Assembly (NCBI GenBank): GCA_945901025.1
Contig: CAMDJW010000016.1
Coordinates: 1 to 64,000, forward strand
Direction of reading: 5' to 3'
Origin: Spirosoma fluviale
Lineage (GTDB): Bacteria > Bacteroidota > Bacteroidia > Cytophagales > Spirosomataceae
DNA: 64,000 bases
A model generated the notes under the pieces. That model did no database searches. It was not told the origin of the DNA and saw only the letters and a list, made by a program, of their open reading frames with translations. A program made the position numbers and the translations under genes. Below are positions 1 to 64,000 of the stretch, one piece after another. How positions within the stretch are numbered: position 1 is the stretch's first letter; each line of letters starts with the position of its first letter.

Positions 1-729
1 CTTATTCTCGCCTGCCACATCACAGGAGTTTATGATGTCAATCGGAATACGACTTTACAGGACGATGCCTATGAATTAGTGCAGGAATGGGCGGAATCAG
101 TGGCTAAGGCTAATCTAAAAGGCATTATTTTTCACAATAATTTTTCTGACGAGACCTGTGCCCGATTTGAAAATACACATATTTCATTCGAGCGCATCGA
201 GTATAATCCTGAATTTAATCCAAATGTGTATCGGTATTTCATCTACCGTGATTTTTTAGCGAAATCACCTGATCCTATTCAAGGAGTTTTTGTCACAGAT
301 ATCTCGGATGTTACCTTGGCCCAAAATCCGTTTAATGATCCTTTGTATCAAGATAACCCATTAACTCTTTTTTGTGGGGATGAACCTACATTGTTAGCCA
401 ATGAATGGATGCTCGCACATGCGACTCACCTGCGGGAGCAAATGGCAGATTACCGTGCGTATGAGGAACTTTTTGCAAAAGAATCACTCCTAAATTGTGG
501 GATCATCGGTGGAGCATTTCCCATCTTTTTTGATTTTCTTCAGCAATTATGCGAAATACATGAAACCTATAATCGCACCAATAAAACTGCTTATACGGGC
601 GACATGGGTGCTTTTAATTATTTGGCCAGAACCCGATTTAATGAAAATCTACGGTATGGCTTCCCTGTTAATACCGTATTTAAAGGGTATGAAAACGACC
701 GTATGGATTGTTGGTTTCGACATAAATAA
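1..729 (+). CDS. Glycosyltransferase-like protein, 5' end outside window
   Basis: The reading frame is open from base 1 without a convincing start; a GTG at 79 is the first alternative start, but coding-like residues precede it, so the gene is probably truncated by the window edge. About 242 residues are visible. I see no signal peptide or membrane segment. A stretch reading VFVTDISDVTLAQNPF resembles the metal-binding D-x-D region of GT-A fold nucleotide-diphospho-sugar transferases, and the pattern of a short acidic loop followed by a conserved GD/MGAFN segment fits that fold. The acceptor and sugar donor cannot be told. It could be an uncharacterised conserved protein without transferase activity. 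It ends 280 bases before a minus-strand lipoprotein gene. Confidence 0.5.
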   Translation, partial: LILACHITGVYDVNRNTTLQDDAYELVQEWAESVAKANLKGIIFHNNFSDETCARFENTHISFERIEYNPEFNPNVYRYFIYRDFLAKSPDPIQGVFVTDISDVTLAQNPFNDPLYQDNPLTLFCGDEPTLLANEWMLAHATHLREQMADYRAYEELFAKESLLNCGIIGGAFPIFFDFLQQLCEIHETYNRTNKTAYTGDMGAFNYLARTRFNENLRYGFPVNTVFKGYENDRMDCWFRHK

Positions 730-839
730 CCTCCAATTATATCCACATATATTTGTTTGACTCAAATAGTCTAAGCGCTCCTGGTTTTAACGCTATCATC
801 AATCATGTGGTGTCATTAATAATGAATGATGATTTTCTA

Positions 840-893
840 AAGACATAATGACCATCCCCGTATCTTTTAGGCGGTTCATGACCATTATGTCTT
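840..893. repeat. Inverted repeat in intergenic region 730-1009
   Basis: AAGACATAATG at 840-850 is the exact reverse complement of CATTATGTCTT at 883-893; the pairing can extend inward with two mismatches (ACCAT versus ATGAC). The spacer is about 32 bases. There is no T-run after it, so it is not a standard intrinsic terminator. The rest of 730-1009 shows no supportable gene. Confidence 0.5.
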
Positions 894-1009
894 AAATTTC
901 TTTCACCAGGTCGACCAACATCCGTTATCGCGTAGAAAATTCGATAACCTTTATGTCAATTCCCTCCAATTTCATTTAAAAATGGACGTATTTGACAATA
1001 CAAATGAAA

Positions 1010-1249
1010 CTATTTTTTCGTAGGCTTAGGCTTGTAAATAGCGCCATTTGAAAAATCAACGATGGCAGCTGGCCAGAAAAGAACAATATCTAATATTAGT
1101 GCACCCGCGCGAAGTTCTCTCTCAGGCTTACCCGGTGCTGGCTTGGTTTTTTGATAAGCCGTAATAGGTCCGCCAAATAATGTGGCACATGAGCTCATGG
1201 AAGCCAAAATAACAACCGCCATCATTAATTTTAAAAATTTAATTTTCAT
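1010..1249 (-). CDS. Small hypothetical lipoprotein
   Basis: This 79-residue protein begins with a lysine-containing n-region and hydrophobic core and has a lipobox around residues 18-21 (MSSC, with Cys21 the likely lipidated residue), so it should be anchored in the envelope. After the Cys comes ATLFGG, then a Lys/Pro-rich stretch, a hydrophobic segment (ALILDIVLFWPAAIVDF) that may insert in or lie on a membrane, and a basic tail. Similar short CATxFGG lipoproteins are common in Bacteroidota, from memory, but I know no function. It is monocistronic, flanked by AT-rich intergenic DNA on both sides. Confidence 0.65.
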   Translation of the reverse strand: MKIKFLKLMMAVVILASMSSCATLFGGPITAYQKTKPAPGKPERELRAGALILDIVLFWPAAIVDFSNGAIYKPKPTKK

Positions 1250-1628
1250 GATTTTTTAGAATAAAGTTTGAAAAGATTTTATTTTTAAAATTACTTTTTA
1301 AGAGACAAAATAGTTCAGATTTAATCCTAATGCGGTTTGATTTTTATATTAATCAAACTAATTTTAATCATACACTTTAATCAGCTTTTGATTTTTTAGG
1401 GATAAAATTAGATTTCAAATTAATGGTATCATATATCTAATTCCATTGCAATCAGGTTTACCTTAGTAATTTTTATTTCTCCATTTATTTTATTGACTTT
1501 GATGTCATAAATCATAAATAAACTTTCATTTTTACTTTTGGGGACATTATAATTTTAAAGAATTTTCTTTATTTTTTCATGATTTTATTTTCCTTTGTAT
1601 AAAACATCTCTTTAAAATTTATTTAAAT
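1250..1628. other. AT-rich intergenic region without a visible gene
   Basis: A divergent intergenic region of 379 bases between the lipoprotein (minus) and the FAD oxidoreductase (plus). It is very AT-rich with many poly-T and poly-A runs. I see no exact TAnnTTTG box for either gene, no tRNA and no clear hairpin. Promoters for both flanking genes presumably lie here. Confidence 0.5.
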
Positions 1629-3353
1629 ATGCTTTACTATAAATCTGTTTTAAATTTTAAAAATGCTTTCGCTTTTGGGCTTATTTACCTGGCTATTTTA
1701 TGTCCATTGAATGCATCTGCTCAAATGATGCAATCGTATGATGTGGTAATTTATGGTGGCACTTCCGCTGGTGTTTCAGCCGCTATTCAATCGTCTCGAA
1801 TGGGTAAAAAAGTAATTTTAATTGAACCTTCAAATCGAATTGGTGGATTAACCACCGGAGGTTTAGGTAAAACGGATATCGGGAATAAACAAGCGATTGG
1901 GGGTATTTCCCGTGAGTTTTATCAAAATGTTAAAAAATATTATTTGAAGCCTGAAAATTGGATTTGGGGGAAAAGAGAGGCCTATCGAGGCGTTGGCTAC
2001 AATACTTTTGACGAGGATGCAATGTGGGCTTTTGAGCCTTCCGCTGCCTTAAAAATTTATTTTGACATGTTAGAAAAAGAACCTAACATTCAAATTGTTT
2101 ATCATCAGCGATTAGACCGAAAATCAGGTGTAAAGCAAGAAAATAAGGTCATTCAATCTATTCAGATGGAAACAGGTCAGATTTACCAAGGCAAAATGTT
2201 CATGGATTGTTCCTATGAGGGGGATTTGATGGCCGCTTCTGGTGTTAGCTATACGGTAGGTCGGGAATCTAATAGTCAATATGGCGAATCTTTAAATGGA
2301 GTTCAGGCGAATAACGTTAGTTTGACGCTACATAAGAAAGCATCCATGAATTCAATTCATCATAATTTTATCGATGGTGTGAGTCCCTACCTAATAAAGG
2401 GTAATCCTAAAAGTGGATTATTGCCATTTGTTCGTGCAGATAAACCTGGGATGGACGGTCAAGCTGATCATAAAATCCAAGCGTATTGCTACCGAATGAC
2501 TTTAACTAATCATCCTGAAAATCGCATTCTTTTTAAAAAGCCACTGGGCTATAAGGAGTTAGATTATGAATTATTATTTCGCAATTATGAAGCCGCCAAA
2601 GGGGACATTCGTAAAATGTATGATTATGGCGATCCTTTAGTGCCTTGGATAAATTCTGAAATGCCAAACCGAAAAACAGATACCAATAATCAAAAGGGCT
2701 TTTCAACGGATTTCATTGGTCAAAATTACCAATATCCTGAAGCGAGTTATGAAGATCGGATTAAAATTGCGGCATTGCATCGAAAGTACCAACAAGGCCT
2801 AATGTGGACTTTGGCTTATCATCCTAGAATTCCTAAGCAAGTCCGTGATGTGGTTTCCCAATGGGGAATGTGCAAAGACGAATTTGCTGCAGATGGCGGT
2901 TGGTCTGACCAGTTATATATCCGAGAAGCCAGAAGAATGGTTAGTGATTATGTGATGACCCAACGAAATTGCGAAGCTTTGGCTGTAGCTCAAGATGTCA
3001 TTGGCCTTGGAGCATATCAAATGGATTCTCATCCTATTCAAAGGTATGTTGATTTAAATGGATATGTCAAAAATGAAGGCAATGTAGAAGCGCATGTCGA
3101 TGCACCGTTTCCCATTAGCTACAGATCCATTATTCCCAAAAAATCAGAGGTTTCTAATTTATTCATTCCCGTTTGCCTATCCTCATCCCATATAGCTTAT
3201 GGCTCCATTCGAATGGAGCCTGTGTTTATGGTTTTAGGCCAATCTGCAGCAATAGCAGCTAGTATTGCCATCGATAAAAATGTACAAACACACGAAGTGC
3301 TCTACCCAGAATTACGTGCAGCATTAATCAGAAATCATCAAATATTGGAATAG
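1629..3353 (+). CDS. Secreted FAD-dependent oxidoreductase
   Basis: A 574-residue protein with an N-terminal signal peptide (about residues 1-32, ending ASAQ) and then a Rossmann dinucleotide-binding motif, VVIYGGTSAGVSAA at about 39-52, followed by an acidic residue at the end of strand 2 (LIEPSNRIGG) and the GGLTTGGLG segment at 72-80. This is the FAD-dependent oxidoreductase family (FAD_oxidored type) frequent in Bacteroidota and Planctomycetes, often placed in polysaccharide or glycoside degradation loci. The substrate is unknown; an exported flavoprotein acting on a sugar or uronate is the reasonable inference. It converges with the large fusion gene, separated by 21 bases that form part of an inverted repeat. 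Confidence 0.85.
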   Translation: MLYYKSVLNFKNAFAFGLIYLAILCPLNASAQMMQSYDVVIYGGTSAGVSAAIQSSRMGKKVILIEPSNRIGGLTTGGLGKTDIGNKQAIGGISREFYQNVKKYYLKPENWIWGKREAYRGVGYNTFDEDAMWAFEPSAALKIYFDMLEKEPNIQIVYHQRLDRKSGVKQENKVIQSIQMETGQIYQGKMFMDCSYEGDLMAASGVSYTVGRESNSQYGESLNGVQANNVSLTLHKKASMNSIHHNFIDGVSPYLIKGNPKSGLLPFVRADKPGMDGQADHKIQAYCYRMTLTNHPENRILFKKPLGYKELDYELLFRNYEAAKGDIRKMYDYGDPLVPWINSEMPNRKTDTNNQKGFSTDFIGQNYQYPEASYEDRIKIAALHRKYQQGLMWTLAYHPRIPKQVRDVVSQWGMCKDEFAADGGWSDQLYIREARRMVSDYVMTQRNCEALAVAQDVIGLGAYQMDSHPIQRYVDLNGYVKNEGNVEAHVDAPFPISYRSIIPKKSEVSNLFIPVCLSSSHIAYGSIRMEPVFMVLGQSAAIAASIAIDKNVQTHEVLYPELRAALIRNHQILE

Positions 3354-3361
3354 ATTTTTAT

Positions 3362-3392
3362 CAAACGATGAATTTTACTTTTTCATCGTTTG
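3362..3392. terminator. Inverted repeat between convergent genes, possible terminator
   Basis: CAAACGATGA at 3362-3371 pairs perfectly with TCATCGTTTG at 3383-3392 over an 11-base loop. It overlaps the 3' end of the minus-strand gene. The flanks are only partly T-rich, so termination activity is uncertain. Confidence 0.45.
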
Positions 3393-6300
3393 CATGTATT
3401 TCACTAAATCCAATACTTCGTTTTCCTGAATGGATTCTAAAATACCCACGGGCATCAACGAGGAAGGCATTACTTCCCGTGATTGAATTTCCGACTTATT
3501 GATTTTTGATACATCCTTTCCAACAATCCGCATGCTAACCTGTCGGTCATTTTCCGCAATCACATTGCCCGAATACGTTCGGCCATCTCGCGTCGTGATC
3601 ACAACTAATTTATAGTCGTCTTGAATTTCTCCAGATGGATTTAAGACGTTGAATAAAAAATAGTCCAAATTAGCCCGGTTGGAGCCTGTCAATTCGGGGC
3701 CTATATTTCCACCGTTTCCATACATTTTATGGCATGAGCCACAACTTTTTTGAAATACAATTTCCCCTTTGGTTGCATTTGCTTCTAAAATGGCGGCCGG
3801 TGTCAGGATATTACGATACTTGATGTAAGCCTTTTCTAACGATTGCTCCTGCTCGATAGGGCCCCAATATTCAATAAACCCACTTCCCACCACGCGCAAC
3901 AATTGGCGTGCCGTATAAGCCGGAATATCAGATTTTGGAATCGTTTGATTTTTAAGGGCTTGCGTAAGTTGCCAACCGTATTTGGGTCTAGAAGAAAGCG
4001 TTTCGATCGCCCTACGTTTCTCAACTAATGATAAGGTTTTATAATTGCTAACGATTAAAGCCCCTAAATTATCCTCGTTGAAATTGGCAATCGCTGAAAT
4101 AACGTCCATTCTCAACGGGCTTTGGTTGAATAAGTTGGGTAATTCGTTTTTCAATTCCACTCTCTTGGCCGCAGCTAAATAATTTAATGCTTCTTTTTTC
4201 TGAAGAATAGACGAATTTTTATTTTTCAAAAGCGCTAGGTTATTTTGAGTGGCATCCGTTTCTCCAAAGCGCTGAGAAATGAGTGAGGCCAATTTAGCCA
4301 CTTCTCCTTTTCTTAGCTTAAGGTTTTTAGAGATTGCATTCCAGTTTTTGGGTGCTTTTAAATCAATTCGCTCATCTAAACCGTCCCTCATTCCTTCTAG
4401 AATTGGAACGATGTTTTGCGTATTTTTTTCAAGGTAAGTCACTAATAAGGCATGTTCATTCGCATCCATTAATCTTCTTGCGATATAATTTGAAATCAAG
4501 TCGATTTTAGTACTTTTTAATAATTCCAAACCTGCTTTGGGGTTAGCCTTAACCAAAGGTTCAAGTCCAAACCAAATCATTTTTGGTAAGTTATGGTCTT
4601 CTGAATCTTCTTTGTGTTGGGCCAACTCAGAAGCAATTTTCCAAGCTGATTGTTCATTCATGCGTTGCATGGCTGAGGCTAAATACAATCTGACCACGGG
4701 TGATTTATCCTCTTTTGCCATTTTAATAAACTCAGCCATGGCTTTTTCTGAAGGGTTTTTATCTTCACACAATAGCTGAATGGCCCATGATCTGATATAT
4801 TCATCTGAATCGGATAGCAAACTTTCTAATTGGCCTGCCGCAAAATTATGCGTCACATGTAGCGACCACAATGCCCTTAATCGATAATCGGTATTTGAAT
4901 GACTTTTTAAAATGTTTTGCAACTCGTCGATGGCTTCTTGGCCTATCGTCCCTTTTCCTGCTCTATTTTGCAAAATCACTCGGGCTCTTCTTGCATGCCA
5001 ATCGCTACTATTGGTCTGAAAGGACACTAATTTTAGATCAGAAAAAGTATTTAAATCTTCAAATCTACCGGCCCAATTTTCAGCCAAATTATCCGTGGGC
5101 ATCACACGGTAAATTCGGCCAGTTTCGCCGTTTAAAACTTCTTTTCCACAGATGTCCGCGTCATGCCAATCCAACACATAGAGGCCTCCGTCAGGACCTA
5201 CTTCCATGCTAAAACCGACCCATTGTGCATTGTTGGCCATTAATAATTCCTCTCCATGTTTGGCCACAAAGCCAGAACCGGATTTTGCCAAAACGTCGGA
5301 TAAAATAGCATGTTCATGGATGTTGGCCATAAAGATTCTTCCTTTTTGTTCAGCGGGAAAAGCATCCGATTGGTATACGCGGGCGCCTCCGTGGGCAGAG
5401 CGGTGGGTATGATCTGCAATGGTTCGAATATCACTGTACAAATAGGGATTAAAATGCTGGCCTCCTTGGCGATGATATACGCCCCCAGGAATCACATGCC
5501 ACATATGAGGAATGACACAGGCTGAAATAAAAATTTGCCCTTTTGCGTCAAAATCGACCCCCCAAGGATTACTAAATCCATGGGCAACCACCTCAAAAAT
5601 ATCTTTCGTGGGATGATACCTCCACACACCGCCATTGATATCCACGCCTTCACCCGTTAAAATGTCTTCTGGAAATGGATCATTTTGTTTGTAAATTTTC
5701 CCTTTTCCATTAGGTTTTCGCACCTTAGAAGGGGTCGCAAATCCTTGCAATCCATAAAGCCAGCCATCGGGTCCCCAGTGAAAACTATTTAATGTTTCGT
5801 GCCGATCACGAATACCCCAACCCGTTAGTTTAACTTCGATATCGGCCATGTCCGCGACGTCATCATGGTTTTTGTCTGGTACAAAAAGTAAATTGGGTGG
5901 AGCACCTAAGTATAGTCCATCAAAACCCACAGCTATAGCGGAGGGAAATGCGATTCCTTCTAGAAACACTTTTTTCGAATCTGCAATGCCGTCATGGTTG
6001 GTATCTTCTATGATTAATAATCGACTGTTTCCCGCTTTGGAGAAACCATATCCACGCGACTCATAATCTCGGTTTTCCGCGACCCACAAACGACCTTTAT
6101 CATCCCAACAAAAAGCCATAGGTTGCGTGATGGTGGGCTCAGCGGCCCATGGGTTTACCTTAAAACCGGGTTTTAAAGTCATAGCAGCCGTAGCTTCGGC
6201 CGGGTTTAAAAACTTGGCATCCCGACCTTCTTGTTGGGCCACGCCCCAAAGAGCCGTAGATCCGCCACCCACGTTGAACGACATGTCTTGTCCACTGTAG

Positions 6301-7205
6301 CTAGCCCATAACTTATTGATTTCTGTGTCAGTTAGATTTCCTGTATATACGAGGATTTCGTGTTTGATCGTTTCTATCTTACCTTTTTTTATTTCCCAAT
6401 TTGCTTTCCTGGCTCGGGCCACCCCGATGCCCAATTGGTTATCGACCCGCCAATGCTGCGGGAATCCATTATTTTCTGGATGATCAAAAACGGCGATGTG
6501 GGCTCGGTCTTTACGGCCTTCGATTTTGATGCCGACATCCACCCAATTGGATCTTTGGCCTTCTGCTTTTTCATTTTTTTGCCTAGCTCCATTGTTCACT
6601 TCGCCGTCGATGCCTTCTTTCCATGGCATGCGAACAAATAACCCACCGTAATCATACATGCCGATGGTGACATCCGTTTTTGCTTCACCGGTCCAAATTA
6701 ATTTGAGTAAATACTTTCCGTTTTCCTCTCGCATGGACCAAGTTTGCGTTTCGGTTAAAACGGCATTTCCTTTCTCGTCTAATAAATCGTAAACGGTTTC
6801 CCATTTCACTTCATTGCCACTGTTTTTAATGACGCTGGCTTTGGATTTACGCCAATAATCACCTTCTGGATGGTGGAAGTAATCACGTCCATTAACCCGG
6901 GTGTAGCCCCAATAGATGCCGGTTTGGTGCTTGTGGTGTCCAGGACTATATTCTGTTAATACACCATTTCCGTCTGGCGCCACGATGGGATGGAGGAATG
7001 GACGGAAATTATCTTTGGCTACTTGTGTGAGGATGGGTGATTTTCCATTCTTACGGAAAATCGAAATACTACTTGTTTTAGCATCTTGAGTGATGAATAA
7101 GCTAGTAATTTTTAAGGGACTGGATTTAGTTTTATTGCTTTGAGCGATTGATAACTGGGTTGATGATGCCAAAAATAAAAGGCAAAGCAGGAAGTTTTTT
7201 TTCAT
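3375..7205 (-). CDS. Secreted fusion: PmoA-like, PVC-type dehydrogenase, HEAT repeats, cytochrome c
   Basis: I start this 1276-residue protein at the ATG at 7205, because it opens with a good signal peptide (MKKNFLLCLLFLASS, cleaved near residue 22); an ATG at 7271 would add 22 non-signal residues. Order of domains: a PmoA-like domain at roughly 30-330 (GHHKHQTGIYWGY, HWRVDN); a six-bladed-propeller, membrane-bound-dehydrogenase-type domain at roughly 345-745 (MAFCWDDKGRLWVAENRDYE, then DTNHDG, NPWGVDFD, GPDGGLYVLDWHD); helical HEAT-like repeats to about 1130; a C-terminal cytochrome c with CGSCH at 1155-1159 and a likely distal Met in MPSSLMP near 1246. This is the planctomycete-type architecture of secreted haem oxidoreductases, here combined with PmoA in one chain. 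Probably oxidises a sugar or other carbon compound in the periplasm and passes electrons to the haem; substrate unknown. Confidence 0.85.
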   Translation of the reverse strand: MKKNFLLCLLFLASSTQLSIAQSNKTKSSPLKITSLFITQDAKTSSISIFRKNGKSPILTQVAKDNFRPFLHPIVAPDGNGVLTEYSPGHHKHQTGIYWGYTRVNGRDYFHHPEGDYWRKSKASVIKNSGNEVKWETVYDLLDEKGNAVLTETQTWSMREENGKYLLKLIWTGEAKTDVTIGMYDYGGLFVRMPWKEGIDGEVNNGARQKNEKAEGQRSNWVDVGIKIEGRKDRAHIAVFDHPENNGFPQHWRVDNQLGIGVARARKANWEIKKGKIETIKHEILVYTGNLTDTEINKLWASYSGQDMSFNVGGGSTALWGVAQQEGRDAKFLNPAEATAAMTLKPGFKVNPWAAEPTITQPMAFCWDDKGRLWVAENRDYESRGYGFSKAGNSRLLIIEDTNHDGIADSKKVFLEGIAFPSAIAVGFDGLYLGAPPNLLFVPDKNHDDVADMADIEVKLTGWGIRDRHETLNSFHWGPDGWLYGLQGFATPSKVRKPNGKGKIYKQNDPFPEDILTGEGVDINGGVWRYHPTKDIFEVVAHGFSNPWGVDFDAKGQIFISACVIPHMWHVIPGGVYHRQGGQHFNPYLYSDIRTIADHTHRSAHGGARVYQSDAFPAEQKGRIFMANIHEHAILSDVLAKSGSGFVAKHGEELLMANNAQWVGFSMEVGPDGGLYVLDWHDADICGKEVLNGETGRIYRVMPTDNLAENWAGRFEDLNTFSDLKLVSFQTNSSDWHARRARVILQNRAGKGTIGQEAIDELQNILKSHSNTDYRLRALWSLHVTHNFAAGQLESLLSDSDEYIRSWAIQLLCEDKNPSEKAMAEFIKMAKEDKSPVVRLYLASAMQRMNEQSAWKIASELAQHKEDSEDHNLPKMIWFGLEPLVKANPKAGLELLKSTKIDLISNYIARRLMDANEHALLVTYLEKNTQNIVPILEGMRDGLDERIDLKAPKNWNAISKNLKLRKGEVAKLASLISQRFGETDATQNNLALLKNKNSSILQKKEALNYLAAAKRVELKNELPNLFNQSPLRMDVISAIANFNEDNLGALIVSNYKTLSLVEKRRAIETLSSRPKYGWQLTQALKNQTIPKSDIPAYTARQLLRVVGSGFIEYWGPIEQEQSLEKAYIKYRNILTPAAILEANATKGEIVFQKSCGSCHKMYGNGGNIGPELTGSNRANLDYFLFNVLNPSGEIQDDYKLVVITTRDGRTYSGNVIAENDRQVSMRIVGKDVSKINKSEIQSREVMPSSLMPVGILESIQENEVLDLVKYMQTMKK

Positions 7206-7620
7206 AGGTCGTATTATAGGTAGTAGCCTTAAGAATCTTAGGCACTCATCCGAATTTAGCAATAATTTCATTTTAAATAAAACGTTTCAAATATAATTTT
7301 TCATGGAACAGATGGCTTGTACGACTTGATATTTAGCCTATAAATTCTGCAAGATATCTTTGATGGAAATAAAGGGTTAAACATTTTGCCATACGGGTGA
7401 GAATAAATTGAAAATTTTCTTGGTAGGCTGGTCGTTTTATTGGCAATTGATTGAATTAGATTCAATTTCGAAATTATCGATAATATTAAGTTTTTTGATT
7501 ATATGCAATGACTCATTTATATTTATTAAGCCTCATGAATGGTATTATTTTTATTCAGGATTTTTGTTTAATTTTTGCGGTTTGAATATCCTTGTAGGTT
7601 TAATTTGTTGAGATCTTTAT
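7206..7620. other. Intergenic region, divergent
   Basis: Holds the leader and probable -7 box of the large fusion gene and the upstream region of the LamG gene. An open frame at 7408-7611 starting at TTG encodes a hydrophobic 67-residue peptide; I do not consider it a gene. Nothing else recognisable. Confidence 0.45.
7288..7295 (-). promoter_or_regulatory. -7 box for the PmoA/dehydrogenase/cytochrome gene
   Basis: Minus strand reads TATATTTG, an exact TAnnTTTG match. The -33 element is not clear. Transcription would begin near 7280, giving a leader of about 75 bases to the chosen ATG. Confidence 0.4.
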
Positions 7621-8469
7621 ATGAAAGTTTTTTTTCTTTTTTTGTTTGTCATTTGTGCTGAAAACCTTTGTGGTCAGAATAAGCATTTGTTAAATCAATT
7701 GGTTAAAAATAAGCATTTAATTGCCCTTTGGGATTTTAAAGAAGCTAAAGGTGAAAAAAGGAAATCATTGTTGGGCTCCTATGAATTATCCGAAATGGAT
7801 GGGCAAATTGAGCGAATGGAGGAGGGACCTCTTTCCGGTTATTCTGCCAAATTTGGCCATGGAGCTTATTTGTCTTTACCTAACAATCAAACAGGATTAT
7901 TGAATATTTATGGTATGGGCCAAGGAGTGACGGTGGCTGCTTGGGTTAAATGGACGGGGGAGACGACTGGTTTTGTTGGCGGGATGTGGAATGAGTATCT
8001 CGATGGCGGGAAAAGGCAATATGGTTTATTTGTCTCATTGCCTCATTACAACGGTAAAAATCAAGTTTGTGGACATATATCGTATACAGGCAAGCCTACA
8101 CCTCCTTTTCCTTATTCGAGTGATTATTCCGCGAGTAAACAAGAAGTAAAGGCGAATGAATGGACTTTTGTCGCGTTTACTTATGACGGAAAATATATGC
8201 GTTCCTATGTTAATGGGCAATTTCAGTCGAGGGAAAAGGAGCTTATTCTAAATACAAAGGGATTTGAAGGGTATCCAGATGGCTTAATTCAATCTAAAAA
8301 CCCCTATTATTTTCCAGATGGAATAGGCAATAATGGTTCGGATTTTACGGTAGGAGCGGTGCTATTAAAAAGAGGCATGGGCAACTTCTTTAAAGGGAAA
8401 ATTGGCGGCCTAGCCGTTTTTAACCATGCTTTAAGCCCCAAAGAACTAAACAAATTAGCAAAAAAATAA
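7621..8469 (+). CDS. Secreted LamG-like (concanavalin-fold) protein
   Basis: A 282-residue protein with a signal peptide (MKVFFLFLFVICAENLCGQ, about 19 residues). The rest reads as one jelly-roll domain of the Laminin G-3/concanavalin A-like type: an opening WDFKEAKGE, KFGHGAYLSLP, VTVAAWVKW, then W-TFVAFTYDG-Y-NG, and a closing GKIGGLAVFNHALSPKEL, the typical end of this fold. Such domains bind carbohydrate or occur as non-catalytic modules of secreted enzymes; here the domain stands alone. It lies between two genes for secreted oxidoreductases and an envelope membrane protein, which is consistent with handling extracellular glycans, but that is inference. Confidence 0.8.
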   Translation: MKVFFLFLFVICAENLCGQNKHLLNQLVKNKHLIALWDFKEAKGEKRKSLLGSYELSEMDGQIERMEEGPLSGYSAKFGHGAYLSLPNNQTGLLNIYGMGQGVTVAAWVKWTGETTGFVGGMWNEYLDGGKRQYGLFVSLPHYNGKNQVCGHISYTGKPTPPFPYSSDYSASKQEVKANEWTFVAFTYDGKYMRSYVNGQFQSREKELILNTKGFEGYPDGLIQSKNPYYFPDGIGNNGSDFTVGAVLLKRGMGNFFKGKIGGLAVFNHALSPKELNKLAKK

Positions 8470-8476
8470 ATACGCC

Positions 8477-8497
8477 TAATACCTAATACCTATTACC
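8477..8497. repeat. Short tandem heptamer repeat
   Basis: TAATACC, TAATACC, TATTACC in tandem directly after the LamG stop codon. Three 7-base units, the last with one change. Confidence 0.6.
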
Positions 8498-8603
8498 TCA
8501 AATAATTCTTTTTGCAAAATAATTTTAAGAATTGTAATTTTAATTTTATAACTGTCAGGTTAGTTAATTGCAAGGGCGGGGCAAAATCAATAATATTTGT
8601 CCC

Positions 8604-10385
8604 ATGAGGCTAGAAAAGTATCCGCATATTTATTTTTTTTTATCCCTGATTCCAATCTTTTCCTTCTTTTTTATTCAAAATAAGTATATTGTCAATGCTG
8701 CGTATTCAGACGATTGGAATGCCATTAATGGTTTAGTCATTCGGTATTTTTCAGCTGGGGATTCTTTTTTTGATAAACTATCTCTAATCATTAGTCAAAA
8801 TAATGAGCATCGAGAAGGCTATTTATCCATTATTGCCATCGCACAATTTTGGATTTTTGGGAATATAAATTACAAGCTGTTTGATTTACTTGGTTCATTA
8901 TCAATCTTAGGCACATTTTTTATTTTTTACGGGTACCTTTTAAAATTCAAAAAGCCTCGTTGGATTATCCTACCTATTTCCTTTATTCTTTTCAACTTCC
9001 TCTACTATCAAAATTCTTTTTGGTCTATCTGTGCGCTTCAGAATAATACTATATTATTTTTTGTGTTAACTACATTTTATTTTTTAATTAATCTAAATTC
9101 AAAGCTTAAATTCATTCTGGCACTGCTTTTTGCGATTTTGGCCACTTTTACCAGTGGGAATGGAATGCTTGTATTTATAGCCGCTATACCCATGTTTAAG
9201 GGTTCCAACGCTAGATTTATATCGATTTGGGCCATCACTTTTTTACTCATCATATCACGTTATTATCAAGGATATGTCCATCCATTACATAGAGGTGAAA
9301 TATTGGATAATGTATTTTTATTTTGGCCCATAACTAAAACTTTTTTTGTCTATTTAGGCTCATCCTTATCCGTTTTTAATTTTCAGTCAATAGATGTTTT
9401 AATTATATCTAGTTTTTGCTTAGGCCTAATTTTAACAGCTTTACTAATTAAATTCTTAATTGATCATTTTAAATCCATAATAAGTGTTAAGTCTAATTTT
9501 GATTTTATTATTTCAGGCTTAGTATTCATTTTATTGACCATGTTGGTCTATTCAATAGGGAGGGCAAATGATCGTGTCGAATTAGTTTTTGAAAGCCGAT
9601 ATGCCATTACTATGTCGATAGGTTTATGCTTAATCACTCTATTATTATATGATAAACTACCCAGAAATCGATTGTTGAAGTATAGTTTATTATTTATGTC
9701 AATCTTTTTTTGTTGGCTTTCTTACACCAGTAAATTGTTAGATAGTGTCAACTTCAATAATGTAGTTGCGGCTAATTTTATTAAACACAATTTACAGCAT
9801 CGAGAACATTTTTATTACAAGTCGAAAGAGGGTAAAAAAGTTGATTTGACCCATCCAATTATTTCAAATGATTATTTATTACCCAAACCGATGGTGTCCT
9901 TGTCGACCACTGTGATGGGTAGTATGACTTATTTAAATGAAGTAATTGATATTTCATTTTCGCACCATTATGTCAAATTAGATCCTCAGTTGGATACTAT
10001 TTCTCGATTTATGATACGTGATTTTGCCACACCTCTTCCCATGGACAAAAATCATATTTCTGATTTTCATTTAACCTCCTTAAATAATGTCATTTCATAT
10101 CATAATGATAAAGCTAAATCATTGATTACCAAGGGTTCTGATGGGTATTATCTGGTCCTTCAAAATGAATCAAAACAATATTGGGTGTTTAATATGTTTT
10201 GGGAAAACAGCGATTTTGAAAGCCCATTATCTAATTTTGGAGGTATTTGTGTTAAAAATTTGAGTGGAAATATCCCGTTTAAGTATTTCCCAGATGATAT
10301 TTACACCCTTCGAATTATCAATATTTCCGGTGCTGAAAAACAAGTATTAGGAGAGCTAATTCAGGTGAAATTGTCTGGAATTTAA
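8604..10385 (+). CDS. Polytopic membrane protein, possible GT-C glycosyltransferase
   Basis: Start chosen at the ATG at 8604 (MRLEKYPHIYFFLSL), giving 593 residues; further upstream only non-ATG starts exist. The first 390 residues hold roughly ten or eleven hydrophobic segments; the last 190 are soluble and lack obvious motifs. The first extracytoplasmic loop has YSDDWNAI, an acidic pair placed as in GT-C (family 39-like) transferases, followed by EHREGYLSII and WIFGNINYKLFDLLGS. That layout is typical of Bacteroidota membrane proteins of unknown function related to lipid-linked sugar transferases. Catalytic activity is inferred only from this acidic loop. It stands alone, 134 bases after the LamG gene and 133 bases before the porin. 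Confidence 0.6.
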   Translation: MRLEKYPHIYFFLSLIPIFSFFFIQNKYIVNAAYSDDWNAINGLVIRYFSAGDSFFDKLSLIISQNNEHREGYLSIIAIAQFWIFGNINYKLFDLLGSLSILGTFFIFYGYLLKFKKPRWIILPISFILFNFLYYQNSFWSICALQNNTILFFVLTTFYFLINLNSKLKFILALLFAILATFTSGNGMLVFIAAIPMFKGSNARFISIWAITFLLIISRYYQGYVHPLHRGEILDNVFLFWPITKTFFVYLGSSLSVFNFQSIDVLIISSFCLGLILTALLIKFLIDHFKSIISVKSNFDFIISGLVFILLTMLVYSIGRANDRVELVFESRYAITMSIGLCLITLLLYDKLPRNRLLKYSLLFMSIFFCWLSYTSKLLDSVNFNNVVAANFIKHNLQHREHFYYKSKEGKKVDLTHPIISNDYLLPKPMVSLSTTVMGSMTYLNEVIDISFSHHYVKLDPQLDTISRFMIRDFATPLPMDKNHISDFHLTSLNNVISYHNDKAKSLITKGSDGYYLVLQNESKQYWVFNMFWENSDFESPLSNFGGICVKNLSGNIPFKYFPDDIYTLRIINISGAEKQVLGELIQVKLSGI

Positions 10386-10518
10386 CATTTTGATAAAACC
10401 CCAGGATGAGTTTACGTAAATCCAAACATTTTTTTGATTCAAAACACTATTTTTCTTCGCTAAATTGTACAAATCACCCAAAAAAGCCTTTGTTTTGTAA
10501 TTGATTTAATCCTATTTA

Positions 10519-11901
10519 ATGTCTTCTTTTCGCTTGTCGAAGTTATTTACAATTACCTTACTTGGAATTTTTCTTCAATACAATAGCCATGCTCAAACCA
10601 TTGCTAAATTAAGATTCGATGACGATTTTTCATCCTTGAAAGTCGATTCTCTTAAATCAACTTGGAAAGAAAAAATTAAAAATGTGTCATTAGGTTCAAA
10701 ATTCCAATTGAGCCTAGGCGGAGAATGGAGAGAACAATATCAATCGTATGAACATGTGAATTTTGGTGAGGTCCCTAGCGATTTTGTGACAGATAGTCCA
10801 CACCAACTCATGCATCGAATCATGTTTCATGCTAATTTGACCTATAAAAATACGCTTCGGGTTTTTGCCCAATTAAATAATACAGTCCGATTTTTAAACC
10901 CTAATCCGATCACCTCTCAAATTGACGAAAATGTATTGTCCACTCACCAACTATTTGTGGATTATAAATTTAAAAAACCTTGGATATTTCGTGTAGGTCA
11001 ACAAGAACTTGCCTATGGCTCAGAACGTTTTGTGGCTTCAAGGGAAGGACCAAACACGCGGCTTACTTTTCAAGGTGCAACCCTAAAATATGTAAGTCCA
11101 CGTAATAAATTAGATATTTTCACTGCCAAACCCATGAAAATGAATCCCGGTGTTTTTGATGATCAAACGGCATCGGAATCACTATATGGTTTTTATTATA
11201 TGCATAGCTCCTCTAAATCCAGATTTAATGTGGATCTGTTTTATTTTAACTCCGAGAGTAATTTGAGGCAATACATGTTTAAAAAGGGAAATGAAAACCG
11301 CCATACTTTTGGTACGCGTTTGTATAGTTCTTTAGGTCCCTGGAATTATGATTTTGAATTAGCCAAACAAGTAGGTGCGTTTGACCAATTATCCATTTCA
11401 TCCTACATGGCCGTTTGGGACTTTAACATAAGTCCTAAGCAGTATTTTTATCTTGGATTTAGTGGACATTATGTGCCTGGTGATAAATCAAATTCAGATT
11501 CTGAACTAAATACGTTTAATACTTTGTATGCCAAACCTCCTTTTGGTCAAACCGTTGCCTTGAATATTACGAATACGATTAACCTTAGTCCATATGTCCG
11601 TTATCAGCATACCATTAAATGGTTGGTCACACTTAGAGGATCTTTTGTTTCAAGGGAAAGTTTAGTTGATGGTATATTTACCCCTAATATGAGCCCATTA
11701 AGGCCTATTTTGGGTAAAAAAAATGTTAGTGATGCACGCAAAGTCGGTAATATTTTTGCTTTGGATGCCAATTATTATCCTACCAAAAATATAAGTTTAC
11801 AATTTGAACTAGGGTACTGTGTGGCAGGTGATTACATGAGCGACACAGGAAATGGTAAAGACGTTATGTATTTTGCGTTCAAAAATGCATTTAAATTTTA
11901 G
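10519..11901 (+). CDS. Alginate-export-type outer membrane porin
   Basis: A 460-residue protein with signal peptide (cleaved after NSHAQ, about residue 26). The mature chain alternates aromatic and polar residues in short beta strands and has the landmarks of the alginate export family: LGGEWREQYQSYEHVNFG near the start, LFVDYKFKKPWIFRVGQQELAYGSERFVASREGPNTR in the middle (R-x-GRQE-L-YG-R-like), and a C-terminal strand ending in Phe. It is predicted to form a monomeric anionic-substrate channel in the outer membrane. The following dehydrogenase starts 3 bases after its stop codon, so the two are probably co-transcribed; uptake of a sugar acid or sugar followed by oxidation is a plausible shared role. 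Confidence 0.8.
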   Translation: MSSFRLSKLFTITLLGIFLQYNSHAQTIAKLRFDDDFSSLKVDSLKSTWKEKIKNVSLGSKFQLSLGGEWREQYQSYEHVNFGEVPSDFVTDSPHQLMHRIMFHANLTYKNTLRVFAQLNNTVRFLNPNPITSQIDENVLSTHQLFVDYKFKKPWIFRVGQQELAYGSERFVASREGPNTRLTFQGATLKYVSPRNKLDIFTAKPMKMNPGVFDDQTASESLYGFYYMHSSSKSRFNVDLFYFNSESNLRQYMFKKGNENRHTFGTRLYSSLGPWNYDFELAKQVGAFDQLSISSYMAVWDFNISPKQYFYLGFSGHYVPGDKSNSDSELNTFNTLYAKPPFGQTVALNITNTINLSPYVRYQHTIKWLVTLRGSFVSRESLVDGIFTPNMSPLRPILGKKNVSDARKVGNIFALDANYYPTKNISLQFELGYCVAGDYMSDTGNGKDVMYFAFKNAFKF

Positions 11902-11904
11902 TCT

Positions 11905-12921
11905 ATGAGAATTTTAACTTGTGTAAAACCTGGTGAATTTGCCTATTCTGATGTTTCCGCACCCGAATTAAAACGCGGATATGCAATGGTAAAAGTAAAA
12001 CGCATAGGAATTTGTGGAACGGATTTACACGCCTTTGAAGGGACTCAACCGTTTTTTAATTACCCACGTGTGCTTGGACATGAGCTAGCGGGAGAGATTG
12101 TTGGGATCGAAAGCCACCCAAATTATAAGGTAGGTGACAGCGTCAGTATCATTCCCTACTTTTCCTGTGGAACCTGTTTTGCATGTACACAAGGAAAGAC
12201 TAATTGTTGCGCAACTTTAAACGTTTTTGGAGTTCATAGTGATGGAGGAATGGCCGAGTATATATTAATTCCCATCGATTCATTATTTAAAAATACCTCT
12301 TTAAGTCTTGACGCATTGGCTCTTTTGGAACCCTTGGCTATCGGTGCTCATGGAATTAAAAGAGCTCAAATCAAACCTAATGAATTTGTTTTAATTGTAG
12401 GCGCTGGTCCCATTGGCTTGGGAGCTGCTGTCATGGCTTCATTGGCCGGTGCCCAAGTTATTATCCAAGATGTCAATCAAAATCGGCTTGATTTTGCCAA
12501 AGAAAAACTGCACATTCCCTTTAGTATTAACCCAAATCAAGAGGATGCTTTAATCGTTTTAAAGGAAATAACGCAGGGTAATATGCCTCGGGTAGTCATC
12601 GATGCCACGGGTTATAAAAAAGCCATGGAGCAATCTTTTCAATATATTTCTCACGGAGGTACCTATGTGTTGATCGGGTTGCAATTATCCGAAATTTCGT
12701 TTTCACACCCGGAATTTCACAAACGTGAAGCTACCCTGATGAGCAGTCGGAACGCTACACGCGAAGATTTCCAATGGGTAGCCGATTCCATAGGCCAAAA
12801 GAAAATAGATCCTACTCTTTTTATATCACACCGAATTGCTTTTGAGGATGCGATGGCCCAATTTCCAGATTTAATGAATCCTAACTTGGGAGTTGTCAAA
12901 GCGATGATAAGCTTTGAATAA
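11905..12921 (+). CDS. Zinc-dependent medium-chain alcohol/sugar dehydrogenase
   Basis: A 338-residue cytosolic enzyme of the zinc MDR family. Catalytic zinc ligands are Cys37 (GICGTD), His59 and Glu60 (LGHELAGE); the structural zinc set is Cys88, Cys91, Cys94 and Cys102. The NAD-binding Rossmann motif is GAGPIGLG at 166-173. Length and the CGTDLHAFEGTQPFF segment are like L-galactonate, L-idonate or threonine dehydrogenase relatives in Bacteroidota; the exact polyol or sugar acid is not determined by sequence. It follows the alginate-export-type porin by 3 bases, so both probably serve one catabolic route. The C-terminus (MISFE) converges with a broken outer-membrane protein gene. Confidence 0.85.
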   Translation: MRILTCVKPGEFAYSDVSAPELKRGYAMVKVKRIGICGTDLHAFEGTQPFFNYPRVLGHELAGEIVGIESHPNYKVGDSVSIIPYFSCGTCFACTQGKTNCCATLNVFGVHSDGGMAEYILIPIDSLFKNTSLSLDALALLEPLAIGAHGIKRAQIKPNEFVLIVGAGPIGLGAAVMASLAGAQVIIQDVNQNRLDFAKEKLHIPFSINPNQEDALIVLKEITQGNMPRVVIDATGYKKAMEQSFQYISHGGTYVLIGLQLSEISFSHPEFHKREATLMSSRNATREDFQWVADSIGQKKIDPTLFISHRIAFEDAMAQFPDLMNPNLGVVKAMISFE

Positions 12922-12928
12922 AGGGTGC

Positions 12929-13641
12929 TTAGAACTGAAAGTTTAGACCTACATTCCAATTAAATTTTGTTTTCGGTTCAGCATGAAGGGGGTGAACGGT
13001 TTGAAAACTTAGGTTAAAGGGTATTTTTTTGAAATACACAGTGGAAATTTGGGATGCAAAATATCCGGTAAATGGAGCTGTATTGTGAATCACAAAAAGA
13101 CTAGGCCTAAAACCAAATCGTATATTTTTCCCATTCCATAGGTCACTAACTTGTCCTACTAAAATAATAAATAAACCGTTTTTTATTCCCACTTCATCTA
13201 AGGATTGAGATTTCCAATACATCAAATTCACCCCACGCATGCTGGTGAAATGATACCCCAAATTGAATTCAAAAGCTTGATATCTTTGCAGTTGGAATTC
13301 TTCTTTCGTCAAAGCAGGATTGTTTTTTTTGAAAAACAAAGAAAAGTTATTTCCTAGCGTAAAATCCCATTTTTTTGTTGAATGATTTGGTACCTAACCC
13401 AGGTATTGACTGACCATGGTTTTGCTTCTAAATCAAAATTAAACTCAGGATGGAAGGCAAGTCTACCTTTTTGTAAATATAAGGTGGTTAATAAAGCTGG
13501 TTTTCCTAATGAAAAAGCAGGTACTGGTGAAATGGCATTATTGGTCAATTGGATATTGCCACGAATACTTAAGGGTGTTTTTAAGGAATCTGGTTTATTA
13601 CTTAAAATCCATGTATTCAGAAGTATAAATAATAATTTCAA
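12929..13641 (-). pseudogene. Outer membrane protein gene broken by a frameshift
   Basis: Two adjacent minus-strand frames, 13641-13354 (95 residues) and 13339-12929 (136 residues), are one gene split by a single-base indel. The break is at an A7 run on the coding strand (T7 at 13370-13376). With eight A instead of seven, the sequence reads through as QQKKWDFTLGNNFSLFFKKN and joins both halves into a protein of about 237 residues. The protein begins with a short hydrophobic leader, has alternating beta-strand character and ends in Phe (GLNFQF), as expected for a small outer-membrane barrel of the kind encoded in Bacteroidota genomes. Whether the shift is real or a homopolymer sequencing error cannot be told here. 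No function can be assigned. Confidence 0.75.
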
Positions 13642-13764
13642 TAGGAAGTAATTTATTTGATTTTATAAAGGTAAGGATAATTAATATTATGAAACCTTTA
13701 AATCCTTAAATCGACGTCGGAATTTCGATAATTGTCAATAACTTGGTCAAAATTTAAATTATTT

Positions 13765-16440
13765 ATGAAACGAATAGTAGTTCTGTTTTTTCTTTTTTCA
13801 ATCTCTCATTTAAGTCAAGCTCAAAAAATCCTAGAAGTACCTGGATTTAACCGATTTGCTAAAATCGACACAGCCGGAATTTCTGTTTTACCCAGCGGCC
13901 GCTATGTTAAGCCTGCTGGAAAAACGGTTAAAATTACAAATGATCCTTATGGCATGGCGATTAGTCAAGATGGGAAATGGGCGATAACCTTGCATAATGG
14001 GGCTTTTACCCGAATCGATTTACGTACTAACCTAGCGATTCGCTTTCCGAAATTCGGCACTCCCGATAACCTTTCGCCTTATGGAAAGAGTTCATTTTTA
14101 GGTGTTGTTTTTTCCATGGATAGCCAAAAAGTTTATTTAAGTGGGGGAGATGCTGGTACTGTGCTTGAAGTGGATGTGCAATCGGCGCAAGTCTTAAGGA
14201 CTTTTAGTTTAGATGGTGTCGTTTCAGGAGTCAACTTTGAAGATAGTTTTACCTCTGATTTAACTATTTCGCCTACACAAAATGAATTGCTAGTCCTGGA
14301 CCGAGCTAATTTTCGCATGGTTCGCATCCGTTTATCGGACGGGAAATTGTTACACAGCATCCCCACGGGCAGATTGCCTTTTGGGATTACTTTAAGTTTA
14401 GATCAAAAATATGCTTTTGTAGCTAATGTGGGTATGTATTCTTATCCATTAGTGGAGGGTACCAACCTGCTAAATTTAAAATCTCAATACATACCGTATC
14501 ATCCTTATGGAAATGACACCAAAGGATCGCGCGAGGGGACGGTGATTGACGGAAAAAAGATTCCTGGTTTAGGTGATCCTAGATCGGATGAGGCTATGAG
14601 TGTATTCCAAATTGACCTACAGATAAATAAAATTGTCAAAAAATATAAACCTGGATTCCAATTGGGCGAAATGGTGGAAGAAATGGAAGTGGTTGGCGGT
14701 TCTAGCCCCAATTCACTCGCTGTAGGTTCCAAATTTGCTTATGTGAGCAATGCAACCAATGATAATATTGCGGTTTTGGACTTCAAAACACAAAAAATTA
14801 AAAGTCATATTCCCATTCAATTTTCGTCATTATTGGACAAAAGAAGGGGTTATTTGCCCTTTGGTTTATGTCTTTCCAAAGATGAAAAAACCCTTTATGT
14901 TACTTGCTTAGGCTTAAATGCGGTAGCGGTAATCGACCTAGTATCGATGAAAACCAAAGGTTTCATCCCAACCGGTTGGGGACCAACGCGCGTTTTACTA
15001 TCTGCGGATGAAAAATCGATGTACATAAGCTCCAGTAGGGGATATGGTGCTGGACCTAATGGTGGGAAAGGGTTTATTAGACCGGTTCAAGGAACGTACG
15101 TTGGCGATATTCAATTAGGGACATTCCAACAATTAAAAACTCCTAATGCAGCCGAATTAGCCAAATACACGCAAGAGGTTTTGTCTTATACTTTTGTAGA
15201 GAAATCGATGGTTAATCGGGGCAATAAGACCTTCAATATTCAAGGAAACCCTAATTCACCAATCAAACACATTGTTTACATAACGAAGGAAAATCGCACG
15301 TATGATGAGATTTTTGGCCAGTTTAAAGGATCCAATGGAGATTCTACGATTGCACGATATGGGTTGGGAAGGACCGTAAGGGATTCAGCGCATGTGTTTG
15401 AAAATGTACATGTGATGCCGAATCATCATTTGATTTCAAAAGCATTTTCAATGAGTGATAATTTTTACTGTGATAGCGATGCCTCGATTCATGGACATCA
15501 TTGGATGATGGGAGTCATTCCGAATGAGTGGGTAGAAACTAATTCTAGTGTTTCAAAATCTGCAAAAATATTTTCTAATGCACCTGGTCGACGTTTTCCT
15601 GGTTCAACGGGAAGTATGGATCCAGAAGATTTTGCTGAGGTTGGTGGAATTTGGGAGGCCTTAGAAAGAAAAAATGTTTCGTTCTACAATTTTGGAGAGG
15701 CAAATGAGACGGGACATGTGCGAGAAGACTGGTTTGATACATTAACCGGAGCGGGTCATGTGGTGATGGTTCCGATGCAAAAAGCTTTATATAATCGTAC
15801 GAGTCATAATTATGCGGGCTTTAATATGAGTATTCCGGACCAATTTAGGGTGGCACAATTTGAAGAAGAATTTACTAAAATGTGGTTAAAAGGGAAGGAG
15901 AAAATGCCTTCTTTAGTGACGATCCAACTACCCAACGATCATGGGACGGATCCTAGTGCTGTCGATGGATTCCCATTCAATGAATCATACATGGCGGATA
16001 ATGATCTGGCTTTGGGCCGCATGCTTCAGTTTTTATCGCATACACCCTATTGGAAAAATATGTTGGTCATTGTAACAGAAGACGATCCGCAAGGTGGGGT
16101 GGACCATATCGATGCTCACAGAAGTGTATTGATGTTAGCTGGTCCGTATGTTAAACGTGATTATGTGTCGCATACCCATGCCAATTACGGATCTATTTTA
16201 CGTGTTATTTATACCTTATTGGGCATTCCTCCCGTAAATCATTATGACCAAACGGCTAGTGTATTGGACGATTTTTTTACGGAGAAGCCTAATTTCAAAC
16301 CTTATCAATTTGTTTTTCCTGATAAAAGAATTTTTGATGCAGATAAAACGATGATTAAATACAATCGGACGATCGACTGGCGTAAGATTAAGAAGACGGT
16401 TGAGATGGATGATGTGGATGATGCAAGAAAAAACTTTTAA
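13765..16440 (+). CDS. Secreted YncE-type beta-propeller / phosphoesterase fusion
   Basis: I start at the ATG at 13765 (signal peptide MKRIVVLFFLFSISHLSQAQ), giving 891 residues. The N-terminal half is a YVTN/YncE-like propeller (ITNDPYGMAISQDGKW, LPFGITLSLDQKYAFVAN, LPFGLCLSKDEKTLYVT repeats, to about residue 480). The C-terminal half is a phosphoesterase/alkaline-phosphatase-superfamily domain beginning KHIVYITKENRTYDEIFGQF, with DSDASIHGHHW, a central LPNDHGTDPS and TEDDPQGGVDHIDAHRS as metal-binding regions. The known family is the bifunctional YncE/alkaline phosphatase-like protein of Bacteroidota; the substrate is probably a phosphate ester in the periplasm but is not established. It is monocistronic; convergent or divergent neighbours are a broken OMP gene and yceI. 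Confidence 0.85.
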   Translation: MKRIVVLFFLFSISHLSQAQKILEVPGFNRFAKIDTAGISVLPSGRYVKPAGKTVKITNDPYGMAISQDGKWAITLHNGAFTRIDLRTNLAIRFPKFGTPDNLSPYGKSSFLGVVFSMDSQKVYLSGGDAGTVLEVDVQSAQVLRTFSLDGVVSGVNFEDSFTSDLTISPTQNELLVLDRANFRMVRIRLSDGKLLHSIPTGRLPFGITLSLDQKYAFVANVGMYSYPLVEGTNLLNLKSQYIPYHPYGNDTKGSREGTVIDGKKIPGLGDPRSDEAMSVFQIDLQINKIVKKYKPGFQLGEMVEEMEVVGGSSPNSLAVGSKFAYVSNATNDNIAVLDFKTQKIKSHIPIQFSSLLDKRRGYLPFGLCLSKDEKTLYVTCLGLNAVAVIDLVSMKTKGFIPTGWGPTRVLLSADEKSMYISSSRGYGAGPNGGKGFIRPVQGTYVGDIQLGTFQQLKTPNAAELAKYTQEVLSYTFVEKSMVNRGNKTFNIQGNPNSPIKHIVYITKENRTYDEIFGQFKGSNGDSTIARYGLGRTVRDSAHVFENVHVMPNHHLISKAFSMSDNFYCDSDASIHGHHWMMGVIPNEWVETNSSVSKSAKIFSNAPGRRFPGSTGSMDPEDFAEVGGIWEALERKNVSFYNFGEANETGHVREDWFDTLTGAGHVVMVPMQKALYNRTSHNYAGFNMSIPDQFRVAQFEEEFTKMWLKGKEKMPSLVTIQLPNDHGTDPSAVDGFPFNESYMADNDLALGRMLQFLSHTPYWKNMLVIVTEDDPQGGVDHIDAHRSVLMLAGPYVKRDYVSHTHANYGSILRVIYTLLGIPPVNHYDQTASVLDDFFTEKPNFKPYQFVFPDKRIFDADKTMIKYNRTIDWRKIKKTVEMDDVDDARKNF

Positions 16441-16499
16441 ATTTGGACTTTAATTTTTTGATTTACAGTTTAATTGAAATTTTTAAATAATTTTTAATG

Positions 16500-16507
16500 T
16501 AATTTTG
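16500..16507 (+). promoter_or_regulatory. -7 box upstream of yceI
   Basis: TAATTTTG matches TAnnTTTG and lies 30 bases before the yceI ATG. A TTG at 16474-16476 is 23 bases upstream, slightly far for the -33 element. Confidence 0.45.
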
Positions 16508-16537
16508 ACAAATTTTAAATTTTAATCCCTTTCCAAA

Positions 16538-17101
16538 ATGAAAAATGTATTAATGATTGTTGGCCTTATGGCTTTAGGTTTTTCTGCTACTGCTCAAAAA
16601 TGGAGTGTAGACAAAGCTCACTCTAAAGTAGGTTTTAGTGTTGTTCACTTAATGCTTTCCGATGTTGAAGGTTCATTTAAAATCTCTGATGCTACTTTAA
16701 CAGCTTCTAAAGATGATTTTACAGATGCTCAATTTGAGTTGAAAGCAGATGTTAATTCAGTATTTACTGAGCAAGAACGTCGTGATACTCACTTAAAGAG
16801 CGCTGACTTTTTTGATGCAGCTAAATTTTCGACTATTTCTTTCAAGAGTAATTCATTCAAGAAAGTGGCTGATCGCAAGTATAAGTTGACAGGTGAGTTA
16901 ACCATGCACGGAGTAACTAAATTAGTGACTTTGGATGGTACTTTAAACGGTGTGTCGACCAACAAAGCAGGTAAAAAAATCGCAGGATTTAAGTTTACTG
17001 GAACTTTGAACCGTACTGCTTTCGGTGTTGGTTCTATGCCAGCAGCTGTTGTAGGCGAAGAAATTGAATTAAAAGCGAACGGAGAATTTGTTCAAAATTA
17101 A
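16538..17101 (+). CDS. YceI family periplasmic protein
   Basis: A 187-residue protein with a clear signal peptide (MKNVLMIVGLMALGFSATAQ) and a complete YceI lipocalin-like domain: WSVDKAHSKVGFSVVHLMLSDVEGSF, then NSVFTEQERRDTHLKSADFFDAAKFSTISFKS, GELTMHGVTK, and FTGTLNRTAFGVG near the end. YceI proteins bind isoprenoid chains such as polyprenyl quinones and are often induced by stress. It is monocistronic, with a promoter-like box upstream and an intrinsic terminator after the stop codon. Codon use is strong and regular, fitting a well expressed gene. Ligand identity here is not shown by the sequence. Confidence 0.93.
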   Translation: MKNVLMIVGLMALGFSATAQKWSVDKAHSKVGFSVVHLMLSDVEGSFKISDATLTASKDDFTDAQFELKADVNSVFTEQERRDTHLKSADFFDAAKFSTISFKSNSFKKVADRKYKLTGELTMHGVTKLVTLDGTLNGVSTNKAGKKIAGFKFTGTLNRTAFGVGSMPAAVVGEEIELKANGEFVQN

Positions 17102-17123
17102 TTTTATTGAATTGTAAAGGAAG

Positions 17124-17149
17124 GGCGACCCAATGGGCCGTCTTTTTTT
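17124..17149 (+). terminator. Intrinsic terminator of yceI
   Basis: GGCGACCC (17124-17131), loop AAT, GGGCCGTC (17135-17142), then seven T. One internal mismatch and one G-T pair. The T-run touches the end of the convergent symporter gene. Confidence 0.7.
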
Positions 17150-18590
17150 ATGCCATTTTTTTCTGACGGATAAGCCATAATAAAAGGAAGCAAACACTTC
17201 CATTCAAAATCAGCTTAGCAAAGCCAAATCCTCCAAATAAGGATTGAGATTGTGTTTCTAAAATAAAAGTTATCACGGGTGATCCCACACAAACAAGAGG
17301 TACTAGTTTATCGCGAACCTGTAATTTGGTGAATAACCCAAACGAAAATAAACCCAATAAGGGCCCATAGGTATAGCCAGCAAGGTTGAATACCGCTGCG
17401 ATTAATTCTTGGTTGTTAAACAAATGAAATAATCCAATCACCACAAAAAACAAAAGCGAAAATCCTAAGTGAACACGGTGTTTGATCTTTATTCTTTTTT
17501 CCTCTTTGAACTTTTCAATACTTAAAAAATCAATGCAGAAAGAGGTGGTCAAAGCCGTAAGTGCGGAATCTGAACTTGCGTAGGATGCGGCTATAATTCC
17601 CAACAAAAATGTCACCGCGGCCAGGGTTCCAAATTGGCCTCCTAGCGCAAGCATCGGGTATAATTCATCTGTTTTTGCGGGTATAGCTATTTGATTTGCT
17701 TGTGCATATATGTACAATAAGGCCCCTAAAGACAAGAAAAGTATGTTGATGAAAAGCAATACCCAATAAAACCAAAACATGTTTTTTTGAGCTTCTCCAA
17801 TCGACTTACAGGTTAGGTTCTTCTGCATTAGATCTTGGTCTAAGCCTGTCATAACAATGGCAATAAAAACTCCGGCTAGGAAGTCTTTCCCGAAGAAATG
17901 AGGGTTTTTCCAGTCCCATTCAAACATATGAGAATATTTACTATCCGAAATAGTTTGAATCATATCCCCTAAGCCCATGTTCATTTGTTGGCCAACCAAA
18001 TAAATGGTAATAAACAAGGCAATCAATAGAAATAGTGTTTGTAAAGTATCGGTCCAAATAATGGTTTGTACCCCTCCACGATGCGTATATAACCAAATAA
18101 GTGCGATGGAAATAAAAACGGTGACGACAAATGGAACGCCAATGGGCGCAAATATAGCTATTTGGAGCACATTGACAGCTAAGTATAATCGAGCGGCAGA
18201 CCCGATCGTCCTAGATAATAAAAAGAATGCTGATCCTGTTTTATAGGACCAAAAACCGAATCTTTTTTCTAGGTAGCCATAGATTGAGATGAGGTTCATT
18301 CGATAATAAAGTGGCATAAGGACTAACGCAATAGTTAAATAGCCTAAGGAATGCCCTAAGATTAGTTGGAAATAAGTGAATGAAGTTTTGCCAACGGCCC
18401 CTGGAACGGAAATAAAAGTTAATCCTGAGATGGAAGTACCGATCATCCCAAAGGCAACTAACCACCACGGCGATTGCCTATTGGCCGTAAAAAATGCATT
18501 TGTATCGGCACCTTTTGACGTATAATACGAGATGACCAAAAGTAACGCAAAATAGATGGCTAGAATTCCACCGGCTAATTGGACAGACAT
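17148..18590 (-). CDS. Sodium:solute symporter
   Basis: A 480-residue protein with about 13 hydrophobic helices, from an N-terminal LAGGILAIYFALLLVISYYTS through a C-terminal SVCFLLLWLIR. It has the solute:sodium symporter signatures: NAFFTANRQSPWWLVAFGMIGTSISGLTFISVPG near residues 30-64 and a Ser/Thr-rich sodium site region in helix 8 (AASYASSDSALTALTTSF). Family SSS (as in PutP/SglT); the substrate, which may be a sugar, sialic acid, amino acid or carboxylate, cannot be told. It is divergent from clpS with 61 bases between the two coding regions. Confidence 0.88.
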   Translation of the reverse strand: MSVQLAGGILAIYFALLLVISYYTSKGADTNAFFTANRQSPWWLVAFGMIGTSISGLTFISVPGAVGKTSFTYFQLILGHSLGYLTIALVLMPLYYRMNLISIYGYLEKRFGFWSYKTGSAFFLLSRTIGSAARLYLAVNVLQIAIFAPIGVPFVVTVFISIALIWLYTHRGGVQTIIWTDTLQTLFLLIALFITIYLVGQQMNMGLGDMIQTISDSKYSHMFEWDWKNPHFFGKDFLAGVFIAIVMTGLDQDLMQKNLTCKSIGEAQKNMFWFYWVLLFINILFLSLGALLYIYAQANQIAIPAKTDELYPMLALGGQFGTLAAVTFLLGIIAASYASSDSALTALTTSFCIDFLSIEKFKEEKRIKIKHRVHLGFSLLFFVVIGLFHLFNNQELIAAVFNLAGYTYGPLLGLFSFGLFTKLQVRDKLVPLVCVGSPVITFILETQSQSLFGGFGFAKLILNGSVCFLLLWLIRQKKMA

Positions 18591-18613
18591 AGGTGATTAA
18601 AAGGATTTTTTTT

Positions 18614-18621
18614 TAAATTTG
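18614..18621 (+). promoter_or_regulatory. -7 box for the clpS-recR-sod-oxygenase-chrA run
   Basis: TAAATTTG, an exact TAnnTTTG box 30 bases before the clpS ATG. No good -33 TTTG at the usual distance. Confidence 0.45.
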
Positions 18622-18651
18622 TAATAGGGCTTTTTTAATTGAATCAAAAAT

Positions 18652-18987
18652 ATGGAATTCTCCGTAGATAACGTTTCCCAATTTCATTTTTCTTTTGGTA
18701 ATCAAGAGAAATGGCAGGAAGAAATATCGGTTCAAGTGGAGGAGGAAGTAGTGCCCGCTCATCAGTTGGTCGTGTATAATGATGAAGTTAATTCGTTTGA
18801 ATATGTTATTTTGACATTGATTGAAGTTTGTGGTCACTCGGCTGAGCAAGCAGAACAATGTACCTTGATGATTCATTTTAAAGGTAAATGTGGCGTAAAA
18901 TCAGGGGAATTTGACGAATTGGTGTCTATGAGAAATGAGATTTGCCGCAGAGGCATATCCGCAGAAATTGAATCTTTTCAAAACTAA
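18652..18987 (+). CDS. clpS: ATP-dependent Clp protease adaptor ClpS
   Basis: A 111-residue protein with a ~35-residue extension and then the ClpS core: HQLVVYNDEVNSFEYVILTL (about 38-57), the helix AEQAEQCTLMIHFKGKCGVKSG, and FDELVSMRNEICRRGISAEIE. The D/N-rich VYNDE and the Met/His in the MIHFKG helix correspond to the N-degron-binding pocket and ClpA/ClpC contact of the family. It delivers N-end-rule substrates to ClpC or ClpA in the cytosol. recR starts 1 base after the stop codon and the genes sod, oxygenase and chrA follow closely, so one transcript is likely. Confidence 0.93.
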   Translation: MEFSVDNVSQFHFSFGNQEKWQEEISVQVEEEVVPAHQLVVYNDEVNSFEYVILTLIEVCGHSAEQAEQCTLMIHFKGKCGVKSGEFDELVSMRNEICRRGISAEIESFQN

Positions 18988-18988
18988 T

Positions 18989-19597
18989 ATGATGCATACC
19001 TATCCTTCTCGAATCATTGAACAGGCTGTAGAGGAAATTTCTAAATTACCGGGGATAGGAAAGAAGTCCGCTTTAAGATTAGCTTTACACCTTTTAAAAC
19101 GCCCTGAATCACAATCATTGCAGTTGGCCCATGCGGTAGTCCAATTACGCACCGAAACGCGTTATTGCCCCAATTGCCACATGATTTCGGATGGTGACTT
19201 GTGTGGAATTTGTGCCAGCAATAAGCGAGATGAATCTATTTTGATGGTAGTGGAAGATTTAAGAGATGTCTTAGCGATAGAAAATACAGGGCAATATACA
19301 GGACTTTATCATGTACTCGGCGGTATTATTTCTCCTTTATCTGGGATATCTCCATCGGATTTGACGATTGAATCTTTGGTGGCTCGAGTGGCTTCAGGGT
19401 ATGTTAAAGAAGTAATTTTAGGATTAAGCCCAACGATGGAAGGGGATACAACCGCCTTTTATTTAACAAAAAAATTAGCAGATTACTCCATTAAAATATC
19501 GACGATCGCACGTGGTATTCCCATCGGTGGAGACCTTGAATATACAGATGAAATTACCCTCGGCAGAAGCATAGTAGGCCGTATTGTTTATGAATAG
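18989..19597 (+). CDS. recR: Recombination mediator RecR
   Basis: Start chosen at ATG 18989 (an adjacent ATG at 18992 is also possible) because it follows the clpS stop directly; a longer frame would overlap clpS by 53 bases. 203 residues. Order: helix-hairpin-helix ([20 protein letters not shown]), C4 zinc finger ([18 protein letters not shown]) and Toprim domain ([29 protein letters not shown]...), with the C-terminal Walker-B-like region [25 protein letters not shown]. It acts with RecO and RecF in loading RecA at single-stranded gaps. Length is normal for the family (about 200). Confidence 0.96.
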   Translation: [202 protein letters not shown]

Positions 19598-19612
19598 TAT
19601 AAAACAAATAAA

Positions 19613-20326
19613 ATGAAACGTATCAAATTTTTGCAAAGTTCACTCGCTTTTTTAGGAGGCGGTTTTTTACTTTCAAGTTTCAAAATGAAAGATGTTCAAG
19701 GAGTTTTTATTGAAAATTCGCCCTTTGCATTGCCATCGCTTCCTTATTCTTTTGAGGCATTGGAACCTCATATAGATAGATTGACAATGGAAATTCATCA
19801 TGATCGCCATCATAAAGCCTATGTAGATAATTTAAATAAAGCGGTTTTAGGTTCTTCTGCTGCTTCTTTGTCTTTGGAGGAATTGTTAGGTCAGATTAGC
19901 AAGCAACCCGCTGTTGTTAGGAATAATGGGGGAGGACATTGGAATCACAGTTTTTTCTGGCAATTATTAAGCCCTGCAAAAGGATTACAAGCAAGCACTT
20001 CTTTGTTAGTACAAATCAATAAGGATTTTGGTAGTATTGAAAATATGAAAGTTGAGTTTAATAAAGCGGCTACCACTCGCTTTGGTTCAGGTTGGGCCTG
20101 GTTGTTGTGGAGTAATGGAAAATTAGTTATTTCGTCGACGGCCAACCAAGACAATCCGTTGATGGATGTTGCCGAAGTGAAAGGAACTCCAATTTTAGCT
20201 TTGGACGTATGGGAACATGCTTATTACTTGAAATATCAAAATAAGCGCGCCGACTATATCACTGCATTTTGGAACGTAGTCAATTGGGATTTTGTGTCCC
20301 AACAATTTGAAAAAATAAAAAAATAA
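19613..20326 (+). CDS. Fe/Mn superoxide dismutase with N-terminal leader
   Basis: A 237-residue enzyme of the iron/manganese superoxide dismutase family. Metal ligands by alignment: His62 (IHHDRHH), His112 (GHWNHSFFW), Asp198 and His202 ([11 protein letters not shown]). About 35 residues precede the usual start ([20 protein letters not shown]); they have a basic n-region (MKRIKFLQS), a Gly-rich hydrophobic core ([13 protein letters not shown]) and look like an export signal, perhaps a membrane anchor. The enzyme is therefore predicted to be periplasmic or membrane-bound, converting superoxide to peroxide and oxygen outside the cytosol. Fe versus Mn preference is not determined. It lies 15 bases after recR and 1 base before the oxygenase. 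Confidence 0.92.
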
Positions 20327-20327
20327 T

Positions 20328-21296
20328 ATGCTTTTAGACGAAATTCCATCCTTAGATTTAGCTGATTTTAGGTCAACTGATCCCGCTCGAAAGGCCAATT
20401 TTGTACAAGATTTAGGCAATGCATTTAATACCATTGGTTTTGTGGCGATTAAGGGCCATGGTTTGTCGGAACCTTTTACAAACTCTCTTTACCATCAAGT
20501 TGAGACTTTTTTTAAATCTGCAGATGAGGTAAAAAAGCCTTATGAAATTGCTGGTATTTCGGGCCAGCGAGGCTACGTAGGAAAGGGGAAAGAGACCGCT
20601 AAAGGCTTTAAGGTGCCAGATTTAAAGGAATTTTACCACGTAGGTCAGCCTTTTAAGGACGATGGTGACTCTGTTTGGGGTGAATATCCCCCCAATGTAT
20701 TTCCAAACGAGTTTCCTGAATTTGAAAAATATACGGTTGAAGCTTTTCAAACATTAGAATCCGCTGGAAAATCTTTGCTTCAGGCTATTGCGCTCTATTT
20801 AGAATTGCCTGAAGATTATTTTGAGCCAAGAGTGGTCAATGGAAATTCTATTTTAAGAGCCATTCATTATTTCCCTATTGAAAATCCAGACGCATTACCG
20901 GTTGGCGCTGTTCGAGCAGCGGCTCATGGCGATATCAATTTGATTACCTTATTAATGGGGGCGTCAGCTGAAGGTCTAGAGGTTTTAAGAATGGATGGGA
21001 AATGGATCGCTATTACGGCCCTTCCGGACCAATTGGTAGTGAATGTGGGGGATATGCTAGACCGATTAACCAATCATAAACTTAAATCCACCATTCACCG
21101 CGTGGTCAATCCTCCTCGTGAAAAGATGGGGACTTCTCGTTTCTCTATTCCATTTTTTATGCATCCAAGATCCGAAATGGATTTAAAATGCTTAGATTCT
21201 TGTGTATCCGATGAATTCCCAAAATTATATGTGGATATGTCTGCCGGAGAATTCCTAAATGAACGCTTGATCGAATTAGGTCTTAAGTCGAAGTAG
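20328..21296 (+). CDS. 2-oxoglutarate/Fe(II)-dependent oxygenase, isopenicillin N synthase-like
   Basis: A 322-residue cytosolic enzyme. It has the N-terminal DIOX region (IPSLDLADFRSTDPAR..., NTIGFVAIKGHGLSEPF) and the jelly-roll 2OG-FeII domain with iron ligands His200, Asp202 (AAHGDINLITLL) and His257 (STIHRVVNPP) plus the co-substrate Arg271-x-Ser273 (RFSIPFF). This is the isopenicillin N synthase-like branch; no beta-lactam cluster is present, so the substrate is unknown. The ATG is 1 base after the sod stop, with chrA 3 bases on, so it is co-transcribed. Confidence 0.85.
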   Translation: MLLDEIPSLDLADFRSTDPARKANFVQDLGNAFNTIGFVAIKGHGLSEPFTNSLYHQVETFFKSADEVKKPYEIAGISGQRGYVGKGKETAKGFKVPDLKEFYHVGQPFKDDGDSVWGEYPPNVFPNEFPEFEKYTVEAFQTLESAGKSLLQAIALYLELPEDYFEPRVVNGNSILRAIHYFPIENPDALPVGAVRAAAHGDINLITLLMGASAEGLEVLRMDGKWIAITALPDQLVVNVGDMLDRLTNHKLKSTIHRVVNPPREKMGTSRFSIPFFMHPRSEMDLKCLDSCVSDEFPKLYVDMSAGEFLNERLIELGLKSK

Positions 21297-21299
21297 ATT

Positions 21300-22469
21300 A
21301 TGAATAAGCCTAAGCATCTAGCGTTTTTATGGGATGTTTTAGTGATGGCTTCAACATCTTTTGGTGGGCAGCAGGTTCATATGGCGCTTTATTTAGAACG
21401 TTTGGTCAAAAAGAAGCAGTATTTATCGGAAGAGGAGCTTTTTGAAATACATGCTTTATGTTCGGTTCTCCCAGGGCCTACTTCTACTCAGGTTTTAACT
21501 GCGATTGGATTAAAGCGGGGTGGAACTAGTTTAGCCTATTTAACAACGCTAATGTGGATTAGTCCGGCTATATTCATTATGACATTGGCTGCTTTTGGGA
21601 TGACCTATCTTCAAAATAAAGCTATTTTGCATTTTGTACTTCCGGTAGGTGTGGGGCTAATTCTACAGTCGGGCTGGGTGATGGCTAAAAAAGTCATCAA
21701 TGGACCTTTGTACGTACTGATTTTATTGATAACTATTTTCATTGGCTTGTTATTTCCCAATCCCTTTATTTTTCCTTTGGTAATTGTTCTGGGTGGTGTT
21801 ATTTCATCCTTTAATTACAAATTATTCCCAAGGCAAAATAAGCATAAGATGGTCATTCCATGGGCTAATTTTCACTTGTACTGGGGTTTCCTAGTGCTTT
21901 TAGCCTTGCTAGGTCATTTTACAGATTATTTCCCAATCCGTATTTTTGAAAATTTTTACCGAAACGGTAGCTTGGTTTTTGGTGGCGGCCAAGTGCTAGC
22001 TCCCGTTCTTTTTACCGAATTTGTGGAATTTAAGCACTTGATTTCTTCAGATGATTTCTTGACTGGAATGGCATTATCACAATCTTTACCAGGTCCCGTT
22101 TTTGCACTTACGTCTTATTTGGGAGTTTTGTTGATGAGAGACTATGGGACGGTAGGCCAATTATCTGGTAGTGTCATTGGGGCTTTAGGAGTGTTTTTGC
22201 CGGGTACTTTTATGATATTTTTTGTTTTCCGAATTTGGAGCCAACTCAAACAATATCGATTTATCAGGGCTTCCTTGGCAGGAATTCAGGCTGCATCTGT
22301 CGGCTTAACTGGAGTCGCTGGATATGCTTTTTTGAATCCAATGATTATTAATGGTGATTGGATAGCTTTTTGTGTCATATTCTCCACATTTTTATTGGCT
22401 CAATATACGCGTTTGCCCTCCATCATCCTTTTTATGATGGCACTAATTGCAGGGTTTTTCCTAGGATAA
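21300..22469 (+). CDS. chrA: Chromate transporter (ChrA family), two-domain
   Basis: A 389-residue membrane protein made of two homologous chromate-transport domains, each with about five or six hydrophobic helices. Each half carries the family's Pro-Gly-Pro motif near its N-terminal part: [16 protein letters not shown] (about residue 55) and [16 protein letters not shown] (about 255), and FGG/FGGGQV sequences before them. Members are proton-linked exporters of chromate or, in their natural role, possibly sulfate-like oxyanions. It ends the clpS-recR-sod-oxygenase-chrA run and overlaps the convergent rfbA end by 9 bases. The actual substrate is not shown. Confidence 0.85.
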
Positions 22470-23321
22470 AATATTGAGTAAATATTGCCCATATCCACTT
22501 TTAACGAGTGGCTTAGCAATGGATCGCAATTGGTCTGCATTGATGTAGCCCATTCGATAGGCGACTTCTTCGATACAACCGATTTTCATCCCTTGTCTTT
22601 CTTCAATCACTTGGACAAATTGGCCTGCTTGCATTAATGAAGCAAAAGTTCCGGTATCTAGCCAAGCAGTTCCTCGGTTTAAAATACCTACGGATAGCTT
22701 ACCGCGCTTTAAATATTCTTTATTGACATCCGTTATTTCATATTCACCTCGTGGGGAAGGAGCGATGTTTTTGGCAATTTCTACTACATCGTTATCATAA
22801 AAATAAAGTCCAGGAACCGCATAGTTTGACTTAGGGTTTGTGGGCTTCTCTTCAATGGAGATTACTTTATTTTCTGAATTAAACTCAACCACACCGTATC
22901 TTTCTGGGTCATTTACTGAATAAGCATAAACAACTCCACCCTCGGGATCATTGTTGGCCTGTAATAATTTACTTAACCCCGAGCCATAAAAAATGTTATC
23001 ACCTAATACCAAAGCTACTTTATCTGTTCCTATGAATTTCTCGCCGATCACAAATGCTTGGGCAAGTCCATTGGGTTCTGGTTGGACTGCATATTCAAAA
23101 CGGCATCCTAAATTGCTTCCATCACCTAATAATTTCTCAAAATTGGGTAAATCATGTGGCGTCGAAATGATTAAAATCTCTTTAATTCCCGCGAGCATCA
23201 GAATCGAAAGCGGATAATAAATCATGGGTTTGTCGTAAATAGGCATTAATTGCTTACTCACGGCTAATGTTAATGGATGAAGTCGAGTGCCGGATCCACC
23301 AGCTAAAATGATACCTTTCAT
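22461..23321 (-). CDS. rfbA: Glucose-1-phosphate thymidylyltransferase
   Basis: A 286-residue nucleotidyltransferase with the signature [44 protein letters not shown] (nucleotide-binding loop GGSGTRLHP with catalytic Arg and Lys), [12 protein letters not shown], the sugar-binding [13 protein letters not shown], and [20 protein letters not shown]. It makes dTDP-glucose from dTTP and glucose-1-phosphate, the first step to dTDP-deoxy sugars such as L-rhamnose. It is third in galE-rfbB-rfbA; the gap to rfbB is 2 bases. The usual rfbC and rfbD for rhamnose are not in this window. It overlaps the end of chrA by 9 bases. Confidence 0.95.
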
Positions 23322-23323
23322 AG

Positions 23324-24379
23324 TTATCTGCCTTGATACATGTTTGTATAATATTTTTGATAGTCACCTGAAGTGACCTCATTAAGCCATTTTTCATTAT
23401 TCAAATACCAATCTACGGTTTTTTCTAAACCTTCTGCAAATTGGAGTGAAGGTTGCCAACCCAGCTCTTTCATGATTTTATTTGCATCAATTGCATAGCG
23501 TAAATCATGTCCAGCACGGTCAGTAATGTAGGTAATTAATTGGGTCGACGTGCCTTCCGGTCTACCTAATTTTTCATCCATGATTTTACATAAAAGATGT
23601 ACTAGATCGATGTTTTTCCACTCATTAAATCCACCGATATTATAGGTTTCCCCTATTTTACCCTCATGAAATACGGTATCAATAGCCCTAGCGTGATCAA
23701 TAACATACAGCCAATCACGCACATTTTCGCCTTTTCCATACACAGGTAATGGTTTATTGTGAATGATATTATGAATCATTAATGGGATTAATTTTTCTGG
23801 AAAGTGATTAGGTCCGTAATTATTGGAACAATTCGTGATGACGGTTGGCATGCCATACGTCTCATGGAAGGCTCTTACGAAATGATCTGAACTTGCTTTT
23901 GAGGCAGAATAAGGAGACCTAGGATCATATGGAGTGGTTTCAAGAAAAAACTCATCAGGATTATGCAATTCGCCATACACCTCATCTGTGGAAATGTGGT
24001 AAAATCGTTTTCCTTCATATTGACCATTCCAGTGCTTTTTGGCTGCTTGTAAAAGATTAGCAGTGCCCAAAACATTGGTTTTTACGAAGGCTAATGGGTC
24101 TGTAATGGATCTGTCGACATGCGATTCTGCCGCCAAATGTAATACTCCATCAAATTTATATGTGGCAAAAAGTTGGTCTATTTCTTCTGCATCCGTAATA
24201 TCAGCTTTAATAAAATGGTAGTTTGAAGCTGTGGCCACATCTTCATTATTGGCCAAATTTCCAGCATATGTAAGTGCATCTAGGTTATAGATTTGATATT
24301 CAGGGTATTTGTTGACAAATAAGCGAACGACATGTGAGCCAATAAAACCTGCGCCTCCTGTGATTACTATTTTTTTCAT
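23324..24379 (-). CDS. rfbB: dTDP-glucose 4,6-dehydratase
   Basis: Start at ATG 24379 gives 351 residues beginning [20 protein letters not shown]; an upstream ATG would overlap galE. It is an extended-SDR protein: GGAGFIG at 8-14 for NAD, the catalytic STDEVYGEL stretch with Thr-Asp-Glu, and a Tyr-x3-Lys (SPYSASKAS). It converts dTDP-glucose to dTDP-4-keto-6-deoxyglucose in the cytosol. Second gene of the galE-rfbB-rfbA operon, 4 bases after galE. The following 3,5-epimerase and reductase are outside the window, so the final sugar (rhamnose or another 6-deoxy sugar) is not determined. Confidence 0.95.
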
Positions 24380-24383
24380 ATTC

Positions 24384-25397
24384 TTATAATAGGGCTTTTT
24401 GCCAAGCCCAAGCATCTTTTAAGGATTCTTCTAAACTTCTTTTTGACTGCCAACCTAAAATATCTTTTGATTTGCCAATGGCCGCATAAACAGCGGTTAT
24501 ATCGCCTGACCTCCGAGGTTTTAATTCATAATTTACTTTTTCTCCAGTAGTTTTTTCAAATGCATGAATGATTTGTAAAACGGAAGTTCCATCTCCGGTA
24601 CCTATGTTGAAAAAATCATAGTAAGAAGCAGTATCTTTTTGATCTAGTAGGTGTTGCAAAGCTTTTACATGCGCCTCAGCTAAGTCGCACACATGAATGT
24701 AATCTCTAACAGCTGAACCATCAGAGGTAGGATAATCCGTTCCAAAAACCTGAAGTGGACCTCTTAATCCAGCCACAGATTGCGTTAAAAAAGGAATTAA
24801 ATTTGCTGGTGGACCTAGAGGTAATTCTCCTATTAATGCACTTTTATGTGCACCAATGGGGTTAAAGTAGCGAAGCGAAATGGCTTTCAAATCGTTGGAC
24901 GCTTGAGTGGTATCCGCAATAATTTCTTCACACATCTGTTTGGTATTTCCGTAAGGGGAAATAGCTACTTGGACGGGTGATTTTTCAGTAACTGGAAGTT
25001 CGGCTGGTTGGCCATAAACGGTACAGGAGCTTGAAAAAACCAAGTTTTTAATGTTATGCTCCTGCATTTTCTCTAAGAGTAAAATGGTGGAAGCCACATT
25101 GTTTTTATAATATTTTAAGGGATTTTCTACGGATTCGCCGACTGCTTTTGACGCGGCAAAATGAATCACCCCATCTATTTTATGCTCTTTATATACTTGA
25201 TCGTAGGTTTTAGGATCATTGACATCCAAATGATAATATACGACGGGCGATTGGCAAATGGTTTCTAAATTCTGAATGACATGAATAGAGGAGTTCGAGA
25301 AATTGTCTACGATAATTGGGTTAAACCCATTTTCTTTTAAGACAACATAGGTATGAGAACCTATAAATCCTGCGCCTCCAGTAATTAAAATATTCAT
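24384..25397 (-). CDS. galE: UDP-glucose 4-epimerase
   Basis: A 337-residue extended SDR with NAD motif [14 protein letters not shown] at 7-20, the GalE signature FAASKAVGESVENPLKYYKNN, the catalytic SSSCTVYG...YGNTKQMCEEI (Ser/Tyr-x3-Lys), SLRYFNPIGAHKS, and the C-terminal RRSGDITAVYA substrate region. It interconverts UDP-glucose and UDP-galactose. It heads the nucleotide-sugar operon, with a TAAATTTG box 28 bases upstream; rfbB follows after 4 bases. The grouping with dTDP-sugar genes points to surface polysaccharide or exopolysaccharide precursors, not only galactose metabolism. Confidence 0.95.
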   Translation of the reverse strand: MNILITGGAGFIGSHTYVVLKENGFNPIIVDNFSNSSIHVIQNLETICQSPVVYYHLDVNDPKTYDQVYKEHKIDGVIHFAASKAVGESVENPLKYYKNNVASTILLLEKMQEHNIKNLVFSSSCTVYGQPAELPVTEKSPVQVAISPYGNTKQMCEEIIADTTQASNDLKAISLRYFNPIGAHKSALIGELPLGPPANLIPFLTQSVAGLRGPLQVFGTDYPTSDGSAVRDYIHVCDLAEAHVKALQHLLDQKDTASYYDFFNIGTGDGTSVLQIIHAFEKTTGEKVNYELKPRRSGDITAVYAAIGKSKDILGWQSKRSLEESLKDAWAWQKALL

Positions 25398-25424
25398 TTG
25401 TTTCTTTTCAGGTTAAATCAATGA

Positions 25425-25432
25425 CAAATTTA
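25425..25432 (-). promoter_or_regulatory. -7 box of the galE-rfbB-rfbA operon
   Basis: Minus strand TAAATTTG, exact TAnnTTTG, about 27 bases before the galE ATG. The -33 side is poor. Confidence 0.45.
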
Positions 25433-25500
25433 GGTCGATTTTCCCCTTTAAAAAAATTATGAGTTAAAACATTTATTGTGAGGTCTTATAGGTTAGCTTT

Positions 25501-25531
25501 TTTGATTTAAAGCAAATAGTCTATATTTTTG
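25501..25531 (+). promoter_or_regulatory. Bacteroidota-type promoter of the SirB1-like gene
   Basis: TTTG at 25501-25504 and TATTTTTG at 25524-25531, spaced by exactly 19 bases: a full match to the Bacteroidota sigma factor consensus. ATG is 18 bases further. Confidence 0.75.
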
Positions 25532-25548
25532 AATTAATTACTCCAAAA

Positions 25549-26382
25549 ATGACTGAGCCAGCGATTAAAGCGATGATTCAATTGATGGATGACTCCGACA
25601 AGGAAGTTGTTCAAATGGTTGAGGACAAGATTCGAACCTTGGGCCCATCCATCATTCCAATTCTTGAATCTGAGTGGGAAAATCTTAGTTTGAATCCAAA
25701 TTTACAAGTAAAAATTGAAAACTTAATTCATGATTTCCAATTGGAATCCATGAAAAGTAAATTGATGCATTGGAAACAGAGTGGGGCCATGGATTTACTG
25801 GAAGGCATGTGGATCATTGCTACTTACCGTTTTCCTGATTACTCTTTTGCGGCATTAAAAGAGGAAATGGAGCAGTTGTATTTTGATGTATGGCCACAAA
25901 TCAGGGAGAATTTGCATCCGATGGACCAGGTTAAGGTATTGAATGGGGTGATTTTTGACCAATTGAAATTTGGCGCCAACACAAAAAATTTCCATGCCGC
26001 TAATAACTCATTTTTAAATGTTGTTTTAGAGTCCAAAAAAGGAAATCCAATTAGCCTTTGTGTTATTTATATGTGGATAGCTCAGAAGTTGGGCTACCCA
26101 ATCTATGGCGTAAACTTGCCTAATTTGTTTGTATTGACCTATAAGCAGAAAGAAATTCAGTTTTATATTAATGTGTTTAACAAAGGTTTGATTTTCAATC
26201 GGGTAGACATAGACAATTATCTAGCTCAGTTAAACCTAACACCTAATGATATTTATTATAATCCCTGTTCTAATTTAGAAATTATCAGAAGGGTATTGCG
26301 TAATTTAATCATGGCCTATGAGAAGTCGGGCGATGAAGATTATAAGGCTGAATTGACCGATTTAATTGCGTCTCTTGACTAG
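25549..26382 (+). CDS. SirB1-like transglutaminase-fold protein
   Basis: A 277-residue protein with no signal peptide. Its core, NPISLCVIYMWIAQKLGYPIYGVNLPNLFVLTYK (about 164-198), is the SirB1 N-terminal region seen in the transglutaminase-like core2 family: Cys at 'SLCVIY' and the NLPNLF motif. The first 80 residues are helical and contain what looks like a HEAT-type opening (EVVQMVEDKIRTLGPSIIPILESEW). Biochemical role is unknown in most species; members have been linked to gene regulation and to ribosome-associated processes only loosely. It has its own full promoter and converges with a phosphopantetheinyl transferase gene, sharing 4 bases at the stop codons. Confidence 0.8.
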   Translation: MTEPAIKAMIQLMDDSDKEVVQMVEDKIRTLGPSIIPILESEWENLSLNPNLQVKIENLIHDFQLESMKSKLMHWKQSGAMDLLEGMWIIATYRFPDYSFAALKEEMEQLYFDVWPQIRENLHPMDQVKVLNGVIFDQLKFGANTKNFHAANNSFLNVVLESKKGNPISLCVIYMWIAQKLGYPIYGVNLPNLFVLTYKQKEIQFYINVFNKGLIFNRVDIDNYLAQLNLTPNDIYYNPCSNLEIIRRVLRNLIMAYEKSGDEDYKAELTDLIASLD

Positions 26383-26999
26383 TCTTCGCTGGCGATTGAG
26401 CACGCAAAATCTTCAAATACCTCAGTGCTAATCGTTATTTTCTTATCTCTAACATGTATTTCAAAGGGATTGTTAGCAAATAAAGGTAGTTGGATATCTT
26501 GTTGGAATGCTAAACCCGGAACACCCATTGCCTTATAAATAGCTTCTTTGCAAGTCCAAGCCTTTGTTAAATCGCCATGCGAATTTTGCCAACGGTTCCA
26601 CTCTTCCGCGGATAAAAATCGGGGGCCAATTTTTTCAACATTTCGACCAAAGCGTTCGAGGTCGATACCGACCGTTTTTTTATGGCTAATGACTGCAGCT
26701 ACAAAAGGAAATGAATGACTTAAAGAGATTTGATAATCTGATTGATCAAAATAGGGCCTATTTCTTTCATCCTTTCTTAAATCCCACATTCCTTCAGAAA
26801 TTTGTTGGCATAATGTCCAAAGACAAAATCGAGCGGCTGAGGATTCTAATTTCTTTTGCGAGACAATTTCCTGATGATTATTTGAAACCCAATTTTCAGG
26901 AAAGGTTTGAAAAAAGGTTAGGTCCTCCGTAATTTCCCAAATCATCCATTGCAAAGCATTGGAGGATGATAATAATGATTTGGATGAAATTTGAGGCAT
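26379..26999 (-). CDS. 4'-phosphopantetheinyl transferase superfamily protein
   Basis: A 206-residue protein with the Sfp/AcpT-type signatures: SLSHSFPFVAAVIS (about 110), GIDLERFGRNVEKIGPRFLSAEEW (magnesium-binding GIDLE) and WTCKEAIYKAMG (W-x2-KE-x3-K). Such enzymes transfer the phosphopantetheine arm from CoA to a Ser on acyl or peptidyl carrier proteins in the cytosol. Length is as for the Sfp group, but the C-terminal part is short. No carrier protein or synthase gene is close, so the partner (probably the fatty acid carrier protein) is unknown. The start is 78 bases from the WD40 gene start in divergent orientation. Confidence 0.85.
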   Translation of the reverse strand: MPQISSKSLLSSSNALQWMIWEITEDLTFFQTFPENWVSNNHQEIVSQKKLESSAARFCLWTLCQQISEGMWDLRKDERNRPYFDQSDYQISLSHSFPFVAAVISHKKTVGIDLERFGRNVEKIGPRFLSAEEWNRWQNSHGDLTKAWTCKEAIYKAMGVPGLAFQQDIQLPLFANNPFEIHVRDKKITISTEVFEDFACSIASED

Positions 27000-27077
27000 G
27001 AATGAATGTATTTGCTTGTAAAATTATCATTTTTGTAATTAATTATTTTTTTAAATTTTACTCGTTGAGTCAAAATC

Positions 27078-27974
27078 TTGGAAATACAAAGAATTGACAC
27101 TTTTTCAGGGCATAAAGCTCCCATTTATTCCTTAGAAGAGGGGAGGGAACCCCATTTTATTTATTCGGCGGGTTCGGATGGGTGGGTGGTCGAGTGGAAT
27201 TTGCAGAAGCCTGATGTGGGGAAGGTTTTGGCACATATAGAGGGCTCCGTTTATTGTTTGAAATTGGATAGGTCAACGAATATTTTTTGGATTGGGCAAA
27301 ATTTTGAGGGAATTCATGGGGTTCAAGTCAATGATCAGAGTCGAGTATTTTCTATTGCCATGCCTAAGAAGGCAATTTTTGATATTTGTTTTTGGGATAA
27401 TCAAGTTTGGGTCGCGCATGATCATGGCTTGATATCGGTGGTCGATAGGGAGAGCCAACAAATCATCAAGCACATTAAATCGGGTGATAAAAGTGCTCGG
27501 AAGTTTTGTTTATTGGGCCAAGATAAAATAGCCATTGGATTTAGTGATGGGTTTATTCGTGTTTTCAATAAGAATTTTGAAATGGAATTTGCATGGCTCG
27601 CCCACCAACTATCCGTTTTTTCAATGATTTATGAGGATTCTAGTCATTCATTGATTTCTGTCAGCCGCGATGCTAAGATAAAACGTTGGTTATTAGAGGG
27701 TGAAAATACGCGCTTAGTCCAAGAAGTCCCAGCTCATATATATGCCATTCACGATGTAGTTGTGAGTCCAGACCAACAATTTTTTGCGAGTGCGAGTATG
27801 GATAAAACGATCAAAATTTGGCGGGCAAATGACTTGACCTTGTTAAAGGTGATTGACGCTCCGAGATACGGCTCCCATAAAAACTCGGTAAATAAATTAC
27901 TATGGTCAGCATACCTAGATTATCTGGTTTCAGCTTCGGACGATAAAAATATTTCTATTTGGAAAATACATTAA
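27078..27974 (+). CDS. WD40 repeat protein
   Basis: A 298-residue cytosolic protein made of about seven WD40-like repeats, each ending in WNLQ, IWIG-, IWKIH or similar; clear examples are SASMDKTIKIWRA and SASDDKNISIWKIH. No enzymatic domain is attached. In-frame starts are scarce: TTG at 27078 is the only start that includes the first repeat (EIQRIDTFSGHKAPIYSL), with a stop 12 bases before it. Scaffold function is likely; the partner is unknown. A DivIVA-domain gene follows after 25 bases and folB after that, in the same orientation, so they may be co-transcribed. Confidence 0.8.
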   Translation: MEIQRIDTFSGHKAPIYSLEEGREPHFIYSAGSDGWVVEWNLQKPDVGKVLAHIEGSVYCLKLDRSTNIFWIGQNFEGIHGVQVNDQSRVFSIAMPKKAIFDICFWDNQVWVAHDHGLISVVDRESQQIIKHIKSGDKSARKFCLLGQDKIAIGFSDGFIRVFNKNFEMEFAWLAHQLSVFSMIYEDSSHSLISVSRDAKIKRWLLEGENTRLVQEVPAHIYAIHDVVVSPDQQFFASASMDKTIKIWRANDLTLLKVIDAPRYGSHKNSVNKLLWSAYLDYLVSASDDKNISIWKIH

Positions 27975-27999
27975 AGATTTTATTTATTTTAGCAGTTAT

Positions 28000-28806
28000 A
28001 TGAGTGATAAAAAGCAAATTCCGGACGTTGCGTTTTCGAGATCATTTCGCGGATATGATATATCTGAGGTAAATGATTATGTACAAAATGTGAATGCTTA
28101 TGATGTTTCTGTTCAGCATACGATTGAAAAATTGGAGTCCAAAGTAGTCGACCTAGAAACCGAAATTTCCCGCTTAAGAGAGTTGGAGTCGTCTTTATTC
28201 CGTGCCATGAAAATGGCTGAGGAAGCGCAGGAGAATTGGAAAGTTAGGATGGCGAAAGAGGCTGAAGAGCAAAAAATAAGTGCCCAAAAACTGGCCAAAA
28301 AATTCATTGAAGATGCCACCAAGGAAGCTGAAAAAATTAAATTTTTAGCGGAGTCTGAAAAGAAACAATTGCTGATGGGTGCTTCTCAGGAATTAAGAGA
28401 GCAGGAGCGAGGATTAAAAACATTGAAAGGAGCTCAGCGTGAAATAGGAAAGCAATTATCTTCCTTGGCCAATTTTACTTTAGACCAATTAAGTACATGG
28501 GAAGGTTTGAAAAATGAAGTAACTGAAATTTCACCTGTTAAGAAGCCTGAACAATTGACCGTCAAAAAAACGAGTGTTGTTAAAAAGTCGAATACAGTCA
28601 CCAATGTCAAGAAGAAGGTTGATTTACCTAAAATAAATCAAGTAAAATCCGGTGTAAAAAAGAATGTCAATCCCAAAAAGAAATTGGCCAATGCTGATTT
28701 GTCATTAGAAAATGGGGGAGACAATGGATTGCCTACCTTGAATAAAGTATTAGCTGCATATGCTAAATCGACCGGTCCCAAGGGTAAAATAGGGGACATA
28801 AACTAG
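28000..28806 (+). CDS. DivIVA domain protein
   Basis: A 268-residue coiled-coil protein. Residues 1-55 are a DivIVA-like N-terminus (PDVAFSRSFRGYDISEVNDYVQNV), followed by a long heptad region to about 165 (LESKVVDLETEISRL... EEAQENWKVRMAKEAEEQKISAQKLAKKFIEDATKEAEKIK) and a Lys/Ser-rich, probably disordered tail (residues 180-250: KKTSVVKKSNTVTNVKKK, KKNVNPKKKLANADL). DivIVA proteins recognise negative membrane curvature and organise poles or division sites, best known in Gram-positives; in Bacteroidota their role is not well studied. folB starts 5 bases after its stop. Confidence 0.82.
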   Translation: MSDKKQIPDVAFSRSFRGYDISEVNDYVQNVNAYDVSVQHTIEKLESKVVDLETEISRLRELESSLFRAMKMAEEAQENWKVRMAKEAEEQKISAQKLAKKFIEDATKEAEKIKFLAESEKKQLLMGASQELREQERGLKTLKGAQREIGKQLSSLANFTLDQLSTWEGLKNEVTEISPVKKPEQLTVKKTSVVKKSNTVTNVKKKVDLPKINQVKSGVKKNVNPKKKLANADLSLENGGDNGLPTLNKVLAAYAKSTGPKGKIGDIN

Positions 28807-28811
28807 TCTAG

Positions 28812-29174
28812 ATGCGTAGCTGGCAGATTAAAATAGAAAACGTAAAATTCTTTTCGTTCCACGGATTATTTCCAGAGGAGCGTGTTTTAGGGAATGAATT
28901 TAGTTTATCCGTTTCTGTGGATCGAATTTCAAATGAAAGCTTTTCGGAAAATCTTCAGCAATCCATTGATTATGGCGTTTTATACTCAATTTGTTCTGAA
29001 GTGATGCTTAAACCCGTTGATTTGTTAGAAACCATTTGCGAACAAATTGTAGAAAAAATTCAATTAATTTGTCCCGATTATCAATTGATTGAAATTAGTG
29101 TGACTAAAGACCATCCGCCTCTAGGTCAAATTTCGGGCCAATCCACCGTTAAATTATCCGTATCTAAAGATTAG
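28812..29174 (+). CDS. folB: Dihydroneopterin aldolase
   Basis: A 120-residue protein matching the tunnelling-fold FolB family: KIENVKFFSFHGLFPEERVLGNEFSLSVSVD near the start (catalytic-region FHGLFPEER), DYGVLYSICSEVM in the middle, LLETICEQIVEKI (substrate-binding Glu), and ISVTKDHPPLGQISGQSTV at the end. It cleaves dihydroneopterin to 6-hydroxymethyl-dihydropterin in folate synthesis in the cytosol. It is 5 bases after the DivIVA-domain gene, which is its only close partner; folC lies in another part of the window. Confidence 0.92.
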   Translation: MRSWQIKIENVKFFSFHGLFPEERVLGNEFSLSVSVDRISNESFSENLQQSIDYGVLYSICSEVMLKPVDLLETICEQIVEKIQLICPDYQLIEISVTKDHPPLGQISGQSTVKLSVSKD

Positions 29175-29195
29175 TTTAATTGAATGATTATAGTG

Positions 29196-29203
29196 TAAAT
29201 TTG
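29196..29203 (+). promoter_or_regulatory. -7 box of the LacI-type regulator gene
   Basis: TAAATTTG, exact TAnnTTTG, 16 bases before the ATG. A TTG at 29180-29182 is closer than the normal -33 distance. Confidence 0.45.
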
Positions 29204-29219
29204 CATAAATTTTCATCAC

Positions 29220-30242
29220 ATGCGTCATCAGGTAACCATCAAAGACATTGCTAAGCGACTGAACATTTCAGTGGCGACGGTTTCTAGGGCTTTGAGGGAT
29301 TTACCGGATATTCACCCCGACACTAAAAAAATGGTGGTTGATTTAGCTGAGGAGTTAGATTATCAGCCTAATGTTATTGCTACCAGTTTAGTCAAGAGTA
29401 AGACTAAAACCTTAGGAGTAATTGTACCGGACTTGGGCTATTACTTTTTTTCTTCGATTCTAAAATCGATTGAGGAAGCGGCTATCGCAGCTGGATATAG
29501 TTTGTTGATTACCCAGACGCAGGAATCCTATGAACGTGAATTGATTAATATTCAGAATTTATCCAGAGGTCAGGTAGAAGGAATCATCATTTCCTTGTCT
29601 AGGGAAACGGTGAATTTGGATCATTTGACACGTTTACAACGAAGGGGAATACCTTTGGTGTTTTTTGATCGGGATAGTGATGAAATTCATGCGTCAAAAG
29701 TGATGGTCGACAATGAACAATCAGCTTATGAGGCGGTTAAGCATTTGTTAAATGCGGGCTGCAAGCGAATCGCTTTCCTTGCTGGACCTACGAATGTATC
29801 TGTCAGTAATCAAAGAATTTCAGGCTATTTAAGAGCATTAGCTGAATCGGGTGTCAAGGAAGATTTAAATTTAATTATTCATTCAGATTACGTACAAGAT
29901 TCTGCGACTTTATGCACTCAGGAGTTGATGAGAGCTAAAAATAGACCTGATGGAATTTTAGTGGTTTCGGACCGACTGGCCTTAGGTGTTTTGGTGGCCT
30001 TGCGAGGGTTAAATATTTCAGTGCCAGAGGAAGTCAAAATAGTTAGTTTTAACAATGAGCCAATTTGTTCGATTGTTTCTCCTTCGATCTCCTCAGTTTC
30101 ACAGCCTTTAGAGGAGATAGGCCGATTGTCTGTCGAGCTATTGTTAGACCAAATTAATCACAAAGGAGAGGATTTGAAACCTAGGGTAGAAGTACTCAAG
30201 ACCCAATTGATCGTACGAGATTCGTCTTCTAATAAGAATTAG
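29220..30242 (+). CDS. LacI family transcriptional regulator
   Basis: A 340-residue protein with the LacI helix-turn-helix at 4-25 (VTIKDIAKRLNISVATVSRALRDL), the hinge helix (YQPNVIATSLVKSKTKTLGVIV) and a periplasmic-binding-like domain to the end (GVIVPDLGYYFFSSILKSIEEAA, GIIISLSRETV, VVSDRLALGVLVALRGLNISVPEEVKIVSFNNEP). It binds DNA operators as a dimer in response to a sugar or related ligand. No catabolic operon is next to it, so the target is unknown; the nearest in-cis genes are folB upstream and the convergent purple acid phosphatase, with which its end overlaps by 14 bases. Confidence 0.9.
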   Translation: MRHQVTIKDIAKRLNISVATVSRALRDLPDIHPDTKKMVVDLAEELDYQPNVIATSLVKSKTKTLGVIVPDLGYYFFSSILKSIEEAAIAAGYSLLITQTQESYERELINIQNLSRGQVEGIIISLSRETVNLDHLTRLQRRGIPLVFFDRDSDEIHASKVMVDNEQSAYEAVKHLLNAGCKRIAFLAGPTNVSVSNQRISGYLRALAESGVKEDLNLIIHSDYVQDSATLCTQELMRAKNRPDGILVVSDRLALGVLVALRGLNISVPEEVKIVSFNNEPICSIVSPSISSVSQPLEEIGRLSVELLLDQINHKGEDLKPRVEVLKTQLIVRDSSSNKN

Positions 30243-31980
30243 TCCTTATTTTCATCGATTTTTCTTGACCATTTTTTTGGTATATCAAAATGTGCAATCC
30301 TGAATTTAATTCAGAAATCAATTCTTTATTTATCGTCCCATTCTGCTTAAATTCCTTTGTTTTACGGCCTAATAGGTCATAAATAGTAAGGGATTCAAAA
30401 GGTATATTGATTGACTCATCTACATTCTGAATGGAAAGGGGAGGATTAACTTTGATGTCAAATGATTCTTGAAAGCAATTTTGTGGATCTGATACTTTGA
30501 ATACGGTATTTTCAGTTGGGTTAACTTTGATATTTTTTGTTTTATCCCCATTGGACCAGACATATTCGCCGGTCCAAGTAGCAGCTAATTCTAATTTGTC
30601 GAAATAATTGATCGTTTGAGTGCTAGGAGCCTTGAGGTTTAGATCTTTAAATACAGTGAATTGATCCAACACATTTCCTTCTTCATTGATGAATTTAGCA
30701 TCCAATCGATTCCCGTCTATTTCAAAGTAAAAAGACCCTGATTGTCCAGCAAGGCTATATTCCATGACAGGGTGGGTCACGCCATACCTTAGCGTCCCAG
30801 GCCCTCCGCCCACACCATTTACTACATAAATAACTCCATTTTTATCTGCATTGCTTGTCGAGAAAATATAAGGGCATGAATTGGTCGATTTATCATAACG
30901 ACCCGATGAACTTTGGGGCCAATGAACTGATTTGTTGAATTCGGTCGATAGTCCATAGTGATTTTTTAGCGGTTTGCTTCTTTCAAATACATGGCTATGG
31001 CCAGTCATGACAAGGTCAACATTGTATTCATCAAACACTTTGGGTAAAATGGCTCTTAAATTGATTAAATCGGGAACTATGTCAGAATCATAGGTCCCTT
31101 TGGTATAGGGAGGATAATGGAAAAATACGATTTTCCACTTTTGCTTGGTCGCTTTCAGATCATTTTTGAGCCAGGTTAATTGGTCAGACGGCCCATCGAA
31201 AATACGTTTATTATCTTTGCCATAAGCATACGAATCCAAGCAAATAAAGTGGGTATTTCCGTAATCAAAGGAGTAATAGGCTTCAGAACTAGAGGCCAAA
31301 CCTCCTAATTCTCCTTTTGTGGGCAAGGTAAAACTTTGATAATAGGCCATGTCGGGATGATCCTGATTTTTAGGATATGCATCATAATCGTGGTTTCCAA
31401 TGCTAGGGAATAGGGCCGATTGTTTCAGTAAAGGGCCATTTTGATAAATTTGAAAGAAATTTTTTTGAAAATCATCATCCGAGCCACCTCCATACACATT
31501 ATCGCCTACAGTCGTAAAGAGATTTGTGTATTTATTGCCGATAAACTTCTTAAATCCTTCGTAGACATTTTTTTGATAGGGGCCATCAGGATACATGTCA
31601 CCGATGGACCAAACGCTGAATTTTTCCTGTGAGCCAATGGCAGGAGCCGTTTTAAAGAAATAGGTTGAATCACCTGCGAATTGAGTCGCGGTCAACCTAA
31701 TCCGATAAAAGTATTTGTTGGACGCTGTTAATGAGTCTAATAAAACTAAATGTTCGGTATTGGTTTGACTTGATTTCTTGATCCGATTAAACGTTTTGCC
31801 ATCGCCGCTTACCTGCACCTCGCTGATAATCGCCTGATTCGTGCGGTATCGAATTTGCACGGATTTTTCACCCAGCATTTGTAGGTAAGGAGACCTCGTT
31901 AATTGCTGTCCAAAGACCTGTAATGAGCCTAAAAATAGGCTAACTATAAAGAAAATACAGGTAGATGACTTTAATTTCAA
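30229..31980 (-). CDS. Purple acid phosphatase-type metallophosphoesterase with T9SS sorting domain
   Basis: A 583-residue secreted enzyme. Signal peptide about 1-24 (MKLKSSTCIFFIVSLFLGSLQVFG); a fibronectin-like PAP N-terminal domain (LTRSPYLQMLGEKSVQIRYRT... YFYRIRL); the metallophosphoesterase core with GDMYPDG, GDNVYGGG, GNHDYDAYP, and GHSHVFERS; and a C-terminal type IX secretion sorting domain ending in SLTIYDLLGRKTKEF... NGQEKSMKIRTNSY. It should be exported through the Bacteroidota type IX system and hydrolyse phosphomonoesters outside the cell. It is convergent with the LacI-type gene (14-base overlap) and divergent from gyrA with 204 bases between. Confidence 0.88.
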   Translation of the reverse strand: MKLKSSTCIFFIVSLFLGSLQVFGQQLTRSPYLQMLGEKSVQIRYRTNQAIISEVQVSGDGKTFNRIKKSSQTNTEHLVLLDSLTASNKYFYRIRLTATQFAGDSTYFFKTAPAIGSQEKFSVWSIGDMYPDGPYQKNVYEGFKKFIGNKYTNLFTTVGDNVYGGGSDDDFQKNFFQIYQNGPLLKQSALFPSIGNHDYDAYPKNQDHPDMAYYQSFTLPTKGELGGLASSSEAYYSFDYGNTHFICLDSYAYGKDNKRIFDGPSDQLTWLKNDLKATKQKWKIVFFHYPPYTKGTYDSDIVPDLINLRAILPKVFDEYNVDLVMTGHSHVFERSKPLKNHYGLSTEFNKSVHWPQSSSGRYDKSTNSCPYIFSTSNADKNGVIYVVNGVGGGPGTLRYGVTHPVMEYSLAGQSGSFYFEIDGNRLDAKFINEEGNVLDQFTVFKDLNLKAPSTQTINYFDKLELAATWTGEYVWSNGDKTKNIKVNPTENTVFKVSDPQNCFQESFDIKVNPPLSIQNVDESINIPFESLTIYDLLGRKTKEFKQNGTINKELISELNSGLHILIYQKNGQEKSMKIRTNSY

Positions 31981-32110
31981 AACGATTTTTAAAAAACATT
32001 TTTGATAACTCCTTCAAAGCTATGGAATTGATTTTTTTCTACCTAAAAAAACGCATAATTTGATGAATTTTTTCTTGGAAAAATTGTTAGAATTTATCAT
32101 ATTTGTATCT

Positions 32111-32125
32111 ATTGGAAAATCCAAT
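32111..32125. promoter_or_regulatory. Inverted repeat upstream of gyrA
   Basis: ATTGGA, 3-base spacer, TCCAAT (6-3-6 palindrome) 60 bases before the gyrA ATG, and AAAATCCA at 32117-32124 repeats inverted as TGGATTTT at 32140-32147. A candidate operator or supercoiling-sensitive element, not shown. Confidence 0.4.
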
Positions 32126-32184
32126 TAAAATCTAGAAAATGGATTTTATCATGTTGGATTGTTCATTGAATCAAAGCATTATTT

Positions 32185-34803
32185 ATGTCATTAAATTCTA
32201 ATATTATCCCTATCAACATCGAAGATGAAATGAGGGGAGCGTACATCGATTACTCGATGTCGGTAATTGTTTCTCGTGCTTTGCCGGATGTGCGTGATGG
32301 TCTAAAGCCAGTACACCGTAGAGTACTTTATGGAATGGAGGAGTTGGGTGTTAATTACAATAAATCTTATAAAAAATCAGCGCGTATTGTCGGGGAAGTA
32401 TTAGGAAAATATCACCCACATGGTGATTCTTCTGTATATGACACGATGGTGCGTATGGCTCAGGATTGGTCTTTGCGATATCCTTTAGTGGATGGACAGG
32501 GTAACTTTGGATCGGTCGACGGGGATTCTCCTGCAGCGATGCGTTATACTGAGGCACGTTTAAAGCGAATTGCGGATGAGATGCTTTCGGATTTAAATAA
32601 GGAGACGGTCGATTTTCAACCCAATTTTGATGATAGTTTAGATGAGCCAACGGTCTTGCCTGCTAAGATTCCTAATTTACTTTTGAATGGAACTTCGGGT
32701 ATTGCGGTGGGTATGGCCACGAATATGGCGCCCCATAATTTAACGGAAGTGGTGGATGGAATTGCGGCTTATATTGATAACCGTGATATTACGATTGCTG
32801 AGTTGATGCAATACATTAAGGCCCCAGATTTTCCAACGGGCGGGACTATATATGGTGTTCAGGGAGTGAAAAATGCATTTGAGACGGGTAGGGGCAGAAT
32901 TGTCGTGAGGGGAAATGCAACTTTTGATACGTCCAAAACAGGTAAGGAGCAGATCATTGTTTCTGAGATTCCTTATATGGTCAATAAGGCTAATTTAATT
33001 AAGCAGTGTGCCGACTTGGTGAATGACAAGCGTATCGATGGAATATCGGAGATACGAGATGAGTCAGATCGTCAGGGAATGCGTATTGTTTTTGATTTGA
33101 AGAGGGATGCGGTGGCTAATGTAGTTTTAAATAATTTATATAAGCACTCAGCGCTTCAATCTTCATTCAGTGTCAATAATGTAGCCTTGGTTAAAGGAAG
33201 GCCTATGATGTTAAATCTTAAGGATTTAATTCATCATTTTGTTGAGCATCGAAATGAGGTGATTATTCGCCGGACGCAATATGATTTACGTGAGGCTAGA
33301 AAGCGTGCACACGTTTTAGAAGGCTTTATCATTGCTTTAGACAATTTAGATGCGGTTATTAAGTTGATTCGTGAGTCTAAAGATCCTTCAGCAGCACAGG
33401 ATGGCTTAATGTCAAAATTCAATTTATCTGAAATTCAATCGAAGGCAATTCTTGAGATGCGTTTACAACGCTTAACAGGAATGGAGCGCGAAAAAATCAT
33501 GAATGAATTTGCTGAAATCATGAAATTGATTGATGATTTGGAGGATATTTTGGCTAAGCCAGAGCGTCAATTGCAAATTATTAAGGATGAATTGACCGAC
33601 ATGAAAACTCGTTACGGCGATGAGCGTAGGACGCAAATCAATATGACGGATGAAGAATTTTCGGTTGAGGATATGATTGCCGATGATGAGATGTTGATCA
33701 CAGTGTCTGCTCAAGGATATATTAAGCGTACTGCCATTACAGAATATCGTTCGCAAACAAGAGGCGGTGTAGGTTCACGTGCGGTGGCTACGAAAGATGA
33801 TGATTATACGGAACATTTGTTCTCGGCAACGATGCATAATTGGTTATTGTTTTTCACGGAGCGTGGAAAATGTTTCTGGTTACGTGTATACGCGGTGCCA
33901 GAAGGTTCGAAAGTTTCCAAGGGTAGACCGATTCAAAATATGATGAATATTGAGAATGGTGATTCAATAAGGGCTGTAATTAACGTTACATCCATTACAG
34001 ATCCTGATTACATCGATAATAATTTCATTGTGATGTGTACACAAGATGGAACGATTAAGAAGACTTCGCTTGAAGCTTACTCAAGACCGCGCCAAAATGG
34101 AATTAATGCCATCACGATTCGTGAAGGAGACCGATTATTAGATGTGGCTTTAACGAACGGTAATAATCAGATCGTGATAGCGACTAATACAGGTCGTTCG
34201 GTTCGTTTTGAGGAAACTCGCGTTAGACCTATGGGCCGTACGGCTGCTGGTGTTAAGGGGATATGGATTGATGACAAAAAACCAACTGAAAAGGTAATTG
34301 GGATGGTTTGTGTGTCTGATCCAGCTGTCCAACAATTATTAGTGGTATCTGAAAAGGGTTTTGGTAAGCGTTCAGACGTAGATGACTATCGATTGACCAA
34401 TAGGGGAGGAAAGGGTGTGAAAGCGCTTAATATCACGGAGAAAACAGGTGCATTGGTCGCCATCAAAGAAGTGGATGATAATGATGATTTGATGATCATT
34501 ACCAAAGCGGGTATTTTGATTCGTTCTTCGGTATCTGAACTTCGTGTCATGGGTAGAAATACCCAAGGAGTGAAGTTGATCCGTCTGAAAAATGAATCTG
34601 ATGAGATTTCGTCCGTAACCAAAATTGAAAAAGAACCAGAGCCGGAAGAGGTTGAGGTTTTAGAAGGTGATGCCTCAATAGAAGGAGTGGAGGTAATTTC
34701 TGAAGGAGCTGAGTCGACAGAAGGAAATGCTGATGTGTCAACTGAAGATAGCGAAGGCGAATCTGCTGATGGCGATAAAGTAGATGATTTAACAGAAGAG
34801 TAA
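32185..34803 (+). CDS. gyrA: DNA gyrase subunit A
   Basis: An 872-residue type IIA topoisomerase subunit. The breakage-reunion domain carries the catalytic Tyr121 ([10 protein letters not shown]) and the quinolone-determining region at [11 protein letters not shown]: Ser82 and Asp86, which line up with Ser83 and Asp87 of the E. coli enzyme, are the sensitive-type residues. The C-terminal beta-pinwheel has a GyrA-box, QTRGGVG, at about residue 530, which distinguishes it from ParC. It ends in an acidic Glu/Asp/Ser-rich tail of about 60 residues. It introduces negative supercoils with GyrB. It lies alone on the plus strand, followed by an intrinsic terminator. The leader of 204 bases has an inverted repeat that could be an operator. 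Confidence 0.96.
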
Positions 34804-34813
34804 ATTTTTATCG

Positions 34814-34843
34814 GCCCGAAATTTATTTCGGGCTATATTTTTT
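34814..34843 (+). terminator. Intrinsic terminator of gyrA
   Basis: GCCCGAAA (34814-34821), loop TTTA, TTTCGGGC (34826-34833), then a T-rich tract. Perfect 8-base stem. Confidence 0.8.
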
Positions 34844-34859
34844 AATATAAACAAAAACA

Positions 34860-36302
34860 ATGAAAAAATTAGTTTTAACCCTGTTTACTGTGGCTATGGC
34901 TGCAGGCTCGACTTTCGCCCAGGTGGATAAGGCTTTGGTCGAAGCGCAAAAGAAAGCCATTTTTGATGCTGTTAAAAAGACAGACGAAGCGGTAAAGAAA
35001 ACTCCGACTAAACCAAAGCCATGGTTAGAGCGGGCAGTAGCTTATTTGGATTTGGCGTCATTTCCGGATTCAACAGTAGCATTAAAGGATGCAGATGCTG
35101 TATTTAAGGCTTTAGAATACATTGCTGAGGCGGTTAAATTGGATACCAAAGATGGTAAAAAAGGCAGTACTGCCAAGGAAGCGGAGGTTTTATTGACTGG
35201 TCGTGAAAAGGCATACGGGGCATTAATGAATATGGGGGTTATAAAATACCAAGGGAAGGATTATGCAGGTTCTTTTAAATACATGAGTAAGGCAACGGAA
35301 ATTTCTCCTAATGATACAACTTCTGCGATGTATACAGGTGTTGTAGCGCAATTATGTCAAAAAGATGCGGAAGCAAAGGTCGCTTATGAACATTATTTGA
35401 AAATTGGTGGAAAAGATATGGCGATTATGTATGGCTTATCTCAAATTTATAAGGTAGCCAAAGAAGAAGATAAATCGTTAGCTATCATCGACCAAGCGAT
35501 GGTTCTTTATCCGAATAATAAGGATTTGAAGAATGAGAAATTCAACATGTTGATTTCATATAACCGAATCGATCAAGCAATTACTCAGTTGAAGGCAACC
35601 TTAGACAAGGATCCTAAAGATGCGATGTCTTGGTTGAATTTAGGTTTATTGTTTGAAAATAAGGTTTCAGGAGTCAATGAAGAAGCGCGTAAAATTCAAG
35701 AAAAAACGTTTAAGGTAAATGATGCTAAGCGTAAAGTAGCGGCACAAAAAGACCAAGTGGACTTGTTTTCAGATGAATTAAAGCGTACGAAAGCTAAATT
35801 AAAAACAACTCCTCCAGCCAAACAAGGTCCAATAAAAGCCCAAGTAACGAAGTTAGAATCTACGTTAGCTGAATACAACACTGCCTTAAATGATATTAAG
35901 GCCGATTTAACGAAGGCTGAATCGGAAGTAGGGGATGTGGCTGCTAATAATGCTAAGTTAGCCGAATTGACTGCTAAAATTGCTGATTATCGTAAAGACT
36001 TACCTATGTACTATACAAAGGCATTAGAGGCTGATGGAAATTATTATGATGCTTTATATCAATTAGGTGCTTATTATTACAATGAGGGGGTAGAAATCAG
36101 AAAGAAAGTGGATGTTATGGACATGGATACGTATAAAAAAGAAGGGAAGGCTGTTGAGGCTTCCGTTTCCGCTAAATACGAACAGGCATTACCATATTTT
36201 GAGAAAGCATATAAAAATAAAAAGGAAGAAGATTTAAAAGAGGTTTTGAAGCAGATTTATAAGGCTTTAAAGCTTGATGCTAAATTAGCTGAGTTAAATT
36301 AA
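34860..36302 (+). CDS. Periplasmic tetratricopeptide repeat protein
   Basis: A 480-residue protein with signal peptide (MKKLVLTLFTVAMAAGSTFAQ, about 21 residues) and helical TPR units throughout: e.g. GKDYAGSFKYMSKATEISPNDT, IIDQAMVLYPNNKDLKNE, KDPKDAMSWLNLGLLFENK and a final YDALYQLGAYYYNEG...ALPYFEKAYKNKKEEDLKEVLKQIYKALK. Residues 270-355 form a coiled coil (RKIQEKTFKVNDAKRKVAAQKDQ...). Codon use is even and it has strong promoters and terminator signals around it, suggesting good expression. It may act as a scaffold in the envelope; no partner is seen next to it. Confidence 0.85.
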   Translation: MKKLVLTLFTVAMAAGSTFAQVDKALVEAQKKAIFDAVKKTDEAVKKTPTKPKPWLERAVAYLDLASFPDSTVALKDADAVFKALEYIAEAVKLDTKDGKKGSTAKEAEVLLTGREKAYGALMNMGVIKYQGKDYAGSFKYMSKATEISPNDTTSAMYTGVVAQLCQKDAEAKVAYEHYLKIGGKDMAIMYGLSQIYKVAKEEDKSLAIIDQAMVLYPNNKDLKNEKFNMLISYNRIDQAITQLKATLDKDPKDAMSWLNLGLLFENKVSGVNEEARKIQEKTFKVNDAKRKVAAQKDQVDLFSDELKRTKAKLKTTPPAKQGPIKAQVTKLESTLAEYNTALNDIKADLTKAESEVGDVAANNAKLAELTAKIADYRKDLPMYYTKALEADGNYYDALYQLGAYYYNEGVEIRKKVDVMDMDTYKKEGKAVEASVSAKYEQALPYFEKAYKNKKEEDLKEVLKQIYKALKLDAKLAELN

Positions 36303-36322
36303 TAAGCTCATTTTCCTGTTAT

Positions 36323-36354
36323 AAAAAAGACCGACAATAATGTCGGTCTTTTTT
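36323..36354 (+). terminator. Intrinsic terminator of the TPR gene
   Basis: AAAAAAGACCGACA (36323-36336), loop ATAA, TGTCGGTCTTTTTT (36341-36354): perfect 14-base stem, symmetrical enough to work in both directions. Confidence 0.9.
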
Positions 36355-36448
36355 GGTTTAATGTTATGTATGTAATTGTATACTATGTGTAATAATAGTT
36401 CATTAGCTATCGTAAGGTATCCTCATGGGAGTGAATGCGAATATTCTA

Positions 36449-36476
36449 TTTAACATAATATAAATTATAAAACAAT
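36449..36476. other. dif: Candidate dif (XerCD) site
   Basis: Left arm ATTTAACATAA (reverse complement TTATGTTAAAT, identical to the XerD arm of E. coli dif), central hexamer TATAAA, right arm TTATAAAACAA (shares the ATAA core of the XerC arm). 20 of the first 21 positions match the E. coli site in reverse complement; the outer XerC half differs. Position in a convergent intergenic region at a point where gene orientation and sampled GC skew reverse supports the call. No XerC/D gene is in the window. Confidence 0.6.
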
Positions 36477-36625
36477 TAGGATCTAGATCGATATGAGGGT
36501 ATATTAGGCCTCTTCAAGCTTATAGCCATGTATGTAAGACTTTAGGATTGTTAGGAGAATTTGATCAGTGTTTGGATTAATTACTTCTTAAAATATTGAT
36601 TTATTTCAAAGGATGATTTTTTATA

Positions 36626-37996
36626 CTAAGAAGCGATGGGAAATTTGACGGTAAATTCTGTCCAGCCATTTTGTTCTGATTGAACGGAAATAGATCCTAG
36701 GTGTAAGTTGACAATCCGTTCTACTAAAGATAGTCCAATGCCATATCCTTTAGAAGCCGCTGTATTTTCAGCTCTAAAAAATGGTTGAAATATATACGGA
36801 ATATCTGCCTCTGGAATTCCTTTTCCTTCATTTTTAATTTTAATTTCAATGCTTTCGTCTACGATTTGAAGGCTTACATAGGTCCGCTTATTGGTACTAA
36901 ATTTGCAGCCATTTTCAATTAGGTTTTTCAAAGCCGTGAGAATCAATTTTTCGTCTCCTTTAATATGCAATAGTTCTTCATTATCGGGCATGAATTGAGT
37001 GCCGATTATTACTTTATATGCAGCATTTAATTTTTGGGTTAGGCTGCGGGATTCCCACATTATTTCATCTATTCTAAGGATTGAAAAACTAGCTTGGTAA
37101 TCTGATATGCTTATTTTATTGAGTTCCAATAGGCTTTCCGTAATGGCAGCAAGGTCTTGTGTATCTTCTAATACTGAGGCAATTGTTTGCTTATAATCTT
37201 CAATTTTCCGTTCATTTAATAGGCTAACTTCTAATTGGGATGAAATTTTCGTCAATGGGTTTTTCAACTCATGGGATACGTTAGCGATGAAGGTTTTTTG
37301 TAATTTGAATGCATTTTCAATGCGCTCTAATAAGCGATTAATGGTAGTCACCATCTTCCCTATTTCATCTTCAGAATCTGCGGTATTTAGCCTTTGTTCC
37401 AACCGTTTGGGAGATAATTGGTCTACCTGCTTGATTACTTCTGAAATAGGTTTAATGGCTCTTCCTGCAAAAAACCAACCAGATATCACGACGATAAAGA
37501 CAAATAATAAGAAAAGAGCAATTAAAATATTTTTTAAATCTTTGGCATTTTCTGCTGAGTATTGATCTTCAGCACCTGCAAACACTACTATTTGACCTTC
37601 TGGAGTCACAAATACCGTACCAAGAACTTCTAAATCATCTACTTCAAAACGGACTTCTTTCTTTTTAAAGACTTCCTTCACTCGATCCACATTTATATGA
37701 AAATTGATCGTATCGTTCGACCGATAAATTCGTTCGTTGCATGTGTCATAGGCCATGATGTTTTCTTTGTAAAGGATATCCCGATTGGCCCGATTAATAA
37801 TGCGAAAAAGTTTGGAGTCTACTTGGTTTACATTCACTAACAATTCAGCCGCTGTATTGGCTTTTTGTCGCAGTCGGCTGTAAAATTTATCTTTGTAATT
37901 CTGCTGAGAAAATACATAAATAATGAAATAAGATACGAATAGGATCGCCGAAACTAGATAAGTAAACTGATAAGTTAGTCGGGACCGTATCTGCAT
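36626..37996 (-). CDS. Sensor histidine kinase
   Basis: A 456-residue membrane kinase. Two membrane segments (about 10-31 and 152-176) flank a periplasmic sensor domain; HAMP follows (AGRAIKPISEVIKQVDQLSPKRLEQRL), then DHp with H-box FIANVSHELKNPLTKISSQLEVSL and the ATPase with ALKNLIENGCKFS (N-box), GKGIPEADIPYIF (G1) and GYGIGLSLVERIVNLH (G2). It autophosphorylates on the H-box His and passes phosphate to the response regulator encoded 3 bases upstream. Signal unknown. The operon is mazG-like, response regulator, kinase, which is an odd grouping; DnaA boxes lie just upstream. Confidence 0.92.
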   Translation of the reverse strand: MQIRSRLTYQFTYLVSAILFVSYFIIYVFSQQNYKDKFYSRLRQKANTAAELLVNVNQVDSKLFRIINRANRDILYKENIMAYDTCNERIYRSNDTINFHINVDRVKEVFKKKEVRFEVDDLEVLGTVFVTPEGQIVVFAGAEDQYSAENAKDLKNILIALFLLFVFIVVISGWFFAGRAIKPISEVIKQVDQLSPKRLEQRLNTADSEDEIGKMVTTINRLLERIENAFKLQKTFIANVSHELKNPLTKISSQLEVSLLNERKIEDYKQTIASVLEDTQDLAAITESLLELNKISISDYQASFSILRIDEIMWESRSLTQKLNAAYKVIIGTQFMPDNEELLHIKGDEKLILTALKNLIENGCKFSTNKRTYVSLQIVDESIEIKIKNEGKGIPEADIPYIFQPFFRAENTAASKGYGIGLSLVERIVNLHLGSISVQSEQNGWTEFTVKFPIAS

Positions 37997-37999
37997 CTT

Positions 38000-38680
38000 T
38001 TATTCTTGTCGTAAAATATAACCCATCCCAAATTGAGTATGTATCAATTTACTAGAAAATCCTTTGTCGACTTTCTTACGTAGATAATTAACATATACTT
38101 CGATTAAATTTGAACTATTTTCATCTTCCACTTCCCAAATATTTTCAGCAATTTCAGCTTTTGAAATCACTTTTTCTTGATTTCGTAGGAAGTACTCTAA
38201 TAGCTGAAATTCCTTGGAGGTTAAATGGATCATTTGTCCAGCACGACTCACTAAAGAACTGTTTAAGTCCATTTCTAGGTCGGCAAATTTCAAGACTTGT
38301 GCATCTAATATCGTTTGATTAGACCTTTTAATTAACGCTTTTACTCGGGCTAAAAATTCCTTAAAGTCAAAAGGTTTAGGTAAATAATCATCCGCACCTG
38401 CTTCAAAACCATTTAATTTATCATCCGTCGTGCTTAAAGCCGTTAACATCAAAATGGGCGTTTGAATCCCCATGGACCTTAGTTCTCGACATAAATCTAA
38501 TCCATTAATCCCTGGTATAATGATGTCCGAAACAATGAGTTGGTATGTGTGAGCCAGTGCCAATTGTTTGCCCATATGGCCATCATAGGCTATTGAGACG
38601 TCATAATTATTTTCTTCTAACCCTTGTTTTAAGGATTGAACAGTCTTTGGCTCGTCTTCAATCAATAAGATTTTGATCAT
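38000..38680 (-). CDS. OmpR-family response regulator
   Basis: A 226-residue two-domain regulator. Receiver: acidic pocket IEDE (8-10), phosphoacceptor Asp52 (IVSDIIIPGING), Thr in LMLTALS and Lys in LPKPFD. The C-terminal winged helix has LTSKEFQLLEYFLRNQEKVISKAEIAENIWE and the recognition-helix region SNLIEVYVNYLRKKVDKG, the normal OmpR/PhoB pattern. It would be phosphorylated by the kinase encoded just downstream. Its ATG overlaps the end of the MazG-like gene (4 bases), showing tight coupling of the three genes. Confidence 0.95.
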   Translation of the reverse strand: MIKILLIEDEPKTVQSLKQGLEENNYDVSIAYDGHMGKQLALAHTYQLIVSDIIIPGINGLDLCRELRSMGIQTPILMLTALSTTDDKLNGFEAGADDYLPKPFDFKEFLARVKALIKRSNQTILDAQVLKFADLEMDLNSSLVSRAGQMIHLTSKEFQLLEYFLRNQEKVISKAEIAENIWEVEDENSSNLIEVYVNYLRKKVDKGFSSKLIHTQFGMGYILRQE

Positions 38681-39144
38681 TTTAAAATGGATACTAAATC
38701 CGCTGGAGAATAATTAATTGATTTTAAAACTTTATTGTCTGACTTTCTAAAAACTTTCCAAACTCCATGCTCTTCTTTTATCTCAGCTTCCGTCCCATCT
38801 TTATCTTGGTAAAATTTGACGGTATATTCAGCTTCCTCTAAACTTTGACATGCCTTGGACATATTAGAACGCTGCACTTCATTAAATAAATCGACAAACT
38901 TTTCGCCCAATCCAAATTCCAGAACCGCCCCTGACAATACATATTGTAAATCACATAGCGCATCCGCAATTTCAACCAGGTCATTAGCCGCAATGGCTTC
39001 CTTTAATTCATCTAATTCTTCGGCCAATAAACTAACCCTCAATCCACATCTTTCAGGCGAAGGAATAGTAGGTTCTGCTAATATAGGTGCTCCAAATGTC
39101 TGGTGGAATTGAGCTACTTGGTTTAAAGAGTCTAATTTTTGCAT
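38677..39144 (-). CDS. MazG-like nucleoside triphosphate pyrophosphohydrolase
   Basis: A 155-residue protein of the all-alpha NTP pyrophosphatase fold. Magnesium-binding acidic residues are in LLAEELDELKEAIAANDLVEIADALCDLQYV (E-E-x2-E and later E-x2-D), at about residues 35-70. The C-terminal 55 residues are not part of the fold (VKFYQDKDGTEAEIKEEHGVWKVFRKSDNKVLKS), like the phosphoribosyl-ATP/MazG-like family of Bacteroidota. It likely hydrolyses non-canonical or excess (d)NTPs to the monophosphate. It heads an operon with a two-component system and its upstream region contains five DnaA-box sequences. Confidence 0.8.
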   Translation of the reverse strand: MQKLDSLNQVAQFHQTFGAPILAEPTIPSPERCGLRVSLLAEELDELKEAIAANDLVEIADALCDLQYVLSGAVLEFGLGEKFVDLFNEVQRSNMSKACQSLEEAEYTVKFYQDKDGTEAEIKEEHGVWKVFRKSDNKVLKSINYSPADLVSILK

Positions 39145-39496
39145 AAAATGATTATGTATATGTTTTAAAATTAATCAATATTAAGCCAAAGTCAAAAAAT
39201 ACCATCAGGGCTTGATGTAACTGAAATTTGATTTAAGCCCAGCCTATATAAATTTCATTCAAAGCGTATAATTGAACCATTTGTTAACATATTAGCTACT
39301 TATCCACAATTTCCTGTGGATAAGTAGGGTTAATCCTGTGGATAAGATATTTTCCTCGACATATGAGTCATTCCTAAAATACAATTGTGCACAAGTGTGG
39401 ATATCTTGTGGATAAGTGAAGTTGGAATGGATCATGAAATAGAAAAAAATGATCAAAGGAATTCTCTGAAATTTAATCCTTTTAAAAAAAGATTTA
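39145..39496. other. Intergenic region with DnaA-box cluster
   Basis: 352 bases between the MazG-like gene (minus, starting at 39144) and the end of the XRE gene (39497). 39145-39299 is AT-rich; 39300-39415 holds the DnaA boxes; the rest is AT-rich, ending in a T/A-rich stretch. A possible frame at 39292-39612 overlaps the XRE gene and is not supported. Confidence 0.6.
39300..39415. promoter_or_regulatory. Cluster of five DnaA boxes
   Basis: Perfect TTATCCACA at 39300-39308 on the plus strand and three perfect copies on the minus strand (TGTGGATAA at 39315-39323, 39337-39345, 39407-39415); TGTGGATAT at 39396-39404 is an 8 of 9 match. The first two form an inverted pair separated by 6 bases. 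DnaA surely can bind; whether it is an origin, a DnaA-titrating or reactivating site, or an operator of the mazG-like operon is unresolved. Confidence 0.85.
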
Positions 39497-40012
39497 CTAA
39501 TAAGAGGGTTTACTTTCGGTAAATGTGCCATCGGAATAAAATATAATGACACGTTCAATTTTCTTTTGAAGAGAATAATTGGCGGTGGGTAAATTTCCTG
39601 AACTAGATTCATTGCCCACTGTATTTGGCAATGGAGATAAATTCCCGTCTTTCATTGACCGCCTGAGATTTGATCGTACAATAGTAGACTCCGGCAAATT
39701 ATTTTTAACGGATTCTGAAGGGGTGTCATTTGGCGCATCAAATAAATTATTCAATGGTAAAATTTCTTGACTTGAAGGACTAGGTAACTTTGTGCCCGAA
39801 ATGAATAACGTTCGATCTTCAAACAATAGGTCTTCTGCGCTAACCTCAGGAAAAGCGGTTAGTATTTTTTGTACTACGTCTAAGCTTGGTTTATTTCGTC
39901 CAGATAAAATATGAGAGATACTGCTCCGAGGAATTCCTAATACATCCGCAAACTGAGACGAACTCATTTGCTTTCTTTTAATTAACAATTCTATTTTATC
40001 ACTTAGATTCAT
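39497..40012 (-). CDS. XRE-family transcriptional regulator
   Basis: A 171-residue protein. The helix-turn-helix domain is at about 1-62 (IELLIKRKQMSSSQFADVLGIPRSSISHILSGRNKPSLDVVQKILTAFPEVSAEDLLF), typical Cro/C1 type. The remaining 110 residues are Ser/Asn/Pro-rich and look disordered, ending near KIERVIIFYSDGTFTESKPSY, an ordered-looking tail. A full Bacteroidota promoter is present upstream and no phage or restriction genes are close, so this is probably a chromosomal regulator. Target unknown; the palindromic A/T-rich leader may be its own operator. Confidence 0.85.
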   Translation of the reverse strand: MNLSDKIELLIKRKQMSSSQFADVLGIPRSSISHILSGRNKPSLDVVQKILTAFPEVSAEDLLFEDRTLFISGTKLPSPSSQEILPLNNLFDAPNDTPSESVKNNLPESTIVRSNLRRSMKDGNLSPLPNTVGNESSSGNLPTANYSLQKKIERVIIFYSDGTFTESKPSY

Positions 40013-40041
40013 AAAAAATACTTATTGTAAATAATGAGTAA

Positions 40042-40072
40042 CAAAAGTAAATTTTAGAGAATTTAAACGCAA
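40042..40072 (-). promoter_or_regulatory. Promoter of the XRE-family gene
   Basis: Minus strand TTG (40070-40072), 20-base spacer, TACTTTTG (40042-40049), about 30 bases before the ATG. Confidence 0.65.
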
Positions 40073-40095
40073 CTAAAAACCAAGATTTATTTTGT

Positions 40096-40938
40096 TTACA
40101 AAAGTGATATACAATCTTCATGAATGGTAATTTGTTTACTTTTGTATAAACCTCCTACAGCCTTCTTGAAATCTTTTTTAGACATACCTAATTGATCATA
40201 AATGAGCTCAGCAGGACTTTTATCATGCAGCATTAGCACACCATTATTTTCTTTTAAAGCTTCTAAAATACGAGTGATTTGATTGTCAACTCGTACATGT
40301 CCCATGGGTTCTAATCTTAAATCTAATTTACCATCGGGCCTAATGTTAGATATGTAAACACTGGTCAATTGGCCCATGTTTAATTTTGTAAACAATTGGT
40401 TTTTGAATAATAAGCCAATTACACAATTGTTAACTAAACATTTTATTCCTAAATCTGTGTATTCAAATGGAATCACTTCTGTTTTGTCGCCAATTGTAAA
40501 CATGCTTTCTGCGTCAACAACCGGTAGAAATTTTTCCACACGTGCAGAAGCTACAATACGATCCGTTTGTGCATCAAGGTAAATATAGACGAGATAAGAT
40601 TTGCCAACCGTCATTTTTTGAAATTGCTGGCTAAATGGAACAAATAAGTGTTTAGCTAAGCCCCATTCTAAAAATACACCTAAAGGAGTAACTGAATGTA
40701 CTTCTAAATAAGCAAATTGGTTGATAGTCGCAAAAGGCTTTAGCGTAGTGGCTATTATCCGGTCTTCAGAATCTCGGTAGATGAATACCTCTAAAATATC
40801 ATCTATTTGGTACGTTTCGGGCACATACTGTAGTGGAAGCAATATTTCGTCTTCATATCCATCTAGGTAAAGTCCGAAAGGAACTTCTTTAATTATACGT
40901 AGGCTATTGTATTCGCCAATTTTCAATTCATTTTCCAT
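40096..40938 (-). CDS. CvfB-like S1-domain RNA-binding protein
   Basis: A 280-residue protein built from consecutive S1-like OB folds (IGEYNSLRIIKEVPFGLYLDGYEDEILLP; LEVHSVTPLGVFLEWGLAKHLFVPFSQQ; VEKFLPVVDAE...; INQLTSVYISNIRPDGKLDLRLEP) and a C-terminal winged helix (about 220-280: ALKENNGVLMLHDKSPAELIYDQLGMSKKDFKKAVGGLYKSKQITI). This is the conserved virulence factor B / YitL-like architecture; the proteins bind RNA and have a not fully defined role in gene expression. It follows dapD by about 50 bases, with a hairpin and T-run directly before the ATG. Confidence 0.85.
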   Translation of the reverse strand: MENELKIGEYNSLRIIKEVPFGLYLDGYEDEILLPLQYVPETYQIDDILEVFIYRDSEDRIIATTLKPFATINQFAYLEVHSVTPLGVFLEWGLAKHLFVPFSQQFQKMTVGKSYLVYIYLDAQTDRIVASARVEKFLPVVDAESMFTIGDKTEVIPFEYTDLGIKCLVNNCVIGLLFKNQLFTKLNMGQLTSVYISNIRPDGKLDLRLEPMGHVRVDNQITRILEALKENNGVLMLHDKSPAELIYDQLGMSKKDFKKAVGGLYKSKQITIHEDCISLL

Positions 40939-40963
40939 AAAAAAAACCGGTTTATAAGACCGG
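40939..40963 (-). terminator. Hairpin and T-run between dapD and cvfB-like gene
   Basis: On the minus strand CCGGT (complement of 40959-40963), loop, ACCGG (complement of 40947-40951), then T8 which runs straight into the ATG at 40938. Works as dapD terminator or as a leader hairpin of the next gene. A near-match -7 box TACCTTTA lies just upstream (40967-40974). Confidence 0.6.
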
Positions 40964-40989
40964 GTGTAAAGGTAATCATTGATTTTGGA

Positions 40990-41808
40990 TTAGACTACGA
41001 CATTATTTTCACGTAATGCTTGATTTAAGGATGTTTTCAAATCCGTACTCTCTTTTCTTTTGCCTATAATCAATGCACAAGGTACTCCGTAAGTACCCGA
41101 TGGGAATGTTTTTTGAATACTACCTGGGATAACAACTGAATTCTCAGGAACAAATCCAATATACTCAACAGGTTCAGGACCAGAAACATCGATGATTTTT
41201 GATGAGCCCGTTATAGTTACCCCTGCGCCTAAGACAGCTTTTTTACCTATATGCGCTCCTTCAACTACAATACAACGAGATCCAATAAATGCTCCGTCCT
41301 CTATAATAACAGGGGATGCTTGAGGTGGTTCTAAAACTCCACCTATCCCTACACCACCACTTAAATGTACATTTTTGCCTATTTGAGCGCAACTTCCAAC
41401 CGTTGCCCAAGTATCCACCATAGTTCCCTCGTCCACAAATGCTCCAATATTGACATAAGAAGGCATTAAAATAGTGCCTTTAGCTAAATATGCGCCATAA
41501 CGAGCGACAGCTGGTGGAACAATTCTAACCCCTAATTCCTTGTAATTAGATTTTAAACGCATTTTATCATGGTATTCAAATATCCCAACTTCACTTACTT
41601 CCATCTGGCGAATAGGGAAATACATGACAATTGCCTTTTTTACCCATTCATTCACCTGCCACGTTCCATCTTCCTTAGGCGCGGCAGTTCTAAGCTGCCC
41701 CTTATCCACTAATTCAACTACATCTTCTATAGCTTTAACCGTCTCAGCGTTTTTTCTTAACTCTGGATTATCCCAAACCTCTAAAATAATTTTTTCTAAC
41801 GTATTCAT
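40990..41808 (-). CDS. dapD: Tetrahydrodipicolinate N-succinyltransferase
   Basis: A 272-residue enzyme beginning MNTLEKIILEVWDN; ATG 41808 is chosen as five codons shorter than an upstream ATG. It has an N-terminal helical part and a left-handed beta-helix of hexapeptide repeats from about 100 (GAYLAKGTILMPSYVNIGAFVDEGTMVDTWATVGSCAQIGKNVHLSGGVGIGG...) to the C-terminus. Signature: GAFIGSRCIVVEGAHIGKKAVLGAGVTITGSSKIID. It uses succinyl-CoA to succinylate tetrahydrodipicolinate in the lysine/diaminopimelate pathway, needed for peptidoglycan. It is apparently monocistronic. Confidence 0.95.
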   Translation of the reverse strand: MNTLEKIILEVWDNPELRKNAETVKAIEDVVELVDKGQLRTAAPKEDGTWQVNEWVKKAIVMYFPIRQMEVSEVGIFEYHDKMRLKSNYKELGVRIVPPAVARYGAYLAKGTILMPSYVNIGAFVDEGTMVDTWATVGSCAQIGKNVHLSGGVGIGGVLEPPQASPVIIEDGAFIGSRCIVVEGAHIGKKAVLGAGVTITGSSKIIDVSGPEPVEYIGFVPENSVVIPGSIQKTFPSGTYGVPCALIIGKRKESTDLKTSLNQALRENNVVV

Positions 41809-42042
41809 ATAAATCTTATGCAATTATTGAAAGACAAAGAACGGGTAAAATGATGAAATTCTCAATGGATTTAGAAAATAAAAGATCGCTGATAGAGCCT
41901 TTTTACTGTTTTTATACACAAAACAGCGATTCAATTTAGCTTAAACTTTAATAATTTATATAATTGATTTTCAGTCAGTTACATAATGAAACAAAATTTA
42001 ATTTTGTGATTTCTAAGCCCTGAATTTAGCTAAATTGACAAG

Positions 42043-42055
42043 TGACATTCTGTCA
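42043..42055. promoter_or_regulatory. Palindromic operator-like motif
   Basis: TGACA, TTC, TGTCA: a perfect 5-3-5 palindrome about 260 bases before gapA. Looks like a dimeric regulator site; the regulator is unknown. Confidence 0.35.
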
Positions 42056-42167
42056 TTCCCCCACCCCATCTGATGTTTGAGGTATTTTGATTTACAAATA
42101 TAGCAAAATTTTTGAATAAAAAACGTATCCATCAATTATTTTTGTCAAAATCTAATATTTAGCATTA

Positions 42168-42199
42168 TTGATAAATAATAATAATACGGTTTACATTTG
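42168..42199 (+). promoter_or_regulatory. gapA: Promoter of gapA
   Basis: TTG at 42168-42170, 21-base spacer, TACATTTG at 42192-42199. Leader to ATG about 107 bases. Confidence 0.6.
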
Positions 42200-42289
42200 T
42201 AATAATCTTATTTTAAAACGTTTAAATAGCTATAATTGCATTTTAAAAACTTGTTATAGTTATATTTATTTTATAATTTTGATTTTTAA

Positions 42290-43306
<1,017 letters not shown>

Positions 43307-43330
43307 GAAATCACAAAATGATAAAATTGA

Positions 43331-43358
43331 GAGGTCTAAGAAATTAGGCCTCTTTTTT
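43331..43358 (+). terminator. Terminator of gapA
   Basis: GAGGTCTAA (43331-43339), loop GAAA, TTAGGCCTC (43344-43352), then six T. One G-T pair. The 3' arm overlaps the trmB stop codon. Confidence 0.8.
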
Positions 43359-44009
43359 ATTTATAGCCCTTAGGTAATTGATCGGAAATCCCTTCTCATA
43401 GAAAATTTTCTCAAACCTTGTTTTGATTCCAAAATGATCTTTATTCCATGTTGATTCATATAGATCATTTGTGCTGGCGTTGATTTCAAATTTATTCGTT
43501 GGCAAACTATCCATGGAATATTCAAAAAATGGAGCGGAATCTGTTTTAAGGTGAAGAATTCCATCAGGCTTTAAGACCTTTTTGTATTTCTTTAAAAAAT
43601 TAGGGTGCGTTAATCTTTTTTTCTCGTCTCGATCTTTTGGTCGTGGATCAGGGAATGTAAGCCAAATTTCATCTACTTCGTTTTCTTCAAAAAAATCATC
43701 GATGAATTGCATCATGATTCGCAGGTATGCAACGTTGTTTAGGTTTTCTCGTTGGGCTACTAAACCTGCTGCTGCCAAACGATCCCCTTTAATGTCAACA
43801 CCAATAAAATTTTTGTCTAAAAATATTTTGGCTAATCCATTGGTATATTCACCCCTTCCACAACCTAATTCCAATACAATGGGATTGTCATTTAAAAATT
43901 GCTTCGAATTCCATTGTCCTTTTTGTTGGCCAAAATCAGGTTTTGTATGCTGAATGACATTATTTAATGTTTCAGCCCACTCATATTTTAAATTCTTATT
44001 TCTACCCAC
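43344..44009 (-). CDS. trmB: tRNA (guanine-N7)-methyltransferase
   Basis: A 221-residue SAM-dependent methyltransferase. SAM site: VLELGCGRGEYTNGLA at about 44-59, then NFIGVDIKGDRLAAAG; the TrmB signature is LTFPDPRPKDRDEKKRLTHPNFLKKYKKVLKPDGILHLKTDSAPFFEY. It methylates G46 of many tRNAs. Its ATG shares one base with the end of folC, and gapA lies beyond on the opposite strand, so folC-trmB form a short operon. Length is normal for the family. Confidence 0.95.
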   Translation of the reverse strand: MGRNKNLKYEWAETLNNVIQHTKPDFGQQKGQWNSKQFLNDNPIVLELGCGRGEYTNGLAKIFLDKNFIGVDIKGDRLAAAGLVAQRENLNNVAYLRIMMQFIDDFFEENEVDEIWLTFPDPRPKDRDEKKRLTHPNFLKKYKKVLKPDGILHLKTDSAPFFEYSMDSLPTNKFEINASTNDLYESTWNKDHFGIKTRFEKIFYEKGFPINYLRAINKKEA

Positions 44010-45313
44010 TAAATTATTTCGTCAATTTCTGCTATTAAATAGGTACTTCCTGTGATCAAGATTAAATCACCTTGATTCATTTTATTTTTGACATATGCGA
44101 TGGCTTCATTCACGTCCTCTATAACGGTTCCCATTAATCCATTTTTTTGAGCAATTGAAAATAAATTGGAAGCTTTTAGTGATCTCGGATTATGTGATTC
44201 ACAAAAGATATAACCTGCATTTTTCGGCAATAGTTGTAAAACTAAATCTAGGTCTTTATCGGCCACCATACCTAATATAATCCATAAATCACCGATTAAT
44301 TCGCTTTTTATCTGATCCATCAATAAACGAATACCACTTTCATTATGTGCCGTATCCGCGACTATTTTAGGATCATGACTAATCATTTCAAATCGGCCTT
44401 TTAATTGGGTATTTATCCGACTATTTTTTATGCCCAATTCAATCATATCCTTTTTAAAATCGATAATCCCCATGGAGGCCAATTGGCTACACCATGCCAA
44501 AACACCCATTATATTATTGATTTGATAGCTTCCTATATATGGACTGGTAATTTCGAATTTGCCGAAATGTTTACTTTCAACTTCTAAGTCTAGAGTCTGA
44601 CCCTTAGAAACCTTTATTAATGTAGTGTCCTCATTTGCAAATTGAATGGGAGCTTGATTTTCTTTCGCTTTCTCTAAAAAAATACCTGAAATTTCAGATT
44701 GAAATTCACTTATGGTCACAGGTGTATCTTGCTTAATTATTCCGGCTTTTTCGTTGGCAATTTCTTCTAATGAATTTCCTAAAATATCTTGATGATCATA
44801 CCCAATATTCGTAATTAAACATCCTAACGGCGTAATGATGTTGGTGGAATCTAGTCTTCCCCCTAATCCTGTTTCAATGATGGCCCAGTCCACTTGTTGT
44901 TCTTTAAAATAACAAAAAGCCATGGCGACGGTCCATTCAAAAAAGGATGGACTAACCTCCTGAATGATATTTTTTTTATCACTGACAAAGGTGCTAACCC
45001 ATTCTTTTGAAACCTCTATTCCGTTTATTTTAATTCTTTCTGTAAATGATTTTAAATGTGGTGAGGTATATAAACCTACCTTGAATCCATGTTCTTGTAA
45101 AATCGAAGCGATGAAATGAGAAGAACTTCCCTTTCCATTAGTTCCCGCTATATGCAAGGATTTAAATGAATGATGGGGATTATTTAATTGGGCACATAAT
45201 GTGGCTATGTTATCTAAACCCGGCTTATATGCTTTTTTACCTTCCCTATGAAATACAGGCAGGGAATTATATAGAAAATGGATTACCTCATCATAGGTCA
45301 TCTCTTTGGCCAA
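44009..45313 (-). CDS. folC: Bifunctional folylpolyglutamate/dihydrofolate synthase
   Basis: A 434-residue Mur-ligase-like enzyme. P-loop HIAGTNGKGSSSHFIASIL (about 56-74), the folate loop TSPHLKSFTERIKINGIEV, WAIIETGLGGRLDSTNIITP and NIGYDHQDILGNSLEEIANEKAGIIK; C-terminal GRFEMISHDPKIVADTAHNESG. It adds glutamate to dihydropteroate and tetrahydrofolate. Its ATG lies 6 bases after the stop of the TonB-like gene; it may share that transcript, or start a folC-trmB operon. Confidence 0.95.
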   Translation of the reverse strand: MAKEMTYDEVIHFLYNSLPVFHREGKKAYKPGLDNIATLCAQLNNPHHSFKSLHIAGTNGKGSSSHFIASILQEHGFKVGLYTSPHLKSFTERIKINGIEVSKEWVSTFVSDKKNIIQEVSPSFFEWTVAMAFCYFKEQQVDWAIIETGLGGRLDSTNIITPLGCLITNIGYDHQDILGNSLEEIANEKAGIIKQDTPVTISEFQSEISGIFLEKAKENQAPIQFANEDTTLIKVSKGQTLDLEVESKHFGKFEITSPYIGSYQINNIMGVLAWCSQLASMGIIDFKKDMIELGIKNSRINTQLKGRFEMISHDPKIVADTAHNESGIRLLMDQIKSELIGDLWIILGMVADKDLDLVLQLLPKNAGYIFCESHNPRSLKASNLFSIAQKNGLMGTVIEDVNEAIAYVKNKMNQGDLILITGSTYLIAEIDEII

Positions 45314-45319
45314 TAAGAA

Positions 45320-46096
45320 TTAATTGGTTGGAACTATTCGAATCGTTTTTAAGCCGCTGGCACCTTCCCTTTTTCCTTCATCTTTGGGCTGGAACTTGGC
45401 TCCCTTGATTGCTTTCTTGTATTTTTCAACAAGAGATAATTTTACATTCGTTTTTTCAATCCGAATTTCAGTCACAAGACCTTTTTCATTGACACGAATA
45501 AAGAATGTTATTTCACCGGTTTCATTTCCATTGTCTATCGAGCTGATGACTGAAGTGGGGAAAGTCCAGTTTTGAGCAATGGGCTTTTCACCAGCCCCTG
45601 ATCCACTGCCTCCCGACCCACTGCCATTTCCAGATCCAGTTCCTCCTCCAGATCCTCCTTTACCTAAACCAGTACCTGATCCAGAACCTGAGGATACTGA
45701 TTTTGTAGTTCTTTTTCCTAGAGTAAGGTTTAAATCGACCACAGGTTCTTCAGGAACCACTTCTTTTGGTGGCGGCACAACCGTTGTTTTTACAGTAACC
45801 GGACTTTCAACAGTGCTTGTAATTGGAGGAACGGTATTTTGTTGGACCACTTCGGTCTCCGATTGAATAATCTCTTTCTTTTCCTCTAATTTAGGACTTG
45901 GAGCCTCTTGCTCAAAAGAGATTTCTCCTTTTGATCCCTCAGGTTCAAGCAAAACGGGTGCATTCGGATTTTCATTCCAAATTTTTACTGACCAAATAAG
46001 CAAAAAAAGCAACCCATTGAATAAGATCGTAATAACCAATGCTTTAATTTGATTTTTAAGTTCTAATTCTCTTTGTGCTTGATAACTAACGTTCAT
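45320..46096 (-). CDS. TonB-like energy transducer
   Basis: A 258-residue protein. One membrane anchor near the N-terminus (about 18-38: ALVITILFNGLLFLLIWSV), a Pro/Glu/Val-rich periplasmic rod (EQEAPSPKLEEKKE..., TVVPPPKEVVPEEP), a Gly/Ser run of about 35 residues at roughly 135-172, and a compact C-terminal domain with EITFFIRVNEKGLVTEIRIEKTNVKLSLVEKYKKAIKGAKFQP that is the TonB C-terminal fold. It would couple inner-membrane energy (ExbBD-like, not in the window) to outer-membrane receptors. Only 1 base after the HU/SPOR gene: last member of a four-gene operon with an OMP and a giant TPR protein. Confidence 0.82.
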   Translation of the reverse strand: MNVSYQAQRELELKNQIKALVITILFNGLLFLLIWSVKIWNENPNAPVLLEPEGSKGEISFEQEAPSPKLEEKKEIIQSETEVVQQNTVPPITSTVESPVTVKTTVVPPPKEVVPEEPVVDLNLTLGKRTTKSVSSGSGSGTGLGKGGSGGGTGSGNGSGSGGSGSGAGEKPIAQNWTFPTSVISSIDNGNETGEITFFIRVNEKGLVTEIRIEKTNVKLSLVEKYKKAIKGAKFQPKDEGKREGASGLKTIRIVPTN

Positions 46097-46097
46097 A

Positions 46098-47126
46098 TTA
46101 ATCTTTTTTAAACACCCAAATGTCTATTTTTTTATCTCTTTTCAATTTGGCCGCTTCTGAATATGCCAAATCCATATTTTTTGCGCTACCCAAACTAATC
46201 CTAAAATAGGTTTCATTTTCTAACTTAGGTAAAATGGTAGCTTCCTGAAAACCCTTATGAACAAGTTCAGCTTTACCTAATTCCGTTTTTTCTAATGTTT
46301 TAAAACTAGCTGCCACTAAGAAAATGTGATCTGAAATCTCAATATTTTTTGAAACAATAACAGGTTCCAACGCTTCATTTTCCGATTTAACCTCATCTAT
46401 AACCTCTAAATTATTTGATTTAGAAGGTAAAAGGGCTTTTTTCGTTTTTAGAATTTTTACTTGCTTTTGTTCTTTTTTAATTCGTATTGTCAAAGGTGAA
46501 AATGAACTATTCACAAATTTTGAATTAGGTTCTGTTAAAATATATGCCCCCATTCCGCCAACGATAAACGCTAAAAGTATGTAAGCATAAAATTTCGATG
46601 TGATTCTTCTTGGCTGTTGCACTTCCTCAACCTCCTCTTTTGTCTGCATTGGAAGATCCTCAATAGATTTTTCAATCGGGGCCTCAACTAAAACTGGTTT
46701 TTTTCCAGCTCCTGTCGACACAGAATAAAGACCAAATTGGTCTAAATCATAATTAAACGTTTGATTAGGTTCAAAAACTAGTTTAGATTCTTCCGTTAAC
46801 GAGAAGGTCCCTAAATTTCCAAAGGCCAATGGCTCATTATTTTTTAAACCATCCTTCATTTCTTTTCCAAAAGCTGCTACTAATTCAAATGCCTTTTTTT
46901 GAGAAATCATATTTTGCTTTACAATATGCATCGCCAATATCCCATCATCTGATTTCAATCGTTCATTAAAAGCGATGGATTTTTTTCTTGGATGGATAAT
47001 AGCTTCTTTTTCGTCAAATTTAAAATCCTGAACATTGATCACAAATCCCCCAAAATTAGGTATAATCACACAATCATGCTCTAAAAGCAAGAATTCAATC
47101 GCCTGAATAAAATCTATATTTTGCAT
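46098..47126 (-). CDS. HU-domain/SPOR-domain membrane protein
   Basis: A 342-residue protein with three parts. Residues 1-125: HU-CCDC81-like module, in two halves (FIQAIEFLLLEHDCVIIPNFGGFVIN... and SQKKAFELVAAFGKEMKDGLKNNEPLAFGNLGTFSLTEESKLVFEP), the DNA-bending-protein-derived domain found in Bacteroidota. Then one membrane segment at about 185-203 (KFYAYILLAFIVGGMGAYIL). C-terminal 80 residues: SPOR domain (FLVAASFKTLEKTELGKAELVHKGFQEATILPKLENETYFRISLGSAKNMDLAYSEAAKLKRD), which binds denuded peptidoglycan at septa. So it may tether nucleoid or a filament inside to the septal wall. Third in the operon, between the OMP (2-base gap) and tonB-like gene. Confidence 0.88.
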   Translation of the reverse strand: MQNIDFIQAIEFLLLEHDCVIIPNFGGFVINVQDFKFDEKEAIIHPRKKSIAFNERLKSDDGILAMHIVKQNMISQKKAFELVAAFGKEMKDGLKNNEPLAFGNLGTFSLTEESKLVFEPNQTFNYDLDQFGLYSVSTGAGKKPVLVEAPIEKSIEDLPMQTKEEVEEVQQPRRITSKFYAYILLAFIVGGMGAYILTEPNSKFVNSSFSPLTIRIKKEQKQVKILKTKKALLPSKSNNLEVIDEVKSENEALEPVIVSKNIEISDHIFLVAASFKTLEKTELGKAELVHKGFQEATILPKLENETYFRISLGSAKNMDLAYSEAAKLKRDKKIDIWVFKKD

Positions 47127-47128
47127 AA

Positions 47129-48850
47129 CTAAAATGAATAAGCCACTCCCACTGTGTAATTTAAGCTTTGTTGAGGATAAAATAAATAGCGTTCATAACT
47201 TTTTCCTAAAATATTATTGGCACTGACAAATGCATTGAATTTTTTAGTGATTAAATAATTCACTTTTAAATTTAGGTCAACGATATCTGGCATCTTAATC
47301 GCCAGGCCATTTCGAGGATTAAATCCATATAAACCTCCTAAATAAAATACATCTGGCGAAACAATGATTCGGTCCTTAAATGTAATGGAGTTGGTAAATG
47401 ATAAATTCATGGCTGGCTTATGAAATGGCCTCTCCAACGTTTTTGAATTATCCACGATTAAATCCTCATAAGTATTGAAATCATATTTTAAGATGGATAA
47501 TATCTTGTCAAAAATTTGATAATTAATTTGACCTGATAAATTAACTACTTGTACCTTTTTATCACCCCCTGCATAAACTACATCAAAACGTGATGAATCA
47601 GCTTTTGTCGCCATAAAAAATCCTAAATTACTATATTCTGAATACCCAAATTTGATTTCAAAATCAAAGTTACGCTCATTAGAACCTTTGATACCACCAT
47701 AAATATTACTCGACTGAATGGTGTTTTTTAACGTGATATTATTGGCCATCCAATTATTTTCAGATACAAACTGATTCATCGAATTAAAATAAGTATCAGC
47801 ACCAAAGCCCGCAAAAATGTGAACAAAGTCTGTAGGTTTGATGTCTAATTTGACAGTAGGAAATAGTCTCGTTTGATTTATGGATAGATTTTTATCCTTT
47901 TCATTCGATATATTAATTCCAGCTGTTACGGACACGCGATTGTTTTTATAATTAAAACTAGGACGGATCCTATATAATTCACGTCGGTTATTCGTAGTGC
48001 TTGTGGTAATTTCAGATAAAACCATATCCCCATTCAAATAGGCGGAAATTTGATCTGTTACATGTAAAACTGACTGGATTTTACTCTCCCACATCCATTC
48101 TCTATTCTCAAAACTTGTCGACAAATAATTCAATCCAGATGTAGCCGTATAATCGTATTTGGCATCTTTTTGTGCATTTCCTATGCTACCCGAATAATAG
48201 AATTTGTTGTAGACAATATTTAAATCATTAAGATTTCCAGTGAATTTCTTTTCATCTCTTCCGTAAAAATTGGCTTCAGTTCTTTTAAAGCCAATAGAAC
48301 CGTCTAGTAAATAATTGCCAGTGAATGTTTTACTATATAGTTTAACCTCATTTTCATTTCGAGCAGAAAATGCAGTACCCACTGGCCCTCTTCTATTCGC
48401 ATCATGATTAATGTAAATACCTTGATACTGATTCTCTTTAGGAGAAAATCCAAAATGTCCATTGATTAACGTATGGCCATAATTACCTGCCCCTACCTTA
48501 ATCATATTTTTAAACTTGGGACCATAAGACGAAACTAATTCATCACCTTCTCTTGGGCCTATAATGGATGTCGTTAAAATAGCCGGACTTTTTACCTCCC
48601 ATTTTCTTTCAACAAAATCATATTTCATTTTTCTGCCTTTATTGGTATTCTCAACCTCCTCTAAAGCTTCGAAATTCCTAGATATTTCGGGTTTGAGTTC
48701 TATTTTACGCTCTTTTTCTAAAATAATATCATCATTCTGAATATTGCCCTCTTTTTTTTGCTGGCCATACACGATCGATTGCATACCTACTAGTATGAAC
48801 AATAAGCCGATGAATAATGTGGTCTTTTTGAGTTGGATTGTCATATTCAT
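47129..48850 (-). CDS. Outer-membrane beta-barrel protein, TonB-receptor-like
   Basis: A 573-residue protein with signal peptide (MNMTIQLKKTTLFIGLLFILVGMQSIVYGQQ). The chain after a short N-terminal region is a long series of beta hairpins with alternating aromatic residues (HTLINGHFGFSPKENQYQGIYINHDANRRGPVGTAF..., TFTGNYLLDGSIGFKRTEANFYGRDEKKFTGNLND), ending NNILGKSYERYLFYPQQSLNYTVGVAYSF: a C-terminal strand with terminal Phe as in TonB-dependent receptors. A plug domain is not evident, so it may be a plug-less barrel. It overlaps the end of the giant TPR gene by one base and is followed by the HU/SPOR gene. Confidence 0.8.
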   Translation of the reverse strand: MNMTIQLKKTTLFIGLLFILVGMQSIVYGQQKKEGNIQNDDIILEKERKIELKPEISRNFEALEEVENTNKGRKMKYDFVERKWEVKSPAILTTSIIGPREGDELVSSYGPKFKNMIKVGAGNYGHTLINGHFGFSPKENQYQGIYINHDANRRGPVGTAFSARNENEVKLYSKTFTGNYLLDGSIGFKRTEANFYGRDEKKFTGNLNDLNIVYNKFYYSGSIGNAQKDAKYDYTATSGLNYLSTSFENREWMWESKIQSVLHVTDQISAYLNGDMVLSEITTSTTNNRRELYRIRPSFNYKNNRVSVTAGINISNEKDKNLSINQTRLFPTVKLDIKPTDFVHIFAGFGADTYFNSMNQFVSENNWMANNITLKNTIQSSNIYGGIKGSNERNFDFEIKFGYSEYSNLGFFMATKADSSRFDVVYAGGDKKVQVVNLSGQINYQIFDKILSILKYDFNTYEDLIVDNSKTLERPFHKPAMNLSFTNSITFKDRIIVSPDVFYLGGLYGFNPRNGLAIKMPDIVDLNLKVNYLITKKFNAFVSANNILGKSYERYLFYPQQSLNYTVGVAYSF

Positions 48851-51800
48851 TACTTAATGGGTAGACTTTTTAATTTGTTTTTGGCTAATTCGATGACCGA
48901 CGTATCACTTGAATTGTCGATGACCGATTTTAAAATGGCCTTAGCCTGAGGCAAATTCTTTAAGGAAACAAAGTTTTCTGCTAATAGAATGTATGATTTA
49001 CCGATCACCGCATCAGACGCTTCCGCAAATTCATTTTTGAACTTGGTCGTAATCATATCGTTTGACTCCTTAAACTTGCCTTCACCACTTAATAATAAGG
49101 CTAATTCATATTGCGCTTCCGCTCCTATTTCATTTTTATCTAGGGTGATTACTTTGGCTAACCATTGTCTTTTAGATGCAATCTGGGTTGAATCACTGCT
49201 AAACATATCGGCTAATGAGCGGGTCAACTTAGCTTTTTCTTCTTTTGTAATGTTGGCTAATGGTTCTAATTCGTTTAATAATGTAGCAATGGAATCCACA
49301 TTTTTAGCTTCATACGTAATAGCAATGATTTTATTCATAGCCATCGTTTGTTGGTCTACCTCAGTATTTTTCGACTTAAACAATCGGTAAAAATGAATAG
49401 ACTCTGAATATTTTTTTTGTCCATATGATAATTCAGCAGCCCTCAAAATAACTTTATTTACCTGTGGGTGTTCATTTTGATCCATTACTTTTTGATAATA
49501 TTGAATGGCAGTTAATGTATCATTTATTTGGTCTGCTGCATCTGCTACTAGGTAATTAGCCTCTACAATATTTTCATTAGAGGGATACTTGGCAATAAAA
49601 TCTTTTAATGAACTAATGGCTTTGTCAAATTTCTTTCCTTCATATATAGCTCTTGCCGCTCCATATTTTAAATCGATGGCATCATTTTCAGACTCTGATT
49701 TGTTGGTATTTTGATAGGTGTCTAGCACTTGGCCAAATTCCTCTGGCTTGCCTACTTTAATTAAGTTCTCTTGAAGGCCAACTAAAGCATCTTTAGCGAT
49801 TTTCTCTGTCGTAAATTCATTGACGATTCTCTTATAATCTTGGATAGCCAAATCGAATTTATCACTATTCGTATAGGATTGAGCTCTTTTAAATATTGCT
49901 TGAGCTAAAAATTCACTGGCTTTGCTTGCAGAAATTATTTCCGTGAATCCAAGTATGGCTTCTGAATATTTAGCGGCATTGAACAAAATTAAATTCTCTT
50001 GATAAAATGCTTCATCCGCAAATTTAGAATCTGGAAAACCTAGTCTTACTTGTTTCATCGAAGCCCTAGCCTCATTTCCCCGATTTAAGTAAATAAGCGT
50101 CATACCCTTTTGAAACAAGGCATAATCTTTTTCCGTTTTTGCGATATCAGCTGCCTGGCTATAATAATTTAAAGCATCTTCATATTTTCGAGAAACCAAA
50201 TAAGTATCAGCAAGCCTCAATAAAATGGTTGGATTATTTTTAGCATTTGGCGTCAGCTTTAAACGATCTACATATGTCTTAAATAACGTGTTTGCTTTAC
50301 TAAATTCCTTTGTGTTGAAATATGCGAAGGCTAAACCAATTCTAATCTTCTGTACAAACTCTACTGTTTTATTAGAATTTGACATTAAAGGCGTATAAAT
50401 TTGAATGGCTTCTTCAAACTTCTTTTGCACAGATAATGCTTCTGCTTTCCCTAATAAAGCCTTTAGTTTTATATCTTCTTTTTCAGCGACTAAAATAGCC
50501 TCGTCGAAAAATTTTATTGCTGGTTCAAATTGGTTGTCATTATAGGACCTAACACCTAAATTATACGATAAGGTCTGATAGGCTAAATTGAGCTTAGGTG
50601 ACCGATTGCTAATGCCTTTTAAATAATTAACAGCCACCTCTAAATTATCAGAATTAATAAATGCATCAGCAACTAATTCAATAGCTTCCTCCGCATACTT
50701 GCTTTTCGGAAATTTAGCATTGAAGGCTTGTATCTCATTGATCGTTTCTGACCCTTTTCCTAAATCCAATAATACTTTGGCATAATTAAAATAGGCATCT
50801 TCTTGAATCGCTGGATTGAATGATAAACTTCTAGCTACCTGAAAAGCATCTAAAGTAGCCACTAAATTTCCCGCACTTAATTGGGCTAAAGCCGTAGTAA
50901 ATGCTGCATATTGGCCTAAAGAGTCCTTTTTGGCTACCAATTCTTTTAAGGTAACTGTGGCCTCATTGTATTTTTTTGTCTTAAAAAGAGAAAACCCGTA
51001 TCGATATTGAGATAGAGGGCTGAACTTGGAACCCGTCATTTTTCCAAATGCCTCATAACTTTTTATCGATTTTTCGAATTGATTTAACTGAAATTGTACA
51101 TCAGCGACCAACAAGGCTAATTCATCTAATCGGTATCCTGTATTCTTCTTAGCAATGATAGGTTCTGCATATTTTAATAATTCGGAGAATTTAGACTGAT
51201 TGAAATAACATAAACCGATCCAATTAGGGATCTCTTTTCTGTATTTACTACTTGCTTCTGCTTTGGCAAAATCGACCGCTGCCTCTCCATATCTTTTCTC
51301 ACCAAAATTAATCACTCCTGCATAATAGGAAGCGGAAAGCGCATATTCCTCCTCAGGCTCCACTTTAATTTCATTAAATACAGGTAGGGCTTCTAAATAT
51401 TTCTTTAGTTCAAAATAAGAAATGGCTAATTTGAATTTGGCTTCTAAATTAGTTTCAGAGGATCTACTTAAGTATTTTATCGCTTTGGCATAATCTCCAT
51501 TATCATAAAAAAATGTTCCAATACCCCTTAATAATTTAACGGCCTGTGGATGTTCTGGATTATTTGCAATAAATCGTTCCGCTAAAATTTCCGCCTCAGG
51601 TTGACTCATGTACAATGAGCACATCGTCATGTAATATTCGGCTAATACCTTTTGACCCGATTGCTCATTACTTAATGGTTCAAGACTTCCTAAATATGCG
51701 GAAAATTCTTCTCGAGCCGCTACATAGTTTTTTGAATCAAAGTATTCCTTTGCTTGTCTGAAATGTAGGGTGTGATCTTTGAAACTTAATGTTTGCTGGG

Positions 51801-51873
51801 CTATGGAGCCAAAAGAAATAAAAAAAAGTAGTATGAAGGGCAGCCAGCCAATGGGTGTATTTTTCAATTTCAT
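48850..51873 (-). CDS. Giant periplasmic TPR protein
   Basis: A 1007-residue protein, signal peptide 1-25 (MKLKNTPIGWLPFILLFFISFGSIAQ). The rest is a solenoid of about 25 TPR-like helical pairs, including RQAKEYFDSKNYVAAREEFSAYLG, YDNGDYAKAIKYLSRSSETNLEAKFKLAISYFELKKYLEALPVFNE and RIGLAFAYFNTKEFSKANTLFKTYVDRL; spacing is that of the YbgF/BamD-like TPRs. It has no catalytic domain. It starts the four-gene operon (TPR, barrel, HU/SPOR, TonB-like), pointing to a scaffold that joins an outer-membrane protein to the cell wall and inner membrane. A TATTTTTG box lies 30 bases before the ATG. No function is known to me. Confidence 0.85.
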   Translation of the reverse strand: MKLKNTPIGWLPFILLFFISFGSIAQQTLSFKDHTLHFRQAKEYFDSKNYVAAREEFSAYLGSLEPLSNEQSGQKVLAEYYMTMCSLYMSQPEAEILAERFIANNPEHPQAVKLLRGIGTFFYDNGDYAKAIKYLSRSSETNLEAKFKLAISYFELKKYLEALPVFNEIKVEPEEEYALSASYYAGVINFGEKRYGEAAVDFAKAEASSKYRKEIPNWIGLCYFNQSKFSELLKYAEPIIAKKNTGYRLDELALLVADVQFQLNQFEKSIKSYEAFGKMTGSKFSPLSQYRYGFSLFKTKKYNEATVTLKELVAKKDSLGQYAAFTTALAQLSAGNLVATLDAFQVARSLSFNPAIQEDAYFNYAKVLLDLGKGSETINEIQAFNAKFPKSKYAEEAIELVADAFINSDNLEVAVNYLKGISNRSPKLNLAYQTLSYNLGVRSYNDNQFEPAIKFFDEAILVAEKEDIKLKALLGKAEALSVQKKFEEAIQIYTPLMSNSNKTVEFVQKIRIGLAFAYFNTKEFSKANTLFKTYVDRLKLTPNAKNNPTILLRLADTYLVSRKYEDALNYYSQAADIAKTEKDYALFQKGMTLIYLNRGNEARASMKQVRLGFPDSKFADEAFYQENLILFNAAKYSEAILGFTEIISASKASEFLAQAIFKRAQSYTNSDKFDLAIQDYKRIVNEFTTEKIAKDALVGLQENLIKVGKPEEFGQVLDTYQNTNKSESENDAIDLKYGAARAIYEGKKFDKAISSLKDFIAKYPSNENIVEANYLVADAADQINDTLTAIQYYQKVMDQNEHPQVNKVILRAAELSYGQKKYSESIHFYRLFKSKNTEVDQQTMAMNKIIAITYEAKNVDSIATLLNELEPLANITKEEKAKLTRSLADMFSSDSTQIASKRQWLAKVITLDKNEIGAEAQYELALLLSGEGKFKESNDMITTKFKNEFAEASDAVIGKSYILLAENFVSLKNLPQAKAILKSVIDNSSDTSVIELAKNKLKSLPIK

Positions 51874-51902
51874 TGTAAATGATTACAGCATTCTGAATAA
51901 AA

Positions 51903-51910
51903 CAAAAATA
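51903..51910 (-). promoter_or_regulatory. -7 box of the TPR-barrel-HU/SPOR-TonB operon
   Basis: Minus strand TATTTTTG, exact TAnnTTTG, about 30 bases upstream of the TPR ATG. The -33 region does not match well. Confidence 0.45.
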
Positions 51911-51990
51911 CGATTTTTCTTCAAAATTATTGTGCTACCTACCTATTATTTTTAAGACTATTTTGCCAATTAATCATTAATTACTTTAAC

Positions 51991-52026
51991 ATTTGAGGTA
52001 TTTATTTAATTTGAGGTATTTATTTA
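51991..52026. repeat. 18-base direct tandem repeat
   Basis: ATTTGAGGTATTTATTTA twice, back to back (51991-52008, 52009-52026), 41 bases before the M61 gene. The first 11 bases of the unit after its initial A recur once more in the gapA upstream region. Confidence 0.9.
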
Positions 52027-52066
52027 ATTTTACACAATATGAAAATTCACCAACAAATTTAAGCAT

Positions 52067-53857
52067 ATGCTAAATCTCAAACTTAAATCAATTGTGCTCT
52101 CAATGGGCATTTTTTTCTTTTCTTATCCCCTAATGGCTAGTCCATTAAGTCATTTGATCAAAATGCCTGAGCCCCAAACTCATTATTTTGAAATCACCAC
52201 GACTGTCGACTTGTCAAATTTATCTTATAAAAAGTCATTTGTAGATTTTAAAATGGCGGCTTGGACACCAGGATCCTATTTAATCAGAGAATTTGCAAAA
52301 AATTTAGAAGCGGTAAAAGCTGAGGCCAATGGAAAACTCATGTCAATTTCTAAAATTAATAAGAATACATGGCGTGTTGCTTTAGGTGCTGCCACCAAGA
52401 AAATTCAAGTGACCTACAGGATTTATGCCTTTGAATTATCCGTTAGAACCTCTTTTTTAGATGATTCACATGGCTATATTAATCCTGCAAATATTCTTTT
52501 ATATGTAAACGATTTTGCAAATCTTCCTCATGACATTCGTATTGAGCCATATAAAAACTTTAAAGTGGTTTCTACTGCCTTAAAAGAAACAGGAAAATTT
52601 GCGTATCGGGCAAAAGACTTGGATGAATTAATTGACTCTCCTATTGAAATTGGTAATCATAAAGTTTGGGATTTTAAGGTGAATGGTATTCCGCATCAAA
52701 TAGCCTTTTATGGTACAGTAAAAGTTGATTCGAGTAAATTTTTGGCTGATGTGACTAAGGTATGTGAAGAAGCTCAGAAGGTAGTCGGCGAACACCCTTG
52801 TGATCATTATCTATTTATCATGCATAATATTAGCCGTGGAACCGGTGGATTGGAGCATTTGTATTCCACGACGTGTTCCGTTTCTAGGTCGGCCTATGAA
52901 AGTGAAAGTGGATATCAAGGTATTTTAGGTCTATTGGCCCACGAATATTTTCATCTTTGGAATGTGAAACGAATTAGGCCCAAAGCACTTGGACCTTTTG
53001 ATTATGAAAATGAGAATTACACGCATAATTTATGGCTTTCTGAGGGGATGACGAGCTATTATTCCGGAGTTATCTTACAAAGAATGGGTAAAATTTCAAA
53101 TCAAGGTTATGCCAATCGCATCGCTGCAGAAATTTCATCGGTCGAAAACACGCCTGGAAGCCATATTGAATCAGCCGCAGAAGCAAGTTGGGACGCATGG
53201 ATCAAATATTACCGTCCGAATGAAAACTCGCGCAACCAAACAGTTTCTTATTATGACAAAGGTTCGTTGTTAGGTCATGTGTTAAACGCGTGGATCATCA
53301 AATCTACTCAGGGGCAAAAATCTATAGACGATGTATTTAAACTCCTTTATCAGGCTTATTATAAAAAGTTGAACCGAGGATTTACTGACGCTGAGTTAGA
53401 AGATGCCTTTTCTAAAGTAGCTGGCATCTCAGCTAAGCCCATTTTTGAATCGTATATTTATGGAGTTCAAACGCCTGATTATCGAAATTTATTCAATGAA
53501 TTTGGTTTTACTTGGTCTAATACTAATGAGGGTAAGTCAATCCCATATTTAGGTTTCACAGCGGTGGCGGGTAAAATTATTTCTGTTTATCGAGGTGCTT
53601 CGGCTTATGTGTATGGATTAAATGTAGGCGACGAAATTGTGTCGGCTAATAAAGCCAATTTTGAAGGTTTGGATAAGTTGTTGGCCGATAAAAAAGTGGG
53701 TGACACTATTTTATTTACGGTTAAAAGAGATGGTTTGGAACGTAGTTTTGTGGTGCCGGTCCAACAAAGTCCCCTAATGGCGTTCTCGTTGACAGATCAA
53801 AAAACACTTAATGATAATAAGAAAAAATTACGTTTAAAATGGTTGGGGAGCCTCTAG
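52067..53857 (+). CDS. M61 family metallopeptidase with PDZ domain
   Basis: A 596-residue secreted protein, signal peptide about 1-25 (LSMGIFFFSYPLMASPL). An N-terminal beta-rich domain (about 30-190) precedes the catalytic M61 domain with HEYFHLWNVKRIRP (zinc His-Glu-x2-His motif) and LWLSEGMTSYYSG (the third ligand Glu). The C-terminal 100 residues (about 480-580) form a PDZ domain (GFTAVAGKIISVYRGASAYVYGLNVGDEIVSANKANF). Family known as glycyl aminopeptidases; it likely trims small peptides in the periplasm. The upstream tandem repeat is a candidate regulatory element. It overlaps the next minus-strand gene by 4 bases. Confidence 0.9.
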   Translation: MLNLKLKSIVLSMGIFFFSYPLMASPLSHLIKMPEPQTHYFEITTTVDLSNLSYKKSFVDFKMAAWTPGSYLIREFAKNLEAVKAEANGKLMSISKINKNTWRVALGAATKKIQVTYRIYAFELSVRTSFLDDSHGYINPANILLYVNDFANLPHDIRIEPYKNFKVVSTALKETGKFAYRAKDLDELIDSPIEIGNHKVWDFKVNGIPHQIAFYGTVKVDSSKFLADVTKVCEEAQKVVGEHPCDHYLFIMHNISRGTGGLEHLYSTTCSVSRSAYESESGYQGILGLLAHEYFHLWNVKRIRPKALGPFDYENENYTHNLWLSEGMTSYYSGVILQRMGKISNQGYANRIAAEISSVENTPGSHIESAAEASWDAWIKYYRPNENSRNQTVSYYDKGSLLGHVLNAWIIKSTQGQKSIDDVFKLLYQAYYKKLNRGFTDAELEDAFSKVAGISAKPIFESYIYGVQTPDYRNLFNEFGFTWSNTNEGKSIPYLGFTAVAGKIISVYRGASAYVYGLNVGDEIVSANKANFEGLDKLLADKKVGDTILFTVKRDGLERSFVVPVQQSPLMAFSLTDQKTLNDNKKKLRLKWLGSL

Positions 53858-54093
53858 TTGCCCAAACTTTGTGACATAGCCTCATACATATTTTTGAAAT
53901 TTTGTATGATGGTATTTTGAAAGGAGGAGCTGGTTGCCAGCTCCTCTATTTCTTTTTGATCAGAAAAATCCATGACCGAAAATTTGAAACTTTGCTCCAA
54001 TTCAGGTGTTTCAAATTTTAAAATGTATTTAGAATTCCATTCGAATAGGGATATTCGCATGGAATCATGAGGGATTTCTTTGATAAAATGCAT
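53854..54093 (-). CDS. Small hypothetical protein linked to cyclophilin
   Basis: A 79-residue protein, no signal peptide or membrane segment: [44 protein letters not shown]... IIQNFKNMYEAMSQSLG. The pattern of basic/aromatic strand followed by an amphipathic helix is like the small domain of unknown function seen in Bacteroidota as 'IscS/PPIase-linked' small proteins, but I do not recognise it. Its ATG overlaps the cyclophilin stop codon by one base, so it is translated from the same message. Genuine because of the overlap and even codon use. Confidence 0.6.
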   Translation of the reverse strand: MHFIKEIPHDSMRISLFEWNSKYILKFETPELEQSFKFSVMDFSDQKEIEELATSSSFQNTIIQNFKNMYEAMSQSLGN

Positions 54094-54530
54094 TAATCTT
54101 CAATGATTTTGATGCTTTGGATTACATCACCTTCTCTAATTTGGTCAATCACATCCAATCCTTCCACTACTTTACCAAAACACGTATGCTTGCGATCTAA
54201 GTGCGAAGTATTGTTTCTTGAATGACAAATGAAAAATTGAGATCCACCTGTATTTGGACCTCTATGTGCCATAGATAAAACTCCACGATCATGGTATTGA
54301 TTATTTCCAGTGAGTTCACAAGCAATACTATAGCCTGGACCTCCCCCACCTGTTCCATCAGGATCGCCTCCTTGGACAACAAAATCAGGGATCACACGAT
54401 GAAAAGTTAATCCATCATAAAATCCATTTTTAGAAAGGTCAGTAAAGTTTTTTACATGAATGGGCGCATCGTCTGCGTAAAATTCGATTTTCATTAACCC
54501 TTTGTCGGTTAACATTTCTGCGTAAGCCAT
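54093..54530 (-). CDS. Cyclophilin-type peptidyl-prolyl isomerase
   Basis: A 145-residue protein lacking a signal peptide. Cyclophilin landmarks: [55 protein letters not shown] (active-site [15 protein letters not shown]), [20 protein letters not shown] and [21 protein letters not shown]. It catalyses cis-trans isomerisation of X-Pro bonds, here in the cytosol. Short, close to the minimal cyclophilin length. It starts a two-gene unit with the 79-residue protein. Confidence 0.95.
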
Positions 54531-54623
54531 ATTGATTTATTAATTTATTAGGCTACAAAGATGCGAATGAATTTTGAATTATTTAAATTGATAACAAATT
54601 CAGCATTTGTTTGATTATATAGC

Positions 54624-55364
54624 ATGAAGCATTTTGTATTCGTTATTTTTTCCGCCTTGATTCTTTTCGCCTGTGATTCAGAAGCAGATAAAAAAGAAGC
54701 TACTCAGTTTTTCCTTCGCGGAAATCAAAAATTTAAAGAAAAAGAATATTATGAATCCATTAAGTGGTATTCTGAGGCTATTTTAAAGCAAAGTAAATTT
54801 TCAGATGCTTATTATAATCGGGGTTTGGTGTACCAAAGCCTCGAAAAAAATGAGGAAGCTTTAGCCGATTTTCAAAAAGCGTATGAATTAGATCCTCGCT
54901 TTTCGGCTGCGCTATCTAAACAAACAGAATTACTTCAAAATCTTCAAAAATTTGATTTAGCACTTGAATCTGCAGCTAAATTGATTAAAAATTTTCCAGA
55001 CTCAAGTGCTTTTTGGTCTTTGCAAGGGGATATTTTATTGCAAAAAACACAATATAATGATGCCTTAGCTTCATACGAGCATGCTTTATTGTTGAAACCC
55101 AATGCAGTGGAGACTTTGATCAACAAAGGAATTGTGTATCAAGAATTAGGCCAATTAGACCTAGCGGAAGCTTCCTTTACATCTGCCTTAGCGACTGGAA
55201 AATATAAGGACTTGATATACAATAATTTAGGTTACCTAGAAATTCAAAGGAGTCAGTGGAAATTGGCCGAGAAGTGGATTAAAATGGCCCTGGCCATTGA
55301 TCCCAAAAATGAATTGTATTTAAAGAATTTAGATAAAATTGCGAATCAATCAAGCGCGGAATAA
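54624..55364 (+). CDS. TPR lipoprotein
   Basis: A 246-residue protein with a lipoprotein signal (MKHFVFVIFSALILFACDSEADK; lipobox LFAC, Cys17 likely lipidated). Residues 28-240 form six tandem TPRs, e.g. GNQKFKEKEYYESIKWYSEAILKQSKF, AYYNRGLVYQSLEKNEEALADFQKAYELDPRF, NKGIVYQELGQLDLAEASFTSALATG. It is a protein-interaction adaptor of the inner or outer membrane. It stands alone and converges with menD with an overlap of 15 bases. Confidence 0.88.
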   Translation: MKHFVFVIFSALILFACDSEADKKEATQFFLRGNQKFKEKEYYESIKWYSEAILKQSKFSDAYYNRGLVYQSLEKNEEALADFQKAYELDPRFSAALSKQTELLQNLQKFDLALESAAKLIKNFPDSSAFWSLQGDILLQKTQYNDALASYEHALLLKPNAVETLINKGIVYQELGQLDLAEASFTSALATGKYKDLIYNNLGYLEIQRSQWKLAEKWIKMALAIDPKNELYLKNLDKIANQSSAE

Positions 55365-57026
55365 ATCCATATATTTTTTGAGTTCATCCGCATTTTCAAT
55401 GGAATTTGTGAAAATTTCCACCAAAACTCCTTGTTGGCTCGGAGAGAAAAATTGAGCAGAAATGGTATCCCATTCGTCAAAGCTCCTTACGCTATGGTAA
55501 TGAATTCCAGCGTCTAAGCAAGTATTTTTAGCTGTCAAATTTTGCTTAGTCTCCATAAAATCCGCTAATTCAGGAAGTTCCTTGGCCCCTTCTAAGTTTC
55601 TAAATATTCCCCCGCCCCCATTATTAAATACGATAATTCGCAAATTATTAGGTACATATTGATTCCAAAGGGCATTTTTGTCATAGTGAAAAGCCACATC
55701 ACCTATTATGGAAATAATTAATTTTGAAGTTTTTTGACTAGCTCCAACTGCCGTACTTAAACAACCATCAATTCCACTCGTTCCTCTATTTGAAAATACT
55801 TCTGCATTGGCAAAATGTGCGGAAGTCCAATTGACATACCTGATGGCTAAGGAATTGGCAATATGTACTTGGACACCCTTCGTATTTTCAATTTTGTTAA
55901 TTACGTCATTATAGACATGTAATTCAGTGAAATTGGGTCTATTGAAAAATTTCTTCTGAATGCTGCTTATTTTTTGTGATAAAATTTTCCAAGGGTTTAC
56001 TTGTTGGCCAGGCCAAGTAAATTCTTGAAAAAATAGAAGCGTATTCATTGGAATAACATCTGTCAACGATTGAAATGGATCAGGTCTTCCGATGGGATTC
56101 GGATGAATCAGAAAAGACTTTTTTGGCTTCTCACGTCTTAAAAATTGTTTAATTCGCTTGGAAACAAATGATTTTCCAAAATGAATGTGCAAATCGGGTT
56201 TTAAGGCTGGCCACAATTCTTCATTGGTTAGAATTAAATCATGATCACATTGACATATGGCTGGTAAGTTGGCCGTAGCATCCCCTATTACAGGTATTCC
56301 CAATAAGGATAATTTGCTGAAATAGTCATTTTCAGCTTTATTGAATGGCCTTTGTCCTACCGTTATTACTATAGTATGTGCCTTTTTCGTATTAAAATAA
56401 TGATGTAAGTCAACGGATTTTATAGGAGATTCCGTGTCCATTTGAATCAAATCTTTTTCTGATAAAATAGGTAGACTGCTTATAGGCAACTTTTCTCCAT
56501 GGCCAGGATAAAATGGCTCTGAAATAGGGAAATTGATATGAATGGGACCTTTGGGTTCGGCAGATGCTTGTTGGTATGCGCCAACACCCACTTTCAGATA
56601 ATAATCGCTTTTTTGAAGTGTATGCGTTTGAAAATTAATGAATTGCTTCACATGATTTCCATATAATTCATTTTGATAAATAGTTTGTCCATCCCACTGT
56701 CCGATCCATTCTGCTGGTCGGTCTGCAGTAAAGACTAACAAAGGTAATTCTTGAAAAAATGCTTCTACTATAGCCGGGGCAAAATTTAAACCGGCTGAAC
56801 CTGAGGTGCAACAAAGAATCACAGGTTTTTTACTGGCAAGCACTAGGCCTAATCCAAAAAAACCGGCAGAACGTTCATCTGAGATGGAATAACAATGAAT
56901 TTTGGGATTTCTGGCTAAAGCCAACATCAACGGTGCGTTTCTTGAGCCAGGGCAAATTACTGCTTCTTCCACTCCCATTTGGGATAGAATGTCAACTAGT
57001 TCGACGATGCCTGCAGGAAATCCCAT
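55350..57026 (-). CDS. menD: 2-succinyl-5-enolpyruvyl-6-hydroxy-3-cyclohexene-1-carboxylate synthase
   Basis: A 558-residue thiamine-diphosphate enzyme. N-terminal VEEAVICPGSRNAPLMLALARNP; central Rossmann-like domain; ThDP-binding IISIIGDVAFHYDKNALWNQYVPNNLRIIVFNNGGGGIFRNLEGA. It makes the SEPHCHC intermediate of menaquinone synthesis from isochorismate and 2-oxoglutarate. The start is only 4 bases after a terminator-like hairpin that follows rpoD, and the frame is open back to the rpoD stop codon with no other start; see findings. Other men genes are not in the window. Confidence 0.93.
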   Translation of the reverse strand: MGFPAGIVELVDILSQMGVEEAVICPGSRNAPLMLALARNPKIHCYSISDERSAGFFGLGLVLASKKPVILCCTSGSAGLNFAPAIVEAFFQELPLLVFTADRPAEWIGQWDGQTIYQNELYGNHVKQFINFQTHTLQKSDYYLKVGVGAYQQASAEPKGPIHINFPISEPFYPGHGEKLPISSLPILSEKDLIQMDTESPIKSVDLHHYFNTKKAHTIVITVGQRPFNKAENDYFSKLSLLGIPVIGDATANLPAICQCDHDLILTNEELWPALKPDLHIHFGKSFVSKRIKQFLRREKPKKSFLIHPNPIGRPDPFQSLTDVIPMNTLLFFQEFTWPGQQVNPWKILSQKISSIQKKFFNRPNFTELHVYNDVINKIENTKGVQVHIANSLAIRYVNWTSAHFANAEVFSNRGTSGIDGCLSTAVGASQKTSKLIISIIGDVAFHYDKNALWNQYVPNNLRIIVFNNGGGGIFRNLEGAKELPELADFMETKQNLTAKNTCLDAGIHYHSVRSFDEWDTISAQFFSPSQQGVLVEIFTNSIENADELKKYMDLFRA

Positions 57027-57029
57027 AGC

Positions 57030-57054
57030 AAAAAAAAGCCTCGTGAGAGGCTTT
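57030..57054 (-). terminator. Hairpin between rpoD and menD
   Basis: Minus strand AAAGCCTC, loop TCAC, GAGGCTTT, followed by five more T. The tract ends four bases before the menD ATG. Confidence 0.8.
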
Positions 57055-57059
57055 AAAAA

Positions 57060-57923
57060 TTATCCAAGATATGTTTTTAGCGCTTTACTCCGGGAAGTAT
57101 GACGCAGACGACGAATCGCCTTTTCTTTAATTTGTCTCACGCGCTCTCTAGTCAAATTGAATTTCTCGCCAATTTCCTCTAGTGTCATCGCATGCTCTCC
57201 ATTTAATCCAAAATACAAAGTTACGACATCCGCTTCTCTTTGAGTAAGAGTCGATAAAGCTCTTTGAACTTCTCGGCGTAACGAATCATTGATTAAACCT
57301 GAATCTGGTTTATCCTCTGAATCATTCTCTAACACGTCTAAAAGTGAATTTTCTTCGCCTTGAACGAATGGAGCATCCATGGATACGTGTCTTCCTGAGA
57401 TTTTAAGCGTATCGACTACTTCACCCGTTGAAATTTCTAACACTTCTGCTAATTCTTCTGGTGAAGGCTCACGCTCAAATTTTTGTTCTAACTCAGAAAA
57501 AGTTTTTGAGATTTTATTCAAAGAACCTACGCGGTTCAAGGGAAGGCGAACGATACGTGATTGTTCAGCTAGCGCTTGTAAAATAGATTGACGAATCCAC
57601 CAAACGGCATAGGAGATGAATTTAAATCCACGGGTTTCGTCAAATCTTTGTGCTGCTTTAATTAAACCAAGGTTTCCCTCGTTAATTAAATCACCTAAAC
57701 TAAGTCCTTGATTTTGATATTGTTTGGCTACGGACACGACAAAACGTAAATTAGCCTTCGTTAAACGCTCTAGAGACAATTGATCTCCTTCGCGAATTTT
57801 TTGGGCTAGTATAACCTCCTCATCCGGAGTCAATAAATCTACTTTTCCGATTTCCTGCAAGTATTTATCAAGCGATTGACTTTCCCTGTTGGTAATTTGT
57901 TTGCTAATTTTTAGCTGCCTCAT
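57060..57923 (-). CDS. rpoD: Primary sigma factor, sigma-70/RpoD
   Basis: A 287-residue protein without region 1.1. Region 1.2 ([27 protein letters not shown]), region 2 ([70 protein letters not shown]), region 3 ([26 protein letters not shown]) and region 4 ([49 protein letters not shown]). Length and sequence match the Bacteroidota sigma-ABfr type, which reads the TTTG/TAnnTTTG promoters seen here. It is preceded by pnp (stop 63 bases upstream on the same strand) with a hairpin between. Confidence 0.96.
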
Positions 57924-57947
57924 AGTGTGTTACAACGGATTAAATGA

Positions 57948-57967
57948 GTTTATTGTTTCCAATAAAC
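57948..57967 (-). other. Hairpin between pnp and rpoD
   Basis: GTTTATTG, loop TTTC, CAATAAAC (8-base perfect stem) 25 bases before the rpoD ATG. It lacks a T-run on either side, so a processing or leader structure is more likely than a terminator. Confidence 0.5.
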
Positions 57968-57985
57968 CCATAAACTTTTATCTCT

Positions 57986-60127
57986 TTACTCAGATTTATC
58001 TGAACTTTCTGGTTTAGGTAATAATGCTTTCGCTGAAAGACGGAATTTACCAGTCTTTTTGTCAACCTCCACTAATTTAACCTTAACCTTATCGCCTTCT
58101 TTGAAAACACCGTCCATGGTATCTATTCGATCCCAAGAAATTTCTGAGATATGCAATAATCCATCTTTACCAGGTAGGAATTCAACGAAAGCACCAAATG
58201 CTTGGATGTTCTTAACTTTTCCATCGTAGATTTCGCCCACTTCAGGTATCGTTACGATACTTTTCACCATGCGAATCGCCATATCCATGGCAGCTCCGTT
58301 TGCAGAGAAGATACTTACATATCCTCCATCTTCTTTTTCTTCAATGGTTACAGTAGCACCTGATTGTTTTTGAATATCTTGAACCACTTTTCCACCTGGC
58401 CCGATCACCGCACCAATTTGCTCTTTCATGATTTTGATCACGGTAGCTCTTGGAGTTTGTGGCTTATAATCATCTCTAACGCTAGGAATCGCCTTTTTCA
58501 TCTCATTTAAGATGTGAAGTCTACCTTCTCTCGCTTGAGATAATGCTTCTACTAAAACTTCATAGGATAAACCTTGAACTTTTATGTCCATTTGGCAAGC
58601 TGTGATACCATTTTCAGTACCCGTTACCTTAAAGTCCATATCACCCAAATGATCTTCATCACCTAGAATATCAGATAAAACTGCATATTTACCCGTTTTT
58701 GGATCTGAAATTAAACCCATGGCAATTCCTGAAACAGGTGCTTTGATTTTAACCCCCGCATCCATTAATGCTAATGTTCCAGCACAAACGGTTGCCATTG
58801 ACGACGAACCATTTGATTCTAAAATATCTGAAACCACACGTAATGTGTATGGGAAATCTTCCATTTTAGGCAATACTTTTTTAATCGCACGCATGGCTAA
58901 ATTACCATGTCCTACTTCTCTTCGTCCTACGCCTCTATTTGGCTTTACTTCGCCCGTTGAGAATCCTGGAAAATTATAGTGTAACATAAACTTGTTGTAT
59001 CCTTGAGTCATGGCTTGATCAATAATCTGTTCATCCATTTTAGTTCCCAAAGTAACAGTAGTCAATGATTGTGTTTCACCACGAGTGAAAACGGCAGATC
59101 CGTGTGGAGTTGGTAAATAATCTACTTCACAAGTGATTTGACGAATTTCGTTCAATTTACGACCATCTAAACGATAACGCTCTTGAAGGACCAATTGGCG
59201 AGCCGCCTCCTTTTCGATGTCATGTAAATATACTTTAGCTAAAGAAAGATTTACGGTGTGGTCTTCATTTAACGTTGAGATGTATTCATCTACAATCGCT
59301 TTGAAGCCTGCTTTTCTTTCCTCTTTTTTCGGGTTCGCTAATTTAGCTACTGCCAAATATTTATCGTAATAGTTTTTCCACAATTCCGCACGCAACTCTT
59401 CGTTATGTGTTTCATGGCTATACGTTCTCTTTTCTGTTTTTCCACAAGCCACTGTTAATTCATTTAATGCTTGGCATTGAATTTTAATGGCATCATGTGC
59501 AATGCGAAGTGCCTCAATCATTTCAGCTTCAGAGATTTCATCTCCTTCGCCTTCCACCATTAAGATATCGTTTGCATTTGCGGCAACAATTAATTCTAAA
59601 GAAGCACCAGCTAATTCACTGACACTTGGATTTACTTTATATTCCCCATTAATTTTAGCTACACGCACCTCAGAAATAGGTCCATTGAAGGGAATGTCAG
59701 ATACCGCAAGTGCTGCAGCCGCCGCTAGGCCAACAAAAGCATCCGGTAAAACCTCTGAATCCGCTGAAATTAAATTGATCAATACCTGCACATCTGCATG
59801 GTAATCATCTGGAAATGTAGGACGCAATGCACGGTCTACTAAACGTGAAATAAGAATTTCATAATCAGAAAGGCGAGCCTCTCTTTTTAGAAAACTACCT
59901 GGAATACGTCCATTGGACGCAAATTTTTCTTGGTAATCAACAGATAATGGAAGGAAATCTACTCCCTCTTTGGCCTCTTTGTTGGCAACCACAGTGGCTA
60001 ACAACATCATATTTCCTGAACGAACAACCACAGATCCATCCGCTTGCTTGGCTAATTTGCCAGTCTCAATTTGGATTTCCTTGCCATTGGGCATCGAAAT
60101 ATTTTTTTGAATAATGTTAAATGACAT
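57986..60127 (-). CDS. pnp: Polyribonucleotide nucleotidyltransferase
   Basis: A 713-residue exoribonuclease. Two RNase PH-like domains (residues 1-240 and 310-540; catalytic core near [36 protein letters not shown] and [16 protein letters not shown]), a KH domain ([27 protein letters not shown], about 555-615) and a C-terminal S1 domain ([35 protein letters not shown]). It degrades RNA 3' to 5' phosphorolytically, in the cytosol or degradosome. In front of it is a 7-base hairpin in the leader. rpsO precedes it, with a terminator between, and rpoD follows after 62 bases. Confidence 0.97.
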
Positions 60128-60146
60128 ACGTTTCTGAATAAATTCT

Positions 60147-60162
60147 CACGCAACCTTGCGTG
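60147..60162 (-). promoter_or_regulatory. Leader hairpin of pnp
   Basis: CACGCAA/TTGCGTG with a 2- to 4-base loop, about 20 bases before the pnp ATG. A structure of this kind in the pnp leader is the target of autoregulation in E. coli; that role here is inference. Confidence 0.5.
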
Positions 60163-60204
60163 TAATAAGCTTTGCTTGTCGATGACAAATGTTTGGTAAA
60201 CGGC

Positions 60205-60238
60205 AAATAAAACAGGGCTCCAATTAAATGGAACCCTG
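60205..60238 (-). terminator. Terminator of rpsO
   Basis: Minus strand CAGGGTTCCA, loop TTTAAT, TGGAGCCCTG, then TTTTATTT. Ten-base stem with one G-T pair. Confidence 0.85.
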
Positions 60239-60244
60239 AAAATA

Positions 60245-60520
60245 TTATTTACGAATACCTAATTCTAAAATAATAGCACGGTATCTTGAGATATCGGTAC
60301 GAGTTAAGTAATCAAGTAAACGACGACGCTTACCTACTAATTTCAAAAGGCCCAAGCGTGTGCTATGGTCTTTTTTGTTCTTTTTAAGGTGCTCAGTCAA
60401 ATAATTGATTCTGTACGTGAATAACGCAATTTGCGATTCAGAAGAACCAGTATCGATTTTTGACTTTGCTTTCCCTTTTGTTTCGAAAATCTCTTGTTTT
60501 TTCTCGGGTGACAAATACAT
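60245..60520 (-). CDS. rpsO: 30S ribosomal protein S15
   Basis: A 91-residue protein with the S15 signature: [61 protein letters not shown]. It binds 16S rRNA early in small-subunit assembly. Length is normal for the family. It has its own promoter upstream and a terminator downstream, then pnp, the order rpsO-pnp being common in bacteria. Confidence 0.97.
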
Positions 60521-60557
60521 CTTTTACCAGTTTAAAAGTTTTTGAAAAATTAATTTG

Positions 60558-60588
60558 CAAAAGTACTAAAATTGAATGTTAAATGCAA
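60558..60588 (-). promoter_or_regulatory. rpsO: Promoter of rpsO
   Basis: Minus strand TTG (60586-60588), 20-base spacer, TACTTTTG (60558-60565), giving a short leader of about 30 bases. Confidence 0.7.
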
Positions 60589-60602
60589 GCGAATTTGTAG
60601 GT

Positions 60603-62045
60603 CTAAGAAGAAACACGATTTTTCTGAATCCAAGTTGTAATTCTTTGCCAGGTAACTAGGTAGAAATCGGATTCAAATAATCTGGAATCGTTTAGGGAAA
60701 TGCGCATAAAATAGATTCCTATAAGTCCTAAAATGGTATTTGAAGCCCAAGCACCCAATTGCAAGATTACTTTTCCCTCTTTGGCCATTTTGTCTCCTTG
60801 TTGGGTTAGGATATACATTAATATAAAAAAAGATACCGCCACCACCACTGGGATACCAAATCCTCCTTTTTTAATGATGGCTCCTAAGGGTGCGCCAATT
60901 AAAAACATGACGAGTATGGCTAATGCGTTGGTAAATTTATGATGCCATTCAAGGTTCGTTTTTTTAAGAATAACTTCTTTGTCATCCAAGCTCACTAAAT
61001 TGGTTTGACCAAAAGTCAACATATTTTGAGTTTGTTGGAGCGCGATATCGTAGGGATTTTTATTGGCTTTTTTAAGTCCTTTAGCCAATCTCTTTTTGAC
61101 CCATTTTGTATTTTCCAAAAACATCAATGATTGCGTCAGGGGCCTTTGATGATACATGAAATTAGGGCCAGTAGATTTCGTAAAACCGCTTTTCATAGCA
61201 TTAATGACACTATTCAGTGAATCTGAGTCGTTGGCCAATTGCCAGTTATTTCGCATAATTTCGTGATGGGCAAACTGATTTTCTTCTGTTTTGTGTAGGT
61301 CAAAAGCATCTAGGGACATCACTATTTTGCTTTTTTTGAAACTATGCAAAGCCATATCAGTGGCATCTAAATTACTTCCTCGGTCTGCGTCCTCTAAATA
61401 ATCCTTTCCATTAAATAGCTCAAATATCAAATATTTCTTCCCTAGAATGGTGTACATCTGAGCTGAATCTGCAAGGGTTACGTGCCTATTTCCATCATTA
61501 TGCGTGTGATCGTAAATGATAAGGGACTTAAGTGTTTTATTATCCGGGAACTTTTTGGCTACTTTAATGGCATAGCCTGGAAGGTCCGTATAAAAAATAC
61601 CCTCTTTGATATTTAAGGTAGTTTTAGTGGTCTTGATGTCGTACAATAAGCTCCAGCCTTTTAAATTGGCCCAAGGCAAGGCTACATTAGTAAACCAAAA
61701 CATGAATATACTTAAGCACACGGCCACCGCAAAAATGGGTCTGAGGATTCTGACAATAGAAATTCCTGCGCTTTTCAAGGCAGTTAATTCAAAATTTTCT
61801 CCTAATTTTCCGAAGGTCATTAGAGAGGACAATAACATGGCAAGAGGTAACGCGAGAGGAATGGTGATCAGGGAGAAATAGAAAAAAAGCTCCACGTAAA
61901 CAGTGGTTCCTAAATCTTTACCAAATAAATCTGAAAAATAAAAAAGAACTAAGCGTAATAGAAATATAAAAATTACCACTAAAAGGGTTAGAATAAATGG
62001 CCCCCAAAATGCCTTTAAAATTAATTTGTCAATTTTCTTTATCAT
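60603..62045 (-). CDS. LptF/LptG family permease (YjgP/YjgQ)
   Basis: A 480-residue inner-membrane protein: N-terminal helices 15-35, 55-90 and 100-125, a long central periplasmic part, and three C-terminal helices (ALAILVMFLIGAPLGAIIKKGGFGIPVVVAVSFFILMYIL). The IGAPLGAIIKKGGFG segment is the YjgP/YjgQ signature. Family members form the LptFG core that moves lipopolysaccharide from the inner membrane with LptB. It is longer than the usual 360 residues because of the periplasmic insertion (about 160-330). Its ATG shares one base with the START-domain gene. The LptF versus LptG identity is open. Confidence 0.88.
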   Translation of the reverse strand: MIKKIDKLILKAFWGPFILTLLVVIFIFLLRLVLFYFSDLFGKDLGTTVYVELFFYFSLITIPLALPLAMLLSSLMTFGKLGENFELTALKSAGISIVRILRPIFAVAVCLSIFMFWFTNVALPWANLKGWSLLYDIKTTKTTLNIKEGIFYTDLPGYAIKVAKKFPDNKTLKSLIIYDHTHNDGNRHVTLADSAQMYTILGKKYLIFELFNGKDYLEDADRGSNLDATDMALHSFKKSKIVMSLDAFDLHKTEENQFAHHEIMRNNWQLANDSDSLNSVINAMKSGFTKSTGPNFMYHQRPLTQSLMFLENTKWVKKRLAKGLKKANKNPYDIALQQTQNMLTFGQTNLVSLDDKEVILKKTNLEWHHKFTNALAILVMFLIGAPLGAIIKKGGFGIPVVVAVSFFILMYILTQQGDKMAKEGKVILQLGAWASNTILGLIGIYFMRISLNDSRLFESDFYLVTWQRITTWIQKNRVSS

Positions 62046-62437
62046 TAACTGCCGACGATTTCTTTCAGTTTATCGGTTAAATAATCCCATAATTCCGTGG
62101 CATCTTCATCACTTTTGAAGGTTGACGCGCTGTCATACACTTTTAGGTAGGTGGCATTCGTCAACTCACTAACGTCTAATTTTATTTCTATATAGGCTAA
62201 TGCATCTCCCTTTTCAGGTTTATTGAATTCAAATTTGACAAATTTGTTTTGTTTACTGTGGGTTAGTGTGGCTAAATGATTTTCATCATCCCAGAAAAAA
62301 TTAAAAATATCTCCATTTTTAACATTCACTTTCTCTGCAAACCATTGTTGGAGCCCCGAAGCCGTGCTAATGTAAGGATAAAGTACTTTGGGTGAGGCTT
62401 TTACCTCGTATTCAAATTCAAAGTGCGGTTGATCCAT
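62045..62437 (-). CDS. START-like domain protein
   Basis: A 130-residue protein of the SRPBCC/START-like family typical of Bacteroidota: HFEFEYEVKASPKVLYPYISTASGLQQWFAEKVNVKNGDIFNFFW at 5-50, and the C-terminal helix DEDATELWDYLTDKLKEIVG. Such folds bind hydrophobic ligands in a deep pocket; the ligand here is unknown. It is the first gene of a two-gene operon with the LptF/G-type permease (1-base overlap), which suggests a lipid or LPS connection by guilt of association only. Full promoter at 62481-62511. Confidence 0.88.
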   Translation of the reverse strand: MDQPHFEFEYEVKASPKVLYPYISTASGLQQWFAEKVNVKNGDIFNFFWDDENHLATLTHSKQNKFVKFEFNKPEKGDALAYIEIKLDVSELTNATYLKVYDSASTFKSDEDATELWDYLTDKLKEIVGS

Positions 62438-62480
62438 GTTCAGTACATTTATAGAGATAAGTATTTTTATTTCCTGTAAA

Positions 62481-62511
62481 CAAAGGTATTATTTATACGT
62501 TAATTCCCAAA
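62481..62511 (-). promoter_or_regulatory. Promoter of the START-domain/LptF operon
   Basis: Minus strand TTTG (62508-62511), 19-base spacer, TACCTTTG (62481-62488): full match to the Bacteroidota consensus. Confidence 0.8.
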
Positions 62512-62544
62512 TATGATTCAAAATTAATAAGTATTCATAAAATA

Positions 62545-62576
62545 TTTGAGTTTCTAGAGGGTTTCAATTACCTTTG
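62545..62576 (+). promoter_or_regulatory. Promoter of the tRNA gene
   Basis: TTTG (62545-62548), 20-base spacer, TACCTTTG (62569-62576); the tRNA starts 12 bases later. Confidence 0.8.
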
Positions 62577-62587
62577 CATCCTGATTT

Positions 62588-62661
62588 GGCGGGGTAGCTC
62601 AGATGGTTAGAGCGTTGGATTCATAACCCAAAGGTCGGCAGTTCGATTCTGCTCCCCGCTA
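62588..62661 (+). tRNA. tRNA with CAT anticodon (Met, elongator; Ile2 not excluded)
   Basis: 74 bases fold as a cloverleaf: acceptor GGCGGGG with CCCCGCT (G1-U pair), D-stem GCTC/GAGC, anticodon loop TTCATAA, T-stem GGCAG/CTGCT with loop TTCGATT and discriminator A at 62661. No encoded CCA. CAT is read as elongator Met unless the C34 is modified to lysidine (Ile2); the sequence alone cannot settle this. The 31-39 pair in the anticodon stem is A-C. It has a consensus promoter in front and a strong terminator behind it. Confidence 0.93.
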
Positions 62662-62666
62662 CTTGT

Positions 62667-62696
62667 AAAGGATGACCTTGGGTCATCCTTTTTTTT
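62667..62696 (+). terminator. Terminator of the tRNA gene
   Basis: AAAGGATGACC (62667-62677), loop TTG, GGTCATCCTTT (62681-62691), then a T-run. Perfect 11-base stem. Confidence 0.9.
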
Positions 62697-62734
62697 ATTT
62701 TCTTATTTAATGATTAATTTAAAGTCCTTTATTT

Positions 62735-63199
62735 ATGGATATGATTAAAAAACCCTCATTTGATGAGATCTTTATGGATTTGGCGCAAAATTTAGCGCTT
62801 AGATCTCATTGCACCAGAGCCCAAGTAGGTTGTGTATTAACGAAAGATACTCGGATCATTTCCATCGGTTATAATGGACCTCCTTCTGGTACACACAACT
62901 GCGATGAGGATTTTAAAGATGAAGGTGGTTGTCCGAAAGATTCCAAGGGCTCTTGCTCATTAGCCTTGCATGCAGAGCAAAACGCAATTCTTTACGCTTC
63001 AAAAAATGGAGCTGCCACAGAAGGTTCCACCATTTATGTGACCTTATCACCTTGCATTTCATGTGCGCGGATTATATACAGCATGAAAATCAAGAAAGTA
63101 ATCTTTTTGAATTCATATGCAGCCTATAAAGGCCTTCCTACGGATGAAGGTGTTGAATTTCTAAGGAAATTCGGGGTGGAAGTGGTACAGTATAATTAG
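62735..63199 (+). CDS. dCMP deaminase family protein
   Basis: A 154-residue cytidine/deoxycytidylate deaminase. Zinc ligands: His and catalytic Glu in LALHAEQNAILYASKNG (about 78-94), and two Cys in LSPCISCARIIYS (about 107-118). NGPPSGTHNCDEDF is the usual extra loop of dCMP deaminases, and the cysteines in GGCPKDSKGSC are frequent in the Bacteroidota members. It converts dCMP to dUMP for thymidylate synthesis. It follows the tRNA terminator by 39 bases and converges with the FKBP gene, 13 bases away. Confidence 0.92.
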   Translation: MDMIKKPSFDEIFMDLAQNLALRSHCTRAQVGCVLTKDTRIISIGYNGPPSGTHNCDEDFKDEGGCPKDSKGSCSLALHAEQNAILYASKNGAATEGSTIYVTLSPCISCARIIYSMKIKKVIFLNSYAAYKGLPTDEGVEFLRKFGVEVVQYN

Positions 63200-63212
63200 G
63201 TATTACCTATTT

Positions 63213-63725
63213 TCAATGCTCCACTCCTCCATCGCCATGTACGTGGCCATGTGCTAGCTCGTCAGCTGTTGCTTCTCTGATATTCAATACGGTACCGTTA
63301 AACATCAAATCCTTTTCGGCCAATGGATGATTGAAGTCCATCATGACATTTTCAGGTCCTACAGAAACGACCATACCTTGCATTCTATTTCCTTGGTCAT
63401 CCGTCATCGGGATGAAATTACCTACTTGGAGGATATCGTCTGGATTTTGTCCATCTACTTGAAAAATATTTTTAGGCAGGGATATAACGGCATCGGGATC
63501 TACGTTGCCATACGCATCTTCCGCAGAAATAGTAAAGTCAAACGTGTCGTTTACTTTTAGATTGAGCAGGTTCGCTTCAAAAGCCTCTGGAAGACCACTA
63601 AGTCCATGAATAAAGACCATGGGCTCTTTGTCATCCACGATTTCAACGACTTCGGCTTCTCCATTTTCACCCGGAAAAGCTAATTGATATGATATAAAAA
63701 CGACTGAATTCGGTTTAATTTGCAT
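63213..63725 (-). CDS. FKBP-type peptidyl-prolyl isomerase, SlyD-like
   Basis: The start at ATG 63725 (MQIKPNSVVFISYQL) gives 170 residues; an upstream ATG at 63800 would place the start before the likely transcription start (a TAnnTTTG box at 63746-63753), so I reject it. FKBP fold with an inserted IF (insert-in-flap) domain: KPNSVVFISYQLAFPGENGEAEVVEI...MVFIHGLSGLPEAFEANLLNLKVNDTFDFTISAEDAYGNVDPDAV, then the second half with FNHPLAEKDLMFNGTVLNIREATADELAHGHVHGDGG. The His-rich C-terminus is typical of SlyD and may bind nickel. It folds proteins in the cytosol. Confidence 0.9.
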   Translation of the reverse strand: MQIKPNSVVFISYQLAFPGENGEAEVVEIVDDKEPMVFIHGLSGLPEAFEANLLNLKVNDTFDFTISAEDAYGNVDPDAVISLPKNIFQVDGQNPDDILQVGNFIPMTDDQGNRMQGMVVSVGPENVMMDFNHPLAEKDLMFNGTVLNIREATADELAHGHVHGDGGVEH

Positions 63726-63745
63726 GAGATTTGGAATATTTTTGG

Positions 63746-63753
63746 CAAACCTA
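63746..63753 (-). promoter_or_regulatory. -7 box of the FKBP gene
   Basis: Minus strand TAGGTTTG, exact TAnnTTTG, 20 bases before the chosen ATG; a TTG at 63768-63770 is close to but not at the normal -33 spacing. Confidence 0.4.
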
Positions 63754-63792
63754 CGGGAATATTTTGACAATGAATCCATTTCAAATATAATT

Positions 63793-63822
63793 TTTGCCAA
63801 TGGTCTCTTTTCATTAGATTTG
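63793..63822 (+). promoter_or_regulatory. holA: Promoter of holA
   Basis: TTTG (63793-63796), 18-base spacer, TAGATTTG (63815-63822). Transcription should begin near 63829, downstream of an ATG at 63824, so the ATG at 63848 is used. Confidence 0.65.
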
Positions 63823-63847
63823 CATGCCTGATTATCCTGGATTTCTT

Positions 63848-64000
63848 ATGCAAAAAATGACGACTGAAGTATTAAAAGATATTCACAAGAATAGCTTATC
63901 CCCTATTTATCTATTGCATGGGGATGAGCATTTTTTTATAGACCAATTAACAGATGCCTTTGAGGCGGGTATACTTTCAGAGGATCAAAAAAGTTTTAAT
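63848..64000 (+). CDS. holA: DNA polymerase III subunit delta, 5' part
   Basis: Only 51 residues are inside the window: MQKMTTEVLKDIHKNSLSPIYLLHGDEHFFIDQLTDAFEAGILSEDQKS. The stretch SPIYLLHGDEHFFIDQLTDAF is the typical start of HolA (the non-Walker 'GDE' opening of the delta subunit of the clamp loader). The ATG at 63857 is another possible start. The gene runs out of the window on the plus strand. It is divergent from the FKBP gene, with both promoters in the 122 bases between. Length and remainder cannot be judged. Confidence 0.8.
   Translation, partial: MQKMTTEVLKDIHKNSLSPIYLLHGDEHFFIDQLTDAFEAGILSEDQKSFN

Follow-up and report, generated by a model that had tools for sequence, protein, structure and literature searches.

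Four closely packed envelope genes in the stretch of Spirosoma fluviale DNA analysed here (64,000 nucleotides, the window) are quite probably part of a dedicated six-part, proton-driven machine that spans the cell envelope. The six parts would be an ExbB and an ExbD, which form the motor, a TonB-like arm, an HU-membrane-SPOR protein, a periplasmic TPR solenoid and a plug-less outer-membrane barrel. At the level of sequence, this reading is based on the composition of the set, on the operon and its modules found over the phylum, on the grouping of an ExbB from contig C11 of the same genome with ExbBs of the operon, and on tiny genomes that keep the motor, the arm and the SPOR protein and in which no TonB receptor could be detected. 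Most likely the machine transduces force and couples the outer membrane and the peptidoglycan, probably at division. As an explanation of all observations together, a six-part machine coupling the outer membrane to the cell wall in the manner of Tol-Pal is the best available, and is held with middling confidence.

The packed envelope genes of the window

The preliminary description had placed four tightly packed envelope genes at positions 45320-51873, and the open reading frames were confirmed there, all on the minus strand. The TPR and barrel genes overlap by 1 base, the barrel and HU/SPOR genes are separated by 2 bases, and the HU/SPOR and TonB-like genes by 1 base. The run continues with folC, which starts 6 bases past the TonB-like gene, and trmB, which overlaps folC by 1 base. 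The features are as follows.

48850-51873, minus: TPR solenoid, 1007 aa, with signal peptide, expected to be periplasmic (Pfam TPR families, NCBIfam TPR models, all-helical model)
47129-48850, minus: plug-less outer-membrane barrel, 573 aa, with signal peptide (family profile matches the TonB receptor C-terminal part only)
48515-48763, minus: stretch of the barrel protein that follows its signal peptide (about residues 30-112), a possible docking site (residues common across the alignment)
46098-47126, minus: HU-membrane-SPOR protein, 342 aa (Pfam, family matches, hydropathy)
46737-47108, minus: two HU-CCDC81 domains, residues 7-130, expected to be cytosolic (PF18174, PF18175)
46536-46592, minus: membrane segment of the HU/SPOR protein, about residues 179-197 (hydropathy scan)
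46107-46325, minus: SPOR-like C-terminal domain, about residues 268-340 (homology to loci L043 and L048)
45320-46096, minus: putative TonB-like force transducer, 258 aa (weak TonB_C-like end, membrane segment)
44009-45313, minus: folC, next in the run, often 3' of TonB in relatives
43344-44009, minus: trmB, putative tRNA methyltransferase, end of the run (Methyltransf_4, 3.2e-35)

The 1007-residue protein matches many TPR families in Pfam, and its shallow AlphaFold model is wholly helical, with 54 helices and a mean pLDDT of 69. In NCBIfam it passed the YbgF model with 142.7 bits (cut-off 90.1) and matched several TPR models as well, whereas its score for CpoB PRK10803 was 22.9 bits, far below the cut-off of 383. 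Its TPR matches are generic. An assignment to PorW/SprE of the T9SS was ruled out, as NF052312 gave 58.7 bits against a cut-off of 250. At one locus (L053) three TPR genes stand in tandem 5' of the barrel, and at another a DNA polymerase III delta gene lies directly 5' of the TPR gene (L085:12735-13757); genes of similar size, identified by size only, occupy that position in several other loci.

The barrel had been described as lacking a plug, and this held for the family: none of 30 members matched the Plug domain or the TonB-receptor barrel domain (Pfam, E<=0.01), which argues against an ordinary TonB receptor. The family profile matched solved TonB receptors in the last third only (31 distinct sequences), and its match to one ordinary receptor covered 195 columns, all C-terminal. 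An AlphaFold model of the barrel from eight near-identical rows had a pLDDT of 27. The barrel is best read as receptor-derived and without a plug. The genome carries a second TPR-barrel pair (L042, contig C5:36842-38488) with no adjoining HU/SPOR or motor genes, and G086 of the same genus also has a second pair (L044). A search for relatives in viral contigs found none.

For the third protein an architecture of HU domain, transmembrane segment and SPOR domain had been suggested. Its HU domains (Pfam PF18174, 1.1e-18, and PF18175, 2.3e-15) and its single hydrophobic segment, starting at residue 179 in the hydropathy scan, were recovered in the window copy, but SPOR had no Pfam match there at E<=0.1 and emerged from the family, in which 30 of 36 members match it (E<=0.01). 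The L043 copy, 48% identical to that of the window, reached only 0.031 for SPOR, under the cut-off, and the L048 copy 8.6e-10; the member from family f24 (L117) had no SPOR match. A search of the PDB with the HU/SPOR protein returned two weak matches only (best E 0.062).

The TonB-like protein has a membrane segment from about residue 19, a proline- and glycine-rich middle part and a TonB_C-like end. The TonB C-terminal domain scored 0.035 in Pfam and 0.0083 in NCBIfam for the window copy, both under the cut-off, and was found in one of 17 members from the order (E<=0.01); it exceeded the cut-off in four of seven more distant members (L134, L138, L141, L143). The TonB-like profile matched 118 of 296 phylum genomes. 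As in the window, folC adjoins the TonB-like gene in most of L150-L156 and L158, even though the remaining set is elsewhere; at L157, a locus that ends at a contig end, folC was not seen beside the TonB-like gene.

Gene order and the ExbB-ExbD motor in relatives

Conservation was assessed at 60 loci of the window's order, selected among the barrel hits so as to cover different families; two or more are second copies, and some end at contig ends. TPR and HU/SPOR genes were counted within two genes of the barrel and other genes within six. HU/SPOR stood 3' of the barrel in 47 of the 60 loci and a TPR gene 5' of it in 42, with TonB nearby in 30, ExbB in 27, ExbD in 22 and folC in 21. The linkage of the barrel, HU/SPOR and TPR genes in the order is thus more than chance. 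Among 40 phylum loci, a set that includes one ordinary receptor (L145), the TPR gene was found 5' in 34, HU/SPOR 3' in 22 and TonB in 16. TPR, HU/SPOR, ExbB, ExbD and TonB all accompanied the barrel in 21 of the 60 order loci and in 5 of the 40 phylum loci, as they do at L175, L176 and L178 of family f8. The distant families f42, f49 and f53 have the barrel, HU/SPOR, ExbB, ExbD and TonB in one row.

Elsewhere the set is divided. Family f26 has it split into a TPR-barrel pair, a lone HU/SPOR gene and an ExbB-ExbD-TonB-folC group (L150-L152), with L149 rearranged; TonB-folC is apart from the rest in f24, and across f24-f30 parts of the set stand apart. TPR-barrel pairs with no other gene of the set adjoining occur at L118-L130. 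To judge from these loci, the set extends over the phylum, forming a single operon in some of the distant families and lying in two or three pieces in others. The expectation that the four genes stay together across Bacteroidota therefore stands for the run in some distant families and for the pieces that are kept, and fails where f26 and f24 place them in two or three locations. The same scattering counts against the trans-envelope machine proposed in the preliminary description, whereas the reach of the set into distant families and the presence of ExbB-ExbD in it in many relatives speak for that machine.

Of 296 phylum genomes, 212 had a match to the barrel profile built from the order (E<=1e-3) and 266 to a wider profile (E<=1e-6), both counts being upper bounds because ordinary receptors are included. 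A first barrel search had no match in 21 of 118 genomes. When the wider profile was applied to 20 of these 21, alongside four f21 genomes, 11 of the 20 matched at E<=1e-6 and nine did not; eight of the rescued barrels reached E<=1e-20 (that of G066 over the C-terminal half only), the G038 barrel was partial, and G056 and G111 came only near 1e-6.

In many relatives from many families, ExbB and ExbD genes are inserted between the SPOR and TonB-like genes. Their identity was confirmed by Pfam at all three loci tested (L057, L065, L085), with families, MotA/TolQ/ExbB and ExbD/TolR, that do not separate Tol from Exb. ExbB and ExbD are absent from the run at the window locus and in its f1 relatives L043, L045, L047 and L048. 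The genome has ExbB in two other places, an ExbB-ExbD-ExbD-TonB group on contig C12 and an ExbB-ExbD pair on C11, which matches the same two Pfam families. The C11 ExbB scored about 162-197 bits against most full-length operon ExbBs, versus about 45-85 for the C12 ExbB, and the operon ExbB profile gave 283 bits for C11 and 195 for C12. In a tree of ExbB sequences, the C11 protein, on a long branch, grouped in one clade with 11 ExbBs from other genomes (support 98/92), and the C12 protein lay far off on a branch of 5.45, joined to the operon ExbB of L135 across a long branch; the two canonical ExbBs in this tree did not group together. Because the C11 ExbB scores and groups with operon ExbBs, the motor appears to have moved out of the run, and the C11 ExbB-ExbD pair is probably the motor of the window set.

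Small genomes and alternative readings

One MotA/ExbB match was found in each of six f21 genomes, which measure 0.7-1.2 Mb and are 95-99% complete. In five of them this single ExbB lies inside an HU/SPOR-ExbB-ExbD-TonB row, and the five proteins cluster as one clade (100/99) nested among the operon ExbBs; the placement of the G094 ExbB is unsure. No Plug domain was detected in any of the six, although diverged plugs could be missed; six comparison genomes contained 35, 100, 18, 13, 71 and 83. The barrel was found in four of the small genomes and in part in a fifth (G038), and a TPR gene stands near it in two and was unrecognised beside it in two others. Since no Plug was detectable, the persistence of the motor there is hardly accounted for by ordinary nutrient import, and the small genomes argue for a client other than ordinary receptors and suggest that the motor does something besides import. 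The smallest genome (G094, 0.7 Mb; L174) keeps an ExbB-like gene; the other parts were unrecognised beside it, and no barrel was found.

The main rival to the six-part machine, though an unlikely one, is an energised outer-membrane exporter, in which a TPR scaffold and the plug-less barrel export surface lipoproteins, glycans or lipids, driven by ExbBD-TonB. Known exporters such as AlgK-AlgE, PgaA and Slam share the TPR-plus-barrel layout, the window TPR protein weakly matches TPR_Slam (Pfam, 2.3e-07, under the cut-off) and PgaA (NCBIfam, 0.037, far under it), and the pairs that stand alone at L118-L130, as well as the second pair of the same genome, would fit an exporter. However, the three flanking genes scanned (folC, trmB and an M61 peptidase) are not glycan genes, an exporter leaves no clear place for SPOR and HU, and persistence in genomes near 1 Mb in size agrees with a housekeeping role, although surface export could itself be such a role.

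It is less probable still that ExbBD-TonB is an auxiliary Ton system serving ordinary TonB receptors, with the TPR, barrel and SPOR genes as mere neighbours. Motor and arm are of Ton type, and TonB goes with folC, away from the TPR-barrel pair, in f26 and f24. According to the available part of one report, exbB-exbD-tonB1 of Riemerella anatipestifer can be deleted and its TonB1 shares hemin uptake with TonB2 (PMC4446302); this may be the same motor as that of the set described here, in which case its dispensability would also count against the six-part machine. Against such a role stand the six f21 genomes with one ExbB and no detectable Plug, the barrel family that lacks a plug in all 30 members and the conservation of the run in distant families. 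Finally, a tether that anchors the nucleoid at the division site and works through HU is very improbable. The window protein has two HU-CCDC81 domains, and such domains occur in 29 of the 36 family members, but the proteins of L082, L134, L169 and L171 (families f19, f49, f21), which keep SPOR matches, gave no HU match at E<=0.1, and a tether requires neither motor nor barrel. The earlier suggestion of a link to chromosome position is weakened by the same four loci, as loss of the HU domain in some lineages implies that the core role is something other than positioning the chromosome. The HU-CCDC81 family was found in 67 of 296 phylum genomes.

Relation to Tol-Pal and other envelope systems

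For the six-part machine, Tol-Pal (TolQ-TolR-TolA-TolB-Pal-CpoB) would be the nearest known mechanism. The two resemble each other in a proton motor of TolQ/ExbB and TolR/ExbD type, a force arm with one membrane span, a TPR protein expected in the periplasm and, in many genomes, a single operon. Unlike Tol-Pal, the run has no TolB or Pal and has the plug-less barrel and the SPOR protein instead; CpoB is also far smaller than the TPR protein of about 1000 aa. Pfam gave no Pal lipoprotein match for any of the run's six genes and, with TolB absent too, the set was not classed as a member of Tol-Pal. A Tol-Pal-like role, argued by analogy, is a plausible reading that falls a little short of an even chance. 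The Ton system (ExbB-ExbD-TonB with TonB-dependent transporters) has motor and arm families in common with the set, and the barrel resembles the C-terminal part of its receptors, but the set lacks a plug, has recurrent TPR and SPOR neighbours and keeps its motor in genomes without detectable Plug domains. SPOR proteins of the FtsN/DamX type consist of a cytosolic part, one membrane segment and a C-terminal SPOR domain, an architecture common to the HU/SPOR family, which differs in its cytosolic HU domains and in sharing its locus with the barrel gene and, for many relatives, with motor genes.

In the proposed mechanism, the ExbBD motor would drive the TonB-like arm to pull against the TPR protein and the barrel, engaging either the N-terminal part of the barrel or the TPR protein itself, and SPOR would hold the assembly at denuded septal peptidoglycan. 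The force would couple the outer membrane to the cell wall during constriction, as in Tol-Pal but with other outer-membrane parts. It is the SPOR domain and the resemblance to Tol-Pal that suggest the machine may act at division. A more tentative proposal is that an energised system linking the outer membrane to the cell wall, with ExbBD and a TonB-like arm working on the plug-less, receptor-derived barrel and the giant TPR protein and with a SPOR protein positioning them at the septum, is ancestral to the phylum and replaced Tol-Pal. In Bacteroidota, constriction and stabilisation of the outer membrane proceed with no Tol-Pal locus recognised, and the gene set gives testable candidates for this task.

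A 2025 survey, in its available portion, reports no identifiable Tol-Pal loci in Bacteroidetes, describes putative TolB-Pal fusions, proposes PorE as a tether between the outer membrane and the peptidoglycan in this group, and states that further such systems are still to be revealed (PMC12204202). As a proposed tether, PorE would address the same gap as the present set, but it is a single fused lipoprotein with CpoB-, TolB- and Pal-like parts (PMC12204202), whereas the present set consists of separate genes with a motor of their own. The BAM complex of Bacteroidota is likewise specific to the phylum and includes an additional outer-membrane protein; the accessible text gives its BamG as a FadL-type 14-strand protein and describes a depletion system in Flavobacterium johnsoniae (PMC12611786). 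BamG was ruled out as the identity of the present barrel, whose similarity is to the C-terminal portion of TonB receptors. No title among the open PMC papers listed as matches names the gene set.

TolB_N had no match in the genome of the window. It occurs in 20 of 296 genomes, in none of the 12 from the window's order and in 11 of family f36; the named control, Bacteroides ihuae, scored above the cut-off. Barrel hits in f36 are weak or absent, the best among the matches listed being 5.2e-20, and L145, the f36 hit examined more closely, proved to be a plug-bearing ordinary receptor. The complementarity between TolB_N and the barrel is mostly due to this one family. TolB_N and a clear barrel hit occur together in G345, G350, G286 and G163, the last with TolB_N below the cut-off, and thus the two are not strictly exclusive.
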